Positions 1-64,000 of a DNA stretch of 64,000 nucleotides are shown here, one piece after another; the stretch's first letter is position 1, and the number at the start of each line of letters is the position of its first letter. This DNA comes from Arcicella rosea (GTDB lineage Bacteria > Bacteroidota > Bacteroidia > Cytophagales > Spirosomataceae): assembly GCF_014204325.1 (NCBI RefSeq), contig NZ_JACHKT010000026.1:1-64000 (forward strand). The letters are read 5' to 3'. The notes beneath the pieces were generated by a model. That model did no database searches, was not told where the DNA came from, and was given only the letters and a program-made list of their open reading frames with translations. Both the position numbers and the translations under genes were made by a program.

Positions 1-1
1 A

Positions 2-163
2 GCCAATAGCTTTTTCAGAAAAGGATTGAATATTATCAGGCGAGGATTTAAGAATCCTACAAAAGTCTTTGTCCAACTCTGGAATAAATGCTTTGAGGCA
101 TTTGCAAAATGGATAAATATACAAATGTCTTACAATCAAAACTTTAAAGAAATCTTCGGGTAG
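2..163 (+). CDS. C-terminal end of a probable transposase (partial)
   Basis: An open frame enters from the left edge and ends at a TAG at 161-163, giving 53 residues. It begins ANSFFRKGLNIIRRG and continues with tryptophan- and lysine-rich helical sequence. The SxFRxGLNxIRR pattern near the end resembles the C-termini of IS4-type transposases of Bacteroidota. The catalytic part lies outside the window, so the family call is inference. The bidirectional hairpin at 196-227 follows. Confidence 0.4.
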   Translation, partial: ANSFFRKGLNIIRRGFKNPTKVFVQLWNKCFEAFAKWINIQMSYNQNFKEIFG

Positions 164-195
164 AGTAGTTTTCAGTAGTTTAGGAGTAAAATAAA

Positions 196-227
196 AACGA
201 GACTATCCTTTTTAGAATAGTCTCGTT
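196..227. terminator. Bidirectional hairpin terminator
   Basis: A perfect 11-bp inverted repeat pairs AACGAGACTAT (196-206) with ATAGTCTCGTT (217-227) across a 10-nt loop. On the minus strand it is followed by a T-rich run, so it can end mtaB; on the plus strand it can end the partial gene at the left edge. Confidence 0.8.
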
Positions 228-250
228 AAAATATTGTCTATCAATTAATT

Positions 251-1576
251 TTAATGTGTTTCATAAACCTCAACTTCTTCAACTTCTACAAGCATATTTT
301 CGTTGATGGTTGAAAGTTTTACTTTTTTTGTTTCATTAATCAAAATTGGGTCATATTTAGCAGTTACTCTGATATAATTCTCAGTGAAACCCTGCATTTG
401 TCCATTTTCAACATCTTCTTCAAAAAGTACTGTAAATGAATTTTCGAGATGCTGTTCGTAGAAATACCTTCTTTTTTTATCAGATAAAATATGAAGCATT
501 TTTGAACGTTCAGCTCTTTTATTCATTGGCACTACAGGTTTTATAGCCAATGCAGTTGTATTTTCTCTTTCTGAATAAGTAAAAACGTGTAAATAGCTGA
601 TTGGTAACTCGTTCAAGAAATTATAAGTTTCTAAAAACTCTTCGTCGGTTTCTCCTGGGTGACCTACAATTACATCAACGCCAATACAACAATTAGGCAT
701 TAACTCTTTGATTTTAGTTACTCTATCTACATAAAGCTCTCTTTTGTAGCGTCTTTTCATTAAAGCCAATACTTTGCTAGAACCTGACTGTAATGGAATA
801 TGAAAATGAGGAACAAATCGTTTTGAGCTTGCTACGAAAGCTATAATTTCATCAGTCAACAAATTTGGCTCAATTGAAGAAATTCTAAAGCGTTCAATAC
901 CTTCAACTTCATCCAACGCTTTTACTAAATCTAAAAAAGTATTTTCTCTTTTCCCATTTTGAAGACCGAAATCTCCAATATTTACGCCCGTCAAAACGAT
1001 TTCTTTTACGCCACTTTCAGCGATTTCACGAGCCGCTTTTAATACATTTGCTATAGTATCAGAACGACTTCCTCCTCTAGCCAATGGAATCGTACAATAA
1101 GCACAAGGATAATCACAACCATCTTGTACTTTCAAGAAAGTACGAGTTCTGTCGTTTAATGAATACGAAGTATGGTATTCCACAGCTTCTTCAATATTTT
1201 GATTATAGACTTTGGCTTTATTGCCTGAAGGCTCTTTTACAAAACCATCTAATAAATTTATCAATTGAAATTTTTCTGCTGCACCCAATACCGCATCTAC
1301 TCCTTCAATATCAGCAATTTCCTGTGGTTTTAATTGTGCATAACAACCTATGATTGTTACGTATCCATCAGGATTTATTTTATTGGCTTCTTTTACAATT
1401 TTCTTACACTTCTTGTCCGCATTTTCAGTAACAGAACAAGTATTGATGATAAATATGTCTGGCTTTTGATTGAACTCAACTTTTTGATAACCTTTTTGCT
1501 CAAACATTCTTGAGATGGTTGAGGTCTCAGAATAGTTAAGTTTACAGCCTAATGTATAAAATGCTACTTTTTTCAT
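251..1576 (-). CDS. mtaB: tRNA t6A37 methylthiotransferase MtaB
   Basis: A radical-SAM methylthiotransferase that converts t6A37 to ms2t6A in ANN-decoding tRNAs. The 441 residues show the N-terminal UPF0004 domain with its three iron-sulphur cysteines (C11, C47, C78), the radical-SAM motif CDYPCAYC (C154, C158, C161), and a C-terminal TRAM-like stretch. The opening MKKVAFYTLGCKLN is typical of MtaB rather than MiaB or RimO, which supports the start at 1576. A TAnnTTTG element (TATCTTTG, 1581-1588 on the minus strand) lies only four bases before the ATG, so the message may be nearly leaderless. The gene stands alone, with a hairpin after its stop. Confidence 0.93.
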   Translation of the reverse strand: MKKVAFYTLGCKLNYSETSTISRMFEQKGYQKVEFNQKPDIFIINTCSVTENADKKCKKIVKEANKINPDGYVTIIGCYAQLKPQEIADIEGVDAVLGAAEKFQLINLLDGFVKEPSGNKAKVYNQNIEEAVEYHTSYSLNDRTRTFLKVQDGCDYPCAYCTIPLARGGSRSDTIANVLKAAREIAESGVKEIVLTGVNIGDFGLQNGKRENTFLDLVKALDEVEGIERFRISSIEPNLLTDEIIAFVASSKRFVPHFHIPLQSGSSKVLALMKRRYKRELYVDRVTKIKELMPNCCIGVDVIVGHPGETDEEFLETYNFLNELPISYLHVFTYSERENTTALAIKPVVPMNKRAERSKMLHILSDKKRRYFYEQHLENSFTVLFEEDVENGQMQGFTENYIRVTAKYDPILINETKKVKLSTINENMLVEVEEVEVYETH

Positions 1577-1580
1577 ACTG

Positions 1581-1588
1581 CAAAGATA
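1581..1588 (-). promoter_or_regulatory. -7 promoter element (TAnnTTTG) abutting the mtaB start
   Basis: TATCTTTG on the minus strand is an exact match to the Bacteroidota -7 consensus and ends four bases before the mtaB ATG. No good TTG element is visible at the expected distance upstream, so this may not be the main promoter. Confidence 0.45.
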
Positions 1589-1673
1589 GTTATCAAGATT
1601 GAAATTTGTAGCTAAAAATTCAAAACTAGCTAGATATAGAATTCATTATTAGCTGATTATCTGATATATCAAT

Positions 1674-1707
1674 AAAAAAGCCCGACTAAATTAGCCGAGC
1701 TTTTTTT
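1674..1707 (-). terminator. Rho-independent terminator of glnA
   Basis: On the minus strand an 11-pair stem (arms within 1679-1701, two G-U pairs) is followed by TTTTTTATTG. It lies 22 bases beyond the glnA stop. Confidence 0.8.
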
Positions 1708-1728
1708 GATATATGTCTAATCTCAAAA

Positions 1729-2754
1729 CTAAACTTCAACAGTTTTAACAGTTTTGATGATACGAGCAGCAACTTTGTATGGATCTGCAGCTGAGTTTGG
1801 ACGACGATCTTCCAACCATCCTTTCCATCCTTTTTGAACAGCAGCAATTGGAATACGGATTGAAGCACCACGGTCAGAAACTCCATAAGAGAATTGATCG
1901 ATAGATTGTGTTTCATGCTTACCAGTTAAACGTAAGTGGTTATCAGCACCATATACTTCAATATGTTCTTTCACGTAAGGGGCAAATGCTTGACAGATAA
2001 TGTCATAAGTTTCTTTCTTACCAGCTGTTCTAAGAGCAGTATTAGAGAAGTTAGCGTGCATACCTGAACCATTCCAGTCAGTATCACCAAGTGGCTTACA
2101 GTGGTAGTTAACCCAAACACCGTATTTCTCACAAGTTCTTTCTAACAAATAACGAGCAACCCAGATTTCATCGCCAGCTTGTTTAGCACCTTTAGAGAAA
2201 CATTGGAATTCCCATTGTCCAGCAGCAACTTCAGCATTGATACCTTCTACGTTCAACCCAGCTTGAAGACAATATTCTAAATGTTCTTCAACAATATTAC
2301 GTCCGTAAGCATTTTTAGCTCCAACTGAACAGTAATATGGCCCTTGTGGACGAGGATAACCGTTTGAAGGGAAACCTAAAGGAAGGTTTGTCGCTAAATC
2401 GTACAAAAAGTATTCTTGTTCAAAACCAAACCAGAAATCATTGTCATCATCTTCAATCGTAGCACGACCGTTAGACTCGTGTGGATTTCCTTCAGAATCT
2501 AAAACTTCGCACATTACAAGATAAGATGGAGTTCCCAATAAAGAACGCTCAGGATCTTTGCAAATGAAAACAGGTTTCAATTGACAGTCAGAAGAACCAC
2601 CTGGAGCTTGTTCTGTTGATGAACCATCAAATGACCACATGTCGCAATCCTCTAATTTCCCGCTAAAATCATTCTCAATTTTAGTTTTACTACGAAGGCT
2701 CTGAGTTGGTTTGTATCCGTCCAACCAAATGTACTCAAGTTTAGCTTTTGCCAT
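1729..2754 (-). CDS. glnA: Type II (eukaryote-like) glutamine synthetase
   Basis: Makes glutamine from glutamate, ammonia and ATP in the cytoplasm. At 341 residues it is far shorter than bacterial GSI (about 450-470) and matches the GSII group found in eukaryotes and many Bacteroidota. Visible family motifs are WSFDGSST (40-47), the metal-binding GFEQEYFLYD (110-119), NAEVAAGQWEFQ (173-184), NGSGMHANFS (228-237) and a later DRGASIRIP. It is transcribed away from the GSIII gene glnN across a 548-bp intergenic region. A clear promoter (2807-2838) and terminator make it a single-gene unit. No adenylylation-type C-terminus is present, as expected for GSII. Confidence 0.93.
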   Translation of the reverse strand: MAKAKLEYIWLDGYKPTQSLRSKTKIENDFSGKLEDCDMWSFDGSSTEQAPGGSSDCQLKPVFICKDPERSLLGTPSYLVMCEVLDSEGNPHESNGRATIEDDDNDFWFGFEQEYFLYDLATNLPLGFPSNGYPRPQGPYYCSVGAKNAYGRNIVEEHLEYCLQAGLNVEGINAEVAAGQWEFQCFSKGAKQAGDEIWVARYLLERTCEKYGVWVNYHCKPLGDTDWNGSGMHANFSNTALRTAGKKETYDIICQAFAPYVKEHIEVYGADNHLRLTGKHETQSIDQFSYGVSDRGASIRIPIAAVQKGWKGWLEDRRPNSAADPYKVAARIIKTVKTVEV

Positions 2755-3302
2755 GATTTTGTTATTGGATTTTTTAATATTTGGTTAATTTCCTTGTTTC
2801 TTGCTACAAATTTATACTTCAAAAATTGAATTTCACAAGAAAAAAATGATTTTTATGAAATTTTTAAACATAGGCAAGTTTTTGCGCCTGATTTGAACTA
2901 TTCTAATGCGTCAAATAATTGCTTTGTTTAAAATGATGAAATTATATTTTGTTATTATCAAAATTACAATACTTTATTTTGTAAATCAAAATATTTGCAG
3001 AACAAAATGTAAAGTTCTTGAAATAGTTAAATTTTTTCTTTAGTTATTTTAATGTCAGTAAAATTGTGATATTTGAAGGATATTGTTTTTACATGAAAAA
3101 GTTGATTTGAAGCTATTTTTTTAAATTTTAAGAGTGATTAATTAATAAAAAATAAATTTCAATTACATTTATGCGTGAGTTTATTATTTAATGGAATTAA
3201 AAGGTAGCGATTGAAATGTAATAAGTAGTTTGCTTGAGGCTTCAGTCAAAACCTTGTGTGAAATATCCATTAACATTAAAAAAATAATCTGAAAAATTTT
3301 AT
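2755..3302. other. Intergenic region between two glutamine synthetase genes
   Basis: A 548-bp, very A+T-rich region between divergent glnA and glnN. The minus-strand promoter of glnA is at 2807-2838. For glnN only near-matches to TAnnTTTG are seen (for example TAAATTTC and TACATTTA around 3150-3175), so its promoter was not fixed. No open frame or stable hairpin was recognised. Confidence 0.6.
2807..2838 (-). promoter_or_regulatory. glnA promoter, Bacteroidota type
   Basis: The minus strand shows TTG (2838-2836), a 21-base spacer, then TAAATTTG (2814-2807), an exact TAnnTTTG -7 element. The predicted leader before the glnA ATG at 2754 is about 45 bases. Confidence 0.6.
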
Positions 3303-5507
3303 ATGGCAATTGCAAGATTTAAAGCACTTGAGTTAGCTCAGTCTCGTCCGACTGTACCGGTAAAAATACCGACGGAGAAAGTAACCGATTATTACGGAAG
3401 TAATACTTTTAATGATGAAGTAATGCGTTCCTTATTAAGCCCAGAAGCTTATCTGAAAATTACAAATGCAATTGAAGACGGTAAGAAAATTGATAGAGAG
3501 GCAGCTGATGAAGTTGCAGCTGCAATGAAATCATGGGCTTTGTCGAAAGGAGTAACACATTATACACACTGGTTTCAACCATTGACGGGTACTACTGCCG
3601 AAAAGCACGATGCTTTTTTTGACATTACGGGTAAAGGTAAAGCTGTTGAGAAATTTAAAGGTTCAGCATTAGTTCAACAAGAACCTGATGCTTCTTCTTT
3701 CCCAAATGGTGGTATTCGTTCTACTTTTGAAGCCCGTGGTTATACTGCTTGGGATCCTTCTTCGCCAGCCTTCATTATGGAAAACGTAGCAGGTACTGCT
3801 ACTTTATGTATTCCTTCGGTTTTTGTTTCCTATACTGGCGAAGCTTTAGATTACAAAACACCTTTGTTGAAATCAAGTGAATTGATTGATAAAGCAGCTA
3901 CAAAAGTAATGAATGAATACTTCAGTCGTGAAGTATCAAAAGTTTCGGCTTCTGTTGGTATTGAACAAGAATATTTCTTGGTGGATGAAGCATTGTATAA
4001 CGCTCGTCCAGATTTGATGATGTCTGGAAGAACCGTTTTTGGCCATTCACCAGCTAAAGGTCAACAATTAGAAGACCATTATTTTGGTTCGATTCCTTCA
4101 AGAGTAAATGCTTTTATGGTTGATTTTGAATTGGAAGCTTTGAAATTAGGTATGCCAGTGCGTACTCGTCATAACGAAGTTGCTCCAGCACAATTTGAGG
4201 TTGCTCCAACATTTGAAGAAGCAAATTTAGCTTGTGACCACAATGCTCTTTTGATGGACTTAATGAATAAAGTAGCTGCAAAACATAAAATGCGAGTACT
4301 TTTTCATGAAAAACCTTTTGCAGGTATCAACGGCTCTGGGAAGCACAATAACTGGTCTTTGGCTACAGATACTGGTGTTAACCTTTTAGGACCATCAACT
4401 AAACCAAAAGAAAATTTACGTTTCCTTACTTTCTTTGTGAACACTATCAAAGCTGTTCATGATTATGCAGATTTATTGCGTGCTTCTATCGCAACAGCTG
4501 GAAACGAACATCGTTTAGGTGCGAATGAAGCACCTCCAGCGATTGTTTCAATTTTCATCGGAACAGAAATGACTCGTGTATTGAATGATTTAGAAAATCT
4601 TTCAGAAATGCACGATATTAAATTAGAAAAAGGAGATAATGTTTATCTAAGATTAGGAATCAACAAAATTCCAGCACTTTTATTAGATAATACTGATAGA
4701 AATAGAACTTCTCCTTTTGCTTTTACGGGTAATAAATTTGAGTTTAGAGCTGTTGGTTCATCTGCCAATTCTGCAGCACCAATGACAATCCTCAACACGA
4801 TTGTAGCTAATCAATTATTGCAATTCCGTGAGGAAGTGGATGTTTATTTGGAAAAAGGAATCAAAAAAGAATTAGCAATTGTTGAAGTATTGAAAAAATA
4901 TGTAAAACAATCAAGAAAAATACTTTTTGAAGGAAATGGCTATTCTGAGGAATGGGCAGAGGAAGCATCTAAAAGAGGATTGTCAAATCTAAAGACTGCT
5001 CCTGAGGCATTGACAAAATATTTGGAGAAATCGGCAATTGATTTATTCTCGAAACATGGTATTTTCAACGAAATTGAAATGCACGCACGTTATGAAATCG
5101 AGATTGAAAATTATATCAAGAAAATTCAAATCGAATCAAGGGTTGTTGGTGATTTGGCTATCAATCATATTGTTTCAACTTCTTTGAAGTATCAAACTCA
5201 GTTAGTTGATAATGTTCGTGGCCAAAAAGAGATTGGAATTGATCCTCAGTATTACGCTCCGACAATTGAAATTATTAAGAAAATATCTATCTATACTGCT
5301 AAAATCAACAATTTAGTTGATGAAATGACAGAAGCAAGAAAAGAAGCTAATAATGTGGAAGATACTGCTGAAAGAGCGAGACTTTATAGTACGAAAGTGA
5401 AGAATTTCTTGGAGGAAATTCGTTATTGTGTAGATAAATTAGAACTTATCGTTGACGATGATGAATGGCCTTTACCAAAATACAGAGAATTGTTACTGAT
5501 TAGATAA
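3303..5507 (+). CDS. glnN: Type III glutamine synthetase
   Basis: A 734-residue glutamine synthetase of the large GSIII class typical of Bacteroidota and cyanobacteria; it acts in the cytoplasm as a large oligomer. The sequence shows GVTHYTHWFQPLTG (83-96), the metal-site motif GIEQEYFLVDE (219-229), NEVAPAQFEVAP near residue 300 and NGSGKHNNWSL near 355. The ATG at 3303 has no Shine-Dalgarno, as in its neighbours, and the N-terminus MAIARFKALE fits the family. It is the second glutamine synthetase here and is divergent from the GSII gene, so the two probably share nitrogen control. A terminator at 5533-5569 ends it. Confidence 0.95.
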   Translation: MAIARFKALELAQSRPTVPVKIPTEKVTDYYGSNTFNDEVMRSLLSPEAYLKITNAIEDGKKIDREAADEVAAAMKSWALSKGVTHYTHWFQPLTGTTAEKHDAFFDITGKGKAVEKFKGSALVQQEPDASSFPNGGIRSTFEARGYTAWDPSSPAFIMENVAGTATLCIPSVFVSYTGEALDYKTPLLKSSELIDKAATKVMNEYFSREVSKVSASVGIEQEYFLVDEALYNARPDLMMSGRTVFGHSPAKGQQLEDHYFGSIPSRVNAFMVDFELEALKLGMPVRTRHNEVAPAQFEVAPTFEEANLACDHNALLMDLMNKVAAKHKMRVLFHEKPFAGINGSGKHNNWSLATDTGVNLLGPSTKPKENLRFLTFFVNTIKAVHDYADLLRASIATAGNEHRLGANEAPPAIVSIFIGTEMTRVLNDLENLSEMHDIKLEKGDNVYLRLGINKIPALLLDNTDRNRTSPFAFTGNKFEFRAVGSSANSAAPMTILNTIVANQLLQFREEVDVYLEKGIKKELAIVEVLKKYVKQSRKILFEGNGYSEEWAEEASKRGLSNLKTAPEALTKYLEKSAIDLFSKHGIFNEIEMHARYEIEIENYIKKIQIESRVVGDLAINHIVSTSLKYQTQLVDNVRGQKEIGIDPQYYAPTIEIIKKISIYTAKINNLVDEMTEARKEANNVEDTAERARLYSTKVKNFLEEIRYCVDKLELIVDDDEWPLPKYRELLLIR

Positions 5508-5532
5508 GTAATATATGTAATAATTAAGTCTT

Positions 5533-5570
5533 AAAATGCCCACAGCACTTTTGCGTTAGTGGGCATTTTT
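5533..5570 (+). terminator. glnN terminator
   Basis: An 11-bp perfect stem AAAATGCCCAC (5533-5543) / GTGGGCATTTT (5559-5569) encloses a 15-nt loop and ends in Ts. The -33 element of the next promoter falls inside the loop. Confidence 0.85.
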
Positions 5571-5580
5571 GTTATCTTTG
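5550..5580 (+). promoter_or_regulatory. Promoter of the 5605 gene, overlapping the glnN terminator
   Basis: TTTG at 5550-5553, a 19-base spacer, then TATCTTTG at 5573-5580: a full match to the Bacteroidota consensus TTTG-N19-TAnnTTTG. It lies 24 bases before the ATG at 5605 and supports that start over the in-frame ATG at 5569, which lies upstream of the -7 element. Confidence 0.75.
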
Positions 5581-5604
5581 ACACATAAATTAATCTATTG
5601 TAAT

Positions 5605-6168
5605 ATGTCATTAAAATCGAATCCGGGACTAGACCCTAAAGAAATTGAACAGTTAAAAAAGGAATGCAAAGAAGCAGGAAAGAAGTTTGTTTACTTTGAA
5701 GACGAACTGAATGATGAACCTGATAACGTTGAAGAATTTGTTCACGTTCAGTTTGTAGGTGAGTATAAAGGGCAAGAAGCAATTTTTGATGCCGTTATTT
5801 ACTCTCTGCGTTTGCATTACAACAGTATTGTTTATGAAACAGCTGAGCGCCAAGCGATGAAGTCGTTTCCTTTATATATTCCTGTTGAGAACCGTGATGA
5901 GACTTATACTTCAAACGAGGCAATGGATGAAGAAGTAGAATTGTTCATTACTGAATTGATTGAGGAAATTGAAGAAAATGAAGAAATTAAACTTTCTGAG
6001 CATTTAGAAATTGATGAAGATTTTGAATTCGGAATCGGATTAGAAGTATGTTTGAATGTTGATGAAGTAAATGACAAAGTAGTTACTAAATTTGTGGACG
6101 ATTATTTATCGGGTAACTTCAAATTAAACCCAACTTTGTTTTCTTTCAAAACAGAAGCTGAAGACTAA
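5605..6168 (+). CDS. Conserved acidic protein of unknown function
   Basis: 187 residues, beginning MSLKSNPGLD. The start at 5605 was chosen because the promoter -7 element lies downstream of the in-frame ATG at 5569. The protein is strongly acidic (clusters EELIEEIEENEEIK and EIDEDFEF), has no signal peptide or membrane segment, and is probably cytoplasmic. I do not recognise a family. It is followed after 11 bases by the CPBP protease gene and then rsmE, so the three probably share transcription from the promoter at 5550-5580. Confidence 0.75.
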   Translation: MSLKSNPGLDPKEIEQLKKECKEAGKKFVYFEDELNDEPDNVEEFVHVQFVGEYKGQEAIFDAVIYSLRLHYNSIVYETAERQAMKSFPLYIPVENRDETYTSNEAMDEEVELFITELIEEIEENEEIKLSEHLEIDEDFEFGIGLEVCLNVDEVNDKVVTKFVDDYLSGNFKLNPTLFSFKTEAED

Positions 6169-6179
6169 TTCCTTTTTAA

Positions 6180-7073
6180 ATGTTTAGTAATTCTCCAATT
6201 TGGTTAAAGTCACTTATTAAAGTCGTTGGATTTTTGTTGTTCTTCGTTTTTTTTGTGGGACTAGGAAGAGCTTTCTTTGTATTTCTTTTGACTTTCGTTT
6301 ATCAAATTGATTATGATAAGTTATATGAAATAATCAACCAAACTCAACACTACGATAAATTATTGGTGTATGAAATAGGAGGGTTATTCTTTGAAATATT
6401 AGCTGTTTGGCTTTATCCAAGAATGCTAGGAAAAAGCATTTCACTCAAAAGTTTGGGGCTAGATTGGAAAAATAAAAGTAAGGATTTTGCCTTTGGATGT
6501 ACTGTCGGTATCTTTTTAATAAGTATTGGATTTGCCATATTGAAAATTATGGGATTCATTCAAGTTGTAAAGCTTGAATTTAATCCCATAATTTTCGTTT
6601 CATATATTTTCTTTTTTATACCTGTAGCTACCTCAGAAGAACTGATGGCACGTGGATACGTGCTGAGTACTTTATTAGAAGGCATGAATAAGTATGTCGC
6701 ACTAAGTACTTCTGCATTTATTTTTGCAGGTTTACATCTAATGAATAATCATATTGGCTTCATTCCTCTTGTCAATCTAACTTTAGCAGGCTATCTTCTA
6801 GGAATTTATTTTATCTTTCAAAAAAACTTAATGTTTCCAATTGGGCTACATTTTACTTGGAATTTCTTTCAAGGAGCCGTTTTTGGCTTTGAAGTATCAG
6901 GACATGATATTCAAGGAATCGTTTCTCAAAACGTAAAGGGCGATATTTTATGGACTGGTGGAGCTTTTGGCTTTGAAGGTTCGATCGTTGCTTTGCCCAT
7001 TGTAGTATTGGGGATTTTTTTTATTTACTTTTATTTTCGCAACTCAAACACTTCTGCTGAAAGCACTAAATGA
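6180..7073 (+). CDS. CPBP-family intramembrane metalloprotease
   Basis: An integral membrane protein (297 residues, about seven hydrophobic segments) of the CPBP/Abi family related to Rce1. The family's motifs are present in order: EExxxR in SEELMARGYVL (E153, E154, R158), FAGLHL (H186) and HFTWNF (H224, N228). These residues form the catalytic site in family members. The substrate is unknown; roles range from prenyl-protein processing to bacteriocin self-immunity. It sits between an acidic unknown protein and rsmE in a probable operon. Confidence 0.88.
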   Translation: MFSNSPIWLKSLIKVVGFLLFFVFFVGLGRAFFVFLLTFVYQIDYDKLYEIINQTQHYDKLLVYEIGGLFFEILAVWLYPRMLGKSISLKSLGLDWKNKSKDFAFGCTVGIFLISIGFAILKIMGFIQVVKLEFNPIIFVSYIFFFIPVATSEELMARGYVLSTLLEGMNKYVALSTSAFIFAGLHLMNNHIGFIPLVNLTLAGYLLGIYFIFQKNLMFPIGLHFTWNFFQGAVFGFEVSGHDIQGIVSQNVKGDILWTGGAFGFEGSIVALPIVVLGIFFIYFYFRNSNTSAESTK

Positions 7074-7101
7074 TTTTTAGCACTATACGAAGATTATTTC
7101 C

Positions 7102-7803
7102 ATGAATATATTTTACGAACCGAATATCAAGCAAACTTTATTGTTGAATGAAGAAGAATCTCGCCATGCTATAAAAGTACTTCGTTTATCGGTCGGAAGT
7201 AAATTGTATGTTGTAGATGGAAAAGGTGGTTTTTATACTTGTGAAATTAGGGTCGCACACGAAAAAAAGTGTGAAGTAAAAATTGTAGAAGAGCAACAAA
7301 ACTATGAACGTCAAGATTTTTACATACATTTAATCATTGCTCCAACCAAAAACATGGATAGAATTGAATGGATGGTTGAAAAATGTGTAGAAATGGGCAT
7401 TCATGAAATTTCTTTTATTCAAACTCGTTATTCAGAGCGTAAAGAGATTAAAACGGCAAGAATAGAGAAAATTGCGATAGGAGCGATGAAGCAATCTTTA
7501 AAAGCATTTTTGCCCAAAATCAATGAAATGATTACTTGGAAAGCTTTTTTGCAAAAAGAGATAAATGAAAATCAGAAAATGATTGCACATTTGGAAGAAG
7601 GTGACAGGAAATTAATCCAAAATTTAGCAAATCCAAAAGGGAATTATGCAGTATTAATTGGCCCAGAAGGCGATTTTAATCCAGATGAAATAGCACAAGC
7701 TTTGAAAAAAGGTTTCCAGCCTGTTACTTTAGGAAAAAGTAGATTAAGAACAGAAACCGCAGGTTTAGCAGCTTGTTTTACCTTGAATTTAATTAATCAA
7801 TAA
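7102..7803 (+). CDS. rsmE: 16S rRNA m3U1498 methyltransferase RsmE
   Basis: Methylates N3 of U1498 in 16S rRNA of the 30S subunit. The 233-residue length fits the family. An N-terminal PUA-like part contains ESRHAIKVLR (19-28), and the SPOUT knot shows IGPEGDF (186-192) and LGKSRLRTETAG (210-221), the S-adenosylmethionine-binding signatures of RsmE. The gene starts 28 bases after the CPBP protease gene, and its stop lies close to the DUF4159 gene, consistent with one operon. Confidence 0.95.
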   Translation: MNIFYEPNIKQTLLLNEEESRHAIKVLRLSVGSKLYVVDGKGGFYTCEIRVAHEKKCEVKIVEEQQNYERQDFYIHLIIAPTKNMDRIEWMVEKCVEMGIHEISFIQTRYSERKEIKTARIEKIAIGAMKQSLKAFLPKINEMITWKAFLQKEINENQKMIAHLEEGDRKLIQNLANPKGNYAVLIGPEGDFNPDEIAQALKKGFQPVTLGKSRLRTETAGLAACFTLNLINQ

Positions 7804-7834
7804 TGAAGTGAGTAAACAATCGAGTAATTCAACA

Positions 7835-8512
7835 ATGAAGAATATCCATAAAAATATTGCTAGTATTTTATTGTTAACTTTTTTCTTGGTTTTTAATCAT
7901 CAAAGCTTTGCTCAATATTCATTTAAAATTGCTAAAATGAAGTATGGAGGAGGTGGAGATTGGTATTGTAACAAGACTTCATTAACGAATCTAATTAAAT
8001 TTTGTAACAGTAATCTCAGAACGAATATTGCTCCTGAAGAAGATATTGTAGAGCCTTCAAGCCCAGAATTATTTACTTATCCATTTGTGCATTTAACAGG
8101 ACATGGAAATGTTGTGTTTAGCGATGGAGATGTGGCTAATCTTAGAAAATATTTAGTAGGCGGAGGTTTTTTGCACGTTGATGATAATTATGGTTTAGAT
8201 AAATTTATACGTAGAGAAATGAAAAAGGTTTTTCCTGAATTAAGTTTTGTTGAATTACCCTTTAATCATCCTATCTATCATCAAAAATTCAAATTTCCCA
8301 ATGGTTTACCTAAAATACATGAACATGACAACAAACCTCCACAAGGGTTTGGTTTAATTTATGAAGGAAGATTGGTCTGTTTTTATAGTTTTGAAAGCGA
8401 TTTAGGAAATGGTTGGGAAGACCAAGCTGTTTATAAAGATCCAGAAACGATTCGTTTGAAAGCATTGCAGATGGGTGCAAACCTACTATCATATTCGCTT
8501 ACTTCTTTTTAA
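7835..8512 (+). CDS. DUF4159 protein with signal peptide
   Basis: An exported protein of unknown function. From the ATG at 7835 it has a clear signal peptide (KNIASILLLTFFLVF, then SFAQ before the mature YSFKIAKMKYGGGGDWYC). The upstream GTG at 7808 would extend the N-terminus by nine polar residues and is less likely. The mature part is a single DUF4159 domain, with FVHLTGHGNVVFSDGD, GGGFLHVDDNYG and a late MGANLLSYSLT. DUF4159 has a glutamine-amidotransferase-like fold and is common in Bacteroidota. It directly follows rsmE. Confidence 0.88.
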   Translation: MKNIHKNIASILLLTFFLVFNHQSFAQYSFKIAKMKYGGGGDWYCNKTSLTNLIKFCNSNLRTNIAPEEDIVEPSSPELFTYPFVHLTGHGNVVFSDGDVANLRKYLVGGGFLHVDDNYGLDKFIRREMKKVFPELSFVELPFNHPIYHQKFKFPNGLPKIHEHDNKPPQGFGLIYEGRLVCFYSFESDLGNGWEDQAVYKDPETIRLKALQMGANLLSYSLTSF

Positions 8513-8567
8513 AGCCTTGCAAATGTCAGAATATAAAAGATTTAAAACCTTTTTAATAAACAATTGG

Positions 8568-8575
8568 TAACTTTG
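8568..8575 (+). promoter_or_regulatory. Possible -7 element of the desaturase gene
   Basis: TAACTTTG matches TAnnTTTG exactly. The upstream -33 element is poor (T-rich only), so this is a weak call. Confidence 0.4.
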
Positions 8576-8665
8576 TTAGACGATTATTACAAAAGTCATT
8601 TATTTAGCAATAATCTGTCTTTAAAATTCTCAATAACAAAAACAAATTAAAATAATAATATAATC

Positions 8666-9430
8666 ATGCAGTTGGTATTGCCCGCTTTTATCATTCATTG
8701 GTACTTATCTTTGTTTAGCCAAACGTTTTTTTTACATCGTTATTCAGCACACAAGATGTTTACTATGAATAAGTTTTGGGAGAAATTTTTCTATTTTCTC
8801 ACTTACGTTTCTCAAGGTTCATCTTATTTAAGTCCACGTGCTTACGCAATTTTGCACCGTATGCATCATGCCTTTAGCGATACCGAGAAGGATCCTCACT
8901 CTCCACATTTTTCAGATAATGTATTTTCAATGATGTGGAAGACAAAAGATATTTACAATGCTTTGTTGAATAACAGTTCTAAAATTGAAGAGCGTTTTGA
9001 TCACAACTATCCTTTTTCAAAAACGATTGAAAAATTAGGTGACCATTGGGTTTCAAGAATTGGTTGGGGTATTGCTTATGTGATGATGTATGTAGTAGCT
9101 TTTGTTTATTTTGATATGCACTGGGCATTTTTCTTTTTATTGCCTATTCACTTTTTGATGGGACCTGTTCATGGTGCAATCGTAAACTGGTCGGGTCATA
9201 AGTATGGTTATCAAAATCATGACAATAAAGATAAATCTAGAAACTCTTTAGTATTCGACTTTTTGATGATGGGAGAGTTATTTCAAAACAATCATCACAA
9301 ATTGCCTAACAGTATGAATTTCGCTTCAAAATGGTATGAATTTGACCCAACTTATCCAATGATTAAATTATTAATCTGGTTAAGAATCATCAAACCAAAT
9401 TTAAGCAAACCTGCTGATGCAGAGTTCTAG
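8666..9430 (+). CDS. Acyl-CoA (delta-9 type) fatty acid desaturase
   Basis: A membrane di-iron desaturase, 254 residues. The three histidine boxes are present: HRYSAH (24-29), HRMHH (64-68) and a C-terminal NNHHK. An additional HGAIVNWSGH segment lies between boxes two and three. Hydrophobic stretches around residues 5-20, 40-50 and 108-145 fit a four-helix membrane topology. It would introduce double bonds into acyl chains for membrane fluidity. A TAACTTTG element at 8568-8575 may be its promoter, about 90 bases upstream. A bidirectional terminator separates it from the convergent E2 gene. Confidence 0.9.
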   Translation: MQLVLPAFIIHWYLSLFSQTFFLHRYSAHKMFTMNKFWEKFFYFLTYVSQGSSYLSPRAYAILHRMHHAFSDTEKDPHSPHFSDNVFSMMWKTKDIYNALLNNSSKIEERFDHNYPFSKTIEKLGDHWVSRIGWGIAYVMMYVVAFVYFDMHWAFFFLLPIHFLMGPVHGAIVNWSGHKYGYQNHDNKDKSRNSLVFDFLMMGELFQNNHHKLPNSMNFASKWYEFDPTYPMIKLLIWLRIIKPNLSKPADAEF

Positions 9431-9490
9431 TTATTGAGTGAATTAATGAATGAGTGATTTAGAGATTCTCAATATTTAGATATAATGAAT

Positions 9491-9527
9491 AAAAAAGACC
9501 TGATTGAATTTCAATCAGGTCTTTTTT
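9491..9527. terminator. Bidirectional terminator between convergent genes
   Basis: An 18-bp perfect inverted repeat runs from AAAAAAGACCTGATTGAA (9491-9508) to its complement (9510-9527). A- and T-tracts on both sides suit termination in both directions. Confidence 0.9.
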
Positions 9528-9549
9528 ATTCATTATGGCTTAAAGCTTA

Positions 9550-10848
9550 CTACAGTTTTCTATCAATATCAAAAGCCTCCAAGTAATCAGATACTCGCTT
9601 TACAAATTGACCGCCCAATGAACCATCAACAATTCTGTGGTCATAAGAATGAGAAATAAACATCTTATGGCGAATCCCCAATAAATCTCCTTGAGGCGTT
9701 TCAATCACCGCTGGTTTTTTCTGGATAGCACCAAATGCCATAATCGCTACTTGTGGTTGAACAATAATAGGAGTACCCATAATGTTCCCGAAAGTACCGA
9801 TATTAGAGAAAGTATAAGTGCCGCCTTCTAAGTCTTCTGGCTTTAGTTTATTTTCTCTGGCTCTTTTAGTTAAATCATTGATTTTCTTGGTCAAACCAAT
9901 CAAATTATAAGAATCAGCATGATGAATTACTGGAACAATTAAATTGCCATTAGGCAAAGCAACAGCCATTCCGACATTGATGTTCTTTTTGTAAATAATT
10001 TTATCACCATTAACAGAAGCATTGATTTGCGGAAAATCTTTAATGGCATTAACGATTGCTTCTACTAAAATTGGCGTGTAAGTAATGTTTTCGCCATATT
10101 GTTTTTTGAAAGCATCTTTAGCGTTGTTTCTCCAAATCGCCACATTTGTCATATCTGTTTCAACGAATGAAGTAACATGTGGAGCAACCCTTTTAGATTC
10201 TATCATACGCTCTGCAATCATTTTACGCATTCTGTCCATCTGAATAATTTCATCTGTACCAGAAGTGAAAACAGGAGCTGAGCTTGAAACGATTTTCTCA
10301 GGAGTTTTTACTACTGGGATACTTACTTTAGCTGTTTTTCTATTTTCTAAATAAGCTAAAATATCATGTTTAGTTACTCTTCCATCTGAACCAGAACCAA
10401 CGATAGCATCTAGTTCAGCCGTTGAAATGTTTTCTTCTTTTGAAATACTTAAAACCAAAGGCGAATAAAATCTAGCACCTGCATTTGAAACTGTTTCTTG
10501 GCTTGTTGGGTCAAGATTTATACCTGTTAAGATTTTGATTTCTTCAATTTCTTGAGCAAGCTTTTCAGAAATAATCTCTGCTTTGGGTGAAGTATCTCCT
10601 TCTTCTCCCTCTGTATCAATGATACATATTGGTTTTCCAATTTCAGCAATTTCTCCTTCTTGAACCAAAATTTCTGTTAAAATACCCGACTCAGTACAAG
10701 GTACTTCTGTATCAATTTTATCAGTTGCTACTTCTAGTAAATATTCATCGGCTTCAATTTTTTCGCCTATGCCTTTAAGCCACTTTAAAATAGTAGCTTC
10801 CATGATACTCTCGCCCATTTTGGGCATAATTACTTCGATTAAAGCCAT
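9550..10848 (-). CDS. 2-oxo acid dehydrogenase E2 (dihydrolipoamide acyltransferase)
   Basis: The core acyltransferase of a 2-oxo acid dehydrogenase complex, 432 residues. Domains in order are one lipoyl domain (EVATDKIDTEVP, lipoyl lysine K44), a peripheral-subunit-binding domain near 145-185 (GSDGRVTKHDILAYL), and a catalytic domain with FSNIGTFGNIMGTPI and SHSYDHRIVDG (H404, D408). The single lipoyl domain suits a branched-chain or 2-oxoglutarate enzyme; the E1 and E3 genes are not nearby, so the substrate is unresolved. Its start overlaps the end of cinA by 10 bases, implying co-transcription and translational coupling. Confidence 0.92.
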   Translation of the reverse strand: MALIEVIMPKMGESIMEATILKWLKGIGEKIEADEYLLEVATDKIDTEVPCTESGILTEILVQEGEIAEIGKPICIIDTEGEEGDTSPKAEIISEKLAQEIEEIKILTGINLDPTSQETVSNAGARFYSPLVLSISKEENISTAELDAIVGSGSDGRVTKHDILAYLENRKTAKVSIPVVKTPEKIVSSSAPVFTSGTDEIIQMDRMRKMIAERMIESKRVAPHVTSFVETDMTNVAIWRNNAKDAFKKQYGENITYTPILVEAIVNAIKDFPQINASVNGDKIIYKKNINVGMAVALPNGNLIVPVIHHADSYNLIGLTKKINDLTKRARENKLKPEDLEGGTYTFSNIGTFGNIMGTPIIVQPQVAIMAFGAIQKKPAVIETPQGDLLGIRHKMFISHSYDHRIVDGSLGGQFVKRVSDYLEAFDIDRKL

Positions 10849-12077
10849 GTTGTTCTTAATAAATTCAGGATGTTGATTGCTGTAAGATGAATATTTTGTT
10901 CACGAAATCCACCCAATTGCAATTTCTTTGTGATTGTTTGTGTTTCTGAAGCGATGGCAATCCAAATAGTACCTACTGGTTTATCTGTTGTTCCTCCGTC
11001 GGGTCCTGCTATGCCACTTGTTGCCAAACCAAATGTTGTTTGGCATAATTTGCGAATATTTTCTGACATTTCGATGACTGTTTCCTCTGAAACTGCTCCG
11101 AATTGTGCTAAGGTTTCTGCTTTTACGCCTAATTGATTTATTTTAACAGCATTGTCATACGATATAATTCCGCCCATAAAATAAGCTGAACTTCCTGCAA
11201 CTTTCGTGAATTGATGACCTAAATAACCACCAGTGCAACTCTCTGCCGTTGAAACTGTATAGCCTTTTTCTTTCAATAAACGACCAATTGCTTCTTCTAG
11301 TTCTTCGTTCCCAAAACCATACACATAGTCTTTGATGATAGGCAATACTTTTTCAAATTTATCTTCTACTTCTTTTTCAAGTGCTTTAATGTCTTCTCCA
11401 AAGCCTGTCAGACGTAACTTTACGCTTCCCATTGATGGTAAGTAAGCTAACTTGATATGCGGAGGAAGTGCATCTTCCCAAGCGTCAATCATTTCTGCTA
11501 ATAATGATTCCCCAATACCAACAGTGCGAATTACTTTATGGAAAATTACAGGAGTTTTAAAATACTCTTGAATTTTAGGTAATAAGGAAAGTGTCATCAG
11601 ACCTTTCATTTCATAAGGAACGCCTGGCATTGAAATATAAACTACTCCATTTTGTTCAAACCACATGCCGGGTGCAGTTCCCATGGTGTTTTTGATATAA
11701 GTAGCATTGGCAGGTAACTCTGCCTGACCAAGATTTAAGCCTGTTACTTCTCTTCCTCTTTTTCTAAAGAATTCTGTTAAATCAGTCAAAGCTTCTTGAT
11801 GTACTTCCAGTGTTGTATTGAAGTATTTACAAAATGTCTTTTTGGTAATATCATCTTTGGTTGGCCCTAGTCCACCCGTTACAATCACTAAATCTGCTCT
11901 ATCTGTGGCTTCTTGAAAGATTTGTAAAATGGCTTCTTCTGTATCGCCAACGGATGATTTTCTAACGGTGCGAATCCCTATTTTATCAAGTTCAGCACTA
12001 ATCCACTGTGTATTAGTATCGGTAATTTGCCCGTAAAGTATTTCATCACCGATAGTGATTATCTCTGCTCTAATCAT
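10839..12077 (-). CDS. cinA: CinA-family nicotinamide mononucleotide deamidase
   Basis: A 412-residue two-domain CinA. The N-terminal molybdopterin-binding-like domain carries GDEILYGQITDTN (10-22) and VTGGLGPTKDDITK (66-79). The C-terminal PncC-type domain carries STAESCTGGYLG and SGIAGPDGGTTDKPVG. Family members hydrolyse NMN to NaMN plus ammonia and, in the N-terminal domain, ADP-ribose-type pyrophosphates, in NAD recycling. The name comes from competence genes, but a competence role is not implied here. It is the first gene of a two-gene unit with the E2 gene. Confidence 0.93.
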   Translation of the reverse strand: MIRAEIITIGDEILYGQITDTNTQWISAELDKIGIRTVRKSSVGDTEEAILQIFQEATDRADLVIVTGGLGPTKDDITKKTFCKYFNTTLEVHQEALTDLTEFFRKRGREVTGLNLGQAELPANATYIKNTMGTAPGMWFEQNGVVYISMPGVPYEMKGLMTLSLLPKIQEYFKTPVIFHKVIRTVGIGESLLAEMIDAWEDALPPHIKLAYLPSMGSVKLRLTGFGEDIKALEKEVEDKFEKVLPIIKDYVYGFGNEELEEAIGRLLKEKGYTVSTAESCTGGYLGHQFTKVAGSSAYFMGGIISYDNAVKINQLGVKAETLAQFGAVSEETVIEMSENIRKLCQTTFGLATSGIAGPDGGTTDKPVGTIWIAIASETQTITKKLQLGGFREQNIHLTAINILNLLRTTWL

Positions 12078-12129
12078 TTTTATTTTTACCTTTTAGCTAA
12101 AGGCTTAGTCCTAATTGATTATTTTTGTT

Positions 12130-12137
12130 CAAAATTA
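12130..12137 (-). promoter_or_regulatory. Possible -7 element of cinA
   Basis: The minus strand reads TAATTTTG, an exact TAnnTTTG match, 52 bases upstream of the cinA ATG. No convincing -33 element is seen. Confidence 0.4.
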
Positions 12138-12227
12138 CACAAATTCAAGTGTTTTGGCGTTTAAATGACAATGACTTTCCACAAAATTTGTCAGTTTTCA
12201 TATTGTTAAACATTGAAATTTAAAAAA

Positions 12228-12950
12228 ATGAAAAGAATTTTCTTAGGCCTATCATTATTGTTTTCTGTAAGTAGCTGTAATTCACAGAATATTGGTAATA
12301 TCCTCAAACAAGCTAATGATGTTTTGAGTGGCACTCCTGGCGCTTTAACAACGGATGAAATCGGAAAAGGTTTAAAAGAAGCCTTAACAGTTGGTATTAA
12401 AAACAGTTCATCAAAGGCTTCTGCTTTAGATGGTTATCTTGGTAATCAAACGATTAAATTGTTATTTCCACCCGAAGCACAGAATGTTGAACAAAAACTT
12501 CGTCAGATTGGCTTGGGTGCTCAATGCGATAAATTTATTACTGCTTTAAACCGTGGAGCAGAGAAAGCAGCAGAGAAAGCAGTTCCTATCTTTGTGGATG
12601 CTATTACTAAAATGACGATTCAAGATGCTTTGAGTATTTTAAAAGGCGATAAAGATGCTGCTACTAATTACTTAAAAAGAACTTCTTCGGTAGCTTTAAC
12701 CAATGCTTTTGCACCAGTGATGGAAGAATCTATCAATTCAACAGGTGCTACAAAATTGTATGGAGAAATTGCTACAACATACAATAAAATCCCTTTTTCA
12801 AAAAAAGTAAACCCAGATTTGAAACAATATGCAACTCAAAAAGCAATTGATGGGTTATTCCTTTTAGTCGCTCAAGAAGAACAGAAAATTAGAGAAAATC
12901 CTGCTGCTCGTGTATCGGATTTATTGAAAAAAGTTTTTGCAAATCAATAG
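12228..12950 (+). CDS. DUF4197 lipoprotein
   Basis: A 240-residue exported lipoprotein of unknown function. From the ATG at 12228 it begins MKRIFLGLSLLFSVSSC, a signal peptide with a lipobox cysteine at residue 17; the in-frame TTG at 12213 adds five basic residues and is less likely. The mature part is a helical DUF4197 domain, with KASALDGYLGNQTIKLLFPPE, AAEKAVPIFVDAITKMT and a late KAIDGLFLLVAQEE. It is probably anchored in the inner or outer membrane facing the periplasm. Confidence 0.87.
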   Translation: MKRIFLGLSLLFSVSSCNSQNIGNILKQANDVLSGTPGALTTDEIGKGLKEALTVGIKNSSSKASALDGYLGNQTIKLLFPPEAQNVEQKLRQIGLGAQCDKFITALNRGAEKAAEKAVPIFVDAITKMTIQDALSILKGDKDAATNYLKRTSSVALTNAFAPVMEESINSTGATKLYGEIATTYNKIPFSKKVNPDLKQYATQKAIDGLFLLVAQEEQKIRENPAARVSDLLKKVFANQ

Positions 12951-13121
12951 CATTATGTAGTGATTAGTAAATAGTGATTGGTGATTAGTACTTCAAGTTA
13001 CTAATTGTCAGTTTTTTACAATAAACTAAAACGTTGCTTGAGTTGTATTGATTACTTGACTATCAATCTTTTTAGCGATTCAATTAAAAAACAATTATAT
13101 AAAAAGTACCCATCTTTTATA

Positions 13122-13472
13122 ATGAAACATTCTGAAATTAATTTTAAAGTAACATTAGACGATCAAAGTGTCCCTGAACAAATTCAATGGTCTGCAACAG
13201 ACAATCCAAACGAAGGTATTGAAGAAACAAAATCAATCTTTGTAGGTGTTTGGGATCATTACCACAAAGGAACTTTAGCTTTACCGCTTTGGACTAAAGA
13301 TATGGACGTTTTAGAAATGAAACGTTTTTACATTGAAGTAATCGGAAGTATTGGAAATACCTTAGTAGATGCCACTGGCGACCAAAAGATGTCCACTTTA
13401 ATTGATAACCTTTGTAGAACTTTAACTAAAAATCTGCAAGAAGAAATTAAAGCCGCTGAACAACAGCAATAA
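13122..13472 (+). CDS. gldC: Gliding motility protein GldC
   Basis: A small cytoplasmic protein (116 residues) of the GldC family. Characteristic stretches are KHSEINFKVTLDD, VGVWDHYHKGTLALPLWTKDM and a C-terminal helix rich in Lys and Glu. In Flavobacterium, GldC aids gliding but is not absolutely required. The start at 13122 was preferred: the 39 residues upstream in the same frame are cysteine-rich and unlike the family. The gene is not next to other gld genes here. It is followed by an unrelated thioredoxin-like gene with its own promoter. Confidence 0.88.
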   Translation: MKHSEINFKVTLDDQSVPEQIQWSATDNPNEGIEETKSIFVGVWDHYHKGTLALPLWTKDMDVLEMKRFYIEVIGSIGNTLVDATGDQKMSTLIDNLCRTLTKNLQEEIKAAEQQQ

Positions 13473-13516
13473 TGTTAACGATTGTTAATGCCAATTTCTT
13501 TCAAAGGAGATTGGCA

Positions 13517-13524
13517 TATTTTTG
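13517..13524 (+). promoter_or_regulatory. -7 element upstream of the thioredoxin-like gene
   Basis: TATTTTTG matches TAnnTTTG exactly and lies 32 bases before the ATG at 13557. It argues against the in-frame start at 13482. Confidence 0.5.
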
Positions 13525-13556
13525 TGATACTCATTCGCAATAATCCATTTTTAACC

Positions 13557-14585
13557 ATGAAAAAATTCTTTATTCTCTCTCTTTTTGTATTCCTCACGCA
13601 TTTAGTTACTGCACAAAAAGGAACAGCTTTTTTACAAAGCGGAAACCTCAAAACCGTTTTCGATTTAGCTAAAGCACAAAACAAACCTGTACATTTAGAA
13701 GTATATGCTCCTACTTGTCATGTTTGTAATGCTTTTAAGCCTACTTTTGAAAATGCCCAAGTAGGAAGCCTCTACAATCAAAACTTTATCAATTATAAAT
13801 TAGATATTACTTCGGCAGAAGGAGCAGCTTTCTTGAACAAACAAGGTATTTGGATTCCTTCGACTCCAACGCTTTTGTTTTTTGATAAAGATGTAAAATT
13901 AATGCACATCACTGTTTTGGGTGAAAATTATAATACTCCTCAAGCATTAATTGAAGCTGCCAACAAAGCTATCGACCCTAAACAACGCACCAGTAATTAC
14001 AAAGCAAGCTATCGTTCTGGGAATCGTGATGCTAGCTTCTTGATTGAATACGGTTTTATGGCGAGAATCATGCGTGATACACTTGATAATATCAATGTGA
14101 TGAATAATTATGCGAAAATCGTTCCTGCAACACAATACAGCAATAATACCAGCTTTTTATTATTGCAAAAAGTCATAATGGACGATGAGAACAATATCTT
14201 TGAATACATGATTAGCCATTTAGGAGAATTCAATGCCAAATATGATAAAAACTTGGTAAAGCAAACGGCTGAAAATATTATCATGTATTCTTTGTACAGT
14301 AGTCGTGGAATGAAATATTCTGTGGCAAAAATCAATCAAGTAAGAGCAAACTTGGCTAAACTAGGCGTAGATAAAAAATCTATTAACGGCAGAGTTTGGA
14401 GAGAAGAATCAACGGCTTATTTCCGTGAAGGACAAGTGCCGAAAGCTCTTGCTGTGTTAGATAGTTTAGTAGATGCTACAACAGATAAGAAATCATACAA
14501 ATTCTTGAGTAACTGGATTAAAGCCAGAAGTTCTGATAAAGCCGCTTTAGCCAAAGCCGCTCTTTGGGATGCAAAGAGTAAATAA
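13557..14585 (+). CDS. Exported thioredoxin-like protein
   Basis: 342 residues. A signal peptide (KKFFILSLFVFLTHLVTAQ) is followed by a thioredoxin-fold domain with a redox-active CHVC motif (C54, C57) and the cis-proline region STPTLLFF (P104). This indicates periplasmic disulfide reduction or isomerisation. The remaining 200 residues form a helical, TPR-like region (IARSSDKAALAKAA-type repeats near the end) that may bind partners. The start at 13557 is set by the signal peptide and the promoter element at 13517. Confidence 0.82.
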   Translation: MKKFFILSLFVFLTHLVTAQKGTAFLQSGNLKTVFDLAKAQNKPVHLEVYAPTCHVCNAFKPTFENAQVGSLYNQNFINYKLDITSAEGAAFLNKQGIWIPSTPTLLFFDKDVKLMHITVLGENYNTPQALIEAANKAIDPKQRTSNYKASYRSGNRDASFLIEYGFMARIMRDTLDNINVMNNYAKIVPATQYSNNTSFLLLQKVIMDDENNIFEYMISHLGEFNAKYDKNLVKQTAENIIMYSLYSSRGMKYSVAKINQVRANLAKLGVDKKSINGRVWREESTAYFREGQVPKALAVLDSLVDATTDKKSYKFLSNWIKARSSDKAALAKAALWDAKSK

Positions 14586-14603
14586 GTTAGAGCATAAATA
14601 CAT

Positions 14604-14643
14604 AAAAAAGCGTCTTGAAAATTCAATTTCAAGACGCTTTTTT
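14604..14643. terminator. Bidirectional terminator
   Basis: A 17-bp perfect stem, AAAAAAGCGTCTTGAAA (14604-14620) with its complement (14627-14643), has A and T tracts on each side. It serves the thioredoxin-like gene and the convergent barrel gene. Confidence 0.9.
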
Positions 14644-14659
14644 ATTGTATGTCTTTTTC

Positions 14660-15370
14660 TTATAACAATCTGTAAGTTACTCCAAAACGTATCAGTCTTG
14701 CAACGCATTCTGTTGAACCACCAACATAACCTGCTTTATAACTCATAAAGCCATAAGAATAACCTGCATAAACGCCCATTTTGTTATAATTTACTGCAAG
14801 TTGAATTCTTGGTCTAACTTCAGTATTGATGGTTTTTCTTTCAATATCAGTAGTAAATACTGTACCGTCCACAGCTGTTGCTTTTCCGTTTTCATGCGTT
14901 TTTAGATTGGTACCAATATCAAAACCTCCAGTTAAATCAATGGCTAATTTCTTAGTATGAAAGCGATGACCAAGAGATGGAAAGATATTGATAAAATCTG
15001 CACTTAAAATTGTACTCCCTTCGGTTGTAAGAAGATTACCAGGAGATTGAGGACTTCCATATACTCCAAGAAGATTTACTTTACTTCTCAGACTTTCATA
15101 GCCAAGGTCAAGCCCAAGAATAAAATTCTTTTTGGTAACTCTCTTCAAATTCCCAGAGAAACCATACGAAAGTGCCGATTTCGTGCCATAAGGATTATTG
15201 GTGTACCCTCTTTTAATATCTGCACTGTAGTTAATATTTGAATTAGCATTAGTCGCATCGCCATGAAATGAAAAAAGTCCAGAATTTAAGGCGAAATGTA
15301 GCTCTGTTTGTTGGGCAAAAGTACTTGAGAATGCCAAAGAAGCAAAAACGGTGAGTAGTAATTTTTTCAT
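14660..15370 (-). CDS. Outer-membrane beta-barrel protein
   Basis: 236 residues with a signal peptide (KKLLLTVFASLAFSSTFAQ). The mature sequence alternates hydrophobic and polar residues in about eight to ten strands, such as NFILGLDLGYESL, KLAIDLTGGFDIG and KMGVYAGYSYGFMSY, and ends in RFGVTYRLL, a typical C-terminal strand for Bam-dependent insertion. It resembles the OmpX/OmpW-sized barrels common in Bacteroidota. Ligand and role are unknown. It stands alone between a terminator and the repeat-rich region at 15.5 kb. Confidence 0.8.
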   Translation of the reverse strand: MKKLLLTVFASLAFSSTFAQQTELHFALNSGLFSFHGDATNANSNINYSADIKRGYTNNPYGTKSALSYGFSGNLKRVTKKNFILGLDLGYESLRSKVNLLGVYGSPQSPGNLLTTEGSTILSADFINIFPSLGHRFHTKKLAIDLTGGFDIGTNLKTHENGKATAVDGTVFTTDIERKTINTEVRPRIQLAVNYNKMGVYAGYSYGFMSYKAGYVGGSTECVARLIRFGVTYRLL

Positions 15371-15495
15371 GTTTTGTGTATTTTATTGAAATGTTTAGAA
15401 ATATTAATTGATACAATAAAGATAATTAAATCTTGAGTGTAAGCGCTACTTTTATGATTGAATTATAAGGAATTTTTATTATTAGAGCTAAGTAT

Positions 15496-15528
15496 AATCC
15501 TGTAAGGTTTTTAAAACCTTACAGGATT
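15496..15528. repeat. 33-bp palindrome, copy 1
   Basis: A 16-bp-arm perfect palindrome with one central base, beginning AATCCTGTAAGGTTTT. Two close relatives lie at 17057-17089 and 19667-19699. All three are preceded by TATA. Confidence 0.9.
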
Positions 15529-15542
15529 GAAGGCACTCTGAA

Positions 15543-15639
15543 CTTGTTGGTGTTTTTTCACCAACAAGACAGGCAAAATTAATTATAGACGAAATGATGC
15601 GTTGCTGACGCCTGTCTTGTTGGAAATAATTCCAACAAG
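15543..15639. repeat. Pair of CTTGTTGG hairpins
   Basis: CTTGTTGGTG (15543-15552) pairs perfectly with CACCAACAAG (15559-15568) over a six-T loop. CTTGTTGGA (15616-15624) pairs with TCCAACAAG (15631-15639). The same arm sequence recurs singly near 16821 (CACCAACAAG). Confidence 0.8.
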
Positions 15640-15673
15640 GGCAGAATAACATTTTCAAGAAAGTATATCATTC

Positions 15674-16294
15674 TCATAAAACATAACTAAACACTACATC
15701 CGAATACACCAACATTGGTTCTTTACCAACTGCGGCTACTTTGATGGCATATTCTGTGCCTGATTGTAGGTTTTCAAATACCATTTTTTTGCGACTGATG
15801 ATATGCGTTTCCCAAATACTTGTTTCTGTTATTGGGGAAGTCGTAATCTGATAAATATAGCTTTTAGCTCTGTGTATTCTATCTATATTGGCGATTAAAG
15901 TACCTTTTACTGGGCCGTTGACTACCGTCAAATTACTGGGTTTGGATAAAATACCAACGGGCTTTCCTTTCTTTTTAACATCAAATCCTGAACTTTGGGC
16001 TATTACTTCATTATCAAAACAATTCATATTTACATACAAGCCCAACAATTCTAATTGTTTTTCTAAAATACTTCTACATTCTTTTTTATAAAGAGTTGCC
16101 TGTTTGCTTCCAGTTCTTGAAGCGACCAAAGCATCCAGAAAAGCTATTCTGCTCTGATTAATTTCCTCTAAACTAGGTTGTGGAGTAGGAAAATGAGGGT
16201 TTCCTGTTAAGCTTTGAATAATTGTCGAAGTCTTGATGTTTAATTCATCTTCTCTGTATCGTTTAAAACTTCTGAGGATGGTAATTTTAGGCAT
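15674..16294 (-). CDS. Helical plus fibronectin-III-like protein of unknown function
   Basis: 206 residues, no signal peptide. The first 100 residues are helical (with LTGNPHFPTPQPSLEEI and a cysteine-bearing YKKECRSILEKQLELLG). The last 90 form a probable fibronectin-III sandwich (SKPSNLTVVNG, RAKSYIYQITTSP, LQSGTEYAIKVAAVG). Similar small proteins recur in many Bacteroidota, with no known function to my knowledge. A seven-copy 42-bp palindromic array lies 214 bases upstream of its start, an arrangement repeated at 48.4-50.1 kb before another helical/beta-sandwich gene. Confidence 0.75.
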   Translation of the reverse strand: MPKITILRSFKRYREDELNIKTSTIIQSLTGNPHFPTPQPSLEEINQSRIAFLDALVASRTGSKQATLYKKECRSILEKQLELLGLYVNMNCFDNEVIAQSSGFDVKKKGKPVGILSKPSNLTVVNGPVKGTLIANIDRIHRAKSYIYQITTSPITETSIWETHIISRKKMVFENLQSGTEYAIKVAAVGKEPMLVYSDVVFSYVL

Positions 16295-16508
16295 ATCATT
16301 GGTTGTTTTAAATGTTGAACATGTATGGAATAAAGTAGATAATTAAAGTATTGATTTATAATAACTTAATCTTGAAATCTTTGTTTAAAGATAAGTTTTT
16401 TTTGAATATTTAGCTCAAATTTTTCTTTATAAAATTAATTTGGAATCACTCAGGCTAGTTTTATTGATGAATAATTTTGCTTTTTTTCTTGTTTACAAAA
16501 TTTTATTG

Positions 16509-16800
16509 TAGTGTAACAATGAATCATTGTAATACGGAATAATTGTAAAATAGTGTTGCAATGACTCATTGTAACACGTAAAAATTAAAATGTAGTATTA
16601 CAATAAATCATTGTTATACGTAAAAATTGTATTGCAGTATAACATTAGCTTATTGTTATACATATCAATTTTATTATAGTATAACAATGGCTAATTGTAA
16701 TACGTAAAAATTGTATTTTGATATAACAATAGCTCATTGTAACATGTAAAAACTATAAAATAGACTTACAATGGATTAATGTAACCCTATAAAATATTTT
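16509..16800. repeat. Seven-copy 42-bp palindromic tandem array
   Basis: Copies start at 16509, 16551, 16593, 16635, 16677, 16719 and 16761, all exactly 42 bp apart; the last is degenerate. Each contains an imperfect palindrome of the form GTATnACAAT-N4/5-ATTGTnATAC followed by an A+T-rich linker of about 17 bases (often CGTAAAAATTGTAT). Copies differ by substitutions but not by length. There are no variable spacers, so this is not a CRISPR array. Confidence 0.95.
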
Positions 16801-17056
16801 TTCAGTCTTTATTGTTCTTTTCACCAACAAGCTTTAAGTCAGGTACTGTCTGAAATGGGAGGGATGATGATAGAGAAATTATAAAATAGGCTGTTTTAAT
16901 AGGAAATTAATACAAATCAGCTAAAGGAATATCAAAGGAGGGAATAAACTAATGTTTATGATTTTTATTAAATTATGATAAAATGATAAGGTTGGGATTT
17001 TTAGGGTAATAATCAATGTAATTTATTGTTTTTTAGGTGTTTATGGTTTTTCGTAT

Positions 17057-17089
17057 AATCCTATAAGGTTTTAAAAACCTTATAGGACT
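17057..17089. repeat. 33-bp palindrome, copy 2
   Basis: Begins AATCCTATAAGGTTTT; near-perfect palindrome, one mismatch at the outer arm. It belongs to the same family as 15496-15528 and 19667-19699, and is followed by AATGC as in copy 3. Confidence 0.9.
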
Positions 17090-17098
17090 AATGCCCCC

Positions 17099-17129
17099 GC
17101 TTGGCGGAGTGTTTTTCACTACGCCAAGC
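17099..17129. repeat. GCTTGGCG hairpin after palindrome copy 2
   Basis: GCTTGGCGGAGTG (17099-17111) pairs with CACTACGCCAAGC (17117-17129) with one mismatch over a T5 loop. It lies just beyond the stop of the minus-strand 17146 gene, where it may also help end transcription. Confidence 0.75.
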
Positions 17130-17145
17130 AAGGGTTTTCTAACGA

Positions 17146-17784
17146 CTATCTTCTTAACGCTCTACCTCTTATAGATTTATCAACTTTTGAATAATCTACC
17201 CCACACTTCACAAAATACTTTTGGTCTTCTATATAAATGTATTGACGTTCTTCTTCCATTTGGTATTTTTCATAATCCAACCCTAAATACTTCATCCACT
17301 CAAGCGTTATGCGATGTCTCATATATCGTAAATTTGTAAAGATAATCATACTTAAATGCTTAACATCATCGTAATTAAATATCATATCTTCAAATTGAGA
17401 ACCAACAGATGTATCAGAAAAGACATACCATTGGCAGTCCTCTGGTTTGGTATAATCTTTATAATTTAAAGGAGATGTAAACTCTGGACAAGACAAATCT
17501 TCTTGACTCAAAGGAAAGTAATCTAGTTTTCTCCATTTATGATCTCCTCTCTGTGGGGGTGGATTTATTCCTAAAATCGGTGTTGACAAAAAATCAAATT
17601 GCTCAAAAAAGGTTGTTACTTTTTCTTTACGAGGTTTATCGCTTCGATAATTAAGCACTTTTACTATTGTACCTATATGTCCAAACTCTGCCAAACAAAT
17701 TGTTTGGACATAAGCAAAGCCTAAATCCTGAGCCATGGGTACTTCCCAAAGCATACCATAATGACTATCAACTAATTTTTTCAT
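17146..17784 (-). CDS. Possible immunity-type protein (Imm26-like)
   Basis: 212 residues, cytoplasmic by appearance. The first half resembles Imm26-type immunity proteins of polymorphic toxin systems: MLWEVPMAQDLGFAYVQ near the N-terminus, then VKVLNYRSDKP and FDFLSTPILGINPPPQRGDHKWRKL. The second half (YVFSDTSVGSQFEDMIF onward) has no family I recognise. No toxin gene is adjacent. It heads a run of four minus-strand orphan genes (17146-20836) separated by palindromic repeats, as seen in clusters of acquired immunity genes. The Imm26 call is inference. Confidence 0.55.
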   Translation of the reverse strand: MKKLVDSHYGMLWEVPMAQDLGFAYVQTICLAEFGHIGTIVKVLNYRSDKPRKEKVTTFFEQFDFLSTPILGINPPPQRGDHKWRKLDYFPLSQEDLSCPEFTSPLNYKDYTKPEDCQWYVFSDTSVGSQFEDMIFNYDDVKHLSMIIFTNLRYMRHRITLEWMKYLGLDYEKYQMEEERQYIYIEDQKYFVKCGVDYSKVDKSIRGRALRR

Positions 17785-17915
17785 TTTAAAAGAACTATGA
17801 TGTTTATTTACCGCTATTTATTTTTTTCAAATAACTAATACATGAATAACACGCAAATGACAATTAAGAAAAACTAATTATAGCCTTTGCAGTTTGCTAA
17901 TGCCTATTTTTAAAT

Positions 17916-18656
17916 CTATACTCCCTTTATCTCAATTTTTTTTATGTTAAGACTGCTATCGCTTAAGTCTTGTATTATTTTTTTCATACCTATATCAGCA
18001 GTACTTCCTAAATCTATTTGAAAGATTGCATAGTCTTTATTTTTGAATTCTTTTAATGAAAAAGAATGTATTAATCCTTCAAAACCTGCTATTCCTTGCT
18101 GATTATTTTCATTATAATTGCTGATTGATTTGCCGATAAAATGCTCAAGGGAATCAGCTTGTTCAGCAGAGAGATTTTTATCAAAAATAATCTTCATGCT
18201 AATGTCAATATCTGGTTTTTTAACTACTACAACAAAGCGATACCCATCCAAAAATACTTTTCGCTTTAGATAAGCGTATTTGATAAGATTTCTTTTTAAA
18301 TATTCTACATTAAAATCTTCAATCCAAATACGGATACTATCTTTTTCGATTTCTTCTGCACAATTGATTGGATTATCACCTTTTAGATTTTCCCAATGGA
18401 GTGTGACATCAGTGGCATAATGCGTATAATAAGATAGTCGAAATTGATACACCGTTGTTTTTGATGTATTTTCGATGATTTGAGGAAAATCTTTAAATAT
18501 TATTAAAAAATCTTCAGGGTCAAATATTTCGCCTAAAAGCTGTTTTAGCTGAATAGATACTTGTTTTATTAATTCGTTTTTAAATGTCTTAGAAGTGTCT
18601 ATAGACAAAGGTTTGTTTAATGAATAATCCCAATAGTTATAAGTCTCGAATTTCAT
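17916..18656 (-). CDS. Unknown protein in the orphan cluster
   Basis: 246 residues, no signal peptide or membrane segment, mixed alpha/beta by appearance (YQFRLSYYTHYATDVTLHW, YRFVVVVKKPDIDISMKIIF). I do not recognise the family. It is the second of four minus-strand genes between palindromes, and its neighbour at 17146 resembles immunity proteins; a similar role is possible but unsupported. Codon use looks like that of a real gene, with an ATG in A+T-rich context. Confidence 0.65.
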   Translation of the reverse strand: MKFETYNYWDYSLNKPLSIDTSKTFKNELIKQVSIQLKQLLGEIFDPEDFLIIFKDFPQIIENTSKTTVYQFRLSYYTHYATDVTLHWENLKGDNPINCAEEIEKDSIRIWIEDFNVEYLKRNLIKYAYLKRKVFLDGYRFVVVVKKPDIDISMKIIFDKNLSAEQADSLEHFIGKSISNYNENNQQGIAGFEGLIHSFSLKEFKNKDYAIFQIDLGSTADIGMKKIIQDLSDSSLNIKKIEIKGV

Positions 18657-18743
18657 ATTTTATTTTGGTTAAATAGTACTAGTTAATGCTTATGAAAATT
18701 TGTACCCTTGTCTATTTTTTACATACAACCAATAACTAACTTT

Positions 18744-19625
18744 TCAATCTGCTCTCCAATTTTGTCCCCATTCTGCTTTAGTGCTTCCAATAGGGATGCG
18801 CATTCCAAAATGTTCCAAACAATATTTATATATGCTCTCAATATCAATAGTTTCATTAAATTTTTGCTGAATTTCTCTATTGTTTGGTTCATTTGATTCA
18901 AAAGGATTATCATATAATTCTATGAACCGTAATCCATTTTCAAGCAAAATATTCTGAATACCTTCTTCGAATCCTTCTACTTTCTCCCTTTTTATCATTT
19001 CATAAGCTTGTTCCCCAAACCACATTCGCCAACAAGACCTCAGCATCATATTACACACTTGTCGTTTTCTTCCCGGGTTTCCATCAATATTTATTCGCCT
19101 TTCACCATCAATGCGTAAAACTTTCCTTTTGTCAATCGGTATCTCTTTTTTTTCATAGTTTCTTACGAATGTTTCATTTTGTAAAAACTCATCTAATTCC
19201 CAAAAAGAGTAAGCACAAACAAAGCCTTTATGATTAAAAAAATGTTCAAATACTGACAAATTAAAATTTTCTATGCTTCCATTCCAAATTATTCGGATTA
19301 ATGCTGGACTGATAATTGGGACAACTCTTGATATGCTTAATCTATGTTTATTTTCTATATCGTAAAGAAGATGACCATAATGGAAAAATCTCTTTTTTTT
19401 CATTTTTGAAAAAACGCTATTAGCTTTTTCAATTGAGAAATCATTGTATCCTATCCATCGTTTAAGGATGTAACCAATGTTTGGATTATTGACAAGGTCA
19501 ATAATTTCAGATACCTCAAGGGTATCTAGTTTAAAACACATCTCAAAGGTAATATCAGGATATTTTTCTGCTAATGCTTGTGTATCAAGTGGCTTAGGTC
19601 TAAAAAACCATTCTAGTATTTTCAT
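18744..19625 (-). CDS. Unknown protein in the orphan cluster
   Basis: 293 residues, soluble, beginning MKILEWFFRPKPLD. It is rich in aromatic and charged residues (SFWELDEFLQNETFVRNYEKK, CWRMWFGEQAYEMIKREK). No known domain is recognised. It stands between the 17916 gene and a 33-bp palindrome at 19667-19699, on the same strand as its neighbours. A contact-dependent toxin-immunity role is conceivable from context only. Confidence 0.6.
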   Translation of the reverse strand: MKILEWFFRPKPLDTQALAEKYPDITFEMCFKLDTLEVSEIIDLVNNPNIGYILKRWIGYNDFSIEKANSVFSKMKKKRFFHYGHLLYDIENKHRLSISRVVPIISPALIRIIWNGSIENFNLSVFEHFFNHKGFVCAYSFWELDEFLQNETFVRNYEKKEIPIDKRKVLRIDGERRINIDGNPGRKRQVCNMMLRSCWRMWFGEQAYEMIKREKVEGFEEGIQNILLENGLRFIELYDNPFESNEPNNREIQQKFNETIDIESIYKYCLEHFGMRIPIGSTKAEWGQNWRAD

Positions 19626-19666
19626 AGAGCATTACGTTGTTTCTGTCTAGTTTGTGTTGTAACTAT

Positions 19667-19699
19667 AATTCTATAAGGTTTTTAAAACCTTATAGAATT
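19667..19699. repeat. 33-bp palindrome, copy 3
   Basis: Begins AATTCTATAAGGTTTT; a perfect palindrome with one central base. It is preceded by TATA and followed by AATGC. Its outer arm changes from copy 2 are compensated on both sides, which keeps the pairing. Confidence 0.9.
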
Positions 19700-19773
19700 A
19701 ATGCAGATTTATGATTGAAAGGGAATAATTATATACCACTAGCCGTTGCCTTCTAAGAAGGCTTGACACACTG

Positions 19774-19791
19774 ACGTAGTGAAAACACTAC
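19774..19791. repeat. CGTAGTG hairpin after palindrome copy 3
   Basis: CGTAGTG (19774-19780) pairs with CACTACG (19785-19791) over AAAA. It is related to the hairpin at 17099-17129 through the shared CACTACGCCAAGC. Confidence 0.7.
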
Positions 19792-19825
19792 GCCAAGCGA
19801 GGATTTTTAAGTCAGCTTATGAATT

Positions 19826-20836
19826 TCAAATAATTTCATTCCTTACTTCAATACCTTTTATGTTTAATTGTTCTTCTAATTGTAGCCAAGTAGTATCACT
19901 TAATGTGGATGCTTTGTGTGAGGTAGATTTGAAGTCTTTGGTGATGATTCTGATAGCATTAGGGCTTTTTCCAGCAGTTTCAAAGACTATTTCTTTGATG
20001 TCATTTAAAACATAAATATTTTTCCAAAACCAGATAGTACGATTTTTGATAACCAGATAATCGTTGGCAATAATGATGTAATTCATCATCCAAGAAAAAT
20101 AGATAATGCCTGTTATTAAAAATAATAAAATGTATATTATGGTGGGTGAGTAAGGATTGTTCGTCATTGAGTAGATTGAATAAGCAAAGTAGGCAAGAAA
20201 AACCCCTAGTATAATTTCTCTATAACTTGTAAATTTATTTCCATCAAAAACCTTCGTTTCTGTTGACGTTAAATCCACAGATTCATGCTGATTTACTTCA
20301 AATGCTTGGAAGGCTTGTTGTTGTTCCACTACTTGATAAAGGAAAGATTTTATTTCCCATAAATTCTTATACAAATCATCATAAAGCACTTTTTCTGTAC
20401 CATTTTCAAACTGAATAATCATCCCTTCTAAATCATTTCTATAAGTTTTATTAAAAGGTATTTTTGTGGAGAAAGTAATGTCCGTAATGTCTTTGATAAG
20501 GAATGATTCACTATCGCCAAAAGTAATAGTATCATTTTTGATTCTAACCGAAGGCGTTTTTTTGAAATAGGTAAATGCTTGGTAAAGAGAGTATGTAATT
20601 AAACCTAATCCAAAGAGAAATCTTATCCAATTTTTTCCTACTAGCTCATCATTTTGTAGCTTATTAATTGTAGATAGTAAGATTGTTGAACCATAGAATA
20701 GAAAGAAAGCACAGGTTATCGTAAAGATGATGTAAAATCTATACAGATGTCTTTGTGTTGAAATTGTTGTCATTGTTTTGTGCAGTTTATTGATTTGCAA
20801 TTGATAAAGATAATTATTTGGCTTTAATTTCTTCAT
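19826..20836 (-). CDS. Membrane protein with PH-like domains
   Basis: 336 residues. Two pairs of membrane segments (about 35-53 and 68-85, then 211-226 and 232-252) are each followed by a beta-rich domain (KTPSVRIKNDTITFGDSESF and NDYLVIKNRTIWFWKNIYVLNDIKEI) resembling bacterial PH domains. Membrane-associated function is likely, but no role is known. An alternative start at 20773 (MTTISTQRHL) would remove 21 residues; the sequence does not decide between them. It is the last of the four orphan minus-strand genes. Confidence 0.65.
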   Translation of the reverse strand: MKKLKPNNYLYQLQINKLHKTMTTISTQRHLYRFYIIFTITCAFFLFYGSTILLSTINKLQNDELVGKNWIRFLFGLGLITYSLYQAFTYFKKTPSVRIKNDTITFGDSESFLIKDITDITFSTKIPFNKTYRNDLEGMIIQFENGTEKVLYDDLYKNLWEIKSFLYQVVEQQQAFQAFEVNQHESVDLTSTETKVFDGNKFTSYREIILGVFLAYFAYSIYSMTNNPYSPTIIYILLFLITGIIYFSWMMNYIIIANDYLVIKNRTIWFWKNIYVLNDIKEIVFETAGKSPNAIRIITKDFKSTSHKASTLSDTTWLQLEEQLNIKGIEVRNEII

Positions 20837-21168
20837 TGTTTTACATATTTTTAGATTAGTTGGTTTGTTGTAGAGGCAATCCCTTGCTGTTGCCTTTATT
20901 GCTTGGAATAGAAAACGGTAATTGCAAGCGTTAAAGCTACAATGATTTTATTAATTCCGTCCTTGTTTATATTTTCGCAAACAAGCTTTGCGTTAGTAAC
21001 ACGCTAATGATAATCACATTACAGAGTCCTGTCTAGTTGTAAATTATTTCAACATCGGCAGAAACAACTGTTAATGAATCACTCAAAAACTGCTTTTTGT
21101 CAGTTTTTAACTTTATAAATTCATCTTTCTTAATTTTACTTTTTTCAATCAAAAGGTGATACACAATT
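20837..21168. other. Divergent intergenic region
   Basis: 332 bp between the minus-strand 19826 gene and the plus-strand PAS gene. A TAACTTTA sequence near 21108 is one base off the -7 consensus. No gene or strong hairpin was seen. Confidence 0.5.
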
Positions 21169-21819
21169 ATGGCAGAGAATTATACTTTTAAGGATAAGTC
21201 AAAACGGGAATTGTTAAGGTTTCTGGAGGCATATCAAATGGCAATCAACGAAAGTATCATTTGTTCTGTCACTGATACAAAAGGAATCATTGTGTATGTC
21301 AACAAGAAATTTTGTGAGGTTAGTAAATATCAAGAAGAGGAATTATTAGGAAAGAATCATAGAATTTTAAATGCTAATTATCATTCCAGTACATTTTTTA
21401 AAGAAATGTGGCAAACGATTTCCTCAGGAGAAATGTGGCGTAGTGATGTGAAAAGCATTGCTAAAGATGGAACTTACTTCTGGCAGGATAGTATCATTCT
21501 CCCTATTTTTGATGAAAATCAACAAATTATTCAATATTTCTCGATTAGAATTCCTATTGATGAGCGTAAAAAAGCGGAGGAGGAAAGAGAGCAGCGAATT
21601 AAGGATTTAGAAGAGGTGTTATTCAAGATTTCGCATGAAGTGCGTCATCCTGTTACATTAATGTTGGGGATTTGTAATTTATATGATGAATCTTTACTTA
21701 CACAAGAAGAGCTAGGCACTTTTATGTCGGCTATTAAAAACGCTGCAAGTAGATTGGATGTTTATACCAGAGAAATTACTGAAGTGGTTAGTAAGCTTAG
21801 GGATAAGGAAGATGCTTAG
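21169..21819 (+). CDS. PAS-domain protein with orphan histidine-kinase H-box
   Basis: 216 residues, soluble. A PAS domain spans about 25-135 (SVTDTKGIIVYVNKKFCEVS, ELLGKNHRILNANYH, a PAC-like KDGTYFWQDSIILPI). A coiled linker (DERKKAEEEREQRIKDLEE) leads to a dimerisation segment with an H-box-like FKISHEVRHPVTLMLG. The protein ends about 55 residues later without any HATPase domain, so it cannot autophosphorylate alone. It may be a phosphotransfer or scaffold partner of another kinase, or a truncated kinase. Similar short proteins occur in Bacteroidota. Confidence 0.82.
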   Translation: MAENYTFKDKSKRELLRFLEAYQMAINESIICSVTDTKGIIVYVNKKFCEVSKYQEEELLGKNHRILNANYHSSTFFKEMWQTISSGEMWRSDVKSIAKDGTYFWQDSIILPIFDENQQIIQYFSIRIPIDERKKAEEEREQRIKDLEEVLFKISHEVRHPVTLMLGICNLYDESLLTQEELGTFMSAIKNAASRLDVYTREITEVVSKLRDKEDA

Positions 21820-22215
21820 AGTCTGGTTTGAGTTTATGAGTGCATGAGTTTAGGGTTTATGAGAAGAATAGCTGTTGGTTGTTCGTGAGACACGAACAGT
21901 GGAGAGTAGTGCATGAGTTGAGGGTTTATGAGAAGAATAGCTGTTGGTTGTTCTTGGGACACGAACAGTGGAGAAGTTTATTTTGAGTTTAAGAGTTTAT
22001 GAGTTTAGGGTTTATGAGAAGAATGTTACAATGATAAAATTGCCGTTGTTCGTGTCATTTTGAGTTGTTCGTGAGACACGAACAACGGCGGAGATATTAT
22101 TTTCTTTTATTCTCTTAGCTGGACTAAAGTCCAGCCCTAGTGAGAAATAATGATATTGTTCTAACAACGTTACAGAATACTTCTTATAAACCTTAAACTC
22201 ATAATCTCATAGACT
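21820..22215. repeat. Direct and inverted repeats downstream of the PAS gene
   Basis: A unit of about 70 bp is duplicated (21840-21908 and 21910-21977), each containing GTTTATGAGAAGAATAGC and a GTTCGTG/CACGAAC-type hairpin. A third partial copy begins near 22001. GCCGTTGTTCGTG (22042-22054) pairs perfectly with CACGAACAACGGC (22077-22089). A separate palindrome GCTGGACT-AA-AGTCCAGC lies at 22118-22135. No gene is supported here. Confidence 0.8.
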
Positions 22216-24864
22216 TTAATTAACATTGAAATACTTCAAAGCGTAATTCCAACCTTCAATGGATACTTGTGATTTTGTTTGTAAAGGAACGTTGTCGATG
22301 ATAATGGTTTTCTCAGCACCTGGAGCGATAGAAACATAATTATCATTGTAAAATACTGGTAAGATTCTTTCTTTGCTGGTGGCATCTACCAATGATACTC
22401 TATTAAAGAAAGCGATTGGGTTATTTGCTGGGTTTGTTAATGTGACTTGTACTTTACCCGATGCAATACTTTTTACTGAAACTTTTAAGTTTTCGGCAGC
22501 TTTCATTTTTTGTAAACCAGTATATTCTCCTTTAGCGTTCGGATACCAATACATATTATCACTTACGATTTGTTTGTTTTCATCTAATAATTGTAATGAC
22601 AAAAACGAACCATCTTCCGCACCGATTTCATCTAAAACCTTTTTTACCGAAAGAATCTTTTTCACAGAACTTGCTTCGATATAAGTAAACACTTGCGTAA
22701 TTTCTTTAACAGTACCGTCTATCTTATACGCTTTGGCTACTAACATTAAATTTCTACGTGCTTTGAAATCATTGTTGACCATCATCAACATACCATCAAC
22801 AGGATTTGCCATGATGTGTACTAATTCACCACCATTTCTTAAACCATATAGACAAGCGTTAGGGTCTAAATAGTAATCATACATTTGTCCACGCATGGCA
22901 GTCCAAGGATTTTGTGTTTTCCAGATGATTAGACCTGTGTACCAATCCCAAATATGTGAAGAGAAACCTTCAATTAAGCCACGATATTGATCATAGTTTA
23001 CTAATTGTGCTTTCAAACCAAAATCTTTGATGTCTTTAGGTTTTCCATAAGGATTTATGAATTCATTATAACCAACGCCTGTATAAGTATGGTATGTCCA
23101 AACAGAATCTGGTTTTTGGTTAGCATCGTGATAAGGAACAACAAGGTTTTCTTTAGGAATAAAGCGTTTCAAAGATTCATAATCACCCGTACCTACTGAA
23201 CCAACTTCTGAATTAAAAGGAAAAGTACGTTGATTCCAGAAAACATCAAGTGGCTGAATACCATAAGGGCCGTCGCCATTACCTCCTAGTGAATTAAATG
23301 ACATTTCATCAGAGTTTGAATAATCAATAAACCAACGAGTACCATCTAATTTAGGCAAAATCTCATCTCTTAAAGGAATTAGTATGTCTTCTGGAGGAGT
23401 AATCTCGTTTCCGCCACACCATATTGCCAAAGAAGCATGATTTCTCACCATTTTAATCATGTCGGCAGCAGATTCTAAGAATAATTGATGATTATCAGGA
23501 TAATTTCTTCTAGTCCATTGGTCTTCTTTCTTCATTGGGTCAACCCAACGACCATTGCAATCGCCCGACATCCAGAAATCTTGAAAAACCAACATTCCAT
23601 ATTTATCACAAGCCGCATAGAACTCTGGACGTTCTACCAAAGCACCGCCCCAAATACGAATAAGGTTCAAATTCATATCACGATGAAAACGAATTTCTGC
23701 ATCATAACGCTCGTCAGTAAAACGTAGCATCGCATCAGAGATAATCCAGTTACCGCCTTTGATAAATACTTTTTGTCCGTTTACATAAATCTGGCGACTA
23801 GCCGTATGTGCATTCCAATCTGTTTGAATTTCACGGACGCCCACTTTTACAGCTTCTTGGTCGGATACTTTATCGTTGACGATAAATTCAAATTTAGTAT
23901 CATATAATTCTTGTTTTCCATAACCAGCAGGCCACCATAAACGAGGATTCTTTAAAGATAAATCAGCTAAAGAAACAGTAGTTGTGCTATTCGGAGGAAG
24001 AATTACTTTTTTCGATACCTTCATTCCATCAATGGTATAAACTAAAGTGCCTTCTACTTTTTGGCTAGAAGGATTCTCTAAATCGGCAGAAGCTTTGATG
24101 ATTGCAGGTTTTTGAATCGCATCGGGCATCCTTTTTTCAGGAACTAGCGTAATAACATGCGGGTCTTTTAAATTTACTTTGCCTGTTTTTTCGATATAAA
24201 CTTTATCCCAGATACCCGTATTTCTATCACGGATTGGACGAATCCAGTCCCAACCAGCAGTATATTGTAGCGAAACGTTTTTAGCAATCGTTCCATCACC
24301 ACCTTGTCCACCATTGGCATTTCCGACAGTGTAAGGAGGATAGACAATCACTGCTAAACGATTGTTGCCGTCTTTTGTCAAGAATTTTGTAATGTTGAAA
24401 GATTGACGTAAAAACATTCCTTCAAATACTTTCTGGTTTACTTTTTTACCATTCAAGAAAACATCACAGCTATAATTAATACCTCTGAATTTTAACCAAA
24501 CCTCTGATCCATCAGCAGGAATACTTTCTTTAAAATCTTTGGCAAACCAATAAGTATAATACTCTCTGCCAGTATTATAAATATCTGGAATTTTCTCGTT
24601 GTTCATGCCATAAAAAGGATCTGGCACTTCTTTGTTGGCAAGCATACTTGTAAGCACTGTCCCCGGCACAACGGCAGGTTTCCAATTACGAAGCGAAAAG
24701 CTAGGAGAGGAGATTACTTCACCACTTTCTTTAGTGCTTTTAATGGGATTACATTTCCAAGCACTATTCAGTTCGTACTGATTTTGTGCTTGGATTTGTT
24801 GTACAAACAATAACATCAATATAAGATGAAACTGTTTGAGATTTAGTTTTAAAAAATTGGACAT
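22216..24864 (-). CDS. Exported GH2-family glycosidase (beta-mannosidase/exo-beta-glucosaminidase type)
   Basis: 882 residues. A signal peptide (about 1-27, ending IQAQ) precedes a sugar-binding jelly-roll domain (100-230), an Ig-like domain and a TIM barrel. The GH2 catalytic pair is visible: acid/base E487 in WCGGNEITPP and nucleophile E553 in FNSEVGS. The pattern GGALVERPEFYAACDKYGM before them and a long C-terminal region resemble exo-beta-D-glucosaminidases and endo-beta-mannosidases rather than beta-galactosidases. The substrate is inferred only to class. It probably acts in the periplasm. A lone gene, divergent from the PIG-L gene. Confidence 0.88.
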   Translation of the reverse strand: MSNFLKLNLKQFHLILMLLFVQQIQAQNQYELNSAWKCNPIKSTKESGEVISSPSFSLRNWKPAVVPGTVLTSMLANKEVPDPFYGMNNEKIPDIYNTGREYYTYWFAKDFKESIPADGSEVWLKFRGINYSCDVFLNGKKVNQKVFEGMFLRQSFNITKFLTKDGNNRLAVIVYPPYTVGNANGGQGGDGTIAKNVSLQYTAGWDWIRPIRDRNTGIWDKVYIEKTGKVNLKDPHVITLVPEKRMPDAIQKPAIIKASADLENPSSQKVEGTLVYTIDGMKVSKKVILPPNSTTTVSLADLSLKNPRLWWPAGYGKQELYDTKFEFIVNDKVSDQEAVKVGVREIQTDWNAHTASRQIYVNGQKVFIKGGNWIISDAMLRFTDERYDAEIRFHRDMNLNLIRIWGGALVERPEFYAACDKYGMLVFQDFWMSGDCNGRWVDPMKKEDQWTRRNYPDNHQLFLESAADMIKMVRNHASLAIWCGGNEITPPEDILIPLRDEILPKLDGTRWFIDYSNSDEMSFNSLGGNGDGPYGIQPLDVFWNQRTFPFNSEVGSVGTGDYESLKRFIPKENLVVPYHDANQKPDSVWTYHTYTGVGYNEFINPYGKPKDIKDFGLKAQLVNYDQYRGLIEGFSSHIWDWYTGLIIWKTQNPWTAMRGQMYDYYLDPNACLYGLRNGGELVHIMANPVDGMLMMVNNDFKARRNLMLVAKAYKIDGTVKEITQVFTYIEASSVKKILSVKKVLDEIGAEDGSFLSLQLLDENKQIVSDNMYWYPNAKGEYTGLQKMKAAENLKVSVKSIASGKVQVTLTNPANNPIAFFNRVSLVDATSKERILPVFYNDNYVSIAPGAEKTIIIDNVPLQTKSQVSIEGWNYALKYFNVN

Positions 24865-25296
24865 AGTAAGATTAAAAATTATTAATATTTTTAGAAGTAC
24901 TCAGTTGCCTGACGTTCACAAGGAAAGTCAAGCCTTCTTCATTGCTGATGAATGATAGGCTAAATTTAATACATAATATTTGGGATTATTATACTTCTGT
25001 GTATGATTTGATTTGAAAATAAGCAATAACACCTAGCTTTTATTTTGAAATCGGCAATATATGTAAGATGTAATGATATTTGAGGTGAATATTAACAATC
25101 TTTAAAATTGAAGTATCGGTATATAATAATTGTAAAATATCAAGAATGGAAAATTGTTGCTTTTTCTACCTTTTTCAATGCGATTAAGGTCATTCAGCGA
25201 AATAATTTTATTCTTGCTATTAAATCCATTATTTTTCTCTCTTTAATATTCTAAATGTTTTCCATTAATTTCACATTGAACTATAAAATTTCTCCA
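24865..25296. other. Divergent intergenic region
   Basis: About 430 bp between the divergent GH2 and PIG-L genes. A+T-rich, with no recognised gene, repeat or exact -7 element. Confidence 0.5.
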
Positions 25297-27789
25297 ATGA
25301 ATATCAAATCGAATAAAACCATTTTTCTATTCTTAATACTGCTTGGTTCTTTGTTCAATATCACTGCTCAGCCCATTAAACCAATGCCTACTGGCGAGCT
25401 TTTGTTGAATCTTAAAAAATTAAATGTACTTGGTACAGCCATGTACATAGCTGCCCACCCTGACGATGAAAATACTGTAATGCTTTCGTGGCTTGCCAAA
25501 GAACGTAAAGTAAGAACTGCTTATCTATCAATTACCCGTGGAGATGGTGGTCAGAATTTAATTGGTTCAGAATTAGGTGATTTATTAGGCTTGATTCGTA
25601 CACAAGAATTACTGGCAGCTCGTGCCATTGATGGTCCAGAACAATATTTTACTCGTGCTAACGACTTTGGTTTTTCTAAAAACACTGAAGAAACACTTCA
25701 GATTTGGGGAAAAGATGCTGTTTTAGCAGATGTAGTTTGGCGAATCAGAAATCTTCGACCAGATGTAATCATTTGTCGTTTTCCACCTGATGCTCGTGCA
25801 GGACATGGAAATCACTCTGCTTCGGCAGCTTTGGCAGAAGAGGCTTTTAAAATTTCAGGCGATCCAACGAAGTTCCCAGAACAATTAAAATATGTAAAAC
25901 CTTGGCAAGCCAAAAGAGTAGTTTGGAATACTTTTAACTTCGGTGCAGTTTCGCAAAAACCCGCAGAAGGTACTTTTATTCAAGTGGAAATTGGGGGATA
26001 TAATCCTTTATTGGGAAAAGCTTATTCTGAAATTGCCGCAGAAAGTAGATCACAACATAAATCTCAAGGTTTTGGTGTTCCTCGTACTCGTGGTTTACGT
26101 CCAGAATATTTTGTCCATAAATTCGGTGATTTAGCCCAAAGTGATGTTTTTGATGGTGTAGATTTAACTTGGAGTAGAGTAAAAGGGGGCAAAGAAGTAG
26201 AATCTTGGATTAATCTAGCTATCAATAGTTTCAATCCAGAAAATCCTTCAACGATTGTTCCTTCTTTGTTAGAAGCTTACAAAACACTAGATAAAATTGG
26301 TGATGAGTACTGGAAAACACAAAAGAAAAAAGAAATTGAAAACCTAATTATTGCTTGTACTGGTTTGTATTTTGAAGCAAATCCAAATGAATATTCTGCT
26401 TCTTCTGGAGAGAAAATCAATATTCTTGCTACAGCCGTAAAACGTTCTGATTTTGCTGTAAACTTGAAGAAAATCAAATTAGTCGGTTTGGGAAAGGACA
26501 GTACTTTCAATGTAAGTTTGGCTAATAACGAATTACAACGCATTAATTTCTCAGTAGAAATTCCTAAGAATCAACCATTGACACAACCTTTTTGGTTGGC
26601 TGAAAAGAAAATGGGAAAAGGAATGTATCGTGTTGATGAGCAAACGTTGATTGGTTTACCAGAAAAACCTGCAGATTTGCAAGCAGAATTTACTTTCGTA
26701 ATCGACAATCAGTCTTTCACTTTTAGCACGCCAGTGATTTATAAATATACAGACGAAACTCGTGGAGAGCTTTATCGCACCTTTGAAATTCGTCCAGAAG
26801 TAACGGCGAATATTTCAGATAAAGTATATGTTTTTGCAAACGACCAAGCCAAAGAAGTAGAAGTAACCTTGAAAGCTGGAAAGAGCAAAACTTCTGGTTC
26901 GGTAAGTTTAGATTTACCAACAGGTTGGAAAGCAAATCCTGCAAGTATAGATTTCAATTTGGCAAATAAATATCAAGAATTGAAATTGGTATTTAAAGTT
27001 ACACCTTCAAGCTTAACACCAGAAGGAACAGTAAAAGCCATTGTAAAAACAGCCAATGGAACTTATGATAGAGGGATTTTAACCGTTGCCTATGACCATA
27101 TTCCTCCTCAAACACTTTTCCCAGCAGCAGAAGCTAAGGTGGTGAAATTGGATATTAAAACGAAAGGTAAGAACATTGGTTACATCGTTGGTGCTGGCGA
27201 CGATGTACCAATGGCATTACGCCAGATTGGATATAATGTGACGATTTTAACGGAGAAAGAATTAAATGAAGATTTATCAAAATTTGATGCTATTGTAGTT
27301 GGTGTAAGAGCTTATAATACCGAAGAACGTATTACTTATTATCAGAAGAAATTGATGGACTACGTTGAAAAAGGCGGAAACATGGTCGTTCAATATCAAG
27401 TAAATAGCAATTTGCAAAAATTAGAGATGGGTATCGGGCCATATCCTTTTAAATTATCGAGAGATAGAGTAACGGTTGAAGAAGCGGAGGTTCGTTTCTT
27501 GAAACCAGAAAGTATTTTATTGAATAGTCCGAATAAGATTACTTCAAAAGATTTTGATGGCTGGATTCAAGAAAGAGGATTGTATTTTTCAAACGAATGG
27601 GATGGGAAATATGATGCGATTCTGTCATCAAACGACCCGAATGAAGCACCTGCCAATGGAGGCTTATTGTATGCTAAATACGGAAAAGGTAATTACATTT
27701 TTACAGGATATGCTTTCTTCCGTCAATTGCCAGCAGGAGTATCGGGTGCATATAGATTATTTGCCAATTTAATTTCAGCAGGAAAATAA
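25297..27789 (+). CDS. Exported PIG-L (LmbE-like) deacetylase
   Basis: 830 residues from the ATG at 25297, chosen because it gives a clean signal peptide (NKTIFLFLILLGSLFNITAQ). The PIG-L zinc-site motifs AAHPDDEN (H54, D56, D57) and GHGNHSAS (H170, H173) are present. PIG-L enzymes remove N-acetyl groups from sugars such as GlcNAc derivatives. The long remainder includes beta-sandwich segments and a C-terminal region with VGAGDDVPMALRQIGYNV and a later GLLYAKYGKGNYIFTGYAFF, which suggest a glutamine-amidotransferase-like domain. It may act with the adjacent GH2 glycosidase on amino sugars; this is inference. Confidence 0.88.
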   Translation: MNIKSNKTIFLFLILLGSLFNITAQPIKPMPTGELLLNLKKLNVLGTAMYIAAHPDDENTVMLSWLAKERKVRTAYLSITRGDGGQNLIGSELGDLLGLIRTQELLAARAIDGPEQYFTRANDFGFSKNTEETLQIWGKDAVLADVVWRIRNLRPDVIICRFPPDARAGHGNHSASAALAEEAFKISGDPTKFPEQLKYVKPWQAKRVVWNTFNFGAVSQKPAEGTFIQVEIGGYNPLLGKAYSEIAAESRSQHKSQGFGVPRTRGLRPEYFVHKFGDLAQSDVFDGVDLTWSRVKGGKEVESWINLAINSFNPENPSTIVPSLLEAYKTLDKIGDEYWKTQKKKEIENLIIACTGLYFEANPNEYSASSGEKINILATAVKRSDFAVNLKKIKLVGLGKDSTFNVSLANNELQRINFSVEIPKNQPLTQPFWLAEKKMGKGMYRVDEQTLIGLPEKPADLQAEFTFVIDNQSFTFSTPVIYKYTDETRGELYRTFEIRPEVTANISDKVYVFANDQAKEVEVTLKAGKSKTSGSVSLDLPTGWKANPASIDFNLANKYQELKLVFKVTPSSLTPEGTVKAIVKTANGTYDRGILTVAYDHIPPQTLFPAAEAKVVKLDIKTKGKNIGYIVGAGDDVPMALRQIGYNVTILTEKELNEDLSKFDAIVVGVRAYNTEERITYYQKKLMDYVEKGGNMVVQYQVNSNLQKLEMGIGPYPFKLSRDRVTVEEAEVRFLKPESILLNSPNKITSKDFDGWIQERGLYFSNEWDGKYDAILSSNDPNEAPANGGLLYAKYGKGNYIFTGYAFFRQLPAGVSGAYRLFANLISAGK

Positions 27790-27872
27790 TTATCGAAACG
27801 CAACCTAAAAGTAGAAAGAGCCGTATTTGAATGTAAGACGCAAGTCTTACATTCACTAAAACAAAAAATATT

Positions 27873-28307
27873 ATGAAAAAAACGCTCTTTACGCTTTTAA
27901 TTGCTGCTTTGTTATTTGCTACTTCTTGTAAAAAAGATGAAGAAGTAGTTTCTCCAGAAGTAAAATTCAATGTAAGCCTCAATGGCTCATTAGAAGTACC
28001 CGCCAATACTTCTACTGCTACAGGTTCGTTTGTTGGTACTTATAATAAGACTACAAAAGTTATTTCTTATACCATCAATTTTAATGGAATTACGCCAACA
28101 GCTTGGCATATTCATAAAGGTGCGGTTGGTGTAAATGGAGGAGTAATCTTTGCTTTAGGAACAACATTCAATACTGCTTACAGTAGCACAACAGCTGCAC
28201 TAACAGCAGAACAGGAAACAGATTTAATGGCAGGAAATTATTATGTAAATATCCACAGTGCTTCAAAACCAGGAGGTGAAATTCGTGGACAGTTGATTTT
28301 GAAATAG
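27873..28307 (+). CDS. CHRD-domain lipoprotein
   Basis: 144 residues. A lipoprotein signal (MKKTLFTLLIAALLFATSC, lipobox cysteine at 19) is followed by one CHRD (chordin) domain: FNVSLNGSLEVPANT, YTINFNGITPTAWHIHKGA, NYYVNIHSASKPGGEIRGQL. The paired His residues (HIHKG, NIHS) are typical of bacterial CHRD domains, whose function is unknown. It starts 83 bases after the PIG-L gene and may be co-transcribed. A bidirectional terminator follows. Confidence 0.88.
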   Translation: MKKTLFTLLIAALLFATSCKKDEEVVSPEVKFNVSLNGSLEVPANTSTATGSFVGTYNKTTKVISYTINFNGITPTAWHIHKGAVGVNGGVIFALGTTFNTAYSSTTAALTAEQETDLMAGNYYVNIHSASKPGGEIRGQLILK

Positions 28308-28357
28308 CTGTTAGCTGTGAGTTGTAAGCAATGAGATTTAAGAATCTTTATGCTAAT

Positions 28358-28396
28358 AAAAAAGCGGTCAAAATTAGTTTTTTGACCGCTTTTTTA
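28358..28396. terminator. Bidirectional terminator
   Basis: AAAAAAGCGGTCAAAA (28358-28373) pairs with its complement (up to 28396), with A and T tracts on both sides. It separates the CHRD gene from the convergent DUF5686 gene. Confidence 0.9.
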
Positions 28397-28457
28397 TTGC
28401 TAAAATTCAGGATAACAAACGTTGCATTAAATTAATCTCAAAGCTCGCTGCTCATCG

Positions 28458-31088
28458 CTATCGATTAAACTTAATTCTCAACACTGTAGCATCGTATTTT
28501 CCATTCACAAAATTACCAACTACTTCTAATCCAAATAATTTCCCAAGACCTAATAAGCCATAACCAACTTCTAGGTATTCAAATTGCTGATTCGGTACTT
28601 TCAAATAATTGGCAAAGACAGATTCCTTTAAACCATAAATTCTTAATGGTGTGATTTGTGTCAGCAATAATTTATTGAAATCTTGTTGAGCAAAAACTTC
28701 TAAATAGTTGCCTGTTGTGCTGTGTAAATAATAGTCTAAGTTTCTGTAAGCATCAAATCTGAATGAACGAAGAATAGTTTGATTGCCATTAAAATGGCGG
28801 TAATCAATAAAATAGGTTGGCTTTTGCAAGTATCCTCCGTAATTGGCTAGGATATGCAAATTTCCTAATTTCTCTAAATCAAAAAACTGTTCATAAGAAC
28901 CTTGTAAACGTGAAAATTTACTTTCAGCCAATAAACCATTGGTTGACTTTACTCTAAAAATCGGATTACCTTCATTAATTGTGTATTCTCTGTCATTATA
29001 TTTACGTTTCTTTGCAAACGGTCTCCAAGCAATAATTCCTTCTGCTAAAAAGCTTTTATGTGTGTTAAAAGCAGTATTAGCTAATTCATTATTCGCAGGA
29101 TTGTTCGGACTAAAATCTCTATCTTTTACATCAATCCAAGGCTTGAAAGTACTTAGGTTTTCTAAAGCCTTTCTTTCAGCATATTCCCCGCTTGCTACAA
29201 TGGTTATTTTTTCAGAAAGTCGATTTCTATACTCTGCACTAATATAATCTTTCTGGTAAATTTTCTGATAATTTCTCTCAGCCAACATTGTATAAATGGT
29301 ATTTGCGGGCGTAGAAATAGGGTTTTCATTGTTAAACTGTTGAATATATCTACCCGTTTTGATTTCAACAGTATGTTGATTTTTTAGATAGTAATATCCA
29401 AGATTCCAGTTTAAAGCTTTTCTACCCAAAGCGTATCTTAAATCACCATAAAAGGATTCTCTTCTGGTTAGTTTTTCACGAATATCGTATCTTAAAGAAC
29501 CTTGTAAAAAGTATCCATCAACAGTATTCACAAAATCTAAAGCTGGAAGTTGGCTTAGTGGAGAACTATAACTAAGCGATTTTGGATGAAATCCGAATAG
29601 ATTATCTCTTTTGCCATAATTATAATTTTTTCCAAAAATCAAATGTGAAAATTTGAATGCAGGTAGATTTCTAACAGAATCTTTTTTGAATTGCTCTTCA
29701 TTGGTCAATGCAATGCTATCAGCTTGAGCATAACCTTTTATTTCTAAAGGAGTAAGGGGTACTTGTCTTTCATCATTCCAGAAATCAGCGTTTCGTTTGT
29801 TGTGAAGACTGTCAATTTCAATATTATAAGATCGAACCAAATCTACATCTTCGCCTTTTTTCTTTCTATCTTTTTTGTCTTCTTTCTCTGATTCTTTCAA
29901 AAACTTATTGAGCTGTTTTCTAGTAACTTGTTTTTGACTGAGTGCAATCTTACTATTTACTTTTTCACCTTTCAATGATTTAGCTTCTGCTTTGTCTATT
30001 TTCTCATCAATTACCACGGGTCTTTGATGATATTTTTCATTGACAGATACCGTATAATTCCTAACGTTGGTTACATAATTAAAGAAACCTTTGAAGCCAA
30101 AAGCATCAAACTCTGAACGAAAAGTATAATTGATTGGCAACCAAATTTCTTTGTTGGGTGCATAAATCATTTTTACTGTGTTTGAAGTATTATCATCACT
30201 AAAGCGTAAATCCAAACTATGGATGTACCAAGAGTCTTCGATGATATTAATTATTCCCTCAAAAACATTTCCATTTCTTGATTTTGGCGTTACTCTAATT
30301 TTATTGACGGTTTGTCCATTTTCAGTAAAAAAACCTTCGTATTTGAACTTGTAATAAGCCAAAGCAACAGGTGAGAGTGGAGAAATCATATCGCCAAATG
30401 GTTTTGGATTATAGAAATTAGTACGAGAAACAGAAATAAAGTTGCCACCTTGACTTTGCAGTTGCTTTGGTAAATTGTTTCTGGTTGATACTACTTTTTC
30501 TTTTACTGCTGAAGGCTGCTTTACATTTACATCATTAATTGATTCTAAAACATATACTTGTCCGATTTTTAAACCAGACTCTTTTTCAATCCTTTTTCCT
30601 GCAATAGCCTTCATCAAAGCAGAAACTTCGCTTACTTGCCCAGTACCTTTTACATAAGTTCTGGCAGAATATTCATTAATTTCTAATATTTTGAAACGAG
30701 CCATTGAAATGGTCTTTCTGATGATAGTATAAGCAGGGTCTTCACTTTTGGCAGAAAATTCTACTTCTTTCAGACTGATAGCTTGCTCTTCGAGAACAGC
30801 GTCTAATGTGATGGTTTCGTTCTGGATAACAACTTTCTTTTCTAAGTTTTTATGACCTAAATATTGAAAAATGATGGTATAAGTTCCAGCAGATAAAGTA
30901 AGTTCATATTGTCCATCTTCATTAGCCATTGTCCCTTTACCAGATTCTTTTATAATGACGGAGGCAAAGGAAAGTAATTCGTTTTTTGTATTTTTAACGG
31001 TTCCTTTAATACCAGCACTCCAAGAAAAAGAGTTGAAGAATAGAATAACCAATGAGGTTGATAAGAGGTTTTTGAAAATTTTGTTCAT
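28458..31088 (-). CDS. DUF5686 outer-membrane protein with carboxypeptidase-regulatory domain
   Basis: 876 residues from the ATG at 31088, chosen because it begins directly with a signal peptide (NKIFKNLLSTSLVILFF); the ATG at 31109 adds seven residues. A CarboxypepD_reg-like domain (GIKGTVKNTKNELLSFASV to GHKNLEKKVVI) is followed by the DUF5686 region, a lysine-rich linker (KKDRKKKGEDVD) and a long C-terminal beta-barrel-like part ending in YDATVLRIKFNR. The layout resembles TonB-dependent-receptor relatives without a plug domain. The function of DUF5686 is unknown; outer-membrane location is inferred. Confidence 0.85.
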   Translation of the reverse strand: MNKIFKNLLSTSLVILFFNSFSWSAGIKGTVKNTKNELLSFASVIIKESGKGTMANEDGQYELTLSAGTYTIIFQYLGHKNLEKKVVIQNETITLDAVLEEQAISLKEVEFSAKSEDPAYTIIRKTISMARFKILEINEYSARTYVKGTGQVSEVSALMKAIAGKRIEKESGLKIGQVYVLESINDVNVKQPSAVKEKVVSTRNNLPKQLQSQGGNFISVSRTNFYNPKPFGDMISPLSPVALAYYKFKYEGFFTENGQTVNKIRVTPKSRNGNVFEGIINIIEDSWYIHSLDLRFSDDNTSNTVKMIYAPNKEIWLPINYTFRSEFDAFGFKGFFNYVTNVRNYTVSVNEKYHQRPVVIDEKIDKAEAKSLKGEKVNSKIALSQKQVTRKQLNKFLKESEKEDKKDRKKKGEDVDLVRSYNIEIDSLHNKRNADFWNDERQVPLTPLEIKGYAQADSIALTNEEQFKKDSVRNLPAFKFSHLIFGKNYNYGKRDNLFGFHPKSLSYSSPLSQLPALDFVNTVDGYFLQGSLRYDIREKLTRRESFYGDLRYALGRKALNWNLGYYYLKNQHTVEIKTGRYIQQFNNENPISTPANTIYTMLAERNYQKIYQKDYISAEYRNRLSEKITIVASGEYAERKALENLSTFKPWIDVKDRDFSPNNPANNELANTAFNTHKSFLAEGIIAWRPFAKKRKYNDREYTINEGNPIFRVKSTNGLLAESKFSRLQGSYEQFFDLEKLGNLHILANYGGYLQKPTYFIDYRHFNGNQTILRSFRFDAYRNLDYYLHSTTGNYLEVFAQQDFNKLLLTQITPLRIYGLKESVFANYLKVPNQQFEYLEVGYGLLGLGKLFGLEVVGNFVNGKYDATVLRIKFNR

Positions 31089-31365
31089 AATCAGCAATTT
31101 GAGGTACATGTATCTAGTTTATTACGCAAGATAAAAGAAAAGCCAAGCCTAAGACTAAAATTCTTTCTTAAAAAATCTTAAATGCTTGTTTAATCGTATT
31201 TAGACATAGAATGTTTAAACAATAGAAAGATTATTACGGTTTATTTTTAATGTTTTGATTATCATTATGTCGATGTTTTTCTTCGTGTTTTAATACAATC
31301 TATTATTTATTTAAAATGTTTTTTCAATTGAGTTCTTGCTCATGTTTCATCCTAACTTTAATAAA

Positions 31366-32295
31366 ATGCGTTCAAAATTCCTTCTTTATTTTTTATTCGG
31401 TTTGACTTTAATTTTATCATTACAAGGTTGCCATCGGCATACTGTCGTAAAATATGCTAATGAAAATAGTGATTTCAAAGTAAGTTATAAAGATGTCGTC
31501 GATTTTGGAGATTCAGCATTATTTGTATTTGAGGCTTTTAATAAACTAAACCAAGTAAAGGTTTGGGAAGGAGATAACCTTTTAGGAACGGCTAAATTTG
31601 TCAAGAAGAAAGCGAGTATAAAAATTAAATTTCCTAAAAAAGGTGAAAAGGAATTGATTTTTATCGCTGAAAAAGAAGATAAAAAATTTACGAAAAAGAT
31701 TCAAGCTTTGGTGGTAGTTGTTTTACCTGAGAAAGCAATTACTCCACCAACAAAAAAAGTTGCTACCAAAAACAAGAATACTTCTGCCAGTAAAGTTTCT
31801 GACGCTCAAATTTTCATTAATGATATTTCATACTATGTTGTAGAGCGTTGTAAAAAGAATAACCTTCCGACAAGTGTTGTGATTGCAATGGCTGCCTTGG
31901 AAAGTGGCTACGGGAAAAGCGAATTAGCGATGAATGCCAATAACTTTTTTGGTTTAAAAGATTGGACAAAAGACCATACTCAAGCATATCAATATACCAA
32001 CCAAGCTTATGCTGGAGAAGTTGGTAATTGGTACAAGAAATTTAATTCGAGAGAAGATTGCCTCGATTTTTTCATGGAAGAGCTTTTGATGCACAAAACT
32101 GGAAAATGGCGAAATGATTATTCGCCAGCCGTAAAAGCTTACCAAGAAAATACCAAAAAAGGAATTGACAAAGTAGAAGCCATCGAAAAGTTCATTGAAC
32201 ACTTAGTTGATTTAGGTTATACAACTTTGCCAAAACATCAATATGTTAGTCGTTTGAAAAGATTAATAACACAATACAACTTGATTGATTTATAA
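31366..32295 (+). CDS. Glucosaminidase-domain lipoprotein (peptidoglycan hydrolase)
   Basis: 309 residues from the ATG at 31366, selected because it gives a lipoprotein signal with cysteine C22 (LILSLQGC). An Ig-like region (35-125) and a Lys/Thr-rich linker lead to a C-terminal glucosaminidase (FlgJ/AcmA type) domain with the catalytic-glutamate motif AALESGYGKSELA and NNFFGLK. It probably cleaves peptidoglycan glycan strands in the periplasm. Its stop lies only two bases from the stop of the convergent esterase gene. Confidence 0.87.
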   Translation: MRSKFLLYFLFGLTLILSLQGCHRHTVVKYANENSDFKVSYKDVVDFGDSALFVFEAFNKLNQVKVWEGDNLLGTAKFVKKKASIKIKFPKKGEKELIFIAEKEDKKFTKKIQALVVVVLPEKAITPPTKKVATKNKNTSASKVSDAQIFINDISYYVVERCKKNNLPTSVVIAMAALESGYGKSELAMNANNFFGLKDWTKDHTQAYQYTNQAYAGEVGNWYKKFNSREDCLDFFMEELLMHKTGKWRNDYSPAVKAYQENTKKGIDKVEAIEKFIEHLVDLGYTTLPKHQYVSRLKRLITQYNLIDL

Positions 32296-32297
32296 GT

Positions 32298-33104
32298 TTA
32301 CAGACCAATAGCCCAAGTCAGAAATTCAGGCATTACTTTACTCCAAGTTTGTTGATTGTGTTCACCACCCTCTACTTGTCGGTAAATAATGTCTTTGTTT
32401 TTTTGATAACCGTGTTTTTCTAATTCTTTCATCAAGTCTAAAGTATCGTCGATAGCATCAATGATTCCGTTATTGTTTCTGTCAGAAGTTTCGTCGTTTG
32501 TTCCCGCCTCAAACCAGAATTGTTGATTTTGATGATAATTTCCTTTTCTGACGATATTATGAATAATTCTATCGTTTTCGTCTGTGTAACCATCCTCCTC
32601 AGATTTTTGTCTCCACCACAAAGCACCAGAAAAAACACCCACTTTGGTAAATACTTTTGGTGAATTCCAAGCAATATCCAATGCAGAAAGTCCGCCTAAA
32701 GAAAAACCAGCCATTACTTTATTGTCAGGTGATATTAAAAAAGTGTTTTCTAAATAAGGTAACAATTCTTTTAAAATGAAATTTGAATGATGGTGTGCTT
32801 TATTTCCTCTGTTTTTATAATCTGCTTGGGAAGCTGTTCCATATTCTTGCAATCTTTCTTCGTTGGCATGAATTCCCACACAAAGAATCGGAGCGATTTT
32901 ATTTTCATCGCTCAATGAGGCAATCCAATGTTTGATTTTTAAAGATTCAAAATCTTGTCCATCGTTAAAAATTACAAGTTGAAGTAAATTATTTTTTTTA
33001 GGATATATCAAAGTGAGCTTAACTGTTCTATTCAAATAGGTAGAATAAATATTATCCTCAATTTGAATGATTTCAGGGGAAGTATTTTGTGAATATATTG
33101 TCAT
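32298..33104 (-). CDS. Alpha/beta-hydrolase esterase
   Basis: 268 residues from the preferred ATG at 33104 (MTIYSQNTSP); an ATG at 33146 would add 14. It belongs to the putative-esterase (enterochelin-esterase/feruloyl-esterase-like) group: VIFNDGQDFES, nucleophile motif AGFSLGGLSA (Ser at residue 135), FEAGTNDE, and a histidine in GGEHNQQTW. An EF-hand-like loop DRNNNGIIDAID lies before the histidine. No signal peptide is seen, so it is cytoplasmic. It faces the amidoligase-type cluster beginning at 33367, whose first gene is also an esterase, so a shared pathway is plausible. Confidence 0.85.
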   Translation of the reverse strand: MTIYSQNTSPEIIQIEDNIYSTYLNRTVKLTLIYPKKNNLLQLVIFNDGQDFESLKIKHWIASLSDENKIAPILCVGIHANEERLQEYGTASQADYKNRGNKAHHHSNFILKELLPYLENTFLISPDNKVMAGFSLGGLSALDIAWNSPKVFTKVGVFSGALWWRQKSEEDGYTDENDRIIHNIVRKGNYHQNQQFWFEAGTNDETSDRNNNGIIDAIDDTLDLMKELEKHGYQKNKDIIYRQVEGGEHNQQTWSKVMPEFLTWAIGL

Positions 33105-33366
33105 TACGGGATTGTCAATTTTAGGATTATTCTCGAAAATAAACAAATTGTTAAATATTTCACAGAGAAATTATTCTAATGTTTTGTTTTGAAAGTTAAA
33201 AACAGTTTCTATTTTAGAGTAAAGATTCTTTACAGTGTTTAAAATTATTATAAAATGACTAAGCAGATATTATTTATTTACAAATAGTAATTTTTGCAAC
33301 GATAAAAAAGACTCAAAATCTAGCTATTGATATTTTTTAACATCATGAACAATTCTCTCTATCACA

Positions 33367-34071
33367 ATGCAAGAACGTTATATCAAGTATTATTCTCATC
33401 ATCTCGGAGCAGATAATGAATTATTGATTTTTGGCAATTGGGGCTATCCAGTAATTGTTTTTCCAACTACTATGGGGCGTTACTATGAAGCAAAAGATTT
33501 TAAACTGATTGAATCTGCAAGAAGCCAAATAGAAGGGGGGAAAGTAAAGATTTATTGCCCAGATAGTATTGATAAATACTCTTGGTATGGCAAACATTTG
33601 CATCCTTCCGAGCGAATTCAAAACCATATTTATTATGATCAATATTTGAATGAAGAACTGATTCCAGCTATCATGCGTGAATGTAATACTTCAAAAGTAG
33701 CGGTTGCGGGTTGTAGTTTTGGCGGTTTTCATGCTGCTAATTTCGCTTTTCGTCATCCTGATAAAGTATCACATCTTTTCACGATGGGAGCAGCTTTTGA
33801 TATTCGCTCATTTTTGAATGGCTTTTACAACGAAAATGTATATTTCAATAATCCTCCTGATTATCTTCCAAATGCCAATCAACCAGATTTATGGCAAATG
33901 AACATCGTTTTGGGTACTTGTAATGCAGATTTTTGTAAGCCTGAAACAGAACGTCTTTCTAAAATTTTAAGTAATAAAAAAGTAAATCATTGGTTGGATG
34001 TTCGTTGGCATGGCACACACGATTGGGATATTTGGAGAGAAATGTTTCCTGAATATTTAAACAGAATTTAA
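33367..34071 (+). CDS. Alpha/beta-hydrolase (esterase), first gene of the ligase cluster
   Basis: 234 residues, cytoplasmic. Hydrolase features are the nucleophile elbow GCSFGGFHAA, an aspartate region near LGTCNADFC and a histidine in WHGTHDWDIW. It resembles the short esterase group related to S-formylglutathione hydrolases. It opens a plus-strand cluster (33367-38614) with ATP-grasp, YbdK-like and amidotransferase genes; a job releasing or capping an amide or ester product is inferred from this context. The ATP-grasp gene follows after 45 bases. Confidence 0.83.
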   Translation: MQERYIKYYSHHLGADNELLIFGNWGYPVIVFPTTMGRYYEAKDFKLIESARSQIEGGKVKIYCPDSIDKYSWYGKHLHPSERIQNHIYYDQYLNEELIPAIMRECNTSKVAVAGCSFGGFHAANFAFRHPDKVSHLFTMGAAFDIRSFLNGFYNENVYFNNPPDYLPNANQPDLWQMNIVLGTCNADFCKPETERLSKILSNKKVNHWLDVRWHGTHDWDIWREMFPEYLNRI

Positions 34072-34116
34072 TAATCATAGAATCCATAAAATTTAGTCAT
34101 CAAACCTGAAATTAAT

Positions 34117-35100
34117 ATGAAAAAAATAGGTATCCTACATGGTATGGAGTCTTCATTTCCAGAAGCATTTGTAGAAAGAGTAAATCAAATTGCTCCTGCT
34201 GGAATTATGGCAGAACGTATGATTGTAGAAAAAGTAATACAAGGGGAATCTAGTGGATACGATGTAATTATAGACCGTATTTCTCAAGATGTCCCTTTTT
34301 ACAGAGCAATGTTAAAAAATACAGCCCTGACAGGAACAGCTGTTATCAATAATCCTTTTTGGTGGTCGGCTGATGAAAAGTTTTTTAACAATGCTTTGGC
34401 ATTAAGTGTTGGTGTTCCAGTTCCTAAAACAGTTTTATTACCTTCCAAAGAACGCCCATCTGATACTGCTGAATCTTCATTTAGAAACCTGAAATTCCCT
34501 TTACCTTGGGGTGAAATGTTTGATTACATCGGTTTCCCAGCTTATATGAAACCACATTCTGGCGGAGGTTGGAAAAGCGTTTATAAAGTAAGAAATCCAG
34601 ATGAATTGTTTTCTGCTTATGACGAAACCGACCAATTGGTCATGCTTTTACAAGAAGAAATTACTTTTACTGATTACTTCCGTTGCTATTGTATTGGTGG
34701 AAAAGAAGTAAGAATAATGCCTTATGAACCAAGAAATCCACATCATTTACGCTATGTTGCCGATATGCCTTCTGGCCCAGCCGCTAAGAAATTATTGGCA
34801 ACAGTAAAAGATTATGTAATTCGACTGAACAAGGCTTTGGGTTACGATTTCAACACGGTAGAATTTGCTATAAAAGATGGTATTCCGTATGCCATTGATT
34901 TCTGTAATCCTGCTCCAGATGCTGATATTAATTCTGTAGGACAAGAAAACTTTGAATGGGTAGTGGAAACTGCTGCCAAAGTTGCGATTGAGCGTGCAAA
35001 AAAACATAAACCAGGTAAAGACAACCTTACTTGGGGAACATTTCTTGCAACATCTGTTGCTGGTAGTCCGAGAACAAGCATTATTGAGAGCAAAAAGTAA
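34117..35100 (+). CDS. ATP-grasp ligase
   Basis: 327 residues. An N-terminal Rossmann-like part (KKIGILHGMESSFPEAFV) is followed by an ATP-grasp fold: GFPAYMKPHSGGGWKSVYKV (the grasping lysine and glycine loop), LLQEEITFTDYFRCYCIGG, and the Mg-site residues in FNTVEFAIKDG and YAIDFCNPAPDADIN. Such enzymes join a carboxylate, via acyl-phosphate, to an amine or thiol. Neighbours (YbdK-like ligase, class I amidotransferase, esterases) suggest synthesis of a small peptide or modified amino acid. The substrate is unknown. Confidence 0.86.
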   Translation: MKKIGILHGMESSFPEAFVERVNQIAPAGIMAERMIVEKVIQGESSGYDVIIDRISQDVPFYRAMLKNTALTGTAVINNPFWWSADEKFFNNALALSVGVPVPKTVLLPSKERPSDTAESSFRNLKFPLPWGEMFDYIGFPAYMKPHSGGGWKSVYKVRNPDELFSAYDETDQLVMLLQEEITFTDYFRCYCIGGKEVRIMPYEPRNPHHLRYVADMPSGPAAKKLLATVKDYVIRLNKALGYDFNTVEFAIKDGIPYAIDFCNPAPDADINSVGQENFEWVVETAAKVAIERAKKHKPGKDNLTWGTFLATSVAGSPRTSIIESKK

Positions 35101-35156
35101 ATTAATTGGACTGTGTAAAATATAAAGAATACAAAAAAGCAGTAACCTTTTCTTAA

Positions 35157-35204
35157 CTTCTTTTGAGAAGGGACTTCCTACAAGATTTTCCTTCTCAAAA
35201 GAAG
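35157..35204. repeat. Inverted repeat between ATP-grasp and YbdK-like genes
   Basis: A perfect 15-bp inverted repeat, CTTCTTTTGAGAAGG (35157-35171) and CCTTCTCAAAAGAAG (35190-35204), with an 18-nt loop. No T-run follows on either strand, so it is more likely an mRNA-stability or regulatory hairpin than a terminator. Confidence 0.75.
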
Positions 35205-35283
35205 AGAGATTAGGCTTTGAGTTTACAATAGAAGAACATTTGGATACTTTATATTTTACAACCTCCCTTAAACCTTCTAAATT

Positions 35284-36381
35284 ATGTCCTTATTTACCAT
35301 CGGAATTGAAGAGGAGTTTCAAACCATTGACCCAGTAACCCGTGAATTACGCTCGCACATGAGTAAAATTGTTGAGGGCGGTCAGATTATCCTACAAGAA
35401 AGAGTAAAAGCCGAAATGCACCAAGCTGTTGTGGAGGTTGGAACGAATATTTGTTACAATATTCAAGAGGCGAGGGCAGAAGTAACTGAGTTAAGGCGAC
35501 ATATAATTGATTTGGCAGAACAAAATAATCTTTTGCTTGCTGCCGCTGGAACGCATCCATTTTCAGATTGGCAAGACCAACTTATTACACCAAGCCCGCA
35601 TTATGATTCATTAATTGATGAAATGAGAGACGTAGCTCGTGGAAATTTGATTTTTGGTTTGCACGTTCATGTGGGGATACAGAACAGAAATGAAGGTATT
35701 CAAATACTGAATGCAGTGCGTTACTTTTTACCACATATTTATGCACTTTCTACGAATTCGCCTTTTTGGTGTGGTAGAAATACAGGCTTTAAATCCTATC
35801 GCTCAAAAGTATTCGACAAATTTCCAAGAACAGGTATTCCAGAATTTTTTGCTTCTGCCAACGAGTACGATGAGTACATCGCTTTGTTGGTAAAAACTAA
35901 ATGTATCGACAGCGGAAAAAAAATCTGGTGGGATATTCGTTTACATCCATATTTCGATACAATTGAATTTAGGATTTGTGATATTCCGATGCGAGTAGAT
36001 GAAACGATATGTTTAGCAGCTTTGATGCAAGCTTTGGTCGCCAAGATTTATAAATTGATGAAGCAAAATCTTAATTTTAGGTCGTATCGTAAAGTATTAA
36101 TCAACGAAAATAAATGGCGAGCTGCTCGTTACGGAATTCAAGCGAAATTAATTGATTTTGGAAAGCAAGAAGAAGTACCCTATAGTGATTTGTGTGATGA
36201 ATTATTAGATTTTGTAGATGATGTCTTGGATGAATTGGGTAGCCGTCACGAAGTGGCTTATATCAAAGAAATTCTAAAAAATGGTACTGGTGCCGACCGA
36301 CAATTAGCAGTATTTGAACAAACAAATGATTTAAAAAGTGTAGTGGATTATATTGTTCAAGAAACGAAATTTGGTATATAA
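35284..36381 (+). CDS. YbdK-type carboxylate-amine ligase (GCS2 family)
   Basis: 365 residues, glutamine-synthetase-fold ligase of the GCS2/YbdK family. Visible motifs are TIGIEEEFQ (6-14), NLIFGLHVHVGIQ near 140, and KIWWDIRLHPYFDTIEFRICD near 215-240, which hold the metal and ATP residues. E. coli YbdK shows only weak gamma-glutamyl-cysteine ligase activity, so the true substrates are uncertain. Together with the ATP-grasp gene it gives the cluster two distinct amide-forming enzymes. Confidence 0.88.
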   Translation: MSLFTIGIEEEFQTIDPVTRELRSHMSKIVEGGQIILQERVKAEMHQAVVEVGTNICYNIQEARAEVTELRRHIIDLAEQNNLLLAAAGTHPFSDWQDQLITPSPHYDSLIDEMRDVARGNLIFGLHVHVGIQNRNEGIQILNAVRYFLPHIYALSTNSPFWCGRNTGFKSYRSKVFDKFPRTGIPEFFASANEYDEYIALLVKTKCIDSGKKIWWDIRLHPYFDTIEFRICDIPMRVDETICLAALMQALVAKIYKLMKQNLNFRSYRKVLINENKWRAARYGIQAKLIDFGKQEEVPYSDLCDELLDFVDDVLDELGSRHEVAYIKEILKNGTGADRQLAVFEQTNDLKSVVDYIVQETKFGI

Positions 36382-36520
36382 TGAAAAGCAATTTCAATGT
36401 TAAATTTATCGTTGCTTTCTGTAATTGATTGATTTTAAGGCTGTTTTTCGTAAATTGCATTGTATTTAAAATTAATTAAAGGTTAAATCTTTGATAAATT
36501 TCCACATCAACAAATTTACA

Positions 36521-37393
36521 ATGCAAAATATTTCGCTAGAAAAACCACTAAAAATAGCCGTGTTAGATATGTACGACAACGTTGCCGGAGAAGGTATGCG
36601 TTGTATTATAAATTTGATTAATGAATTTAGCACAAATAAAAATATTGAAGTAATTACAGAGGTTTTTAATGTTCGTGCCAATACCGAAATTCCAAGTTTG
36701 GTACATGATATTTATATTTCTTCGGGCGGGCCGGGAAGTCCTCTTCCTTCAGACGACGCTTGGGAAAAACCTTACTTTGCTTTGATTGATTCAATTTTTG
36801 AGCATAATAAATCAGAAGAGATTTTAAACGGAGAAGGTTCTCCTAAATTCATGTTCTTGATTTGTCACTCATTTCAATTAGTGGCTCGTCATTTAGAAAT
36901 TGGGAAAGTAACCAAACGTAGAAGTACTTCATTTGGCGTTTTTCCAGTACATCCAATTGACACTGTAAACAAAGAACTCTTATTTGAAGGTTTACCAGAC
37001 CCATTTTTTGTTGTTGATTCTCGTGATTATCAATTAGTGAGTCCTAATTTAAAAATTATCAAAGAATTAGGCGTACAGATTTTGCGGATGGAGAAAGAAC
37101 GTCCACACGTAAATTTAGAGCGTGCCATTATGGCAATTCGTTTTTCAAAAGAAGTATTTGGTACACAATTTCATCCAGAAGCTGATGCACAAGGAATGCT
37201 AAAATTGCTACTATCAGATGAAAAACGCAAAGCAGTGATAAAAACGCACGGAATTGAGAAGTACAACGATATGATTACAAAGCTTGATGACCCCGACAAA
37301 ATCATGTTGACGGAATCTATCATCATTCCAACATTTCTTGAAAAAGCCTATTCTACCATTAGTCAGCAAGTATTTTATGGAGAAATAGCATAA
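36521..37393 (+). CDS. Class I glutamine amidotransferase
   Basis: 290 residues from the ATG at 36521; the ATG at 36491 adds ten residues and is less likely. A GATase-1 domain is clear: oxyanion segment ISSGGPGSPL, nucleophile C115 in LICHSFQL, and the His-x-Glu pair in FGTQFHPEAD. It would supply ammonia from glutamine to a partner, or hydrolyse gamma-glutamyl bonds. A C-terminal extension (about 60 residues) is not assigned. The next gene begins 12 bases after its stop, so they are surely co-transcribed. Confidence 0.88.
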   Translation: MQNISLEKPLKIAVLDMYDNVAGEGMRCIINLINEFSTNKNIEVITEVFNVRANTEIPSLVHDIYISSGGPGSPLPSDDAWEKPYFALIDSIFEHNKSEEILNGEGSPKFMFLICHSFQLVARHLEIGKVTKRRSTSFGVFPVHPIDTVNKELLFEGLPDPFFVVDSRDYQLVSPNLKIIKELGVQILRMEKERPHVNLERAIMAIRFSKEVFGTQFHPEADAQGMLKLLLSDEKRKAVIKTHGIEKYNDMITKLDDPDKIMLTESIIIPTFLEKAYSTISQQVFYGEIA

Positions 37394-37405
37394 TTTGTTT
37401 TAAAC

Positions 37406-38614
37406 ATGCTTCTTTTTATGCAAAAAGACCTTAGAGCTTCCTTTAACCAATCGTTTTCTCAAGAAAAGTATCAGGCATTTTTAGCAGATTTGAATAAAGC
37501 TACTCAGAATTCACTTGAGTTCAGAGTAGCCGAAACGCCTATTTTTGTGCCAAAAGCATTCAAAGAAAAACTGATGCTTACTTGTGAGAGTATTATTGAT
37601 GTTATTGTAAAAGATGATTTCAAAGCAAAAACTGAAAAAGCGATTCCAGCACATCAAATCGTGCCGAATGAAAATAAACATACTTCTTTTCTGGCGATAG
37701 ATTTTGCTGTTTGTCAAGATGAAGAAGGAGAATTCGTACCTCAGTTAATTGAATTACAAGGCTTTCCTTCGCTTTTTGGTTTTCAATATTTACTTTCAGA
37801 AACCATTCAAAAACATTACGCTATTCCTGACAATTACGATTTTATGTTTAATGATTTTGATAGAAAATCTTACATTGAAGCATTTCGTAAATTAATTGTG
37901 GGCGATGAAAAAACTGAAAATGTAATTCTGTTAGAAATATATCCTGAAAAACAAAAAACAAGAGTTGATTTTGAAGTAACAGAAAGATTGATTGGCGTAA
38001 AAGCCGTTTGTCTTACTAAAATTATCAAAGAAGGCAAAAAGCTATTTTATATGAATGAAGGTGTTAAAACGCCCATTTATCGTATTTGTAATCGTTTGAT
38101 ATTTGATGATTTAACAAATTTCCCAGATTTAAAAACAGATTTTAATTTAACAGACGATGTTGAAGTAGAATGGATTGGACATCCAAATTGGTTTTTCAGA
38201 ATTAGTAAATACACGATGCCATTTTTGAAAAATCCTTATATTCCAACTTGTCAGTTTTTAAGTGATTATCAAGGCAATTTTCCAGAAAATTTATCGGATT
38301 ATGTACTTAAACCTTTGTTTTCTTTTGCAGGAACAGGCGTAAAAATTAATATTGATAAAAGTGATTTAACGTCAATTCTTGACCCCGAAAATTATATTTT
38401 ACAGAAAAAAGTACAATATCAACCAGTCATACAAACGACCGACGGAACAAAAGTAAAAGCTGAAATCAGAATGTTGTATATCTGGCAAAATGACGAAGCA
38501 AGACCAACGTTATTAACCAATTTAGCAAGACTTTCAAGAGGTGAAATGATTGGAGTACGTTTTAATAAAGATTTTGATTGGGTTGGAGGGACTGTTTGTT
38601 TTATGGAAAAGTAG
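37406..38614 (+). CDS. Unknown protein of the ligase cluster, possibly ATP-grasp-like
   Basis: 402 residues, cytoplasmic. No family is recognised with confidence. LIELQGFPSLFGFQY and the C-terminal part (YVLKPLFSFAGTGVKI, YILQKKVQYQ, KAEIRMLYIW) look like the phosphate loop and metal-site strands of an ATP-grasp enzyme; this is inference. An alternative start (ATG at 37418) would remove four residues. It closes the cluster, 12 bases after the amidotransferase, and is followed by a terminator that reaches into the convergent TPR gene. Confidence 0.72.
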   Translation: MLLFMQKDLRASFNQSFSQEKYQAFLADLNKATQNSLEFRVAETPIFVPKAFKEKLMLTCESIIDVIVKDDFKAKTEKAIPAHQIVPNENKHTSFLAIDFAVCQDEEGEFVPQLIELQGFPSLFGFQYLLSETIQKHYAIPDNYDFMFNDFDRKSYIEAFRKLIVGDEKTENVILLEIYPEKQKTRVDFEVTERLIGVKAVCLTKIIKEGKKLFYMNEGVKTPIYRICNRLIFDDLTNFPDLKTDFNLTDDVEVEWIGHPNWFFRISKYTMPFLKNPYIPTCQFLSDYQGNFPENLSDYVLKPLFSFAGTGVKINIDKSDLTSILDPENYILQKKVQYQPVIQTTDGTKVKAEIRMLYIWQNDEARPTLLTNLARLSRGEMIGVRFNKDFDWVGGTVCFMEK

Positions 38615-38627
38615 GCAAAATTCTTAT

Positions 38628-38674
38628 AAAGAAGTATTTGATCTATCATTGATAGGTTAATACTTCTTTTTTAA
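38628..38674 (+). terminator. Terminator of the ligase cluster, overlapping the TPR gene end
   Basis: AAAGAAGTATT (38628-38638) pairs with AATACTTCTTT (38659-38669), with an inner CTATC/GATAG stem, followed by Ts. The right arm covers the last codons of the convergent TPR gene (stop at 38657). Confidence 0.75.
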
Positions 38675-39208
38675 ATATTCAAATTTAGTTCTAAGAATAT
38701 AAGAGGCATCTTCATCTCCTAATTCAACAGCTCTATTAAAATCATTGATAGCATTATCAAGTTGACCAATACAATAACGAGCCATGCCACGCCAACGCAA
38801 GGTTTCAGGATTTTCACTTCTAAAGTACCAATCAGCTTTATCAAACTCTAAAAAAGCCTTATCATATTCATTCAATTGATAAAGTACTTTACCTTTGATG
38901 ACGTAGGCTTCACCAATGGTATTATCAAATGAAATAGATTGTTCAATGTCGTACAAGGCTGAGAAGTAATTTTTAAGCATATAGTTTGCTGTACTTCTAT
39001 GATAATATGCTTTGGAAGACTTTGGAAAATATTTTAGTTTTTCAGTAAAAAAAGCTTGGGCTTCAACATATTTTTTTTTGTGTAGCAATAATTCGCCTTC
39101 TCCTAACTTTTCTCGGTCACGAAAGTTAAATAGCTTTTCTTCTAACCAATTGAAAAACATCATGGTCAGCACAAATGGCAGAAAGAAAAACAGTAATAAC
39201 CATTCCAT
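38657..39208 (-). CDS. Membrane-anchored TPR protein
   Basis: 183 residues. An N-terminal membrane helix (EWLLLFFFLPFVLTMMFF) is followed by about four tetratricopeptide repeats (KYVEAQAFFTEKLKYFPKSS, FSALYDIEQSISFDNTIGEA, KAFLEFDKADWYF, NAINDFNRAVELGDEDA). Likely a protein-interaction scaffold at the inner membrane. It is the second gene after the MmcQ-like gene, four bases apart, so the two are co-transcribed. Confidence 0.85.
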   Translation of the reverse strand: MEWLLLFFFLPFVLTMMFFNWLEEKLFNFRDREKLGEGELLLHKKKYVEAQAFFTEKLKYFPKSSKAYYHRSTANYMLKNYFSALYDIEQSISFDNTIGEAYVIKGKVLYQLNEYDKAFLEFDKADWYFRSENPETLRWRGMARYCIGQLDNAINDFNRAVELGDEDASYILRTKFEYLKKKY

Positions 39209-39212
39209 AATC

Positions 39213-39566
39213 TTATAAATTTTGAAATTCTACTTGTACTTTTTTAGGTAAACTAGCCACCACTAATTGATACGAATGTTCCGTTAATTCTTTTACTTGC
39301 ACCGTCGAAGCAATATCGGCATTGACAGTATTCCAGTGTTTTTTATTCATGTGATAGCCTGGAATAATGTAATGAAAATCTTCACGCAATTGAATTGCTC
39401 TGTCTGGGTCACATTTAAGATTAACAGTGAATAGTTCTGAGTCAAGCCCTGTCAAAGCAAACATCTTTCCCATTACTTTATACACTAAAGTATCAGGACC
39501 AAAGGGCAATTCTTCAGTTACGCCTTTCAGCGAAAGACAGAAATCTCTAAATTCTTCAATATTCAT
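39213..39566 (-). CDS. MmcQ/YjbR-family protein
   Basis: 117 residues of the MmcQ/YjbR (CyaY-like fold) family: IEEFRDFCLSLKGVTEELPFG at the start, KVMGKMFALTG, LKCDPDRAIQLRE, and GYHMNKKHWNTV. Family members are described as putative DNA-binding, but the biochemical role is not established. Four bases separate its stop from the TPR gene start. Confidence 0.9.
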   Translation of the reverse strand: MNIEEFRDFCLSLKGVTEELPFGPDTLVYKVMGKMFALTGLDSELFTVNLKCDPDRAIQLREDFHYIIPGYHMNKKHWNTVNADIASTVQVKELTEHSYQLVVASLPKKVQVEFQNL

Positions 39567-39686
39567 TGTATTTAATCAGAATGGTTTGTGAGTATTTTAC
39601 TCGCAGTAAGCTTCAAACTTATCTTATCTCAAGAAAAAGCAAAAATTTTGCCTAATGCCTACTGTTTACAGCATATTGCACTACGT

Positions 39687-39875
39687 TTATCTAAAAAAAG
39701 CTCTGTAAATCATTACAATCAAACACATCAAAAACATCAAAATTGATATTTTATTGATAACGTGCATGGTTTTGATGTTGAAATTAGTTGGCTTTGATGG
39801 ATCAGGTTTGCTGAATATTCTAAAGAAGTATCCAAAAGCTTCTCCTAATTTAAACTGTTCTTTTAATTTTGACAT
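39687..39875 (-). CDS. Small single-pass membrane protein (possibly DUF6728)
   Basis: 62 residues: a basic, conserved-looking N-terminal half (KLGEAFGYFFRIFSKPDPSK, then PTNFNIKTMHVINKIS) and a C-terminal membrane helix (ILMFLMCLIVMIYRAFF). This pattern recalls the short DUF6728 proteins of Cytophagales; that match is from memory and uncertain. It lies between the MmcQ and ispG genes on the same strand. Confidence 0.6.
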   Translation of the reverse strand: MSKLKEQFKLGEAFGYFFRIFSKPDPSKPTNFNIKTMHVINKISILMFLMCLIVMIYRAFFR

Positions 39876-40003
39876 GGCTTTTTTTGTTTATGTTTAATAG
39901 CTATTAGCTTTGAGCTTTTTTGCTTTCCTTGAATTTTACTGGTCGAGTATTAATCTATAATAGAAATGACATCATTCACAACTTAAAGCTCATAGCTCAA
40001 TGC

Positions 40004-42049
40004 TCATAGCTCTAAATTACTTTCTGCTTCAAACCAAACGCCGTCTTCTTTGATGATGTCGATTAATTCATTTACTGCATTATCGGCATGAACAGATTTT
40101 TTTACTACATTTTGTCCACGGTAAAGAGCAATTTTATCTTTTCCAACACCTACATAACCGTAATCAGCATCAGCCATTTCGCCCGGACCATTTACGATAC
40201 AACCCATAATCCCAATTTTTACACCTTTCAAATGTTCGGTACGTTTACGAATCATCGCAGTTGTTTCTTGCAAATCAAATAAAGTTCTGCCACAAGACGG
40301 ACAAGAAATATACTCCGTTTTACTCATACGAGTACGAGCTGCCTGCAAAATACCGAAGGCTGTTGAGTTGTAACTTTTTGATTTAGTGATTAGTTCAGCT
40401 TTTTCTGATAAATCAGGTAATTGTAAAAGTATTCCATCGCCAAAACCATCAATTAATAATCCACCGCAATCTGTTGCTGAAAATAATTGAAAATCACTTT
40501 CTGGTAAATTTTCGTATTTTCTTAAAATCACTGCTGGCGTTGTGATTTCTTGGTTTTTCAATTCAAAAAATAACCTCCGTAATTCTGGCATAGCGTGTTC
40601 ATTGTTGGTGGCTACTACCAAAACTAATGTTTCATCGGCTTTAATTTGTTGAATTAAAACTTCGTTCAAATCTGCCAAACTAATACTTAAAAAATTCAAA
40701 GTAGCGTGTTTTTCTCGGGCAACTTGATAAGCTTCAATGCTAAAGAATGGGAATTTATTGAGTTTATCGCTTTGTTCTGCCCAAACAGAAGCATCTAAAA
40801 TCTCTTTTAAACCCATTGGCAACATATATTTTGCTGGATTTTGAGCCGTATAAATATAATCTGCTCCCAAATCGTTCATTGTCCACTTGTCGGGCAATGG
40901 CAAATAAAAATGACCAATCGGTTTTAAATCTTCATGTTCAGAAACTTCAATTTGAGAATAATCTGCAATTACTCTCGGCACATTATGTCCTCCAAAATTT
41001 GCCACTTCATGCGTATTTCTTCTAAAATACTGGAATGGATTGATGGGAGAATCAAATGAATTTGGAGTGTTGAGTGTTGAGTGCTGAGTTGGTTTAAATG
41101 CTGGAATTATAGTTGATTGTTCTTTTCTCTTTGAATATCTATCAATCAAAGCTTTGGCTACTGGTGCTTCAAATTCTGGGTCTTCTGTGAGTGATACTCT
41201 TACGGTATCGCCCAAGCCGTCTTCTAATAAAGTACCAATACCAACTGCTGATTTAATTCTTCCGTCTTCTCCTTCGCCTGCTTCTGTCACGCCCAAATGC
41301 AATGGATAGGCTTTTAAACCTTCTTCATTCAGTTTTTTACATAATAATCTGTAAGCTTCCACCATTACTTGCGTGTTTGAAGCCTTCATAGAAAGTACGA
41401 TATTAAAGTAATTTTCATCTTCACAAATTCTTAAAAACTCCAAAGCAGATTCCACCATTCCCAGTGGAGTATCGCCGTATCTACTTAAAATTCTATCACT
41501 CAAAGAACCATGATTTGTACCGATACGCATTGCCGTTCCGTACTCTTTACAGATGTTTACTAAAGGCAAAAACTTATCTCTGATTCTATCCAATTCTGCC
41601 TGATAACCAATTTCTGTATAATCAATCGTTTCAAAACGCTTTTTATCAGCATAATTTCCTGGATTAATTCTTACTTTTTCGACCAAACGAGCAGCTAATT
41701 CCGCTGCATTTGGCGTAAAGTGAATATCTGCTACCAATGGCACATTGTAGCCACGTACTCTTAATTCTTTGCGGATATTATCTAAATTTTGAGCTTCCTT
41801 CACAGACGGAGCCGTGATACGAACGTACTCACAACCAGATTCTATCATTCTAATCGTTTGTTCTACCGAGCCAAGCGTATCTAAAGTATCAATGGTTGTC
41901 ATCGATTGTACTCTTATTGGATAATCAGAACCCATCGGTACATCACCAATATTGACAGTTATCGTTTTTCTACGAGAATATTCAGTTAAAGAATTGGCGT
42001 AACGATTGCCATTTTCGATAAGATTATTAAAAATTTGAGTAGTTGACAT
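40004..42049 (-). CDS. ispG: 4-hydroxy-3-methylbut-2-enyl diphosphate synthase, long form
   Basis: Seventh enzyme of the MEP isoprenoid pathway, reducing MEcPP to HMBPP with a [4Fe-4S] cluster. From the start at 42049 it has 681 residues, against about 370 in E. coli, because of a large insert between the TIM-barrel part and the cluster domain, as in plants, Chlamydia and Bacteroidota. The cluster motifs CPSCGRTLFDLQ and GCIVNGPGEMADADYGY are at the C-terminus. The ATG at 42073 is excluded because it overlaps the promoter -7 element at 42071-42078. Confidence 0.95.
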   Translation of the reverse strand: MSTTQIFNNLIENGNRYANSLTEYSRRKTITVNIGDVPMGSDYPIRVQSMTTIDTLDTLGSVEQTIRMIESGCEYVRITAPSVKEAQNLDNIRKELRVRGYNVPLVADIHFTPNAAELAARLVEKVRINPGNYADKKRFETIDYTEIGYQAELDRIRDKFLPLVNICKEYGTAMRIGTNHGSLSDRILSRYGDTPLGMVESALEFLRICEDENYFNIVLSMKASNTQVMVEAYRLLCKKLNEEGLKAYPLHLGVTEAGEGEDGRIKSAVGIGTLLEDGLGDTVRVSLTEDPEFEAPVAKALIDRYSKRKEQSTIIPAFKPTQHSTLNTPNSFDSPINPFQYFRRNTHEVANFGGHNVPRVIADYSQIEVSEHEDLKPIGHFYLPLPDKWTMNDLGADYIYTAQNPAKYMLPMGLKEILDASVWAEQSDKLNKFPFFSIEAYQVAREKHATLNFLSISLADLNEVLIQQIKADETLVLVVATNNEHAMPELRRLFFELKNQEITTPAVILRKYENLPESDFQLFSATDCGGLLIDGFGDGILLQLPDLSEKAELITKSKSYNSTAFGILQAARTRMSKTEYISCPSCGRTLFDLQETTAMIRKRTEHLKGVKIGIMGCIVNGPGEMADADYGYVGVGKDKIALYRGQNVVKKSVHADNAVNELIDIIKEDGVWFEAESNLEL

Positions 42050-42070
42050 GGATTTGTGAATTGTTCGATG

Positions 42071-42078
42071 CAAAGATA
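42071..42078 (-). promoter_or_regulatory. -7 element of ispG
   Basis: TATCTTTG on the minus strand is an exact TAnnTTTG match, 21 bases before the ispG ATG at 42049. It overlaps and rules out the upstream ATG at 42073. The -33 element is weak. Confidence 0.6.
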
Positions 42079-42107
42079 CGTGATTCTCTAATTTAATTTT
42101 ATTTCAC

Positions 42108-42147
42108 ACAAAAAACCCCGATAAACTTAAAACGCTTATCAGGGCTG
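42108..42147 (-). terminator. Terminator downstream of the 72-residue gene
   Basis: On the minus strand CCCTGATAA pairs with TTTATCGGGG over an A/T/G-rich loop, followed by TTTTTTG. It supports the small gene at 42209 being a real transcription unit. Confidence 0.75.
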
Positions 42148-42208
42148 AATGGTTATTTTATTTTGATGTTTTACTGCTAAAATAACAGTAAAAAGGAAAA
42201 TTGTCCTC

Positions 42209-42427
42209 TTATCTTTTTGGTTTGATGTAAATGAATTTTGTTTGATTACTTTCTTTTTGTGAATGCTTGTTTATTTCTGAAGCTTTGTAAGTAATTAGGA
42301 TTTTTGGGATTGAAACATTTGAAATTTTTCTTTTAGACGTTGTTTTAGGTTGATTAATAGTTGAAGTTAAATTACTAAACTCCAGCGTAAGCATACCAGT
42401 GCTTGTTGATAAATTGTTAGTTTTCAT
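42209..42427 (-). CDS. Small unknown protein
   Basis: 72 residues, basic, with no cysteine and no membrane segment: MKTNNLSTSTGMLTLEFSNL at the start and KTSKRK-type basic runs later. No family is recognised. Support comes from its ATG-to-stop length, A+T-rich start context, and a good terminator 60 bases downstream. It could also be a leader or peptide precursor, but no modifying enzyme is adjacent. Confidence 0.45.
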   Translation of the reverse strand: MKTNNLSTSTGMLTLEFSNLTSTINQPKTTSKRKISNVSIPKILITYKASEINKHSQKESNQTKFIYIKPKR

Positions 42428-42624
42428 AGTTTTACTACTTGGTCTTTGTTTGAATGATTATGTAATTCAGCCTAATCTAAAAATATATCTTTATCATCGA
42501 AAGATATTTTATTGTTAGATAGTGAGTTAAATCAAATTTACACATTGAGCGAAAAAAAGCCTAGAACAAAATCGAAAATTTATTAAACGGTATTTAAAAC
42601 GAATTGATAAGTTCTTTTAACAAA

Positions 42625-42653
42625 AAAATCCACTCAATTTTTGAGTGGATTTT
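42625..42653. terminator. folE terminator
   Basis: AAAATCCACTCAA (42625-42637) pairs perfectly with TTGAGTGGATTTT (42641-42653) over three Ts. It lies 23 bases beyond the folE stop. Confidence 0.85.
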
Positions 42654-42675
42654 AATTAAGATCAACTATTTAAAC

Positions 42676-43380
42676 CTACATAGCAATATATTTTAAAAAT
42701 TCTGCTTTTGTAGATTCTTCTAAAAATTTTCCTCCGTAATAACTGGTTACGGTTGACGAAGTATCATCTTTTACTCCTCTTGATGCCACACAAAGGTGTT
42801 TTGCATCAATCATAATAGCCACATCATCAGTACCTAAAAGCTTTTGTAATTCTTTAGCAATTTGCATCGTAAGTCTTTCTTGTACTTGTGGACGCTTCGC
42901 AAAGTGCTGAACAATTCGGTTTAATTTAGATAAACCAATTACTTGTCCGTTTGCAATATAAGCAACGTGTGCTTTTCCGAATATTGGTACAAAGTGATGT
43001 TCGCAATTCGAGTAAAATGAAATGTTTTTTTCTACCAACATTTCATTGTATTGATATTTATTCTCAAACAGAGCAACTGAAGGCATATTTTTAGGGTCAA
43101 GACCACTGAAAATTTCCTTTACATACATTTTTGCTACTCTTTTAGGCGTACCTTTTAATGAATCATCCGTCAAATCTAGCCCCAATGTTTCCATGATTTG
43201 CTTGAAATGATATTCAATCTGAGCCATTTTTTCATCATCACTCAAATCAAAAGCATCTTCACGCATGGGAGTGTCCACCGAAGTCATGATATGTTCATCA
43301 CCGATTTCATCATCCGTAAACCTAATCTTGTTATTGTTATCAACTAATAGGGTATTCAACAAAGTTTCGTTCGGTTTCAT
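42676..43380 (-). CDS. folE: GTP cyclohydrolase I
   Basis: Converts GTP to 7,8-dihydroneopterin triphosphate, feeding folate, pterin or queuosine synthesis. The catalytic domain has the zinc ligands in NCEHHFVPI and HLCVASRGV, plus GLSKLNRIV and RPQVQERLT. Length is 234 residues from the ATG at 43380 (MKPNETLLNT); the ATG at 43401 is seven codons further upstream. The gene start lies inside the 3' end of the 6-PTPS-like gene, so the two are coupled. That neighbour uses the product of this enzyme. Confidence 0.94.
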   Translation of the reverse strand: MKPNETLLNTLLVDNNNKIRFTDDEIGDEHIMTSVDTPMREDAFDLSDDEKMAQIEYHFKQIMETLGLDLTDDSLKGTPKRVAKMYVKEIFSGLDPKNMPSVALFENKYQYNEMLVEKNISFYSNCEHHFVPIFGKAHVAYIANGQVIGLSKLNRIVQHFAKRPQVQERLTMQIAKELQKLLGTDDVAIMIDAKHLCVASRGVKDDTSSTVTSYYGGKFLEESTKAEFLKYIAM

Positions 43381-43759
43381 ATAGTCTAATTTTAAGGTCA
43401 AAATTTGAGTTGATTTTTGTTTTTAGTTTGTCATGAATCACAATTGCAATGTTTTCAGCGGAGGGATTAAGGTCTTTAAATTCCTCTGTGTCCAGATTTA
43501 AGTTCTTATGATCAAACTTATCGAGAATTTCTGCTTTGATGATATCGCTTAATACTTTCATATCAATCACATAACCCGTTTCAGCATCTATTTCTCCCGT
43601 TACTTGTACAATTAATTCATAATTATGACCGTGATAATTGAAATTATTACATTTTCCATAGACACGTTCATTTTTTTCATCCGACCAATTCGGATTATTC
43701 AGTCGATGTGCGGCATTAAAATGCTCTTTTCTAAACACCGACACTTTTTTTGGCATCAT
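43340..43759 (-). CDS. 6-pyruvoyl-tetrahydropterin / 6-carboxytetrahydropterin synthase homologue
   Basis: 139 residues of the PTPS/QueD family. Zinc-binding histidines appear in FNAAHRLNN and HGHNY, and the catalytic cysteine in GKCNNFNYHGHNY. The C-terminal EtE-type motif is ETERNFVEY. It converts dihydroneopterin triphosphate to either 6-carboxy-tetrahydropterin (queuosine route) or pyruvoyl-tetrahydropterin; the sequence alone does not decide. Being upstream of and overlapping folE suits either route. The family's usual length is 120-150. Confidence 0.88.
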   Translation of the reverse strand: MMPKKVSVFRKEHFNAAHRLNNPNWSDEKNERVYGKCNNFNYHGHNYELIVQVTGEIDAETGYVIDMKVLSDIIKAEILDKFDHKNLNLDTEEFKDLNPSAENIAIVIHDKLKTKINSNFDLKIRLYETERNFVEYPIS

Positions 43760-44224
43760 GTTTTTTATTGATTAATTAAATTTCAACTTTTGAATGGGTG
43801 ATGAAGTATCACAAATCATTTAAAAGTTGGAGACAATTATGCGGAATTTAGTCTCAAAGTTTAAAAGCCGTCTGAAAGGTTGTCAGCAACACTATTAAAC
43901 TAAACCAGCGTTTATCTTACTCAATACTATCAACACATTGAATAAAAGTTTTGTTTAAGTAATTTCTTAAATTATTAAACAAATGTATTTGTGTGTTGGC
44001 TTATCATGCTTCATCAATAAGAAAAACAAAATTAATCAGTAATCAATTACTTATTGAGGCTGATTTGACAAATAATATCTGTTAAACTTAATTGATGAGA
44101 GAAAATATGGTTCTTTTTCTCAAAATATTTTCTTAGGTTACAACATGATTTCAGCTATCTAGGTTCAAAAAACTAGAATAGATGATAAATAATTATTAGT
44201 TAATGAATTTATTAAACTCCAACT
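43760..44224. other. Divergent intergenic region
   Basis: 465 bp between the folE operon start and the GH109 gene. A+T-rich, without a recognised hairpin, repeat or exact -7 element. Confidence 0.5.
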
Positions 44225-45577
44225 ATGCAAAGACGTCAATTTATTCAATCCACAGCGCTGGCTAGTACTGCTGCTCTTACAATTCCTAATTTTATTTTCG
44301 GTGCTAAACAAGAAGAAAAAAAGGTTCGCCTTGGTTTTATTGGTGTTGGACTTCGTGGAAGAAATCATCTCGATATGGCGATGTACCGTGACGACGTTGA
44401 AATTAATGCAATATGCGATATAGACCCAAATGCTATTGCTATTTCTTTAAAAATGATAAAAGACAAGGGAAGAAAAGAACCTGCTGTTTATCAAAAAAAT
44501 GACCGTGACTTTGAAAACATGGTTAAAAGAGACGATTTAGACGGAATTATTATCGCTACGCCTTGGGAATGGCACGTTCCGATGTCGATTGCTACAATGA
44601 AGGCTGGAAAATATGCAGGTGTAGAAGTATCAGCAACGGTTACTTTGCAAGAATCTTGGGATTTGGTGAATACTTTCGAGAAAACAGGTTCGCATTGTAT
44701 GATTTTGGAAAATGTTTGTTATCGTCGTGATGTGCTGGCGGTTTTAAACATGGTGCGTCAGAATCTTTTTGGCGAATTAATTCACTTGCAATGTGGCTAT
44801 CAACATGATTTACGAGGAGTAAAATTTAATGATGGAAAGCAAGCTTATGGCGGAGGGGTGGAATTTGGCGAAAAAGGTTTTTCTGAAGCCAAATGGCGTA
44901 CACAACACTCTGTTGATAGAAATGGAGATGTTTATCCGACGCACGGATTAGGCCCAGTGGCAGAAATGATTGATATTAACCGTGGAAATAGATTCCTTTC
45001 GCTTACTTCAACTGCCACAAAAGCAAGAGGTTTACATGATTATATTGTTAAAAAAGGCGGAGCCGATCACCCAAATGCTAAAGTGAAATTTAAACTAGGG
45101 GATGTGGTGACGACAGTCATAAAATGTGCCAACGGAGAAAGTATTCTGATTACGCATGATACCAATTTACCTCGTCCATACTCTTTAGGTTTCAGAGTAC
45201 AAGGCACAGAAGGTATCTGGACAGAAGATAACAAATCAATTTACTTAGAAAGTTTGGCAAAAAACCACGACCGTTGGGAGCCATTCAAAGAATATCAAGA
45301 TAAATACGACCATCCACTTTGGAAAGCCCACGCCAAAGATGCAGAAAACGCTGGTCATGGCGGAATTGATTATTTTGTGTTAAGAGCTTTTGTAGAATCT
45401 ATCAAAAGAAAGGTTGCACCACCGATTGATGTGTATGATGCAGCGGTTTGGTCGGCAATTAGTCCATTATCAGAGCTTTCAATCGCTAAAAACTCCGCCT
45501 CAGTAGAAATTCCAGACTTTACCAGAGGAAAATGGAAAACCAACAAACGTATTTTTGGATTAACAGATGAGTATTAG
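44225..45577 (+). CDS. GH109-type glycosidase (Gfo/Idh/MocA fold)
   Basis: 450 residues. A twin-arginine-like signal (MQRRQFIQSTALAS) targets it folded to the periplasm. The Rossmann NAD site is GFIGVGLRGRNHL, followed by ICDIDPNA. The C-terminal block GGIDYFVLRAFVESIKRK, PPIDVYDAAVWSAISPLSE and IPDFTRGKWKT is characteristic of GH109, a family with NAD-dependent alpha-N-acetylgalactosaminidase activity. The substrate is inferred from the family. It precedes a sugar kinase and nucleotidyltransferase pair, across about 390 bp of palindromic repeats. Confidence 0.88.
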   Translation: MQRRQFIQSTALASTAALTIPNFIFGAKQEEKKVRLGFIGVGLRGRNHLDMAMYRDDVEINAICDIDPNAIAISLKMIKDKGRKEPAVYQKNDRDFENMVKRDDLDGIIIATPWEWHVPMSIATMKAGKYAGVEVSATVTLQESWDLVNTFEKTGSHCMILENVCYRRDVLAVLNMVRQNLFGELIHLQCGYQHDLRGVKFNDGKQAYGGGVEFGEKGFSEAKWRTQHSVDRNGDVYPTHGLGPVAEMIDINRGNRFLSLTSTATKARGLHDYIVKKGGADHPNAKVKFKLGDVVTTVIKCANGESILITHDTNLPRPYSLGFRVQGTEGIWTEDNKSIYLESLAKNHDRWEPFKEYQDKYDHPLWKAHAKDAENAGHGGIDYFVLRAFVESIKRKVAPPIDVYDAAVWSAISPLSELSIAKNSASVEIPDFTRGKWKTNKRIFGLTDEY

Positions 45578-45667
45578 GGTTTAATTTGAAAATTTGAGGA
45601 TTTGAAGATTTGAAAATTGGTTTAAGGGTTTTTAAATAATAGATAATATGGAATATTCTTAGCTTAG

Positions 45668-45724
45668 AACCTCATCCCGTAGCGACGGTCGCCCCAGCCC
45701 CTTCTCCTGTAGAGAAGGGGAGCC
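45668..45724. repeat. Palindromic GGGGAGC-type element, left copy
   Basis: Begins AACCTCATCCC and contains the hairpin CCCCTTCTC (45698-45706) / GAGAAGGGG (45712-45720). An inverted relative lies at 45818-45857, and a second pair at 48068-48165. Confidence 0.85.
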
Positions 45725-45817
45725 GTTGGAGAAAATTTCTTATCAATTATCAGACACTTATACCCTTGTTTTTAGATTTTTCCAGTTTAGAGATGGGAAG
45801 CCAACTTTGATGCTTAA

Positions 45818-45857
45818 AGCTCCCCTCTCTGACGGAGAGGGGTTGGGGGTGAGGTCT
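45818..45857. repeat. Palindromic GGGGAGC-type element, inverted copy
   Basis: The hairpin CCCCTCTC (45822-45829) / GAGAGGGG (45835-45842), followed by TTGGGGGTGAGGTC, is the reverse-complement layout of the left copy. Confidence 0.85.
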
Positions 45858-45937
45858 TTTCACGCATTTACTTTCAAATTTTCAAACCAAATCACATTTT
45901 CAAATCTTCAAATTCTCAAACTTTCAAATTAAAACAT

Positions 45938-45945
45938 TATTTTTG
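45938..45945 (+). promoter_or_regulatory. -7 element of the GHMP kinase gene
   Basis: TATTTTTG matches TAnnTTTG exactly, 22 bases before the ATG at 45968; this spacing equals that seen for ispG. No clear -33 element is present. Confidence 0.5.
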
Positions 45946-45967
45946 CAGTAATTAATTACCGACATTA

Positions 45968-47044
45968 ATGAGTAATAAAATTAAAGTATCAACGCCAGGA
46001 AGAATTTGTCTTTTTGGCGAACATCAAGATTATCTAGGATTACCAGTAATTGCAGCAGCCATTTCTAAAAGAGTAACCATTACTGGAGAAAATAGAAATG
46101 ATGGAAAAGCGATTATACATTTACCTGATATAGAGGAGGAAATCAATTTTGAAATCTATCCAGAATTACCTTATTTACATAAAAGAGACTATTTTCGTTC
46201 GGCTTTAAATATTTTACAAAGACAAGGTTATACTTTTAAAAAAGGGTTGGAATGTACAGTGCAAGGAAATATTCCTATTAATTCAGGAACATCAAGTTCA
46301 TCTGCATTATTAGCCAACTGGATTCATTTTTTATCAAGAGTAGCTGATGAACCTAATCCGCTTACTGCTAACGAAATTGCTGAAATTGCTTACAGAGCCG
46401 AAGTAGTAGAGTTTAACGAAGCAGGAGGGATGATGGATCATTATTCAACCGCAGTTGGGAATGTTATTTATCTGGAATCAACGCCAGTAATTAAGGTAGA
46501 AACCCTGAAACCAACATTTGGAAGCTTTGTTTTAGGAGATTCTCTTGAACCAAAAGATACAGTTGGTATTTTAAAAAGAGTAAAATACGGTGTTTTAGAA
46601 GCTGTAGAGAAAATCAAAATAGCCTATCCTGATTTTTCTTTATTTACTGTTCAGCAAGAGGACACTAAAGAATTTGCTTCTTTAGTTACAAAAGAAGAAC
46701 TAGATTTAATTAAAGCCAATATTGATAATAGAGAAATTTTGATTGAAGCATTGGCATTGTTAAAGGCTAAAACATTGAATCATCAAAGATTTGGTGAATT
46801 ATTAAATCAACATCAGTTAAATTTACAAGCATTATTAAAAATATCAACTCCTAAAATTGATAGGATGTTAGCAGCAGCAAAGGCTTCAGGAGCATTTGGA
46901 GGTAAAATAAATGGTTCTGGTGGTGGTGGATGTATGTTTGTTTATGCTCCCGAAAACCCTGAGGAAGTTGCTAAAAGTATTGAAAATGAAGGAGGTAAAG
47001 CTTATGTCATTCAAATAGACGAAGGCACAAGCTTTGAAAATTAA
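45968..47044 (+). CDS. GHMP-family sugar kinase (galactokinase-like)
   Basis: 358 residues. GHMP kinase features are the substrate-side GRICLFGEHQDYLGLPV, the phosphate loop PINSGTSSSSALLA, and the C-terminal KINGSGGGGCMFVYAP. GEHQDY is a variant of the galactokinase GEHTDY motif. It would phosphorylate a sugar at C1, but the exact sugar is not determined. It is followed after 27 bases by a sugar nucleotidyltransferase gene, suggesting a salvage route from free sugar to NDP-sugar. A GH109 glycosidase gene upstream could supply the sugar. Confidence 0.87.
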   Translation: MSNKIKVSTPGRICLFGEHQDYLGLPVIAAAISKRVTITGENRNDGKAIIHLPDIEEEINFEIYPELPYLHKRDYFRSALNILQRQGYTFKKGLECTVQGNIPINSGTSSSSALLANWIHFLSRVADEPNPLTANEIAEIAYRAEVVEFNEAGGMMDHYSTAVGNVIYLESTPVIKVETLKPTFGSFVLGDSLEPKDTVGILKRVKYGVLEAVEKIKIAYPDFSLFTVQQEDTKEFASLVTKEELDLIKANIDNREILIEALALLKAKTLNHQRFGELLNQHQLNLQALLKISTPKIDRMLAAAKASGAFGGKINGSGGGGCMFVYAPENPEEVAKSIENEGGKAYVIQIDEGTSFEN

Positions 47045-47071
47045 CCAAACCAGCAAAACAAAAATCTTTAA

Positions 47072-47932
47072 ATGGCAAAATTATTAATCATGGCGGGCGG
47101 TATGTCGTCAAGAATGAAAAAAGCAGAAGGCAACGAAACCTTAGATTCCACATTGATTGAACAAGCAAATACACTTCCGAAAGGAATGATTGGTGTAGGA
47201 AAAGATGGTCGCCCATTTATGGATTATTTAATTTATAACGCTCATCGTGCAGGTTATACAGATGTATTGATTTTAAAAAACCCCAAAGACCACGTTACAA
47301 AACCTTATTATGATCAATTGGTTTCTGAAAATAAGGCTTGGGGAATTAATTTTAAATATGCTACTCAGCAAATCGCTCCCGACCGTGAGAAACCCGCTGG
47401 TACTGCCGACGCCATTCAACAAGCTTTAGAGCAAACACCTGAATGGAAAGGAGAAAGATTTACTGTGTGTAATTCAGATAATCTTTATTCTGTAAAAGTA
47501 CTTAGGCTATTAAGAGAAAACCCTGTTCAAAATGCAGTAGTATCTTATGAAAGTATCGCTTTAGGCGTAGCACCAGAAAGAGTAAAAGCATTTGCTGTAA
47601 TTAAAGCCGATGAAGAAAGCTATTTGGTAGAAATCATTGAAAAACCAAATGAAGAACAAATAGAATCTGCCAGAGATAAAAACGGAAAGATTGGTGTAAA
47701 CATGAATGTGTTCCATTTCAACTATGATGATATTCTGGAGTATGTCACTAAAGAGCCTTTTAACCCAGTACGTAACGAGCGTGAATTACCAAGTGCTGTA
47801 ATGAAGATGGCTAGAGAAAATCCGAAAAAAGTAATTACTGTACCAGTGGAGGAAAATGTTCCAGATTTAACATCAAAAGGAGATATTACCATTGTTCAGC
47901 AGTATTTAGTAGAGGAATTCGGAGACTTTTAA
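47072..47932 (+). CDS. Sugar-1-phosphate nucleotidyltransferase
   Basis: 286 residues of the NTP-transferase fold. The nucleotide-binding loop LLIMAGGMSSRM is separated from the conserved LPKGMIGVGKDGRPFMDYLI by a short insert, and the metal site is in VCNSDNLYSV. Ending EEFGDF. It would charge a sugar-1-phosphate with a nucleotide; the nucleotide and sugar are unknown. Paired with the GHMP kinase gene, 27 bases apart. Confidence 0.86.
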   Translation: MAKLLIMAGGMSSRMKKAEGNETLDSTLIEQANTLPKGMIGVGKDGRPFMDYLIYNAHRAGYTDVLILKNPKDHVTKPYYDQLVSENKAWGINFKYATQQIAPDREKPAGTADAIQQALEQTPEWKGERFTVCNSDNLYSVKVLRLLRENPVQNAVVSYESIALGVAPERVKAFAVIKADEESYLVEIIEKPNEEQIESARDKNGKIGVNMNVFHFNYDDILEYVTKEPFNPVRNERELPSAVMKMARENPKKVITVPVEENVPDLTSKGDITIVQQYLVEEFGDF

Positions 47933-48371
47933 GAGTAAATTCTAGTAAAAAGTTTAAAACCATCAAAAATTATTTAAAATAATATAGCAAGCATTATCTC
48001 TTATCAATATCCTGTTGTAACTATTGCCCTTCTCGTTCAGAGGAGGGTATTTTTTTTGAGAAAAAAGAACCTCACCCCCGACCCCTCTCCTGTTGAGAGG
48101 GGAGCTTTTTTAACACCAAAGTCTGCTCCCCTTCTCTACAGGAGAAGGGGCTGGGGGATGAGGTTGTTTTCTTCCTAAAACCCTTCACAAAATTTACCGT
48201 TTAATAAGTTTTCTGAGTATTACTTTGAGTTTAACTTTCTATTAATTAAGTTTGAAACAGATGAAAGTTAAATGATTATTCAACAGAATTTATACCTTAA
48301 AAAGACAATGTTAAAAGCCTATTTAATGACCCAGCAAAGCCCAAAGATTAAGGAAAATTACAACAAAACTT
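47933..48371. other. Intergenic region with inverted palindromic pair
   Basis: About 440 bp between the nucleotidyltransferase gene and the second tandem array. It contains the inverted element pair at 48068-48165. A 27-codon frame from 48308 runs into the first array unit and is not supported as a gene. Confidence 0.65.
48068..48165. repeat. Inverted pair of GGGGAGC-type palindromic elements
   Basis: The left unit (48068-48105) begins AACCTCACCCCCGAC and contains CCCCTCTC/GAGAGGGG. The right unit (48125-48165) is its inverse and ends GGGGATGAGGTT. The pair matches the one at 45668-45857 and lies on the other side of the kinase/nucleotidyltransferase genes. Confidence 0.88.
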
Positions 48372-49022
48372 CTTGCAAAGCCCGCTAATGATGAAGCAAG
48401 TGTGGGAAAGAATCTTGTGAAGCCCGCAGTTAATTGTGAAAGTGTGGAAGTGAAACTTGTGAAGCCCGCAGTTAATTGTGAAAGTGCGGGAAAGAAACTT
48501 GTGAAGCCCGCAGTTAATTGTGAAAGTGCGGGAAAGAAACTTGCGAAGCCCTCAGTTGATTGTGAAAATGCGGGAAAGAAACTTGTGAAGCCCTCAGTTG
48601 ATTGTGAAAGTACAGGAAAGAAACTTGTGAAGCTCGCAGTTAACTATGCAACGTATCAGTTGATTGTGAAATGATGGCAAAATATTTTGTGAAGTCCTCA
48701 GTTGATTGTGCAATGATGGGAAAATATTTTGTGAAGCCCTCAGATGATTGTGAAATGGTGGGAAAATATTTTGTGAAGCCCTCAGATGATTGTGAAATGG
48801 TGGGAAAATATTTTGTGAAGCCCTCAGATGATTGTGCAATGATGGGAAAATATTTTGTGAAGTCTTCAGATGATTGTGAAATGACGGGAAAATATTTTGT
48901 GAAGCCCTCAGATGATTGTGAAATGATGGGAAAATATTTTGTGAAGCCCTCAAGTGATTGTGAAATGAGTAAAGAGTATTCTGCGAAACCACCCAATAAC
49001 TATGCTAAAACCAATTTAAAAT
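48372..49022. repeat. Fifteen-unit 42-bp tandem array
   Basis: Units start at 48372, 48414, 48456, 48498, 48540, 48582 and 48624, then, after one 62-bp unit, at 48686, 48728, 48770, 48812, 48854, 48896, 48938 and 48980 (partial). The first group has the hairpin arms CCCGCA/TGCGGG; the second has CCCTCA and TGATGGG-type arms. Each unit also has a 16-base A-rich linker. Because 42 is a multiple of three, frames stay open on both strands, but none has a convincing start, and the 62-bp unit breaks the frame. Probably not coding. Confidence 0.9.
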
Positions 49023-49214
49023 CTATTAATAAAAGCTTTATTTAGAATTTCAGCGCTAATGTGATACAACAGTTTTACCTTTTAATGAGATAGACAGGCT
49101 ACAAAATGAAATGAAGGGATTAAGGGAAATTAACGCTACAACATTTTAAAAAAGATAAATAAACAATAACAATAAATACTACAATTTTTTTTAAACATTT
49201 AAACCCCATTTCTT

Positions 49215-50117
49215 ATGACCTCGTTACAAGAATCCAAACTAAGTATGTACCAAAGCGTGCAGTTGTTGTGTGCAAACAATCCTACAATTACTGCAAGCAA
49301 TGCTGCTTTTACAGAAGGACTCAGCGAATTAAATGCTAAAATTAGCGACATCCTCAATTTTGTCTCCACGGATATAAAACATACCAGTGGAATTACAAAC
49401 GACAAAACGGTAACCAAACACAATCTTTGCACAGTTGCTTCAGAAATCGCAGGATTTGTTTTTGCTTATGCCAATGTTGTTAAAAATGAAGTACTAAAAC
49501 AGGAGGTAAATTATACTTACAATGAGCTTAGGAGGCTTAGAGAAGATTTAATTCTCCCAACTGTTAAAATTATCTTCAATGCCACACAGGCAAATTTAGC
49601 AGCATTGGGTAGTTATGGCATAGATGTTATCAAATTACAAGAACTTGCCGATGCTATGAGTGCTTACACCAGTGCTTTGCCCTCAACAAAAATGACAAAA
49701 TCAGAAAAATCAAGTGTGGTTATTTCACTCAATAATCTCTTTAAGGAAACCGATGAGCTATTAAAGAACCGATTAGATAAATTGTTGGCACTTTTCAGCA
49801 AAGCCCATCCTGAGTTTGTAAATGCCTATAAAAGTATCAGACATGTAGATGCCCCAACCAAGACCACTACGCAAATCAAAGGAAATATCAGTGCAGATAA
49901 ACGTGGAACTTCAATAGCAGGAGCCAATATCACCCTTACAGGCAAAACAACCTACTCAGCCACAAGCGACGCCGAAGGAAACTTCATCTTCAAGCCCATT
50001 AGCTACGGCAAATATCAAGTAAACGTACAAGCAACAGGTTATCAAAGCCACACCGAACAGAATTACCTAGTAAAAAGAGGCGTTGTGAATAAGCTTGTTG
50101 TAGTGCTGAAAGAATAA
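49215..50117 (+). CDS. Helical protein with C-terminal carboxypeptidase-regulatory-like domain
   Basis: 300 residues, no signal peptide. The first 215 are helical with a coiled character (GLSELNAKISDILNFVSTDI, KLQELADAMSAYTSAL, NRLDKLLALFSKAHPE). The last 85 are a CarboxypepD_reg-like beta-sandwich (IKGNISADKRGTSIAGANIT, SDAEGNFIFKPISYGKYQV). No function is known to me. The 42-bp array ends 192 bases before its ATG, which parallels the array upstream of the fibronectin-like gene at 15674-16294. Two helical/beta-sandwich proteins next to such arrays suggests a linked system. Confidence 0.72.
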   Translation: MTSLQESKLSMYQSVQLLCANNPTITASNAAFTEGLSELNAKISDILNFVSTDIKHTSGITNDKTVTKHNLCTVASEIAGFVFAYANVVKNEVLKQEVNYTYNELRRLREDLILPTVKIIFNATQANLAALGSYGIDVIKLQELADAMSAYTSALPSTKMTKSEKSSVVISLNNLFKETDELLKNRLDKLLALFSKAHPEFVNAYKSIRHVDAPTKTTTQIKGNISADKRGTSIAGANITLTGKTTYSATSDAEGNFIFKPISYGKYQVNVQATGYQSHTEQNYLVKRGVVNKLVVVLKE

Positions 50118-50424
50118 ATCAGAAGCGTAATGATAGAACCTTTCCCAAAGCTGGTGATTTTAATCGCTGGCTTTGAGGAATTGGAGTGGATTGGGTTGTT
50201 TTTTGCCTTTTGGTAATTGTTGTTTTTGGTAAATGTTTTATTATTAGGTGATTAAACTTTATTTTTTACCGTATAATAAAAAAGTAAAAAGTTTATGGGT
50301 TGGAATTTTGATTATTGGTGGGGAAATTGAAGATTTGTGAAATAGTTAATATTATAAGTAAGACACTATCCCTTATTTTGTTTAAGTTGTTTTCTCTGTA
50401 ATTAATAAAAATTTAATTTTTACA
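50118..50424. other. Intergenic region before the TerB operon
   Basis: 307 bp, A+T-rich. A weak AAAGC/GCTTT hairpin lies near 50148-50174. No exact -7 element or gene was recognised. Confidence 0.5.
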
Positions 50425-52401
50425 ATGGCAATACTAATAGGATTAATAGTTTTTTTATTTTGTTTTATTAAAATCTTTTTAAAGCAGAATAATAAAAAAG
50501 CAATTATAAAAAAATACTTATCGTCTAAAAATGCTAGTTTGATTGAAAACTCATTAGACACAGAGTCTTTGTATAATAGAACACATAAAGCAAACGAAAA
50601 AATAAAAACTCTCAATATTTACTCAAGTGATGATTCAATTATTGATGTTTCAAGTTTGACGTCAAAAATTATCTATGAAAATACAACAAATGAAAATAAT
50701 GGTAATGTTCCTTATTGGAAACATCAGTATGTTTATTCATTTAATGAAATAAATTCTGCAACAGATAAGCAAAAAGAATTTTATTATAAATTCAAAAAAT
50801 GCTTTTTAAATTCAGAATACCTTGATTTAGAAGAGAATAGTAACTATTCATTTGTCTTAATGTATGATTTTTTAAGAGAATATGATAATGATATAGGTAA
50901 ATTGGAAAATCTATTCCTATTATTAGGAAGGTATTATCCCAAAACAAAATCTTACTGCAACACTTTATTGAATAAAAAGAAAGATGAAAGAAATAGGCTT
51001 AAAAATATTACTTCTCAATTTAACACAAGTGTATTTCAGAGTACTTATTCGCCTAATTATGAAGAAATTTATTGGAAATTAGGTGACAAATACAAAAAAC
51101 GACTTTCTCTAAATAATGAAGAAGTAACTTTATTAAATAAGCTTTGGAATCCTAATAATAACTTCTGTAATATAGAATTTTGTTTAGTGGAAGTATTACG
51201 ATTTTTCCTATTTACTATAAAAGAATTAAATGTTCTATACTTAGGACAAGGGTCTAGCCTTGAAATGGAACTCTTAGCAGTAGCAGATGTAATTGCTAAA
51301 AAACAATTCAAGTATAGAAAAGGAAGTGCAAATTATAAATATTGTATAGAATCTTCAATGAATGATATTTACAATAACATATTTAAACATTGTGAAAATA
51401 TAATTAGAGAATATTTTGGGCATAAGCGAAAAATAAATGTGGAGCTAAATTATGAGATTCCACTAATTAAAATTGAGTATGAAACTAGGATTATTGTAAA
51501 ATTACAAACATTATTACCTAGCCTAATTTCTAAAATTACACCGCCTGATGATGAAACAGAAATTGAGTTAAATTCTCAAAACACTACAAGATGGAAAATT
51601 AAGTTTGAAGAATTAACTACAAAGCATTCTAGTAGTCCAAAAAATTTTGTTGACTCAATTATTTTTCTAGGAAATCAAAATATTGAAAATCCATCAGTAG
51701 AAAATATATTTTTTGAAGCATCTAAATTTATAGCAAAATACGATAATGAATCAGCTCTTATACTTTATATATATTACCTATACTATGATTTAGTGTCAAC
51801 AGTGTTTGATAATAGACAGCTTACAAAAACTATTCAAAAAAGTTTATTTAAGACAAATGAACAGTTGCGTGATTTTGAAAAAATTGTTAGTGAATTGATT
51901 AAAAGTAAAGATTTGGAAAATGCTCTTAAAGAGGCTTCTAAAATCTATGAAATTAAAAGAAAAAAAATTCAACTTGATACAGATTCAATAAAAGAAGTAC
52001 AAAAACAGCACTCAGGAACTGTTGAACTTTTAAATGAATATCTTAAAGATGATTATGAAGATGAAACAATCACTATTAAGTCACAAGAAATAAATAATGA
52101 TGAGATTGAAATTGAGATAACTCCTAAAAATGAAAATAATAATAATTCGTCATACTTATCTGAGCTATCATTAAATCAAATTCAAATTGAAGCGTTGGAA
52201 TTATTTTTAAAAAGTAACCTTGTATTATTACAAAGCGAAATAGAAGTATTTGCAAAATTAAATGGCATTTTTAAAAATCAACTTATAGAAAGTATTAATG
52301 ATAATTGTTATGATGTTTTAGATGATATTCTAATAGAAGAGGATGACGAATACTATGCAATTAATTTAAATTATTTTCAAAAAATTACTGTATCATGTTA
52401 G
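50425..52401 (+). CDS. Membrane-anchored TerB-N/TerB-C-like protein
   Basis: 658 residues. An N-terminal membrane helix (MAILIGLIVFLFCFIKIFL) precedes a TerB-N-like domain (about 100-200: KHQYVYSFNEINSATDKQK, NSEYLDLEENSNYSFVLMYD, LGRYYPKTKSYCNTLL). A C-terminal TerB-C-like domain follows (SLNQIQIEALELF to LIEEDDEYYAINLNYF). The middle part is unassigned. TerB-related proteins occur in tellurite-resistance and phage-defence neighbourhoods, where they are thought to act at the membrane. The stop overlaps the next ATG by seven bases, so the three genes are one unit. A+T content looks higher than in the flanking core genes. Confidence 0.82.
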   Translation: MAILIGLIVFLFCFIKIFLKQNNKKAIIKKYLSSKNASLIENSLDTESLYNRTHKANEKIKTLNIYSSDDSIIDVSSLTSKIIYENTTNENNGNVPYWKHQYVYSFNEINSATDKQKEFYYKFKKCFLNSEYLDLEENSNYSFVLMYDFLREYDNDIGKLENLFLLLGRYYPKTKSYCNTLLNKKKDERNRLKNITSQFNTSVFQSTYSPNYEEIYWKLGDKYKKRLSLNNEEVTLLNKLWNPNNNFCNIEFCLVEVLRFFLFTIKELNVLYLGQGSSLEMELLAVADVIAKKQFKYRKGSANYKYCIESSMNDIYNNIFKHCENIIREYFGHKRKINVELNYEIPLIKIEYETRIIVKLQTLLPSLISKITPPDDETEIELNSQNTTRWKIKFEELTTKHSSSPKNFVDSIIFLGNQNIENPSVENIFFEASKFIAKYDNESALILYIYYLYYDLVSTVFDNRQLTKTIQKSLFKTNEQLRDFEKIVSELIKSKDLENALKEASKIYEIKRKKIQLDTDSIKEVQKQHSGTVELLNEYLKDDYEDETITIKSQEINNDEIEIEITPKNENNNNSSYLSELSLNQIQIEALELFLKSNLVLLQSEIEVFAKLNGIFKNQLIESINDNCYDVLDDILIEEDDEYYAINLNYFQKITVSC

Positions 52402-53708
52402 ACAATATTAAACCTAAAGAAGCAACATCAATTATTAACTCTCTAATTGGTGGTGTCGTTCCTAAAATTGGAGTTCAGCATATTACAGTTGGGCGTTCTG
52501 AAGAAATAAATGCAGTAGTCTCGGCATTAGAAGATGTAAAAAATGGACATAGCATGGTGAAATTTTGGATTGGGGATTTCGGGTCAGGAAAGTCCTTCAT
52601 GCTTCATCTGCTTAATACTGTAGCATTAAAACAAAAGTTTGTTGTAGCAAATGCTGACTTTACACCTGATAATCGCTTATATTCTAATGATGGCAAAGGA
52701 GTTGCCTTGTATTCTGCAATCATGGATAATGTATCTATACAAACAAAGCCAGAAGGAGGAGCATTACCTACCTTATTAGAAAAATGGATTGAACAGGTTA
52801 TAACTAAGACAGCACAAGAAAATAAAATTACGTTAACAGAAATTCGTAATGAACAATACTTAAATATTATTCAGACTAATATTATGAAGACAATTAATGA
52901 ACTTACTGATGTTGGTGGTTTTGATTTTGGTATGGTTGTAATGAAATATTATGAAGGATACATAACAGGTAATGAATCTTTAAGAAGAAATGCTTTAAAG
53001 TGGTTAAAGGGAGAGTATAGGACTAAAACAGAAGCAAAACAAGACTTAGAAGTTAGAGAAATTATCAATGATTTAAATTATTATGATATGCTTAAAAACT
53101 TCTGTAAGTTATTTGTAAATATGGGATATAGTGGCTTTATGGTGAACCTTGATGAAGCTATTAATCTATATAAAATTTCTACGTCTGTAATGAGAGAAAA
53201 AAATTATGAAAAAATTCTTACAATCTATAATGATTGCTTTCAAGGTAAAGTGGCAAACTTATTTATTAATTTTGCTGGGACAAAAGAAGTGCTTGAAAAT
53301 GAACGTAGAGGACTTTTTAGTTACAATGCGCTAAAGTCAAGGCTTTTAACAAATAAATTTGAAACGGGAGAACTTAGAGATTTTGCACAGCCTGTAATTC
53401 GCTTAATGCCACTCAATCACAATGAAATATTTGTATTACTTAAAAAATTAAAAGCAATATTTGATTATAATTATAAGACTGACATAGCTATAAGTGATAA
53501 CGAGATTCAGCTTTTCATGGAAGAGTTATTTAATAAACCAGGTGCTTCTGAATTTTTAACTCCGAGAGAAGTAATTAGAGATTTTTTAAATATTTTAAAT
53601 ATCATTCGCCAAAATCCAAAAGCAGATAAGAATAAACTTTTTGGAGAAATAGAAGTTTCAGATGAAAGACCTGATGAGACTTTATTAGACAGTATAGAAG
53701 AATTATAA
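52395..53708 (+). CDS. BrxD/DUF2791-like P-loop ATPase
   Basis: 437 residues. The Walker A motif is IGDFGSGKSFML (59-70) and a Walker B-like strand is FMVNLDEAINL near 235-250. IGGVVPKIGVQHITVGR at the N-terminus and FAGTKEVLENERRG later match the BREX ATP-binding (BrxD/DUF2791) group. In type 2 BREX, BrxD is paired with the helicase BrxHI; here the same ATPase-helicase pair appears without PglX or PglZ. Start and stop overlap both neighbours (ATG at 52395 inside the previous gene; TAATG at 53706-53710). Confidence 0.85.
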   Translation: MLDNIKPKEATSIINSLIGGVVPKIGVQHITVGRSEEINAVVSALEDVKNGHSMVKFWIGDFGSGKSFMLHLLNTVALKQKFVVANADFTPDNRLYSNDGKGVALYSAIMDNVSIQTKPEGGALPTLLEKWIEQVITKTAQENKITLTEIRNEQYLNIIQTNIMKTINELTDVGGFDFGMVVMKYYEGYITGNESLRRNALKWLKGEYRTKTEAKQDLEVREIINDLNYYDMLKNFCKLFVNMGYSGFMVNLDEAINLYKISTSVMREKNYEKILTIYNDCFQGKVANLFINFAGTKEVLENERRGLFSYNALKSRLLTNKFETGELRDFAQPVIRLMPLNHNEIFVLLKKLKAIFDYNYKTDIAISDNEIQLFMEELFNKPGASEFLTPREVIRDFLNILNIIRQNPKADKNKLFGEIEVSDERPDETLLDSIEEL

Positions 53709-55840
53709 TGTCATTTAATTTACTTTCTGAGCCAATACGGAAATTTATCCGTGATAAAGGTTGGGAGCAATTTCGACCAATTCAAACAGCTGCTATTTCT
53801 AAAATATTAGAGTCCAGCAATAACTTTATTTTAATATCTAGAACTGCATCTGGAAAAACAGAAGCTGCATTTTTGCCGATTCTTTCAAAGGTGAATTTTA
53901 GAGAGGAAGGCATTCAGGTACTTTATATTTCACCTTTAATTGCTTTAATAAATGACCAATTTAATCGTATAGAAGACTTATCAAAAAATCTAGATGTCAC
54001 TATAACTAAATGGCATGGTGAGGCAAATAAAACACAGAAGGAAAAATTAATTAAACAACCTAATGGTATTGTTTTAATTACTCCAGAATCATTGGAGGCA
54101 ATGTTTATAAATAAACCATTTAATGTAAAACTATTATTTTCAAATCTCAAATATGTTGTTATTGATGAAATACATTCTTTTATTGGAACAGATAGAGGAA
54201 TCCAATTACAATCAATTTTATCAAGATTAGAAAAAGAAAATAATAATTTATTTAGTGTAGTTGGATTATCTGCAACTATGAGTGAGGAAAATAGCTTTAG
54301 AGAAGTTAAAGAGTTTACGGGCAATGTAGATAAAACTAAAATATTAATTGATAGAACTCCTAAAAATATTAATGTTTTATTTCGTTTTTTCAAAAATGAA
54401 AAAGAAGAATTGTCTTTGGAACTATTAAAAGATTTATATAAAACAACTAAAGATAATAAAGTTTTAATCTTTCCAAATTCAAGAGGGAGGGCTGAAGAAG
54501 TAGCTGTAAAACTTAAAAAGATTTCCGAAAAAGTTAAAGGTCACTTAAATTATTTTTCACACCACTCATCTGTAGATAAAGAAGTAAGGGAATATGTCGA
54601 ATATTTTGCAAAAAATAATAGACAGAATTTTTGTATCGCTTGTACCTCCACATTGGAATTAGGAATAGATATAGGTACAGTTGATGATGTTATTCAAATA
54701 GATGCAACAAATAGTATTGCTTCATTAATTCAAAGAGTTGGAAGAAGCGGGAGAAAAGAAGGTAAAACTAGTAATTTGTATTTGTATGCTACAAATGAAT
54801 GGAGTTTACTTCAGTCAGTTGCTTGTTGGTTATTATATAAAGATGGTTTTATTGAGCCTCCACATAAAAATGTAAAACCTTATGATATTTTTATTCATCA
54901 GGCATTGTCAATAACTAAAGGACATTCAGGAATTAAATTAACAAATTTAATAAATCAACTTAAAGATAACTCGGCATTCAAATATATTGAAATCCTAGAA
55001 ATTGAAGAAATACTTTATCATTTAATTAAGATAGATTTTTTAGAAAAACTACAAGATGAAGTTATCATTGGAGTTGAAGGTGAAAAAGTAGTTAATAGTC
55101 GTGATTTTTATAGTGTATTTAAAACAGAGGAAAATTTTAAAGTTATAAATGCTGGTAACACAATTGGTGAAATTCCTTTTTCACCACAGATTGTTGAGGA
55201 TGAAAATATTTTACTTTCTGCCAAAATATGGAAAATAAAATTTGTAGATAACAAAACAAAAAAAATAGAAGTCATTCCAACTAAAGATGGTAAAAAACCA
55301 ATGTTCTTTGGCATTAGTGCTACAATCCATCAAAAAGTTAGAGAAAAAATGATGGAAGTTCTTTACAATCAGTCAAATTATGATTTTCTTGATGAATCAA
55401 GTTTAGATGAAATAGAAACTTTACAAAAAGACTTCTCTGTTTTTAAAATTCAAGATTTGCGCACTAATAGAATGTTACTAATTGCTGATAAGGATTTGAG
55501 ATTTTTTACATTTACAGGTACAAGAATTAACAGAACAATTCAGTTACTATTAAATGTTTCAAATGTAAAAAATATTTTAGAAGAGAGTAGTAGCTCATTT
55601 GATATTGAATTATCTAAAGATGAATTTATCTTGAAATGGAATGCCTTATCATCACTAATTTCTAATATTGATGCCCATATTTATAATCTTTTATCTACAC
55701 ATAGTTCATTATTAGGGTTCTCAAAATGGGGTAAATACTTGCCAAATAAATATCAAGTTGAAATACTAAAAAATAATTACTTTGATATTGAAAATACAAA
55801 AGAGTTTATAACAAAAATAAATATAGTTTATAATAAATAA
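53708..55840 (+). CDS. Lhr/BrxHI-like SF2 DNA helicase
   Basis: 710 residues. Superfamily 2 helicase motifs in order: Q-type FRPIQTAAI (22-30), Walker A RTASGKTEAAF (ASGKT at 47-51), DEIH (153-156), GLSATM near 195, TSTLELGIDIGT and QRVGRSGR near 343. The arrangement resembles Lhr-type and BrxHI helicases. The long C-terminal half is not assigned. It probably unwinds or translocates on DNA with the upstream ATPase and TerB-like protein in a defence or repair function. Its start is coupled to the ATPase stop. Confidence 0.87.
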   Translation: MSFNLLSEPIRKFIRDKGWEQFRPIQTAAISKILESSNNFILISRTASGKTEAAFLPILSKVNFREEGIQVLYISPLIALINDQFNRIEDLSKNLDVTITKWHGEANKTQKEKLIKQPNGIVLITPESLEAMFINKPFNVKLLFSNLKYVVIDEIHSFIGTDRGIQLQSILSRLEKENNNLFSVVGLSATMSEENSFREVKEFTGNVDKTKILIDRTPKNINVLFRFFKNEKEELSLELLKDLYKTTKDNKVLIFPNSRGRAEEVAVKLKKISEKVKGHLNYFSHHSSVDKEVREYVEYFAKNNRQNFCIACTSTLELGIDIGTVDDVIQIDATNSIASLIQRVGRSGRKEGKTSNLYLYATNEWSLLQSVACWLLYKDGFIEPPHKNVKPYDIFIHQALSITKGHSGIKLTNLINQLKDNSAFKYIEILEIEEILYHLIKIDFLEKLQDEVIIGVEGEKVVNSRDFYSVFKTEENFKVINAGNTIGEIPFSPQIVEDENILLSAKIWKIKFVDNKTKKIEVIPTKDGKKPMFFGISATIHQKVREKMMEVLYNQSNYDFLDESSLDEIETLQKDFSVFKIQDLRTNRMLLIADKDLRFFTFTGTRINRTIQLLLNVSNVKNILEESSSSFDIELSKDEFILKWNALSSLISNIDAHIYNLLSTHSSLLGFSKWGKYLPNKYQVEILKNNYFDIENTKEFITKINIVYNK

Positions 55841-55944
55841 CTAAGAAATTTATTGAAAGAGAACATGATATATAAACACAAATTCATTATAACCAAGTAG
55901 AAATAAAGTATTAAAATCAATTTAAAGCCATTTGTTATACCTGT

Positions 55945-56310
55945 TATACCCGCTTCGGGGTCTAATTGTGTTTTTGGAGCTTTTTTATTTTCTAATCAAG
56001 TTTAATCCTTTCAGGATTGTGTGATGAATCTGAATTAATATCTTAAAAAGTATTACAAGCCATTTTAAAAAATAATCATGCGACAGCAATTTTCCGAAAT
56101 TCCGCTGTTTGAGCGGAGCGAGTTTCGGAATTTCTTGACTTTCTTTTGTTACTTTTCTTGTGTCAAGACAAGAAAAGTAAGGTCTATGAATAAGGAATAG
56201 ACATTTTAAAGATAATAATTTAATAAATCATATATTAGACCCACTTCGGGGTCTGATTTGTGGTGTAGATTTAATTTTTATCTATAAACATTTAATCCCT
56301 TCGGGATTAG
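55945..56310. repeat. Cluster of small palindromes
   Basis: Four tetraloop-like hairpins: CCCGCTTCGGGG near 55950, AATCCTTTCAGGATT near 56005, AGACCCACTTCGGGGTCT near 56238 and TAATCCCTTCGGGATTA near 56292. Between them, nested repeats TTCCGAAA/TTTCGGAA and GCT/AGC span about 56092-56130, and ACTTTTCTTGT (56151-56161) pairs with ACAAGAAAAGT (56168-56178). Confidence 0.75.
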
Positions 56311-56360
56311 AAAATGTAAAACAATATAATCCTTTAAAAGAAAGTATTGCTTACTAAAAA

Positions 56361-56406
56361 AAATAAAAGAGCCTTGACAGTGTTATCTGTCAAGGCTCTT
56401 TTATTT
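56361..56406. terminator. Terminator of the S10 peptidase gene
   Basis: A perfect 20-bp stem, AAATAAAAGAGCCTTGACAG (56361-56380) with its complement (56387-56406) over a 6-nt loop, with A/T tracts on both sides. It abuts the peptidase stop at 56408. Confidence 0.9.
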
Positions 56407-56407
56407 T

Positions 56408-57910
56408 TTACTTTAGAGTCTCTTCATAAAACTCATCGGCTTCTTTTTTGAGTTTAATCAATGAAGCTTTATGAATATACATCATGTGTCCAGATTCAAA
56501 GTAAGTAAATTTAACGTTTTTACGTTGTTCTGGTCGCAAACCCATGTGTGAAACTACATATTCGGCCGCAAAATAGGGCGTTGCCAAATCGTAATAAGCA
56601 GAAGGAATCCATACTTTTAAATAAGGATTTTTTGCCATCGCTTGTCTTAACGTTTCTGCTACATTCAAGTACTTGTTTTGTACATTATTATAATTCCAAG
56701 GCTGAACACGTCCCGTCAACATCAAATAAGGTAAATCGTTTTCATACTTCAAATCCTGACGTAAATAGTTATTCACCGTCGTAGAATAAGGACCAGAGAT
56801 AGTAGCATCTAAACTTGGGTCGAATTCATAACGTTCACCAACATTATCAAAGTCAATACCAGTAAAACGACCGTCCAAACGTCCAGCAGTTTTGCCTTCA
56901 TCACGCAATAATTCTTTAGTGAATCTGCTAATTTCAATACGAAGGTTTGCATTTTTAATAAAGGTTTCTGAAATACCCGTAAGCTTACTTAATTTCTGTA
57001 CAATCTTTTGTTTTTCGTCTTCTGGCAACAAATCACCTTTCATTAAAGCGGTAGCATATTCATTTAATGCAAAATGTTCAGCCTCACGCAAAGTTTTTTG
57101 TAAGTCACCTTGATATTCTTTAGCGATTTTCTTGTGATACCAAGCCATTGCGGTATAAGTAGGTATGTAAAGAATGTTCGGTAAATCATTTCCTTTGTCG
57201 AAAAGTATCGTTTGGAAATTCAACACCGAAGAAATCAACGAAATACCATTGATATACATATTGAATTTATCTTGAAGATAACCTGAAAGTCCCGCAGAGC
57301 GAGTAGTACCATAACTTTCGCCCGCTAAAAACTTAGGCGATGACCAACGACCGTTCTTTACAGTATATAATCTGATAAATTCTCCGACAGATTCAATGTC
57401 TTCTACGTATCCCAAAAACTGTTTTGGGTCTTCACCTTGCACAGCACGGCTATAACCAGTATTAATTGGGTCGATAAATACCAAATCAGTTTTATCTAAC
57501 CAAGAATATTCGTTATTAATGTACTTATAAGGAGGTGCTAAAGCATCGCCTTTGTCGGACATTAAGATTCTTTTAGGGCCAATCGCACCCATGTGCAACC
57601 AAACCGAAGCAGAACCTGGCCCACCATTGAAAGTATAAGTGATAGGTCGTTTAGTAATATCAGTAACGCCATCTTTGGTATAAGCAATAAAGAATACATT
57701 GCCTTTAGCTTTGCCAGCTTCATCTTTTAAAACCATATAGCCAGTAGTGGCAGTATATGAAATCGCTTGACCATTAATAACAGTTTGATGTTTTGTAACA
57801 ACTGGAGCAGGAGGGGGGAGAACAGGAGTATTAAGTTTTGATTCAGCCTTTTCTTGGGCAAAAGAACTGATGGAACAGAGCATTAATAAAAGTAAGAAAT
57901 GTTTTTTCAT
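56408..57910 (-). CDS. Serine carboxypeptidase, peptidase family S10
   Basis: 500 residues. A signal peptide (KKHFLLLLMLCSISSFAQ) sends it to the periplasm or beyond. Family S10 features are the oxyanion segment FNGGPGSAS (94-102), nucleophile S199 in GESYG, D441 in SAYYDLATPY and H475 in ESGHMM. S10 enzymes remove C-terminal residues, with an acidic pH optimum. The nearby gene is divergent, and a 20-bp terminator follows the stop. It is a single-gene unit. Confidence 0.93.
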   Translation of the reverse strand: MKKHFLLLLMLCSISSFAQEKAESKLNTPVLPPPAPVVTKHQTVINGQAISYTATTGYMVLKDEAGKAKGNVFFIAYTKDGVTDITKRPITYTFNGGPGSASVWLHMGAIGPKRILMSDKGDALAPPYKYINNEYSWLDKTDLVFIDPINTGYSRAVQGEDPKQFLGYVEDIESVGEFIRLYTVKNGRWSSPKFLAGESYGTTRSAGLSGYLQDKFNMYINGISLISSVLNFQTILFDKGNDLPNILYIPTYTAMAWYHKKIAKEYQGDLQKTLREAEHFALNEYATALMKGDLLPEDEKQKIVQKLSKLTGISETFIKNANLRIEISRFTKELLRDEGKTAGRLDGRFTGIDFDNVGERYEFDPSLDATISGPYSTTVNNYLRQDLKYENDLPYLMLTGRVQPWNYNNVQNKYLNVAETLRQAMAKNPYLKVWIPSAYYDLATPYFAAEYVVSHMGLRPEQRKNVKFTYFESGHMMYIHKASLIKLKKEADEFYEETLK

Positions 57911-58035
57911 TGATTTGTTAGTTAAATGATGATGAATGAATTGTAATTTTGTGTTTACTGAAATCTAAAATCTCATAGCTCAAGGCTCATTGCTTAAAGC
58001 TATGAGAAGATACTTATCAATTAAATTACAAAAAC

Positions 58036-59229
58036 TTGATTACACATAGAGAATTATTCTTAAAAAATGTTGCCCAAACTTCAGATTTCCCATTGGCATT
58101 GGAAATTGAGAAAGCAGAAGGCGTTTATATGTACGGAAAAGACGGAAAACAATACATGGATTTAATTTCAGGTATTGGGGTGTCAAATGTGGGGCATCGT
58201 CATCCGAAAGTAGTAGAAGCGATTAAAAATCAAGTAGATAAATACTTGCATTTAATGGTTTATGGCGAATATGTTCAAAGTCCACAAGTAGAGTTGGCGG
58301 AGGCTTTGGTAAAAACACTTATTCCAAAAGTTGAAAATATTCAGCCATTGGATAATGTGTATTTTACTAATTCTGGAACAGAAGCCGTAGAAGGAGCAAT
58401 GAAATTAGCGAAACGTTTTACGGGTCGTCAGGAAATAATTTCTTGTTTTAATGCTTATCATGGAGCTACACAAGGAGCTTTATCTTTATCAGGAAGCGAG
58501 AATTTTAAAAGAAATTTCCGTCCATTATTGCCAGAAATTAGAAATATTCGTCACGGAGTAATGGAAGATTTAGCTTTCATAACCGAAAAAACGGCAGCCA
58601 TTATCATAGAAATTGTTGGGGGAGAAGCAGGAGTAAGGATTCCAAGTAAAGAGTATTTCTTGGCTTTAAGAAAACGCTGTGATGAAACTAAAACACTCTT
58701 GATTTTAGATGAAATTCAAAGTGGTTTTGGCAGAACAGGTACTTTCTGGGCTTTTGAACAATTTGAGATTTATCCAGATGTCTTATTATGTGCTAAAGGA
58801 ATGGGAGGAGGAATGCCAATCGGTGCATTTATTGCCAATCATGAAGTAATGGCTGTGTTTAAAAACAATCCAATTTTAGGACATATTACTACTTTTGGTG
58901 GACATCCTGTAAGTGCAGCCTCTTCTTTGGCTACACTGAAAGTGATTTTGGAAGAAAACTTATTGGATGCAGTAAAGGCAAAAGCAGCGCTTTTTAAGTC
59001 TTTATTAGTTCACGAGAAAATCAAAGAAGTCAGAAATCAAGGTTTGATGATGGCGGTAGAATTTGAAGATTTTGATACATTAAAACCCATTATCGACCGA
59101 GCAATTGAAAAAGGCGTAGTAACAGATTGGTTTTTATTTTGTGATAATTCTATGAGAATTGCCCCGCCATTGATTATTACCGAAGAAGAAATTAGAAAAG
59201 CTTGTGAAGTGATTTTGGAAAGCGTTTAA
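58036..59229 (+). CDS. Class III PLP-dependent aminotransferase
   Basis: 397 residues, starting at TTG (58036): the next in-frame ATG would remove conserved sequence, and THRELFLKNVAQTSDFPLAL matches the usual N-terminus. Visible features are the cofactor loop NSGTEAVEGAMKLA (112-125), DEIQSGFGRTG (225-235) and lysine K254 in AKGMGGGMPIGA. The group includes acetylornithine, GABA and ornithine aminotransferases; the substrate is not resolved. It lies divergent from the S10 peptidase gene. Confidence 0.9.
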   Translation: MITHRELFLKNVAQTSDFPLALEIEKAEGVYMYGKDGKQYMDLISGIGVSNVGHRHPKVVEAIKNQVDKYLHLMVYGEYVQSPQVELAEALVKTLIPKVENIQPLDNVYFTNSGTEAVEGAMKLAKRFTGRQEIISCFNAYHGATQGALSLSGSENFKRNFRPLLPEIRNIRHGVMEDLAFITEKTAAIIIEIVGGEAGVRIPSKEYFLALRKRCDETKTLLILDEIQSGFGRTGTFWAFEQFEIYPDVLLCAKGMGGGMPIGAFIANHEVMAVFKNNPILGHITTFGGHPVSAASSLATLKVILEENLLDAVKAKAALFKSLLVHEKIKEVRNQGLMMAVEFEDFDTLKPIIDRAIEKGVVTDWFLFCDNSMRIAPPLIITEEEIRKACEVILESV

Positions 59230-59562
59230 GCGTTTAAAGTTGATGAGCTTATGAGTTTAAGGTTTATGAGAATATGGATTTAAGCGTTAATTCGATTATA
59301 AGTGAAAAATTTGGTTGTTAATGGTTATTAAAAAGTCATTTATATAGTTTGTGAGTATAAGTTATTGATTATTAGGATATTGAAGGCAATGAATGATTGT
59401 TCGTTTTGTGCTTCCCTTAGATAAAAAAGCTTATGTATTCATGATTTATATCTTTATGAAAGATGTAAATCATGATGTGCTGTTAGTCATTTTTTTATTC
59501 TGTAAACAAATCCTTTGTAGAGAGGTTCTATAGGTAATTTCTTATTATAAATATAGAATCGT
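59230..59562. other. Intergenic region
   Basis: 333 bp between the aminotransferase gene and the SDR gene. It starts with a GAGCTTATGAGTTTAAGG-type motif that recurs near 21.8-22.2 kb. No gene was recognised. Confidence 0.5.
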
Positions 59563-60264
59563 ATGTCAAAAAATATCTTAATCATAGGTGCAAGTTCAGG
59601 AATTGGAGAAGCTACTGCACAATTATTAATTAAACAAGGCTTTAATGTTTATTCAGCCTCACGTACTGCACCAACAATTACAACGGTCAAACATTTTACT
59701 TGGGATGCACTCAATCCAGACAACACTGTCTTTAATGAATTGCCAGATGTTTTGGATGGAGTTATCTATTGTCCGGGAACAATTAACCTAAAACCATTTG
59801 CAAGACTGAGTCAGGATGATTTCAAGAATGATTTTCAAATTAATGTTTTAGGTGCTGTTTCGGTAATTCAAGCAGTTTTGCCACGTCTCAAAAAAAGTAG
59901 TCGTGCATCCATTGTTTTATACAGTACTGTTGCAGTAAAAATAGGAATGGGTTTTCATGCTTCGGTAGCAAGTTCAAAAGGTGCGATAGAAGGTTTGACA
60001 CGTTCTTTAGCAGCAGAGTTTGCTCCTAATAAAATCAATGTAAATTGTATCGCTCCTTCATTGACAGAAACACCATTGGCGAAAAATTTATTATCAAGCG
60101 AAGAAAAGAAAGAAGCATCTAATAAACGCCATCCAATAGGACGCTTTGGTAATGTATCAGATATTGCAAGCATGACATCATTCTTAATTTCAAACGATGC
60201 AAGTTGGATGACAGGACAAATTCTGAATATTGATGGAGGAATGAGTTCAATAAAAACGATGTAA
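59563..60264 (+). CDS. SDR-family protein lacking the catalytic tyrosine
   Basis: 233 residues with an NAD(P)-binding Rossmann fold: GASSGIG (9-15), CPGTINLKP, and the catalytic serine in YSTVAVK (S121). The usual YxxxK motif is replaced: V135 occupies the tyrosine position before K139 in HASVASSKG. The pattern HASxAxxKGA appears in a subgroup of bacterial SDRs, so this may be a normal subfamily with altered or lost redox activity. The C-terminus ILNIDGGMSSIKTM is typical. A hairpin follows. Confidence 0.85.
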   Translation: MSKNILIIGASSGIGEATAQLLIKQGFNVYSASRTAPTITTVKHFTWDALNPDNTVFNELPDVLDGVIYCPGTINLKPFARLSQDDFKNDFQINVLGAVSVIQAVLPRLKKSSRASIVLYSTVAVKIGMGFHASVASSKGAIEGLTRSLAAEFAPNKINVNCIAPSLTETPLAKNLLSSEEKKEASNKRHPIGRFGNVSDIASMTSFLISNDASWMTGQILNIDGGMSSIKTM

Positions 60265-60311
60265 TTTTGCCTTTCAAATCAGAAAAGAGTAATTTCTAAT
60301 AATTATTAACG

Positions 60312-60349
60312 ACAGCATCAAAGTTTTCCGTACTTTGGTGCTGTTTCTA
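60312..60349 (+). terminator. Hairpin terminator of the SDR gene
   Basis: ACAGCATCAAAG (60312-60323) pairs with CTTTGGTGCTGT (60333-60344), with one G-U pair over a 9-nt loop. The T-run after it is short, so confidence is moderate. Confidence 0.5.
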
Positions 60350-60388
60350 TATTATCAATTATAACATACATTCTTAAACCCCAAAACT

Positions 60389-61345
60389 ATGAGTGCTTTA
60401 ATTATTTTAGTGGTTTTTGCCATTTTAATTGTTTTCTTTTCCATTGTGATTGTCAACCAAGGTACCGTTGCAGTCATTACAATTTTTGGAAAATACCAAA
60501 GAGTAATGACCCCTGGGTTGAATTTTAAAATTCCATTTGTTGAATTTATCTTCAAAAGAATCTCTATTCAAAACCGTTCGATGGAATTAGAATTCCAAGC
60601 TATTACTTCTGACCAAGCTAATGTGAATTTTAAAGCAATGTTAGTCTATGCTGTACTAAATCAGGAGGAACAAACCATTAAAAACGTAGCTTTTAAGTAC
60701 ATGGACGAGCGTTCTTTTATGCAAGCCTTAATTCGTACTGTTGAAGGAACAATTCGTGCTTTTGTGGCAACTAAAAAACAGGCAGAAGTACTGCTTTTAC
60801 GTGGTGAAATTGTATTGAATGTAAAAAATGAATTAGATGAGACACTCGAACAATGGGGTTATCATTTAATAGACTTACAATTGAATGATATTGCTTTTGA
60901 TGAAGCAATCATGCGTTCGATGGCACAAGTAGTAGCGTCCAATAATTTAAAAGCTGCTGCTGAAAACGAAGGACAAGCTTTATTAATCACTAAAACAAAG
61001 TCGGCTGAGGCAGAAGGTAATGCCATAAGGATTTCAGCAGAAGCTGAAAAAATTGCTGCACAATTGCGTGGTCAGGGTGTTGCCCTCTTCCGTGAAGAAG
61101 TAGCAAGAGGTATGGCAGAATCTGCGAAAGTAATGAATGAAGCAAATTTAGATGCTTCGTTAATACTCTTTTCGATGTGGACAGAAGCCGTAAAACACTT
61201 TGCAGAACAAGGACAAGGTAACGTAATTTTCTTGGATGGTTCAACCGAAGGAATGGATAAAACAATGAAGCAAATTATGGGTATTCAGCAATTGAAAGAA
61301 GGTGGTGATTATGTTGCACCTGCTTCGCCTAGTGGGAAGAAATAG
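60389..61345 (+). CDS. SPFH/Band-7 (stomatin-like) protein
   Basis: 318 residues. An N-terminal membrane helix (LIILVVFAILIVFFSIVIV) is followed by the SPFH domain (NQGTVAVITIFGKYQRVMTP, GLNFKIPFVEFI, QLNDIAFDEAIMRSMAQ) and an alanine/glutamate-rich coiled region (AEAEGNAIRISAEAEKIAAQ). Such proteins form large oligomers in membrane microdomains. The partner is often an NfeD protein, which is not adjacent here. The next gene begins 33 bases after the stop. Confidence 0.9.
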   Translation: MSALIILVVFAILIVFFSIVIVNQGTVAVITIFGKYQRVMTPGLNFKIPFVEFIFKRISIQNRSMELEFQAITSDQANVNFKAMLVYAVLNQEEQTIKNVAFKYMDERSFMQALIRTVEGTIRAFVATKKQAEVLLLRGEIVLNVKNELDETLEQWGYHLIDLQLNDIAFDEAIMRSMAQVVASNNLKAAAENEGQALLITKTKSAEAEGNAIRISAEAEKIAAQLRGQGVALFREEVARGMAESAKVMNEANLDASLILFSMWTEAVKHFAEQGQGNVIFLDGSTEGMDKTMKQIMGIQQLKEGGDYVAPASPSGKK

Positions 61346-61377
61346 TTCTCATTAACACTTAAAAGCGATTTTAATGT

Positions 61378-62169
61378 ATGAAAAAAGTTCTGTTAGGTTT
61401 TACTATACTTTCTTTATTAGGTAGTTGTAGTACTTATAAACCATTTACATCGACTGTAAAACCAGAAGAGATTAAACAAATAGGAATATTTCCATCCTTA
61501 AATGTTCTAACATTTAAGGATGCTGATGAAAAGTCTAAAATTAACGAAATAGCTAAACAATTATCGCAAAATCTGGCTGTTAAAACAAAAGATAAAACAG
61601 AAAGTGTCCTAAACTTAGCTGAGGTTTCTTATAAACACATATCACTTAATGATGAAGAAGCTCATATTTTAGATAATGAATTGTCCCGTTACATAACCAC
61701 ATTTAATAAACTTGAGTCAATCAATTCAAGTCATCTTCCTGAAATTCTGAATACCCAAAAAAATAGAGATCTATTTAATAATATGGCTGTAACGGATAGT
61801 GTTGTTAATATATTGGAGAAAAACAATTTAAGATACGCACTATCTATTATCACTTTGGGTATAACTAGGACTCCAATTGGTGATGCTGAAAGACGATTAA
61901 ACAATACAATAGGTTTTGTAATAGCTTCAAGTTTTGTGGCATTGACTGGTACTGGGTTTTGGAGAAATGAATTACCTTATACAAATTCTATGTATGCTGT
62001 AATTCTTGATGCCAAAGAGAAAAGACTCGCTTTTTTTAAATATAAAACTGAACTCATAGACCCTTTAAATGAAAAACTTACTACGGCACAACTATATTCT
62101 TGTTTTGAAGATTATTGGATTTGGTATCATCCTGAAGCTCAGAGGCATTTAAAAATCACAAAAAAATAA
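61378..62169 (+). CDS. Lipoprotein of unknown function
   Basis: 263 residues. A lipoprotein signal (MKKVLLGFTILSLLGSC, cysteine at 17) is followed by a region with no recognised domain (VKPEEIKQIGIFPSLNVL, RYALSIITLGITRTPIGD, and a possible membrane-associated stretch GFVIASSFVALTGTGF). Periplasmic location is likely. Close to the SPFH gene, 33 bases apart, so possibly co-transcribed. A hairpin terminator follows. Confidence 0.78.
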   Translation: MKKVLLGFTILSLLGSCSTYKPFTSTVKPEEIKQIGIFPSLNVLTFKDADEKSKINEIAKQLSQNLAVKTKDKTESVLNLAEVSYKHISLNDEEAHILDNELSRYITTFNKLESINSSHLPEILNTQKNRDLFNNMAVTDSVVNILEKNNLRYALSIITLGITRTPIGDAERRLNNTIGFVIASSFVALTGTGFWRNELPYTNSMYAVILDAKEKRLAFFKYKTELIDPLNEKLTTAQLYSCFEDYWIWYHPEAQRHLKITKK

Positions 62170-62183
62170 AAAATCATTTTATC

Positions 62184-62213
62184 AAAAAAGCGACACTAAA
62201 ATGTCGCTTTTTT
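62184..62213. terminator. Terminator of the lipoprotein gene
   Basis: AAAAAAGCGACA (62184-62195) pairs perfectly with TGTCGCTTTTTT (62202-62213) over a 6-nt loop. It precedes the dnaE gene. Confidence 0.9.
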
Positions 62214-62244
62214 GTTTATTTTGTATAAGTAAAACCCCAAATTA

Positions 62245-64000
62245 ATGCAATTCTCTCATTTACACTGTCATACGCAATACTCTCTCTTAGACGGAGCTTC
62301 TAAAATTTCTGGACTTTTTGCCAAAGCCAAAGCTGATAATATGCCTGCCGTTGCCATTACCGACCACGGAAATATGTTTGGTGCTTTTCAGTTTGTGGCA
62401 GAAGCAGGGAAACATGAAGGCGTAAAGCCAATCGTAGGTTGTGAGTTTTATGTGGTAGAAGACCGTTTTAAAAAGCAATTCTCGAAAGAACAAAAAGATA
62501 AGCGTTATCATCAATTAATGTTAGCGAAAAATGCCGAAGGCTATGCCAATTTGGTGAAACTTTGTTCTTTGGGTTATATCGAAGGACTTTACGGAAAATA
62601 TCCTCGTATTGATAAAGAACTCATTTTAAAGTATCACAAAGGACTTATCGCCACTACTTGTTGTATTGGTGCGTCTGTTCCTCAAGCGATTCTGAGAGGA
62701 AGTGAAGATGAAGCTGAAAAGGAATTCAAATGGTGGTTGGATATTTTTGGGGAAGATTATTATGTAGAAGTACAAAATCACCAAATTCCAGACCAATTAA
62801 AGTGTAATGAAGTATTACTAAAATTTGCGAAGAAGTATAACGTAAAAGTAATTGCCTCAAACGATTCGCATTATTTAGACCAAAAAGATGCCAACGCACA
62901 TGATATTTTATTGTGTATCAACACAGGCGAAAAACAGGCAACACCTACTTATAAAGATGTTGACGATGGAGAATCAGTAAAAGGAAAGCGTTTTGCTTTT
63001 TATAATGATGAATTTTACTTCAAGAATACGCAAGAAATGACCAAACTTTGGTCGCATATTCCAGAAGCGATTGATAATACGAATGAAATTGTAGGCAAAA
63101 TTGATACACTTCGATTGAAGCAAGACATCATGTTGCCTAATTATGAAATCCCAGTTGGATTTCTTAGTCAGGATGATTACTTAGAATATCTTACTTGGGA
63201 AGGTGCAAGAAAACGCTACGGTGAAGCATGGGAAAGTATAGAAGTAAAAGACCGTTTGAGCTTTGAATTGCATACCATTCGCACGATGGGTTTCGCAGGT
63301 TACTTCTTGATTGTATCAGATTTTATCCGTGCTGGTCGTGAATTGGGCGTTTTTGTGGGGCCGGGTCGTGGTTCGGCGGCTGGTTCTGTGGTTGCGTATT
63401 GTATTGGTATTACGAATATTGATCCAATTAAGTATAATTTACTTTTTGAGCGTTTCTTGAATCCCGATCGTAAATCAATGCCCGATATTGATACGGATTT
63501 TGATGACGAAGGTCGTCAAAAAGTGATTGATTATGTGGTAGAAAAATACGGTAAACAACAAGTAGCACACATCGTTACTTACGGCACAATGGCGGCAAAA
63601 ATGTCTATCAAAGATGTTGCCCGTGTGATGGATTTACCATTGAATGAATCCAATGAATTAGCAAAATTAGTGCCTGACAAACCCGGCACTAATTTAAACA
63701 GAGTAATGAATGCCCCATTAATTGGTGAAAAATCACTCGCTGAAAAAGAACAGTTCCAAGCAGAAGATATAGAAAACGTTAAGAAACTCCGTGAAATCCG
63801 TAGAGAAGGTTCTTTGCGTTCAAAAGTATTAGAAGAAGCTTTGGTTTTAGAAGGTTCTGTGCGTGGAACGGGTATTCATGCCGCTGGGATTATTATTGCT
63901 CCAAAAGATTTAACAGAAATCCTTCCTGTTTATTCATCTAAAGAAGTAAACTTATTAATTACACAATTTGAAGGAAAAATCATTGAAGATGCTGGCGTAA
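62245..64000 (+). CDS. dnaE: DNA polymerase III alpha subunit, partial (C-terminus beyond window)
   Basis: The catalytic subunit of the replicative polymerase. 585 codons are visible without a stop. The PHP domain begins MQFSHLHCHTQYSLLDGASK, with the metal-binding HxH intact (H7, H9) and ITDHGNMFG following. The polymerase palm has VGPGRGSAAGS and PDIDTDFDDEGR, with catalytic aspartates D416 and D418 by analogy with E. coli D401 and D403. HAAGIIIAPKDL follows. An intact PHP metal site suggests intrinsic proofreading; this is inferred from other bacterial DnaE proteins. The start is set by the conserved N-terminus. Confidence 0.97.
   Translation, partial: MQFSHLHCHTQYSLLDGASKISGLFAKAKADNMPAVAITDHGNMFGAFQFVAEAGKHEGVKPIVGCEFYVVEDRFKKQFSKEQKDKRYHQLMLAKNAEGYANLVKLCSLGYIEGLYGKYPRIDKELILKYHKGLIATTCCIGASVPQAILRGSEDEAEKEFKWWLDIFGEDYYVEVQNHQIPDQLKCNEVLLKFAKKYNVKVIASNDSHYLDQKDANAHDILLCINTGEKQATPTYKDVDDGESVKGKRFAFYNDEFYFKNTQEMTKLWSHIPEAIDNTNEIVGKIDTLRLKQDIMLPNYEIPVGFLSQDDYLEYLTWEGARKRYGEAWESIEVKDRLSFELHTIRTMGFAGYFLIVSDFIRAGRELGVFVGPGRGSAAGSVVAYCIGITNIDPIKYNLLFERFLNPDRKSMPDIDTDFDDEGRQKVIDYVVEKYGKQQVAHIVTYGTMAAKMSIKDVARVMDLPLNESNELAKLVPDKPGTNLNRVMNAPLIGEKSLAEKEQFQAEDIENVKKLREIRREGSLRSKVLEEALVLEGSVRGTGIHAAGIIIAPKDLTEILPVYSSKEVNLLITQFEGKIIEDAGV

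Follow-up and report, generated by a model that had tools for sequence, protein, structure and literature searches.

An operon of Arcicella rosea in which a protein with a TerB-like end is followed by an ATPase of the BrxD type and a helicase of the BrxHI type raises the question of whether it represents a new defence system, a remnant of BREX or a member of a family already described. The DNA analysed, here called the window, is the whole 64,000-nucleotide stretch at positions 1-64,000 of the forward strand of contig NZ_JACHKT010000026.1 (assembly GCF_014204325.1). The operon and its features are as follows:

50425..52401, + strand: sngA-like gene, 658 aa (open reading frame; PADLOC SngA, 1.2e-40; AlphaFold model); product, from N to C terminus: membrane helix, disordered linker, helical region, TerB_C
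50425..50481, + strand: SngA N-terminal hydrophobic helix, residues 1-19, predicted membrane anchor (hydropathy; AlphaFold model)
51925..52386, + strand: SngA TerB_C domain, residues 501-654 (Pfam; AlphaFold model)
52395..53708, + strand: sngB, 437 aa, BrxC/BrxD-family ATPase (PF10923, 1.3e-146; PADLOC SngB, 2.1e-166)
52572..52595, + strand: SngB Walker A GDFGSGKS, residues 60-67, conserved in the alignment
53148..53159, + strand: SngB Walker B-like LDEA, residues 252-255, conserved in the alignment
53708..55840, + strand: sngC, 710 aa, SF2 helicase of the BrxHI kind (SngC, 1.1e-207; BrxHI, 1.2e-132)
54164..54175, + strand: SngC DEIH, residues 153-156, conserved in the alignment
54731..54754, + strand: SngC QRVGRSGR, residues 342-349, conserved in the alignment

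Given these coordinates on one strand, the reading frames overlap by 7 bp (sngA/sngB) and 1 bp (sngB/sngC), so that the tight coupling described in an earlier note on this DNA is borne out, as is the A+T-richness of the trio (G+C 0.267 versus 0.331 for the window, with less than 1% of same-size sliding windows as low). The P-loop ATPase and SF2 helicase motifs that it had read are likewise in place. G60, G63, G65 and K66, together with D253 and E254, are invariant in 113/113 aligned SngB sequences, and the same holds for D153, E154 and H156 and for Q342, R343, G345, R346, G348 and R349 in all 112 aligned SngC sequences.

The best PADLOC matches of the three proteins are SngA, SngB and SngC, the components of Shango. 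SngB scores 552 bits against the SngB model versus 141 bits (1.2e-41) against BrxD, and SngC 690 bits against its own model versus 442 bits against BrxHI; the window SngA reaches 138.7 bits, with the two canonical members scanned at 266 and 300. The window thus holds SngA, SngB (above BrxD), SngC (above BrxHI) and the coupled A-B-C order, and departs from Shango in the TerB core (PF05099), a domain named in the published description and absent from its SngA. Since the TerB core is not universal in Shango, we retain the membership and call the window copy a variant. Judged from family membership and gene order, the operon is a Bacteroidota version of Shango, a known anti-phage defence system. 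As described in PMC10250203, the Shango of Pseudomonas aeruginosa PA14 has the order TerB-like protein, ATPase, helicase and, placed in PAO1, lowers plating 10-100-fold for many, not all, phages; phage protection is published for PA14 and, according to the same source, also for E. coli systems. A 2026 review gives the mechanism as unknown (PMC12926258). What had been put forward as a new candidate system is therefore Shango already, by PADLOC and by the account in PMC10250203, while the broader proposal of an anti-phage-type system that recurs as a unit, and whose ATPase resembles BrxD and whose helicase resembles BrxHI, agrees with Pfam, PADLOC and the locus comparison.

A remnant of type 2 BREX, decayed or incomplete, in which BrxD and BrxHI would be left after loss of PglX, PglZ, PglW and BrxC, draws on the same two protein families: SngB falls in Pfam BrxC_BrxD, SngC matches BrxHI, the two genes are adjacent as in the type 2 BrxD-BrxHI pair, and close to one archaeal relative there is a gene annotated as BREX-5 PglZ. 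However, the window pair has a TerB_C partner, SngB attains 142.6 bits against a cut-off of 350 for the BrxD equivalog NF033438, and the Shango models win by a large margin. The trio, moreover, stands together in 118 of the 125 loci examined, its ends mostly overlapping (SngA and SngC being identified by position); with this count the association is more than chance, and the survey supports a conserved unit. PADLOC at E 1e-5 matched none of the 10 window proteins scanned around the operon, whether as PglX, PglZ, PglW, BrxC or anything else, so no defence island is seen, and the stand-alone character suggested previously fits the lack of any recognised BREX partner there. The decayed BREX reading is accordingly disfavoured, and we regard it as highly improbable. 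The earlier note had staked its own reading on TerB- or BrxD-family profile matches and on recurrence of the trio; TerB_C and BrxC_BrxD matches are present, and the three genes co-occur elsewhere.

Beyond BREX, SngC shares its SF2 core with Lhr and ligase-associated DEXH helicases (NCBIfam TIGR04121, 1e-75), from which it differs in its score (255 bits against a TIGR04121 cut-off of 850), its length of 710 aa and its operon with SngA and SngB. Its best solved-structure matches, 5v9x and 7lhl, are listed as ATP-dependent DNA helicases, and we take both to be Lhr. In the published tree, as presented in PMC12278908, SngC, BrxHI, DruE and DpdJ group in one helicase clade, which places Druantia DruE in SngC's own group; Hachiman HamAB likewise includes a defence SF2 helicase. 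Whereas the Hachiman helicase is paired with the nuclease HamA, neither a nuclease nor a methylase was recognised in the present trio by Pfam or PADLOC.

Sequence comparison places the window in a distinct lineage of Shango, found mainly in Bacteroidota. SngB identities to the window are either 75-93% or at most 43%, with none in between, and the lineage forms one clade in midpoint-rooted trees of SngB and SngC (support 0.75 and 0.82). Canonical Shango, as in E. coli and P. aeruginosa PA14, has the same three-gene order, and all three of its PADLOC models match the window, but of the 27 canonical loci compared, 26 have an SngB only 37-43% identical to that of the window; the 27th, L086, has a different 964-aa protein at 24% identity. 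Within the lineage, the ATPase SngB retains 75-93% and the helicase SngC 53-77% identity to the window. SngA is the most divergent protein (median identity 45%, versus 84% for SngB and 62% for SngC), and the identities of the three covary (Spearman 0.82-0.87, n=81).

In the genus, presence is confined to the window's own genome out of 8, and in the order 13 of 390 genomes are strong positives; three plasmid records carry the lineage at 60% identity or above, and no SngB relatives were found in phage records and viral contigs. A left flank at 44225-47932 is present in five congener loci, followed by other genes, and an S10-type peptidase and aminotransferase pair lies on another contig in two congener loci, again followed by other genes. 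These congener flanks show that synteny is broken but do not give an exact junction, and no clean empty site could be shown among congeners. The repeats said to flank the operon are real 42-bp arrays, but they stop some 1.4 kb upstream of it, and a further open reading frame lies in the gap:

48398-48643: 42-bp repeat array, upstream of sngA
48656-48968: 42-bp repeat array, upstream of sngA

With arrays that do not flank the operon and copies at two more sites on a different contig, we rejected the repeats as island ends. The distribution also bears on a housekeeping DNA-repair or replication-restart module, whose ATPase and helicase would handle stalled or broken DNA ends. One relative (L021) stands beside a PD-(D/E)XK nuclease and a UvrD helicase, another (L022) beside a metallophosphoesterase, an SMC ATPase and NurA, and a BRCT domain adjoins some loci; the patchy occurrence, the plasmid records, the low G+C at a synteny break and the phage protection reported for Shango in PMC10250203 all argue against such a role, which we consider improbable.

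At the N terminus of SngA, the membrane helix proposed earlier is supported by hydrophobic residues 1-19 (mean hydropathy 2.89). The N-termini nevertheless vary across the lineage, being a membrane helix, SH3, TM2 or none (Pfam SH3_3 in 4/63, TM2 in 2/63). By a rule of our own, which calls an anchor when a hydrophobic segment precedes the conserved motif, 50 of 86 distinct lineage sequences have one and 36 lack it; tethering is therefore not essential in general, and the membrane attachment formerly proposed suits the window copy without defining the system. The same variety of N-termini, with an anchor in the majority, could suggest abortive infection at the membrane, in which SngB and SngC sense phage DNA and anchored SngA is the damaging effector. 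The sequences devoid of an anchor, many from Chryseobacterium, keep the operon all the same, and a single short helix would be unlike a pore-like effector; we judge this explanation unlikely.

The TerB_C end of SngA is confirmed by Pfam (E 3.3e-25) and recurs in every SngA scanned (23/23 and 63/63, the window being in both sets). In the AlphaFold model (mean pLDDT 81.5, pTM 0.55), residues 585-646 follow a helix-strand-helix-helix-strand-strand order, and TerB_C may be winged-helix-like; its fold matches are weak and non-significant. The companion claim of a TerB_N end fared less well: Pfam finds none even with E allowed to reach 1, and the profile comparison is at most suggestive, hhalign of SngA with canonical TerB_N (PF13208) being colinear with the lowest E of 16 comparisons, at a probability of just 3.5% and E 0.012. 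The SngA middle may be a very divergent relative of the canonical protein, because the PADLOC SngA model aligns across residues 62-655. A hidden TerB in this middle was rejected, as profile comparison did not find one and, of the 71 PDB matches obtained with E values up to 10, none reached 0.001.

Pfam at E 0.01 recognises TerB_N and TerB in 0/63 lineage SngA, in contrast to canonical SngA (10 of the 11 in alignment A1 scanned), where TerB_N is found in 10/10 and TerB in 8/10; five of these eight exceed Pfam's cut-off, and two Paenibacillus SngA are without TerB. Pfam detects TerB nowhere in the window genome, nor in the two congeners included in the genome search. A general absence from lineage genomes was rejected, since Pfam TerB occurs elsewhere than SngA in 7 of the 12 searched, an observation that also counts against the explanation favoured below. 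PF05099 misses divergent copies: genome G380 has a TerB-BRCT gene, yet no PF05099 match. A tellurite or general stress response module of the Ter type would find its support in the TerB_C match; with no Pfam TerB in lineage SngA or in the window genome, and no Ter role known to us for the ATPase and helicase partners, it appears scarcely credible.

Some sister loci add a further gene. Next to 24/98 lineage loci, and to 0/27 canonical loci, lies a full-length gene with TerB-like and BRCT parts. It is not exclusive to Shango: of the 380 order genomes searched, 7 contain a full-length match (E below 1e-80), and among these 7 only G380 has Shango. Compared by hhalign with the canonical TerB core, its repeat 2 gives probability 88, E 2.9e-6 and score 38.6 (20 column shuffles, at most 24.4), and repeat 1 probability 37 and score 26.7 (shuffles at most 18.7). 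Pfam matches TerB weakly (E 0.015) in one of three TerB-BRCT proteins; the predicted fold is of low quality (pLDDT 62.6), and at E 0.001 it matched nothing in the PDB. Presence of the gene is uncorrelated with the SngA anchor (Fisher p 0.81).

We think it rather probable, as a whole, that the operon is a Shango system in which SngB loads or activates SngC on phage DNA, SngA serves as adaptor, and the TerB core is dispensable or supplied in trans. By analogy with BrxD, described in a BREX comparative study as an ORC-Cdc6 AAA+ protein that may load BrxHI (PMC12839542), SngB would assemble on DNA and load or switch on SngC, which, from its motifs and the BrxD/BrxHI parallel, would unwind or disrupt invading or replicating phage DNA. 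The TerB_C domain and helical middle of SngA may contact the motor or DNA, while its fast-changing N terminus, here a membrane helix, could tether the protein or sense infection. Given that no nuclease or methylase was recognised, phage DNA might only be remodelled, or passed to host or neighbouring nucleases. The window copy would work without a recognisable TerB core; that lineage SngA lacks Pfam TerB_N and TerB, though the published description names TerB, weighs against this explanation, as does the lack of a visible defence island among the 10 neighbours scanned.

More tentatively, and with somewhat less than even confidence, we propose that the Bacteroidota lineage has uncoupled motor from sensor: SngA would have shed its TerB core and swapped N-terminal modules, the TerB function passing to the TerB-BRCT adaptor or being lost, as here. 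In that reading, SngB is strongly and SngC moderately conserved. By profile searches, what is new is a Shango branch whose first gene shows no TerB domain, the system itself being already known. If the proposal is correct, the domain by which Shango is described would be inessential to its working, and a lineage keeping ATPase and helicase without a recognisable TerB would amount to a natural deletion experiment separating the engine from exchangeable sensors. The lineage further suggests Bacteroidota hosts that are tractable in the laboratory, and a candidate fourth component.

Three same-strand genes make up the operon under study:

50425-52401, + strand: sngA, first gene, encoding the TerB-type protein SngA (658 aa)
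52395-53708, + strand: sngB, second gene, encoding the BrxD-like ATPase SngB (437 aa)
53708-55840, + strand: sngC, third gene, encoding the BrxHI-like SF2 helicase SngC (710 aa)

The ORF ends bear out the coupling by 7-bp and 1-bp overlaps described in the earlier note (7 and 1 bp, all on the + strand), and its impression of A+T-richness is confirmed by a G+C of 0.267 for the trio against 0.331 for the window. By gene, G+C is 0.243 (sngA), 0.303 (sngB) and 0.268 (sngC), and <1% of sliding windows of the trio's size are as low. PADLOC returned SngA (1.2e-40), SngB (2.1e-166) and SngC (1.1e-207) as best names, with BrxD (1.2e-41) and BrxHI (1.2e-132) falling behind SngB and SngC, respectively. 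Pfam assigned SngB to BrxC_BrxD (1.3e-146), in agreement with the BrxD-family match predicted earlier, and SngC to DEAD and Helicase_C; against NCBIfam BrxD, SngB scored 142.6 bits, below the cut-off of 350. The TerB-like ends ascribed to SngA stood in part: TerB_C was recovered (Pfam, 3.3e-25), and TerB_N gave no Pfam match at E 0.01. Judged by sequence, the trio is a set of Shango components, and it has the gene order of Pseudomonas aeruginosa PA14 Shango, namely TerB-like protein, ATPase and DEAD/DEAH helicase (PMC10250203). That paper reports that PA14 Shango in PAO1 reduced plating modestly (10-100-fold) for many phages, not all, with generally strong protection in liquid, and states that Shango had earlier been found in E. 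coli (PMC10250203).

Searches with the SngB model gave matches in 16 of 390 genomes in the order (13 strongly, three weakly in frames >1,700 aa) and 22 of 395 in the phylum (two much weaker, E 1.0e-52 and 4.7e-29), two samples with genomes in common; in the genus, only the window's own genome matched among eight. Phage records and viral contigs gave no SngB match. By tblastn, SngB hit 689 plasmid records, many of which may be other BrxD-like ATPases, since only three reach >=60% identity and SngC at E 1e-40 hit only 52. From the 156 relatives that a species-genome scan turned up, we retained the 80 best. We examined 126 loci including the window and counted 125, as L035, half of a circular plasmid, holds no whole SngB. 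The three genes, taken as a unit in the earlier note, indeed stand together in 118/125 loci under a positional rule (first and third gene being a long same-strand ORF adjoining SngB). In at least one case (L071) a contig end truncates the first gene, and some loci are the same genome reached twice, so that the 118 are not independent cases. TerB_C was present in every SngA given to Pfam (23/23 and 63/63, the window in both sets). The seven incomplete loci were:

L036: other half of L035's circular plasmid
L098, L119, L157: SngB near a contig end
L089, L155: no intact third ORF by the positional rule
L086: a different protein, 964 aa, 24% identical

Horizontal gain of the window operon is supported by its patchy spread, plasmid copies of its lineage, low G+C and a break in local gene order against congeners. 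No exact insertion junction was found, PADLOC recognised no family at E 1e-5 in the 10 window neighbours scanned, and ARAGORN found no tRNA in the 64-kb window. The surroundings are repeat-bearing: two adjoining 42-bp tandem arrays (5.9 and 7.5 copies) occupy 48398-48968, their family recurs at two more places on another contig of the genome, and a further array (periods 42 and 84 bp) lies at 16497-16784. Between the array and the operon, a 300-aa ORF (49215-50117) has just partial, weak matches in the genus's other seven genomes and looks lineage-specific. On the 3' side are a 24-bp direct repeat (55944-55967 / 56235-56258, 88% identical, with CTTCGGGG) and a perfect, terminator-like 23-bp inverted repeat (56358-56409) just 3' of a putative S10-type peptidase gene named by eye.

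SngB identity to the window divides the relatives into two sets, 97 other loci at 74.8-92.7% (hereafter the lineage) versus 27 at 24-43% (canonical), with none between; although the 80 species-genome loci were picked for closeness to the window, the gap is also present in loci reached by searching the order, the phylum and plasmids. The close set forms a single long-stemmed clade in midpoint-rooted trees of both SngB and SngC, with support of 0.75 (88 tips) and 0.82 (85 tips), respectively. Its members are mostly Bacteroidota, apart from a few MAG contigs otherwise labelled. Across 81 trios, median identity to the window is 83.8% for SngB, 62.2% for SngC and 45.1% for SngA, and the three covary (Spearman 0.82-0.87).

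The two sets also differ in SngA. Canonical SngA, scanned singly by Pfam (10 of the 11 in one alignment), carried TerB_N in 10/10, TerB_C in 10/10 and TerB in 8/10 at E 0.01; seven TerB matches were at 1.1e-4 or better and one at 0.0091, five exceeded Pfam's cut-off, and TerB was missing from two Paenibacillus proteins. In contrast, neither TerB_N nor TerB was found at E 0.01 in any of 63 lineage SngA (from 86 distinct, window included), whose TerB_C was recovered by profile comparison (E 4.3e-9). Their N-terminal region is colinear with the TerB_N start (SIIDV...YW versus LIDP...YW) at a profile comparison probability of just 3.5%, and a decayed TerB_N is possible. In the AlphaFold model of SngA, residues 2-33 form a helix, confidence is low at 29-68, 77-92 and ~539-573, all-helical stretches are modelled confidently and TerB_C has a winged-helix-like order; no PDB chain was similar at E 0.001 or better.

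A hydrophobic segment precedes a DDSIIDV-like motif in 50 of 86 distinct lineage SngA and not in 36, many of which begin at or near the motif, under a rule that takes the first 60 residues where the motif was not located (11 cases) and misses at least one protein (L108, segment further in). A looser rule gives 53/86 lineage and 18/24 canonical SngA, and Pfam found N-terminal SH3_3 in 4/63 and TM2 in 2/63 lineage proteins. From these counts and matches, membrane attachment of SngA is predicted to be frequent, to be accompanied by unlike modules, and not to be universal.

Some lineage trios adjoin a fourth gene of ~300 aa. Its product combines a BRCT domain (Pfam, 8.6e-10) with a helical unit that occurs twice; the second copy matches the canonical SngA TerB core (hhalign E 2.9e-6, probability 88, above 20/20 column shuffles), and the first does so more weakly. 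Its profile matched 29/98 lineage loci (window counted, no match there) versus 0/27 canonical ones, a contrast that is only indicative because Flavobacterium and Chryseobacterium are heavily represented in the lineage sample and some of the canonical loci span little sequence. The 29, including duplicate pairs L082/L135 and L027/L159, comprise 24 full-length genes, four C-terminal two thirds (L019, L027, L159, L165) and one BRCT only (L122); 20/29 lie upstream, on the same strand, within ~50 bp of the trio. A Shango-specific component was ruled out, as Shango is absent in 6/7 full-length cases in the order; since it also occurs without Shango, the gene is at most a recurrent accessory. TerB-BRCT genes stand in varied neighbourhoods in six genomes without an SngB match (L184-L189, L210-L215). 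Separately, a set of mutually related genes adjoins Shango at six loci (L030, L032, L103, L112, L118, L122, with L030/L112 and L032/L118 each a single genome); the two that were read resemble, by eye, a 3'-5' exonuclease plus a BRCT end.

The window genome (99.99% complete) holds no full-length fourth gene and no match to PF05099, a model whose genome search did find TerB at the site of canonical SngA in genome G314. A TerB-less lineage, its motor uncoupled from the sensor and TerB shifted to the TerB-BRCT gene or lost, is a tentative reading to which we give a little under an even chance: it is weakened because 7/12 lineage genomes have a Pfam TerB somewhere (G008, G037, G038, G239, G301, G307, G363) and because PF05099 misses the TerB-BRCT gene of G380. 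We found no description of such a lineage or neighbour in the part of the open-access literature searched.

Individual neighbourhoods include PD-(D/E)XK nuclease and UvrD-helicase genes directly 3' of a Sulfitobacter operon (L021:6015-11745), an archaeal operon followed by Metallophosphoesterase, SMC ATPase and NurA genes (L022:11739-17229), and, upstream of a haloarchaeal operon, a gene that carries the annotation BREX-5 phosphatase PglZ (L042:1-1821). A few relatives adjoin restriction, nuclease, recombination or BREX genes, as might be expected if the system handles DNA or serves in defence.

Key Walker residues of SngB (113/113 aligned) and key helicase residues of SngC (112/112) are invariant, and both proteins are therefore expected to be active motors. 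Among solved structures, SngC matches 5v9x and 7lhl best, and we take these to be Lhr; phmmer at E 0.01 found no solved relative of SngB. One study identifies BrxD as an ORC-Cdc6 AAA+ ATPase, proposes that it may load BrxHI and likens the C-terminus of BrxHI to the one in Lhr (PMC12839542); another groups SngC with BrxHI, DruE and DpdJ (PMC12278908). Family membership, gene order, intact motifs and co-occurrence are direct observations. From the motifs, these papers and the structural matches, we infer further that SngB would act as loader of the SngC helicase, while SngA would serve either as an adaptor or as a sensor; DNA loading, sensing, tethering and the fate of phage DNA all belong to this proposed part of the scheme.
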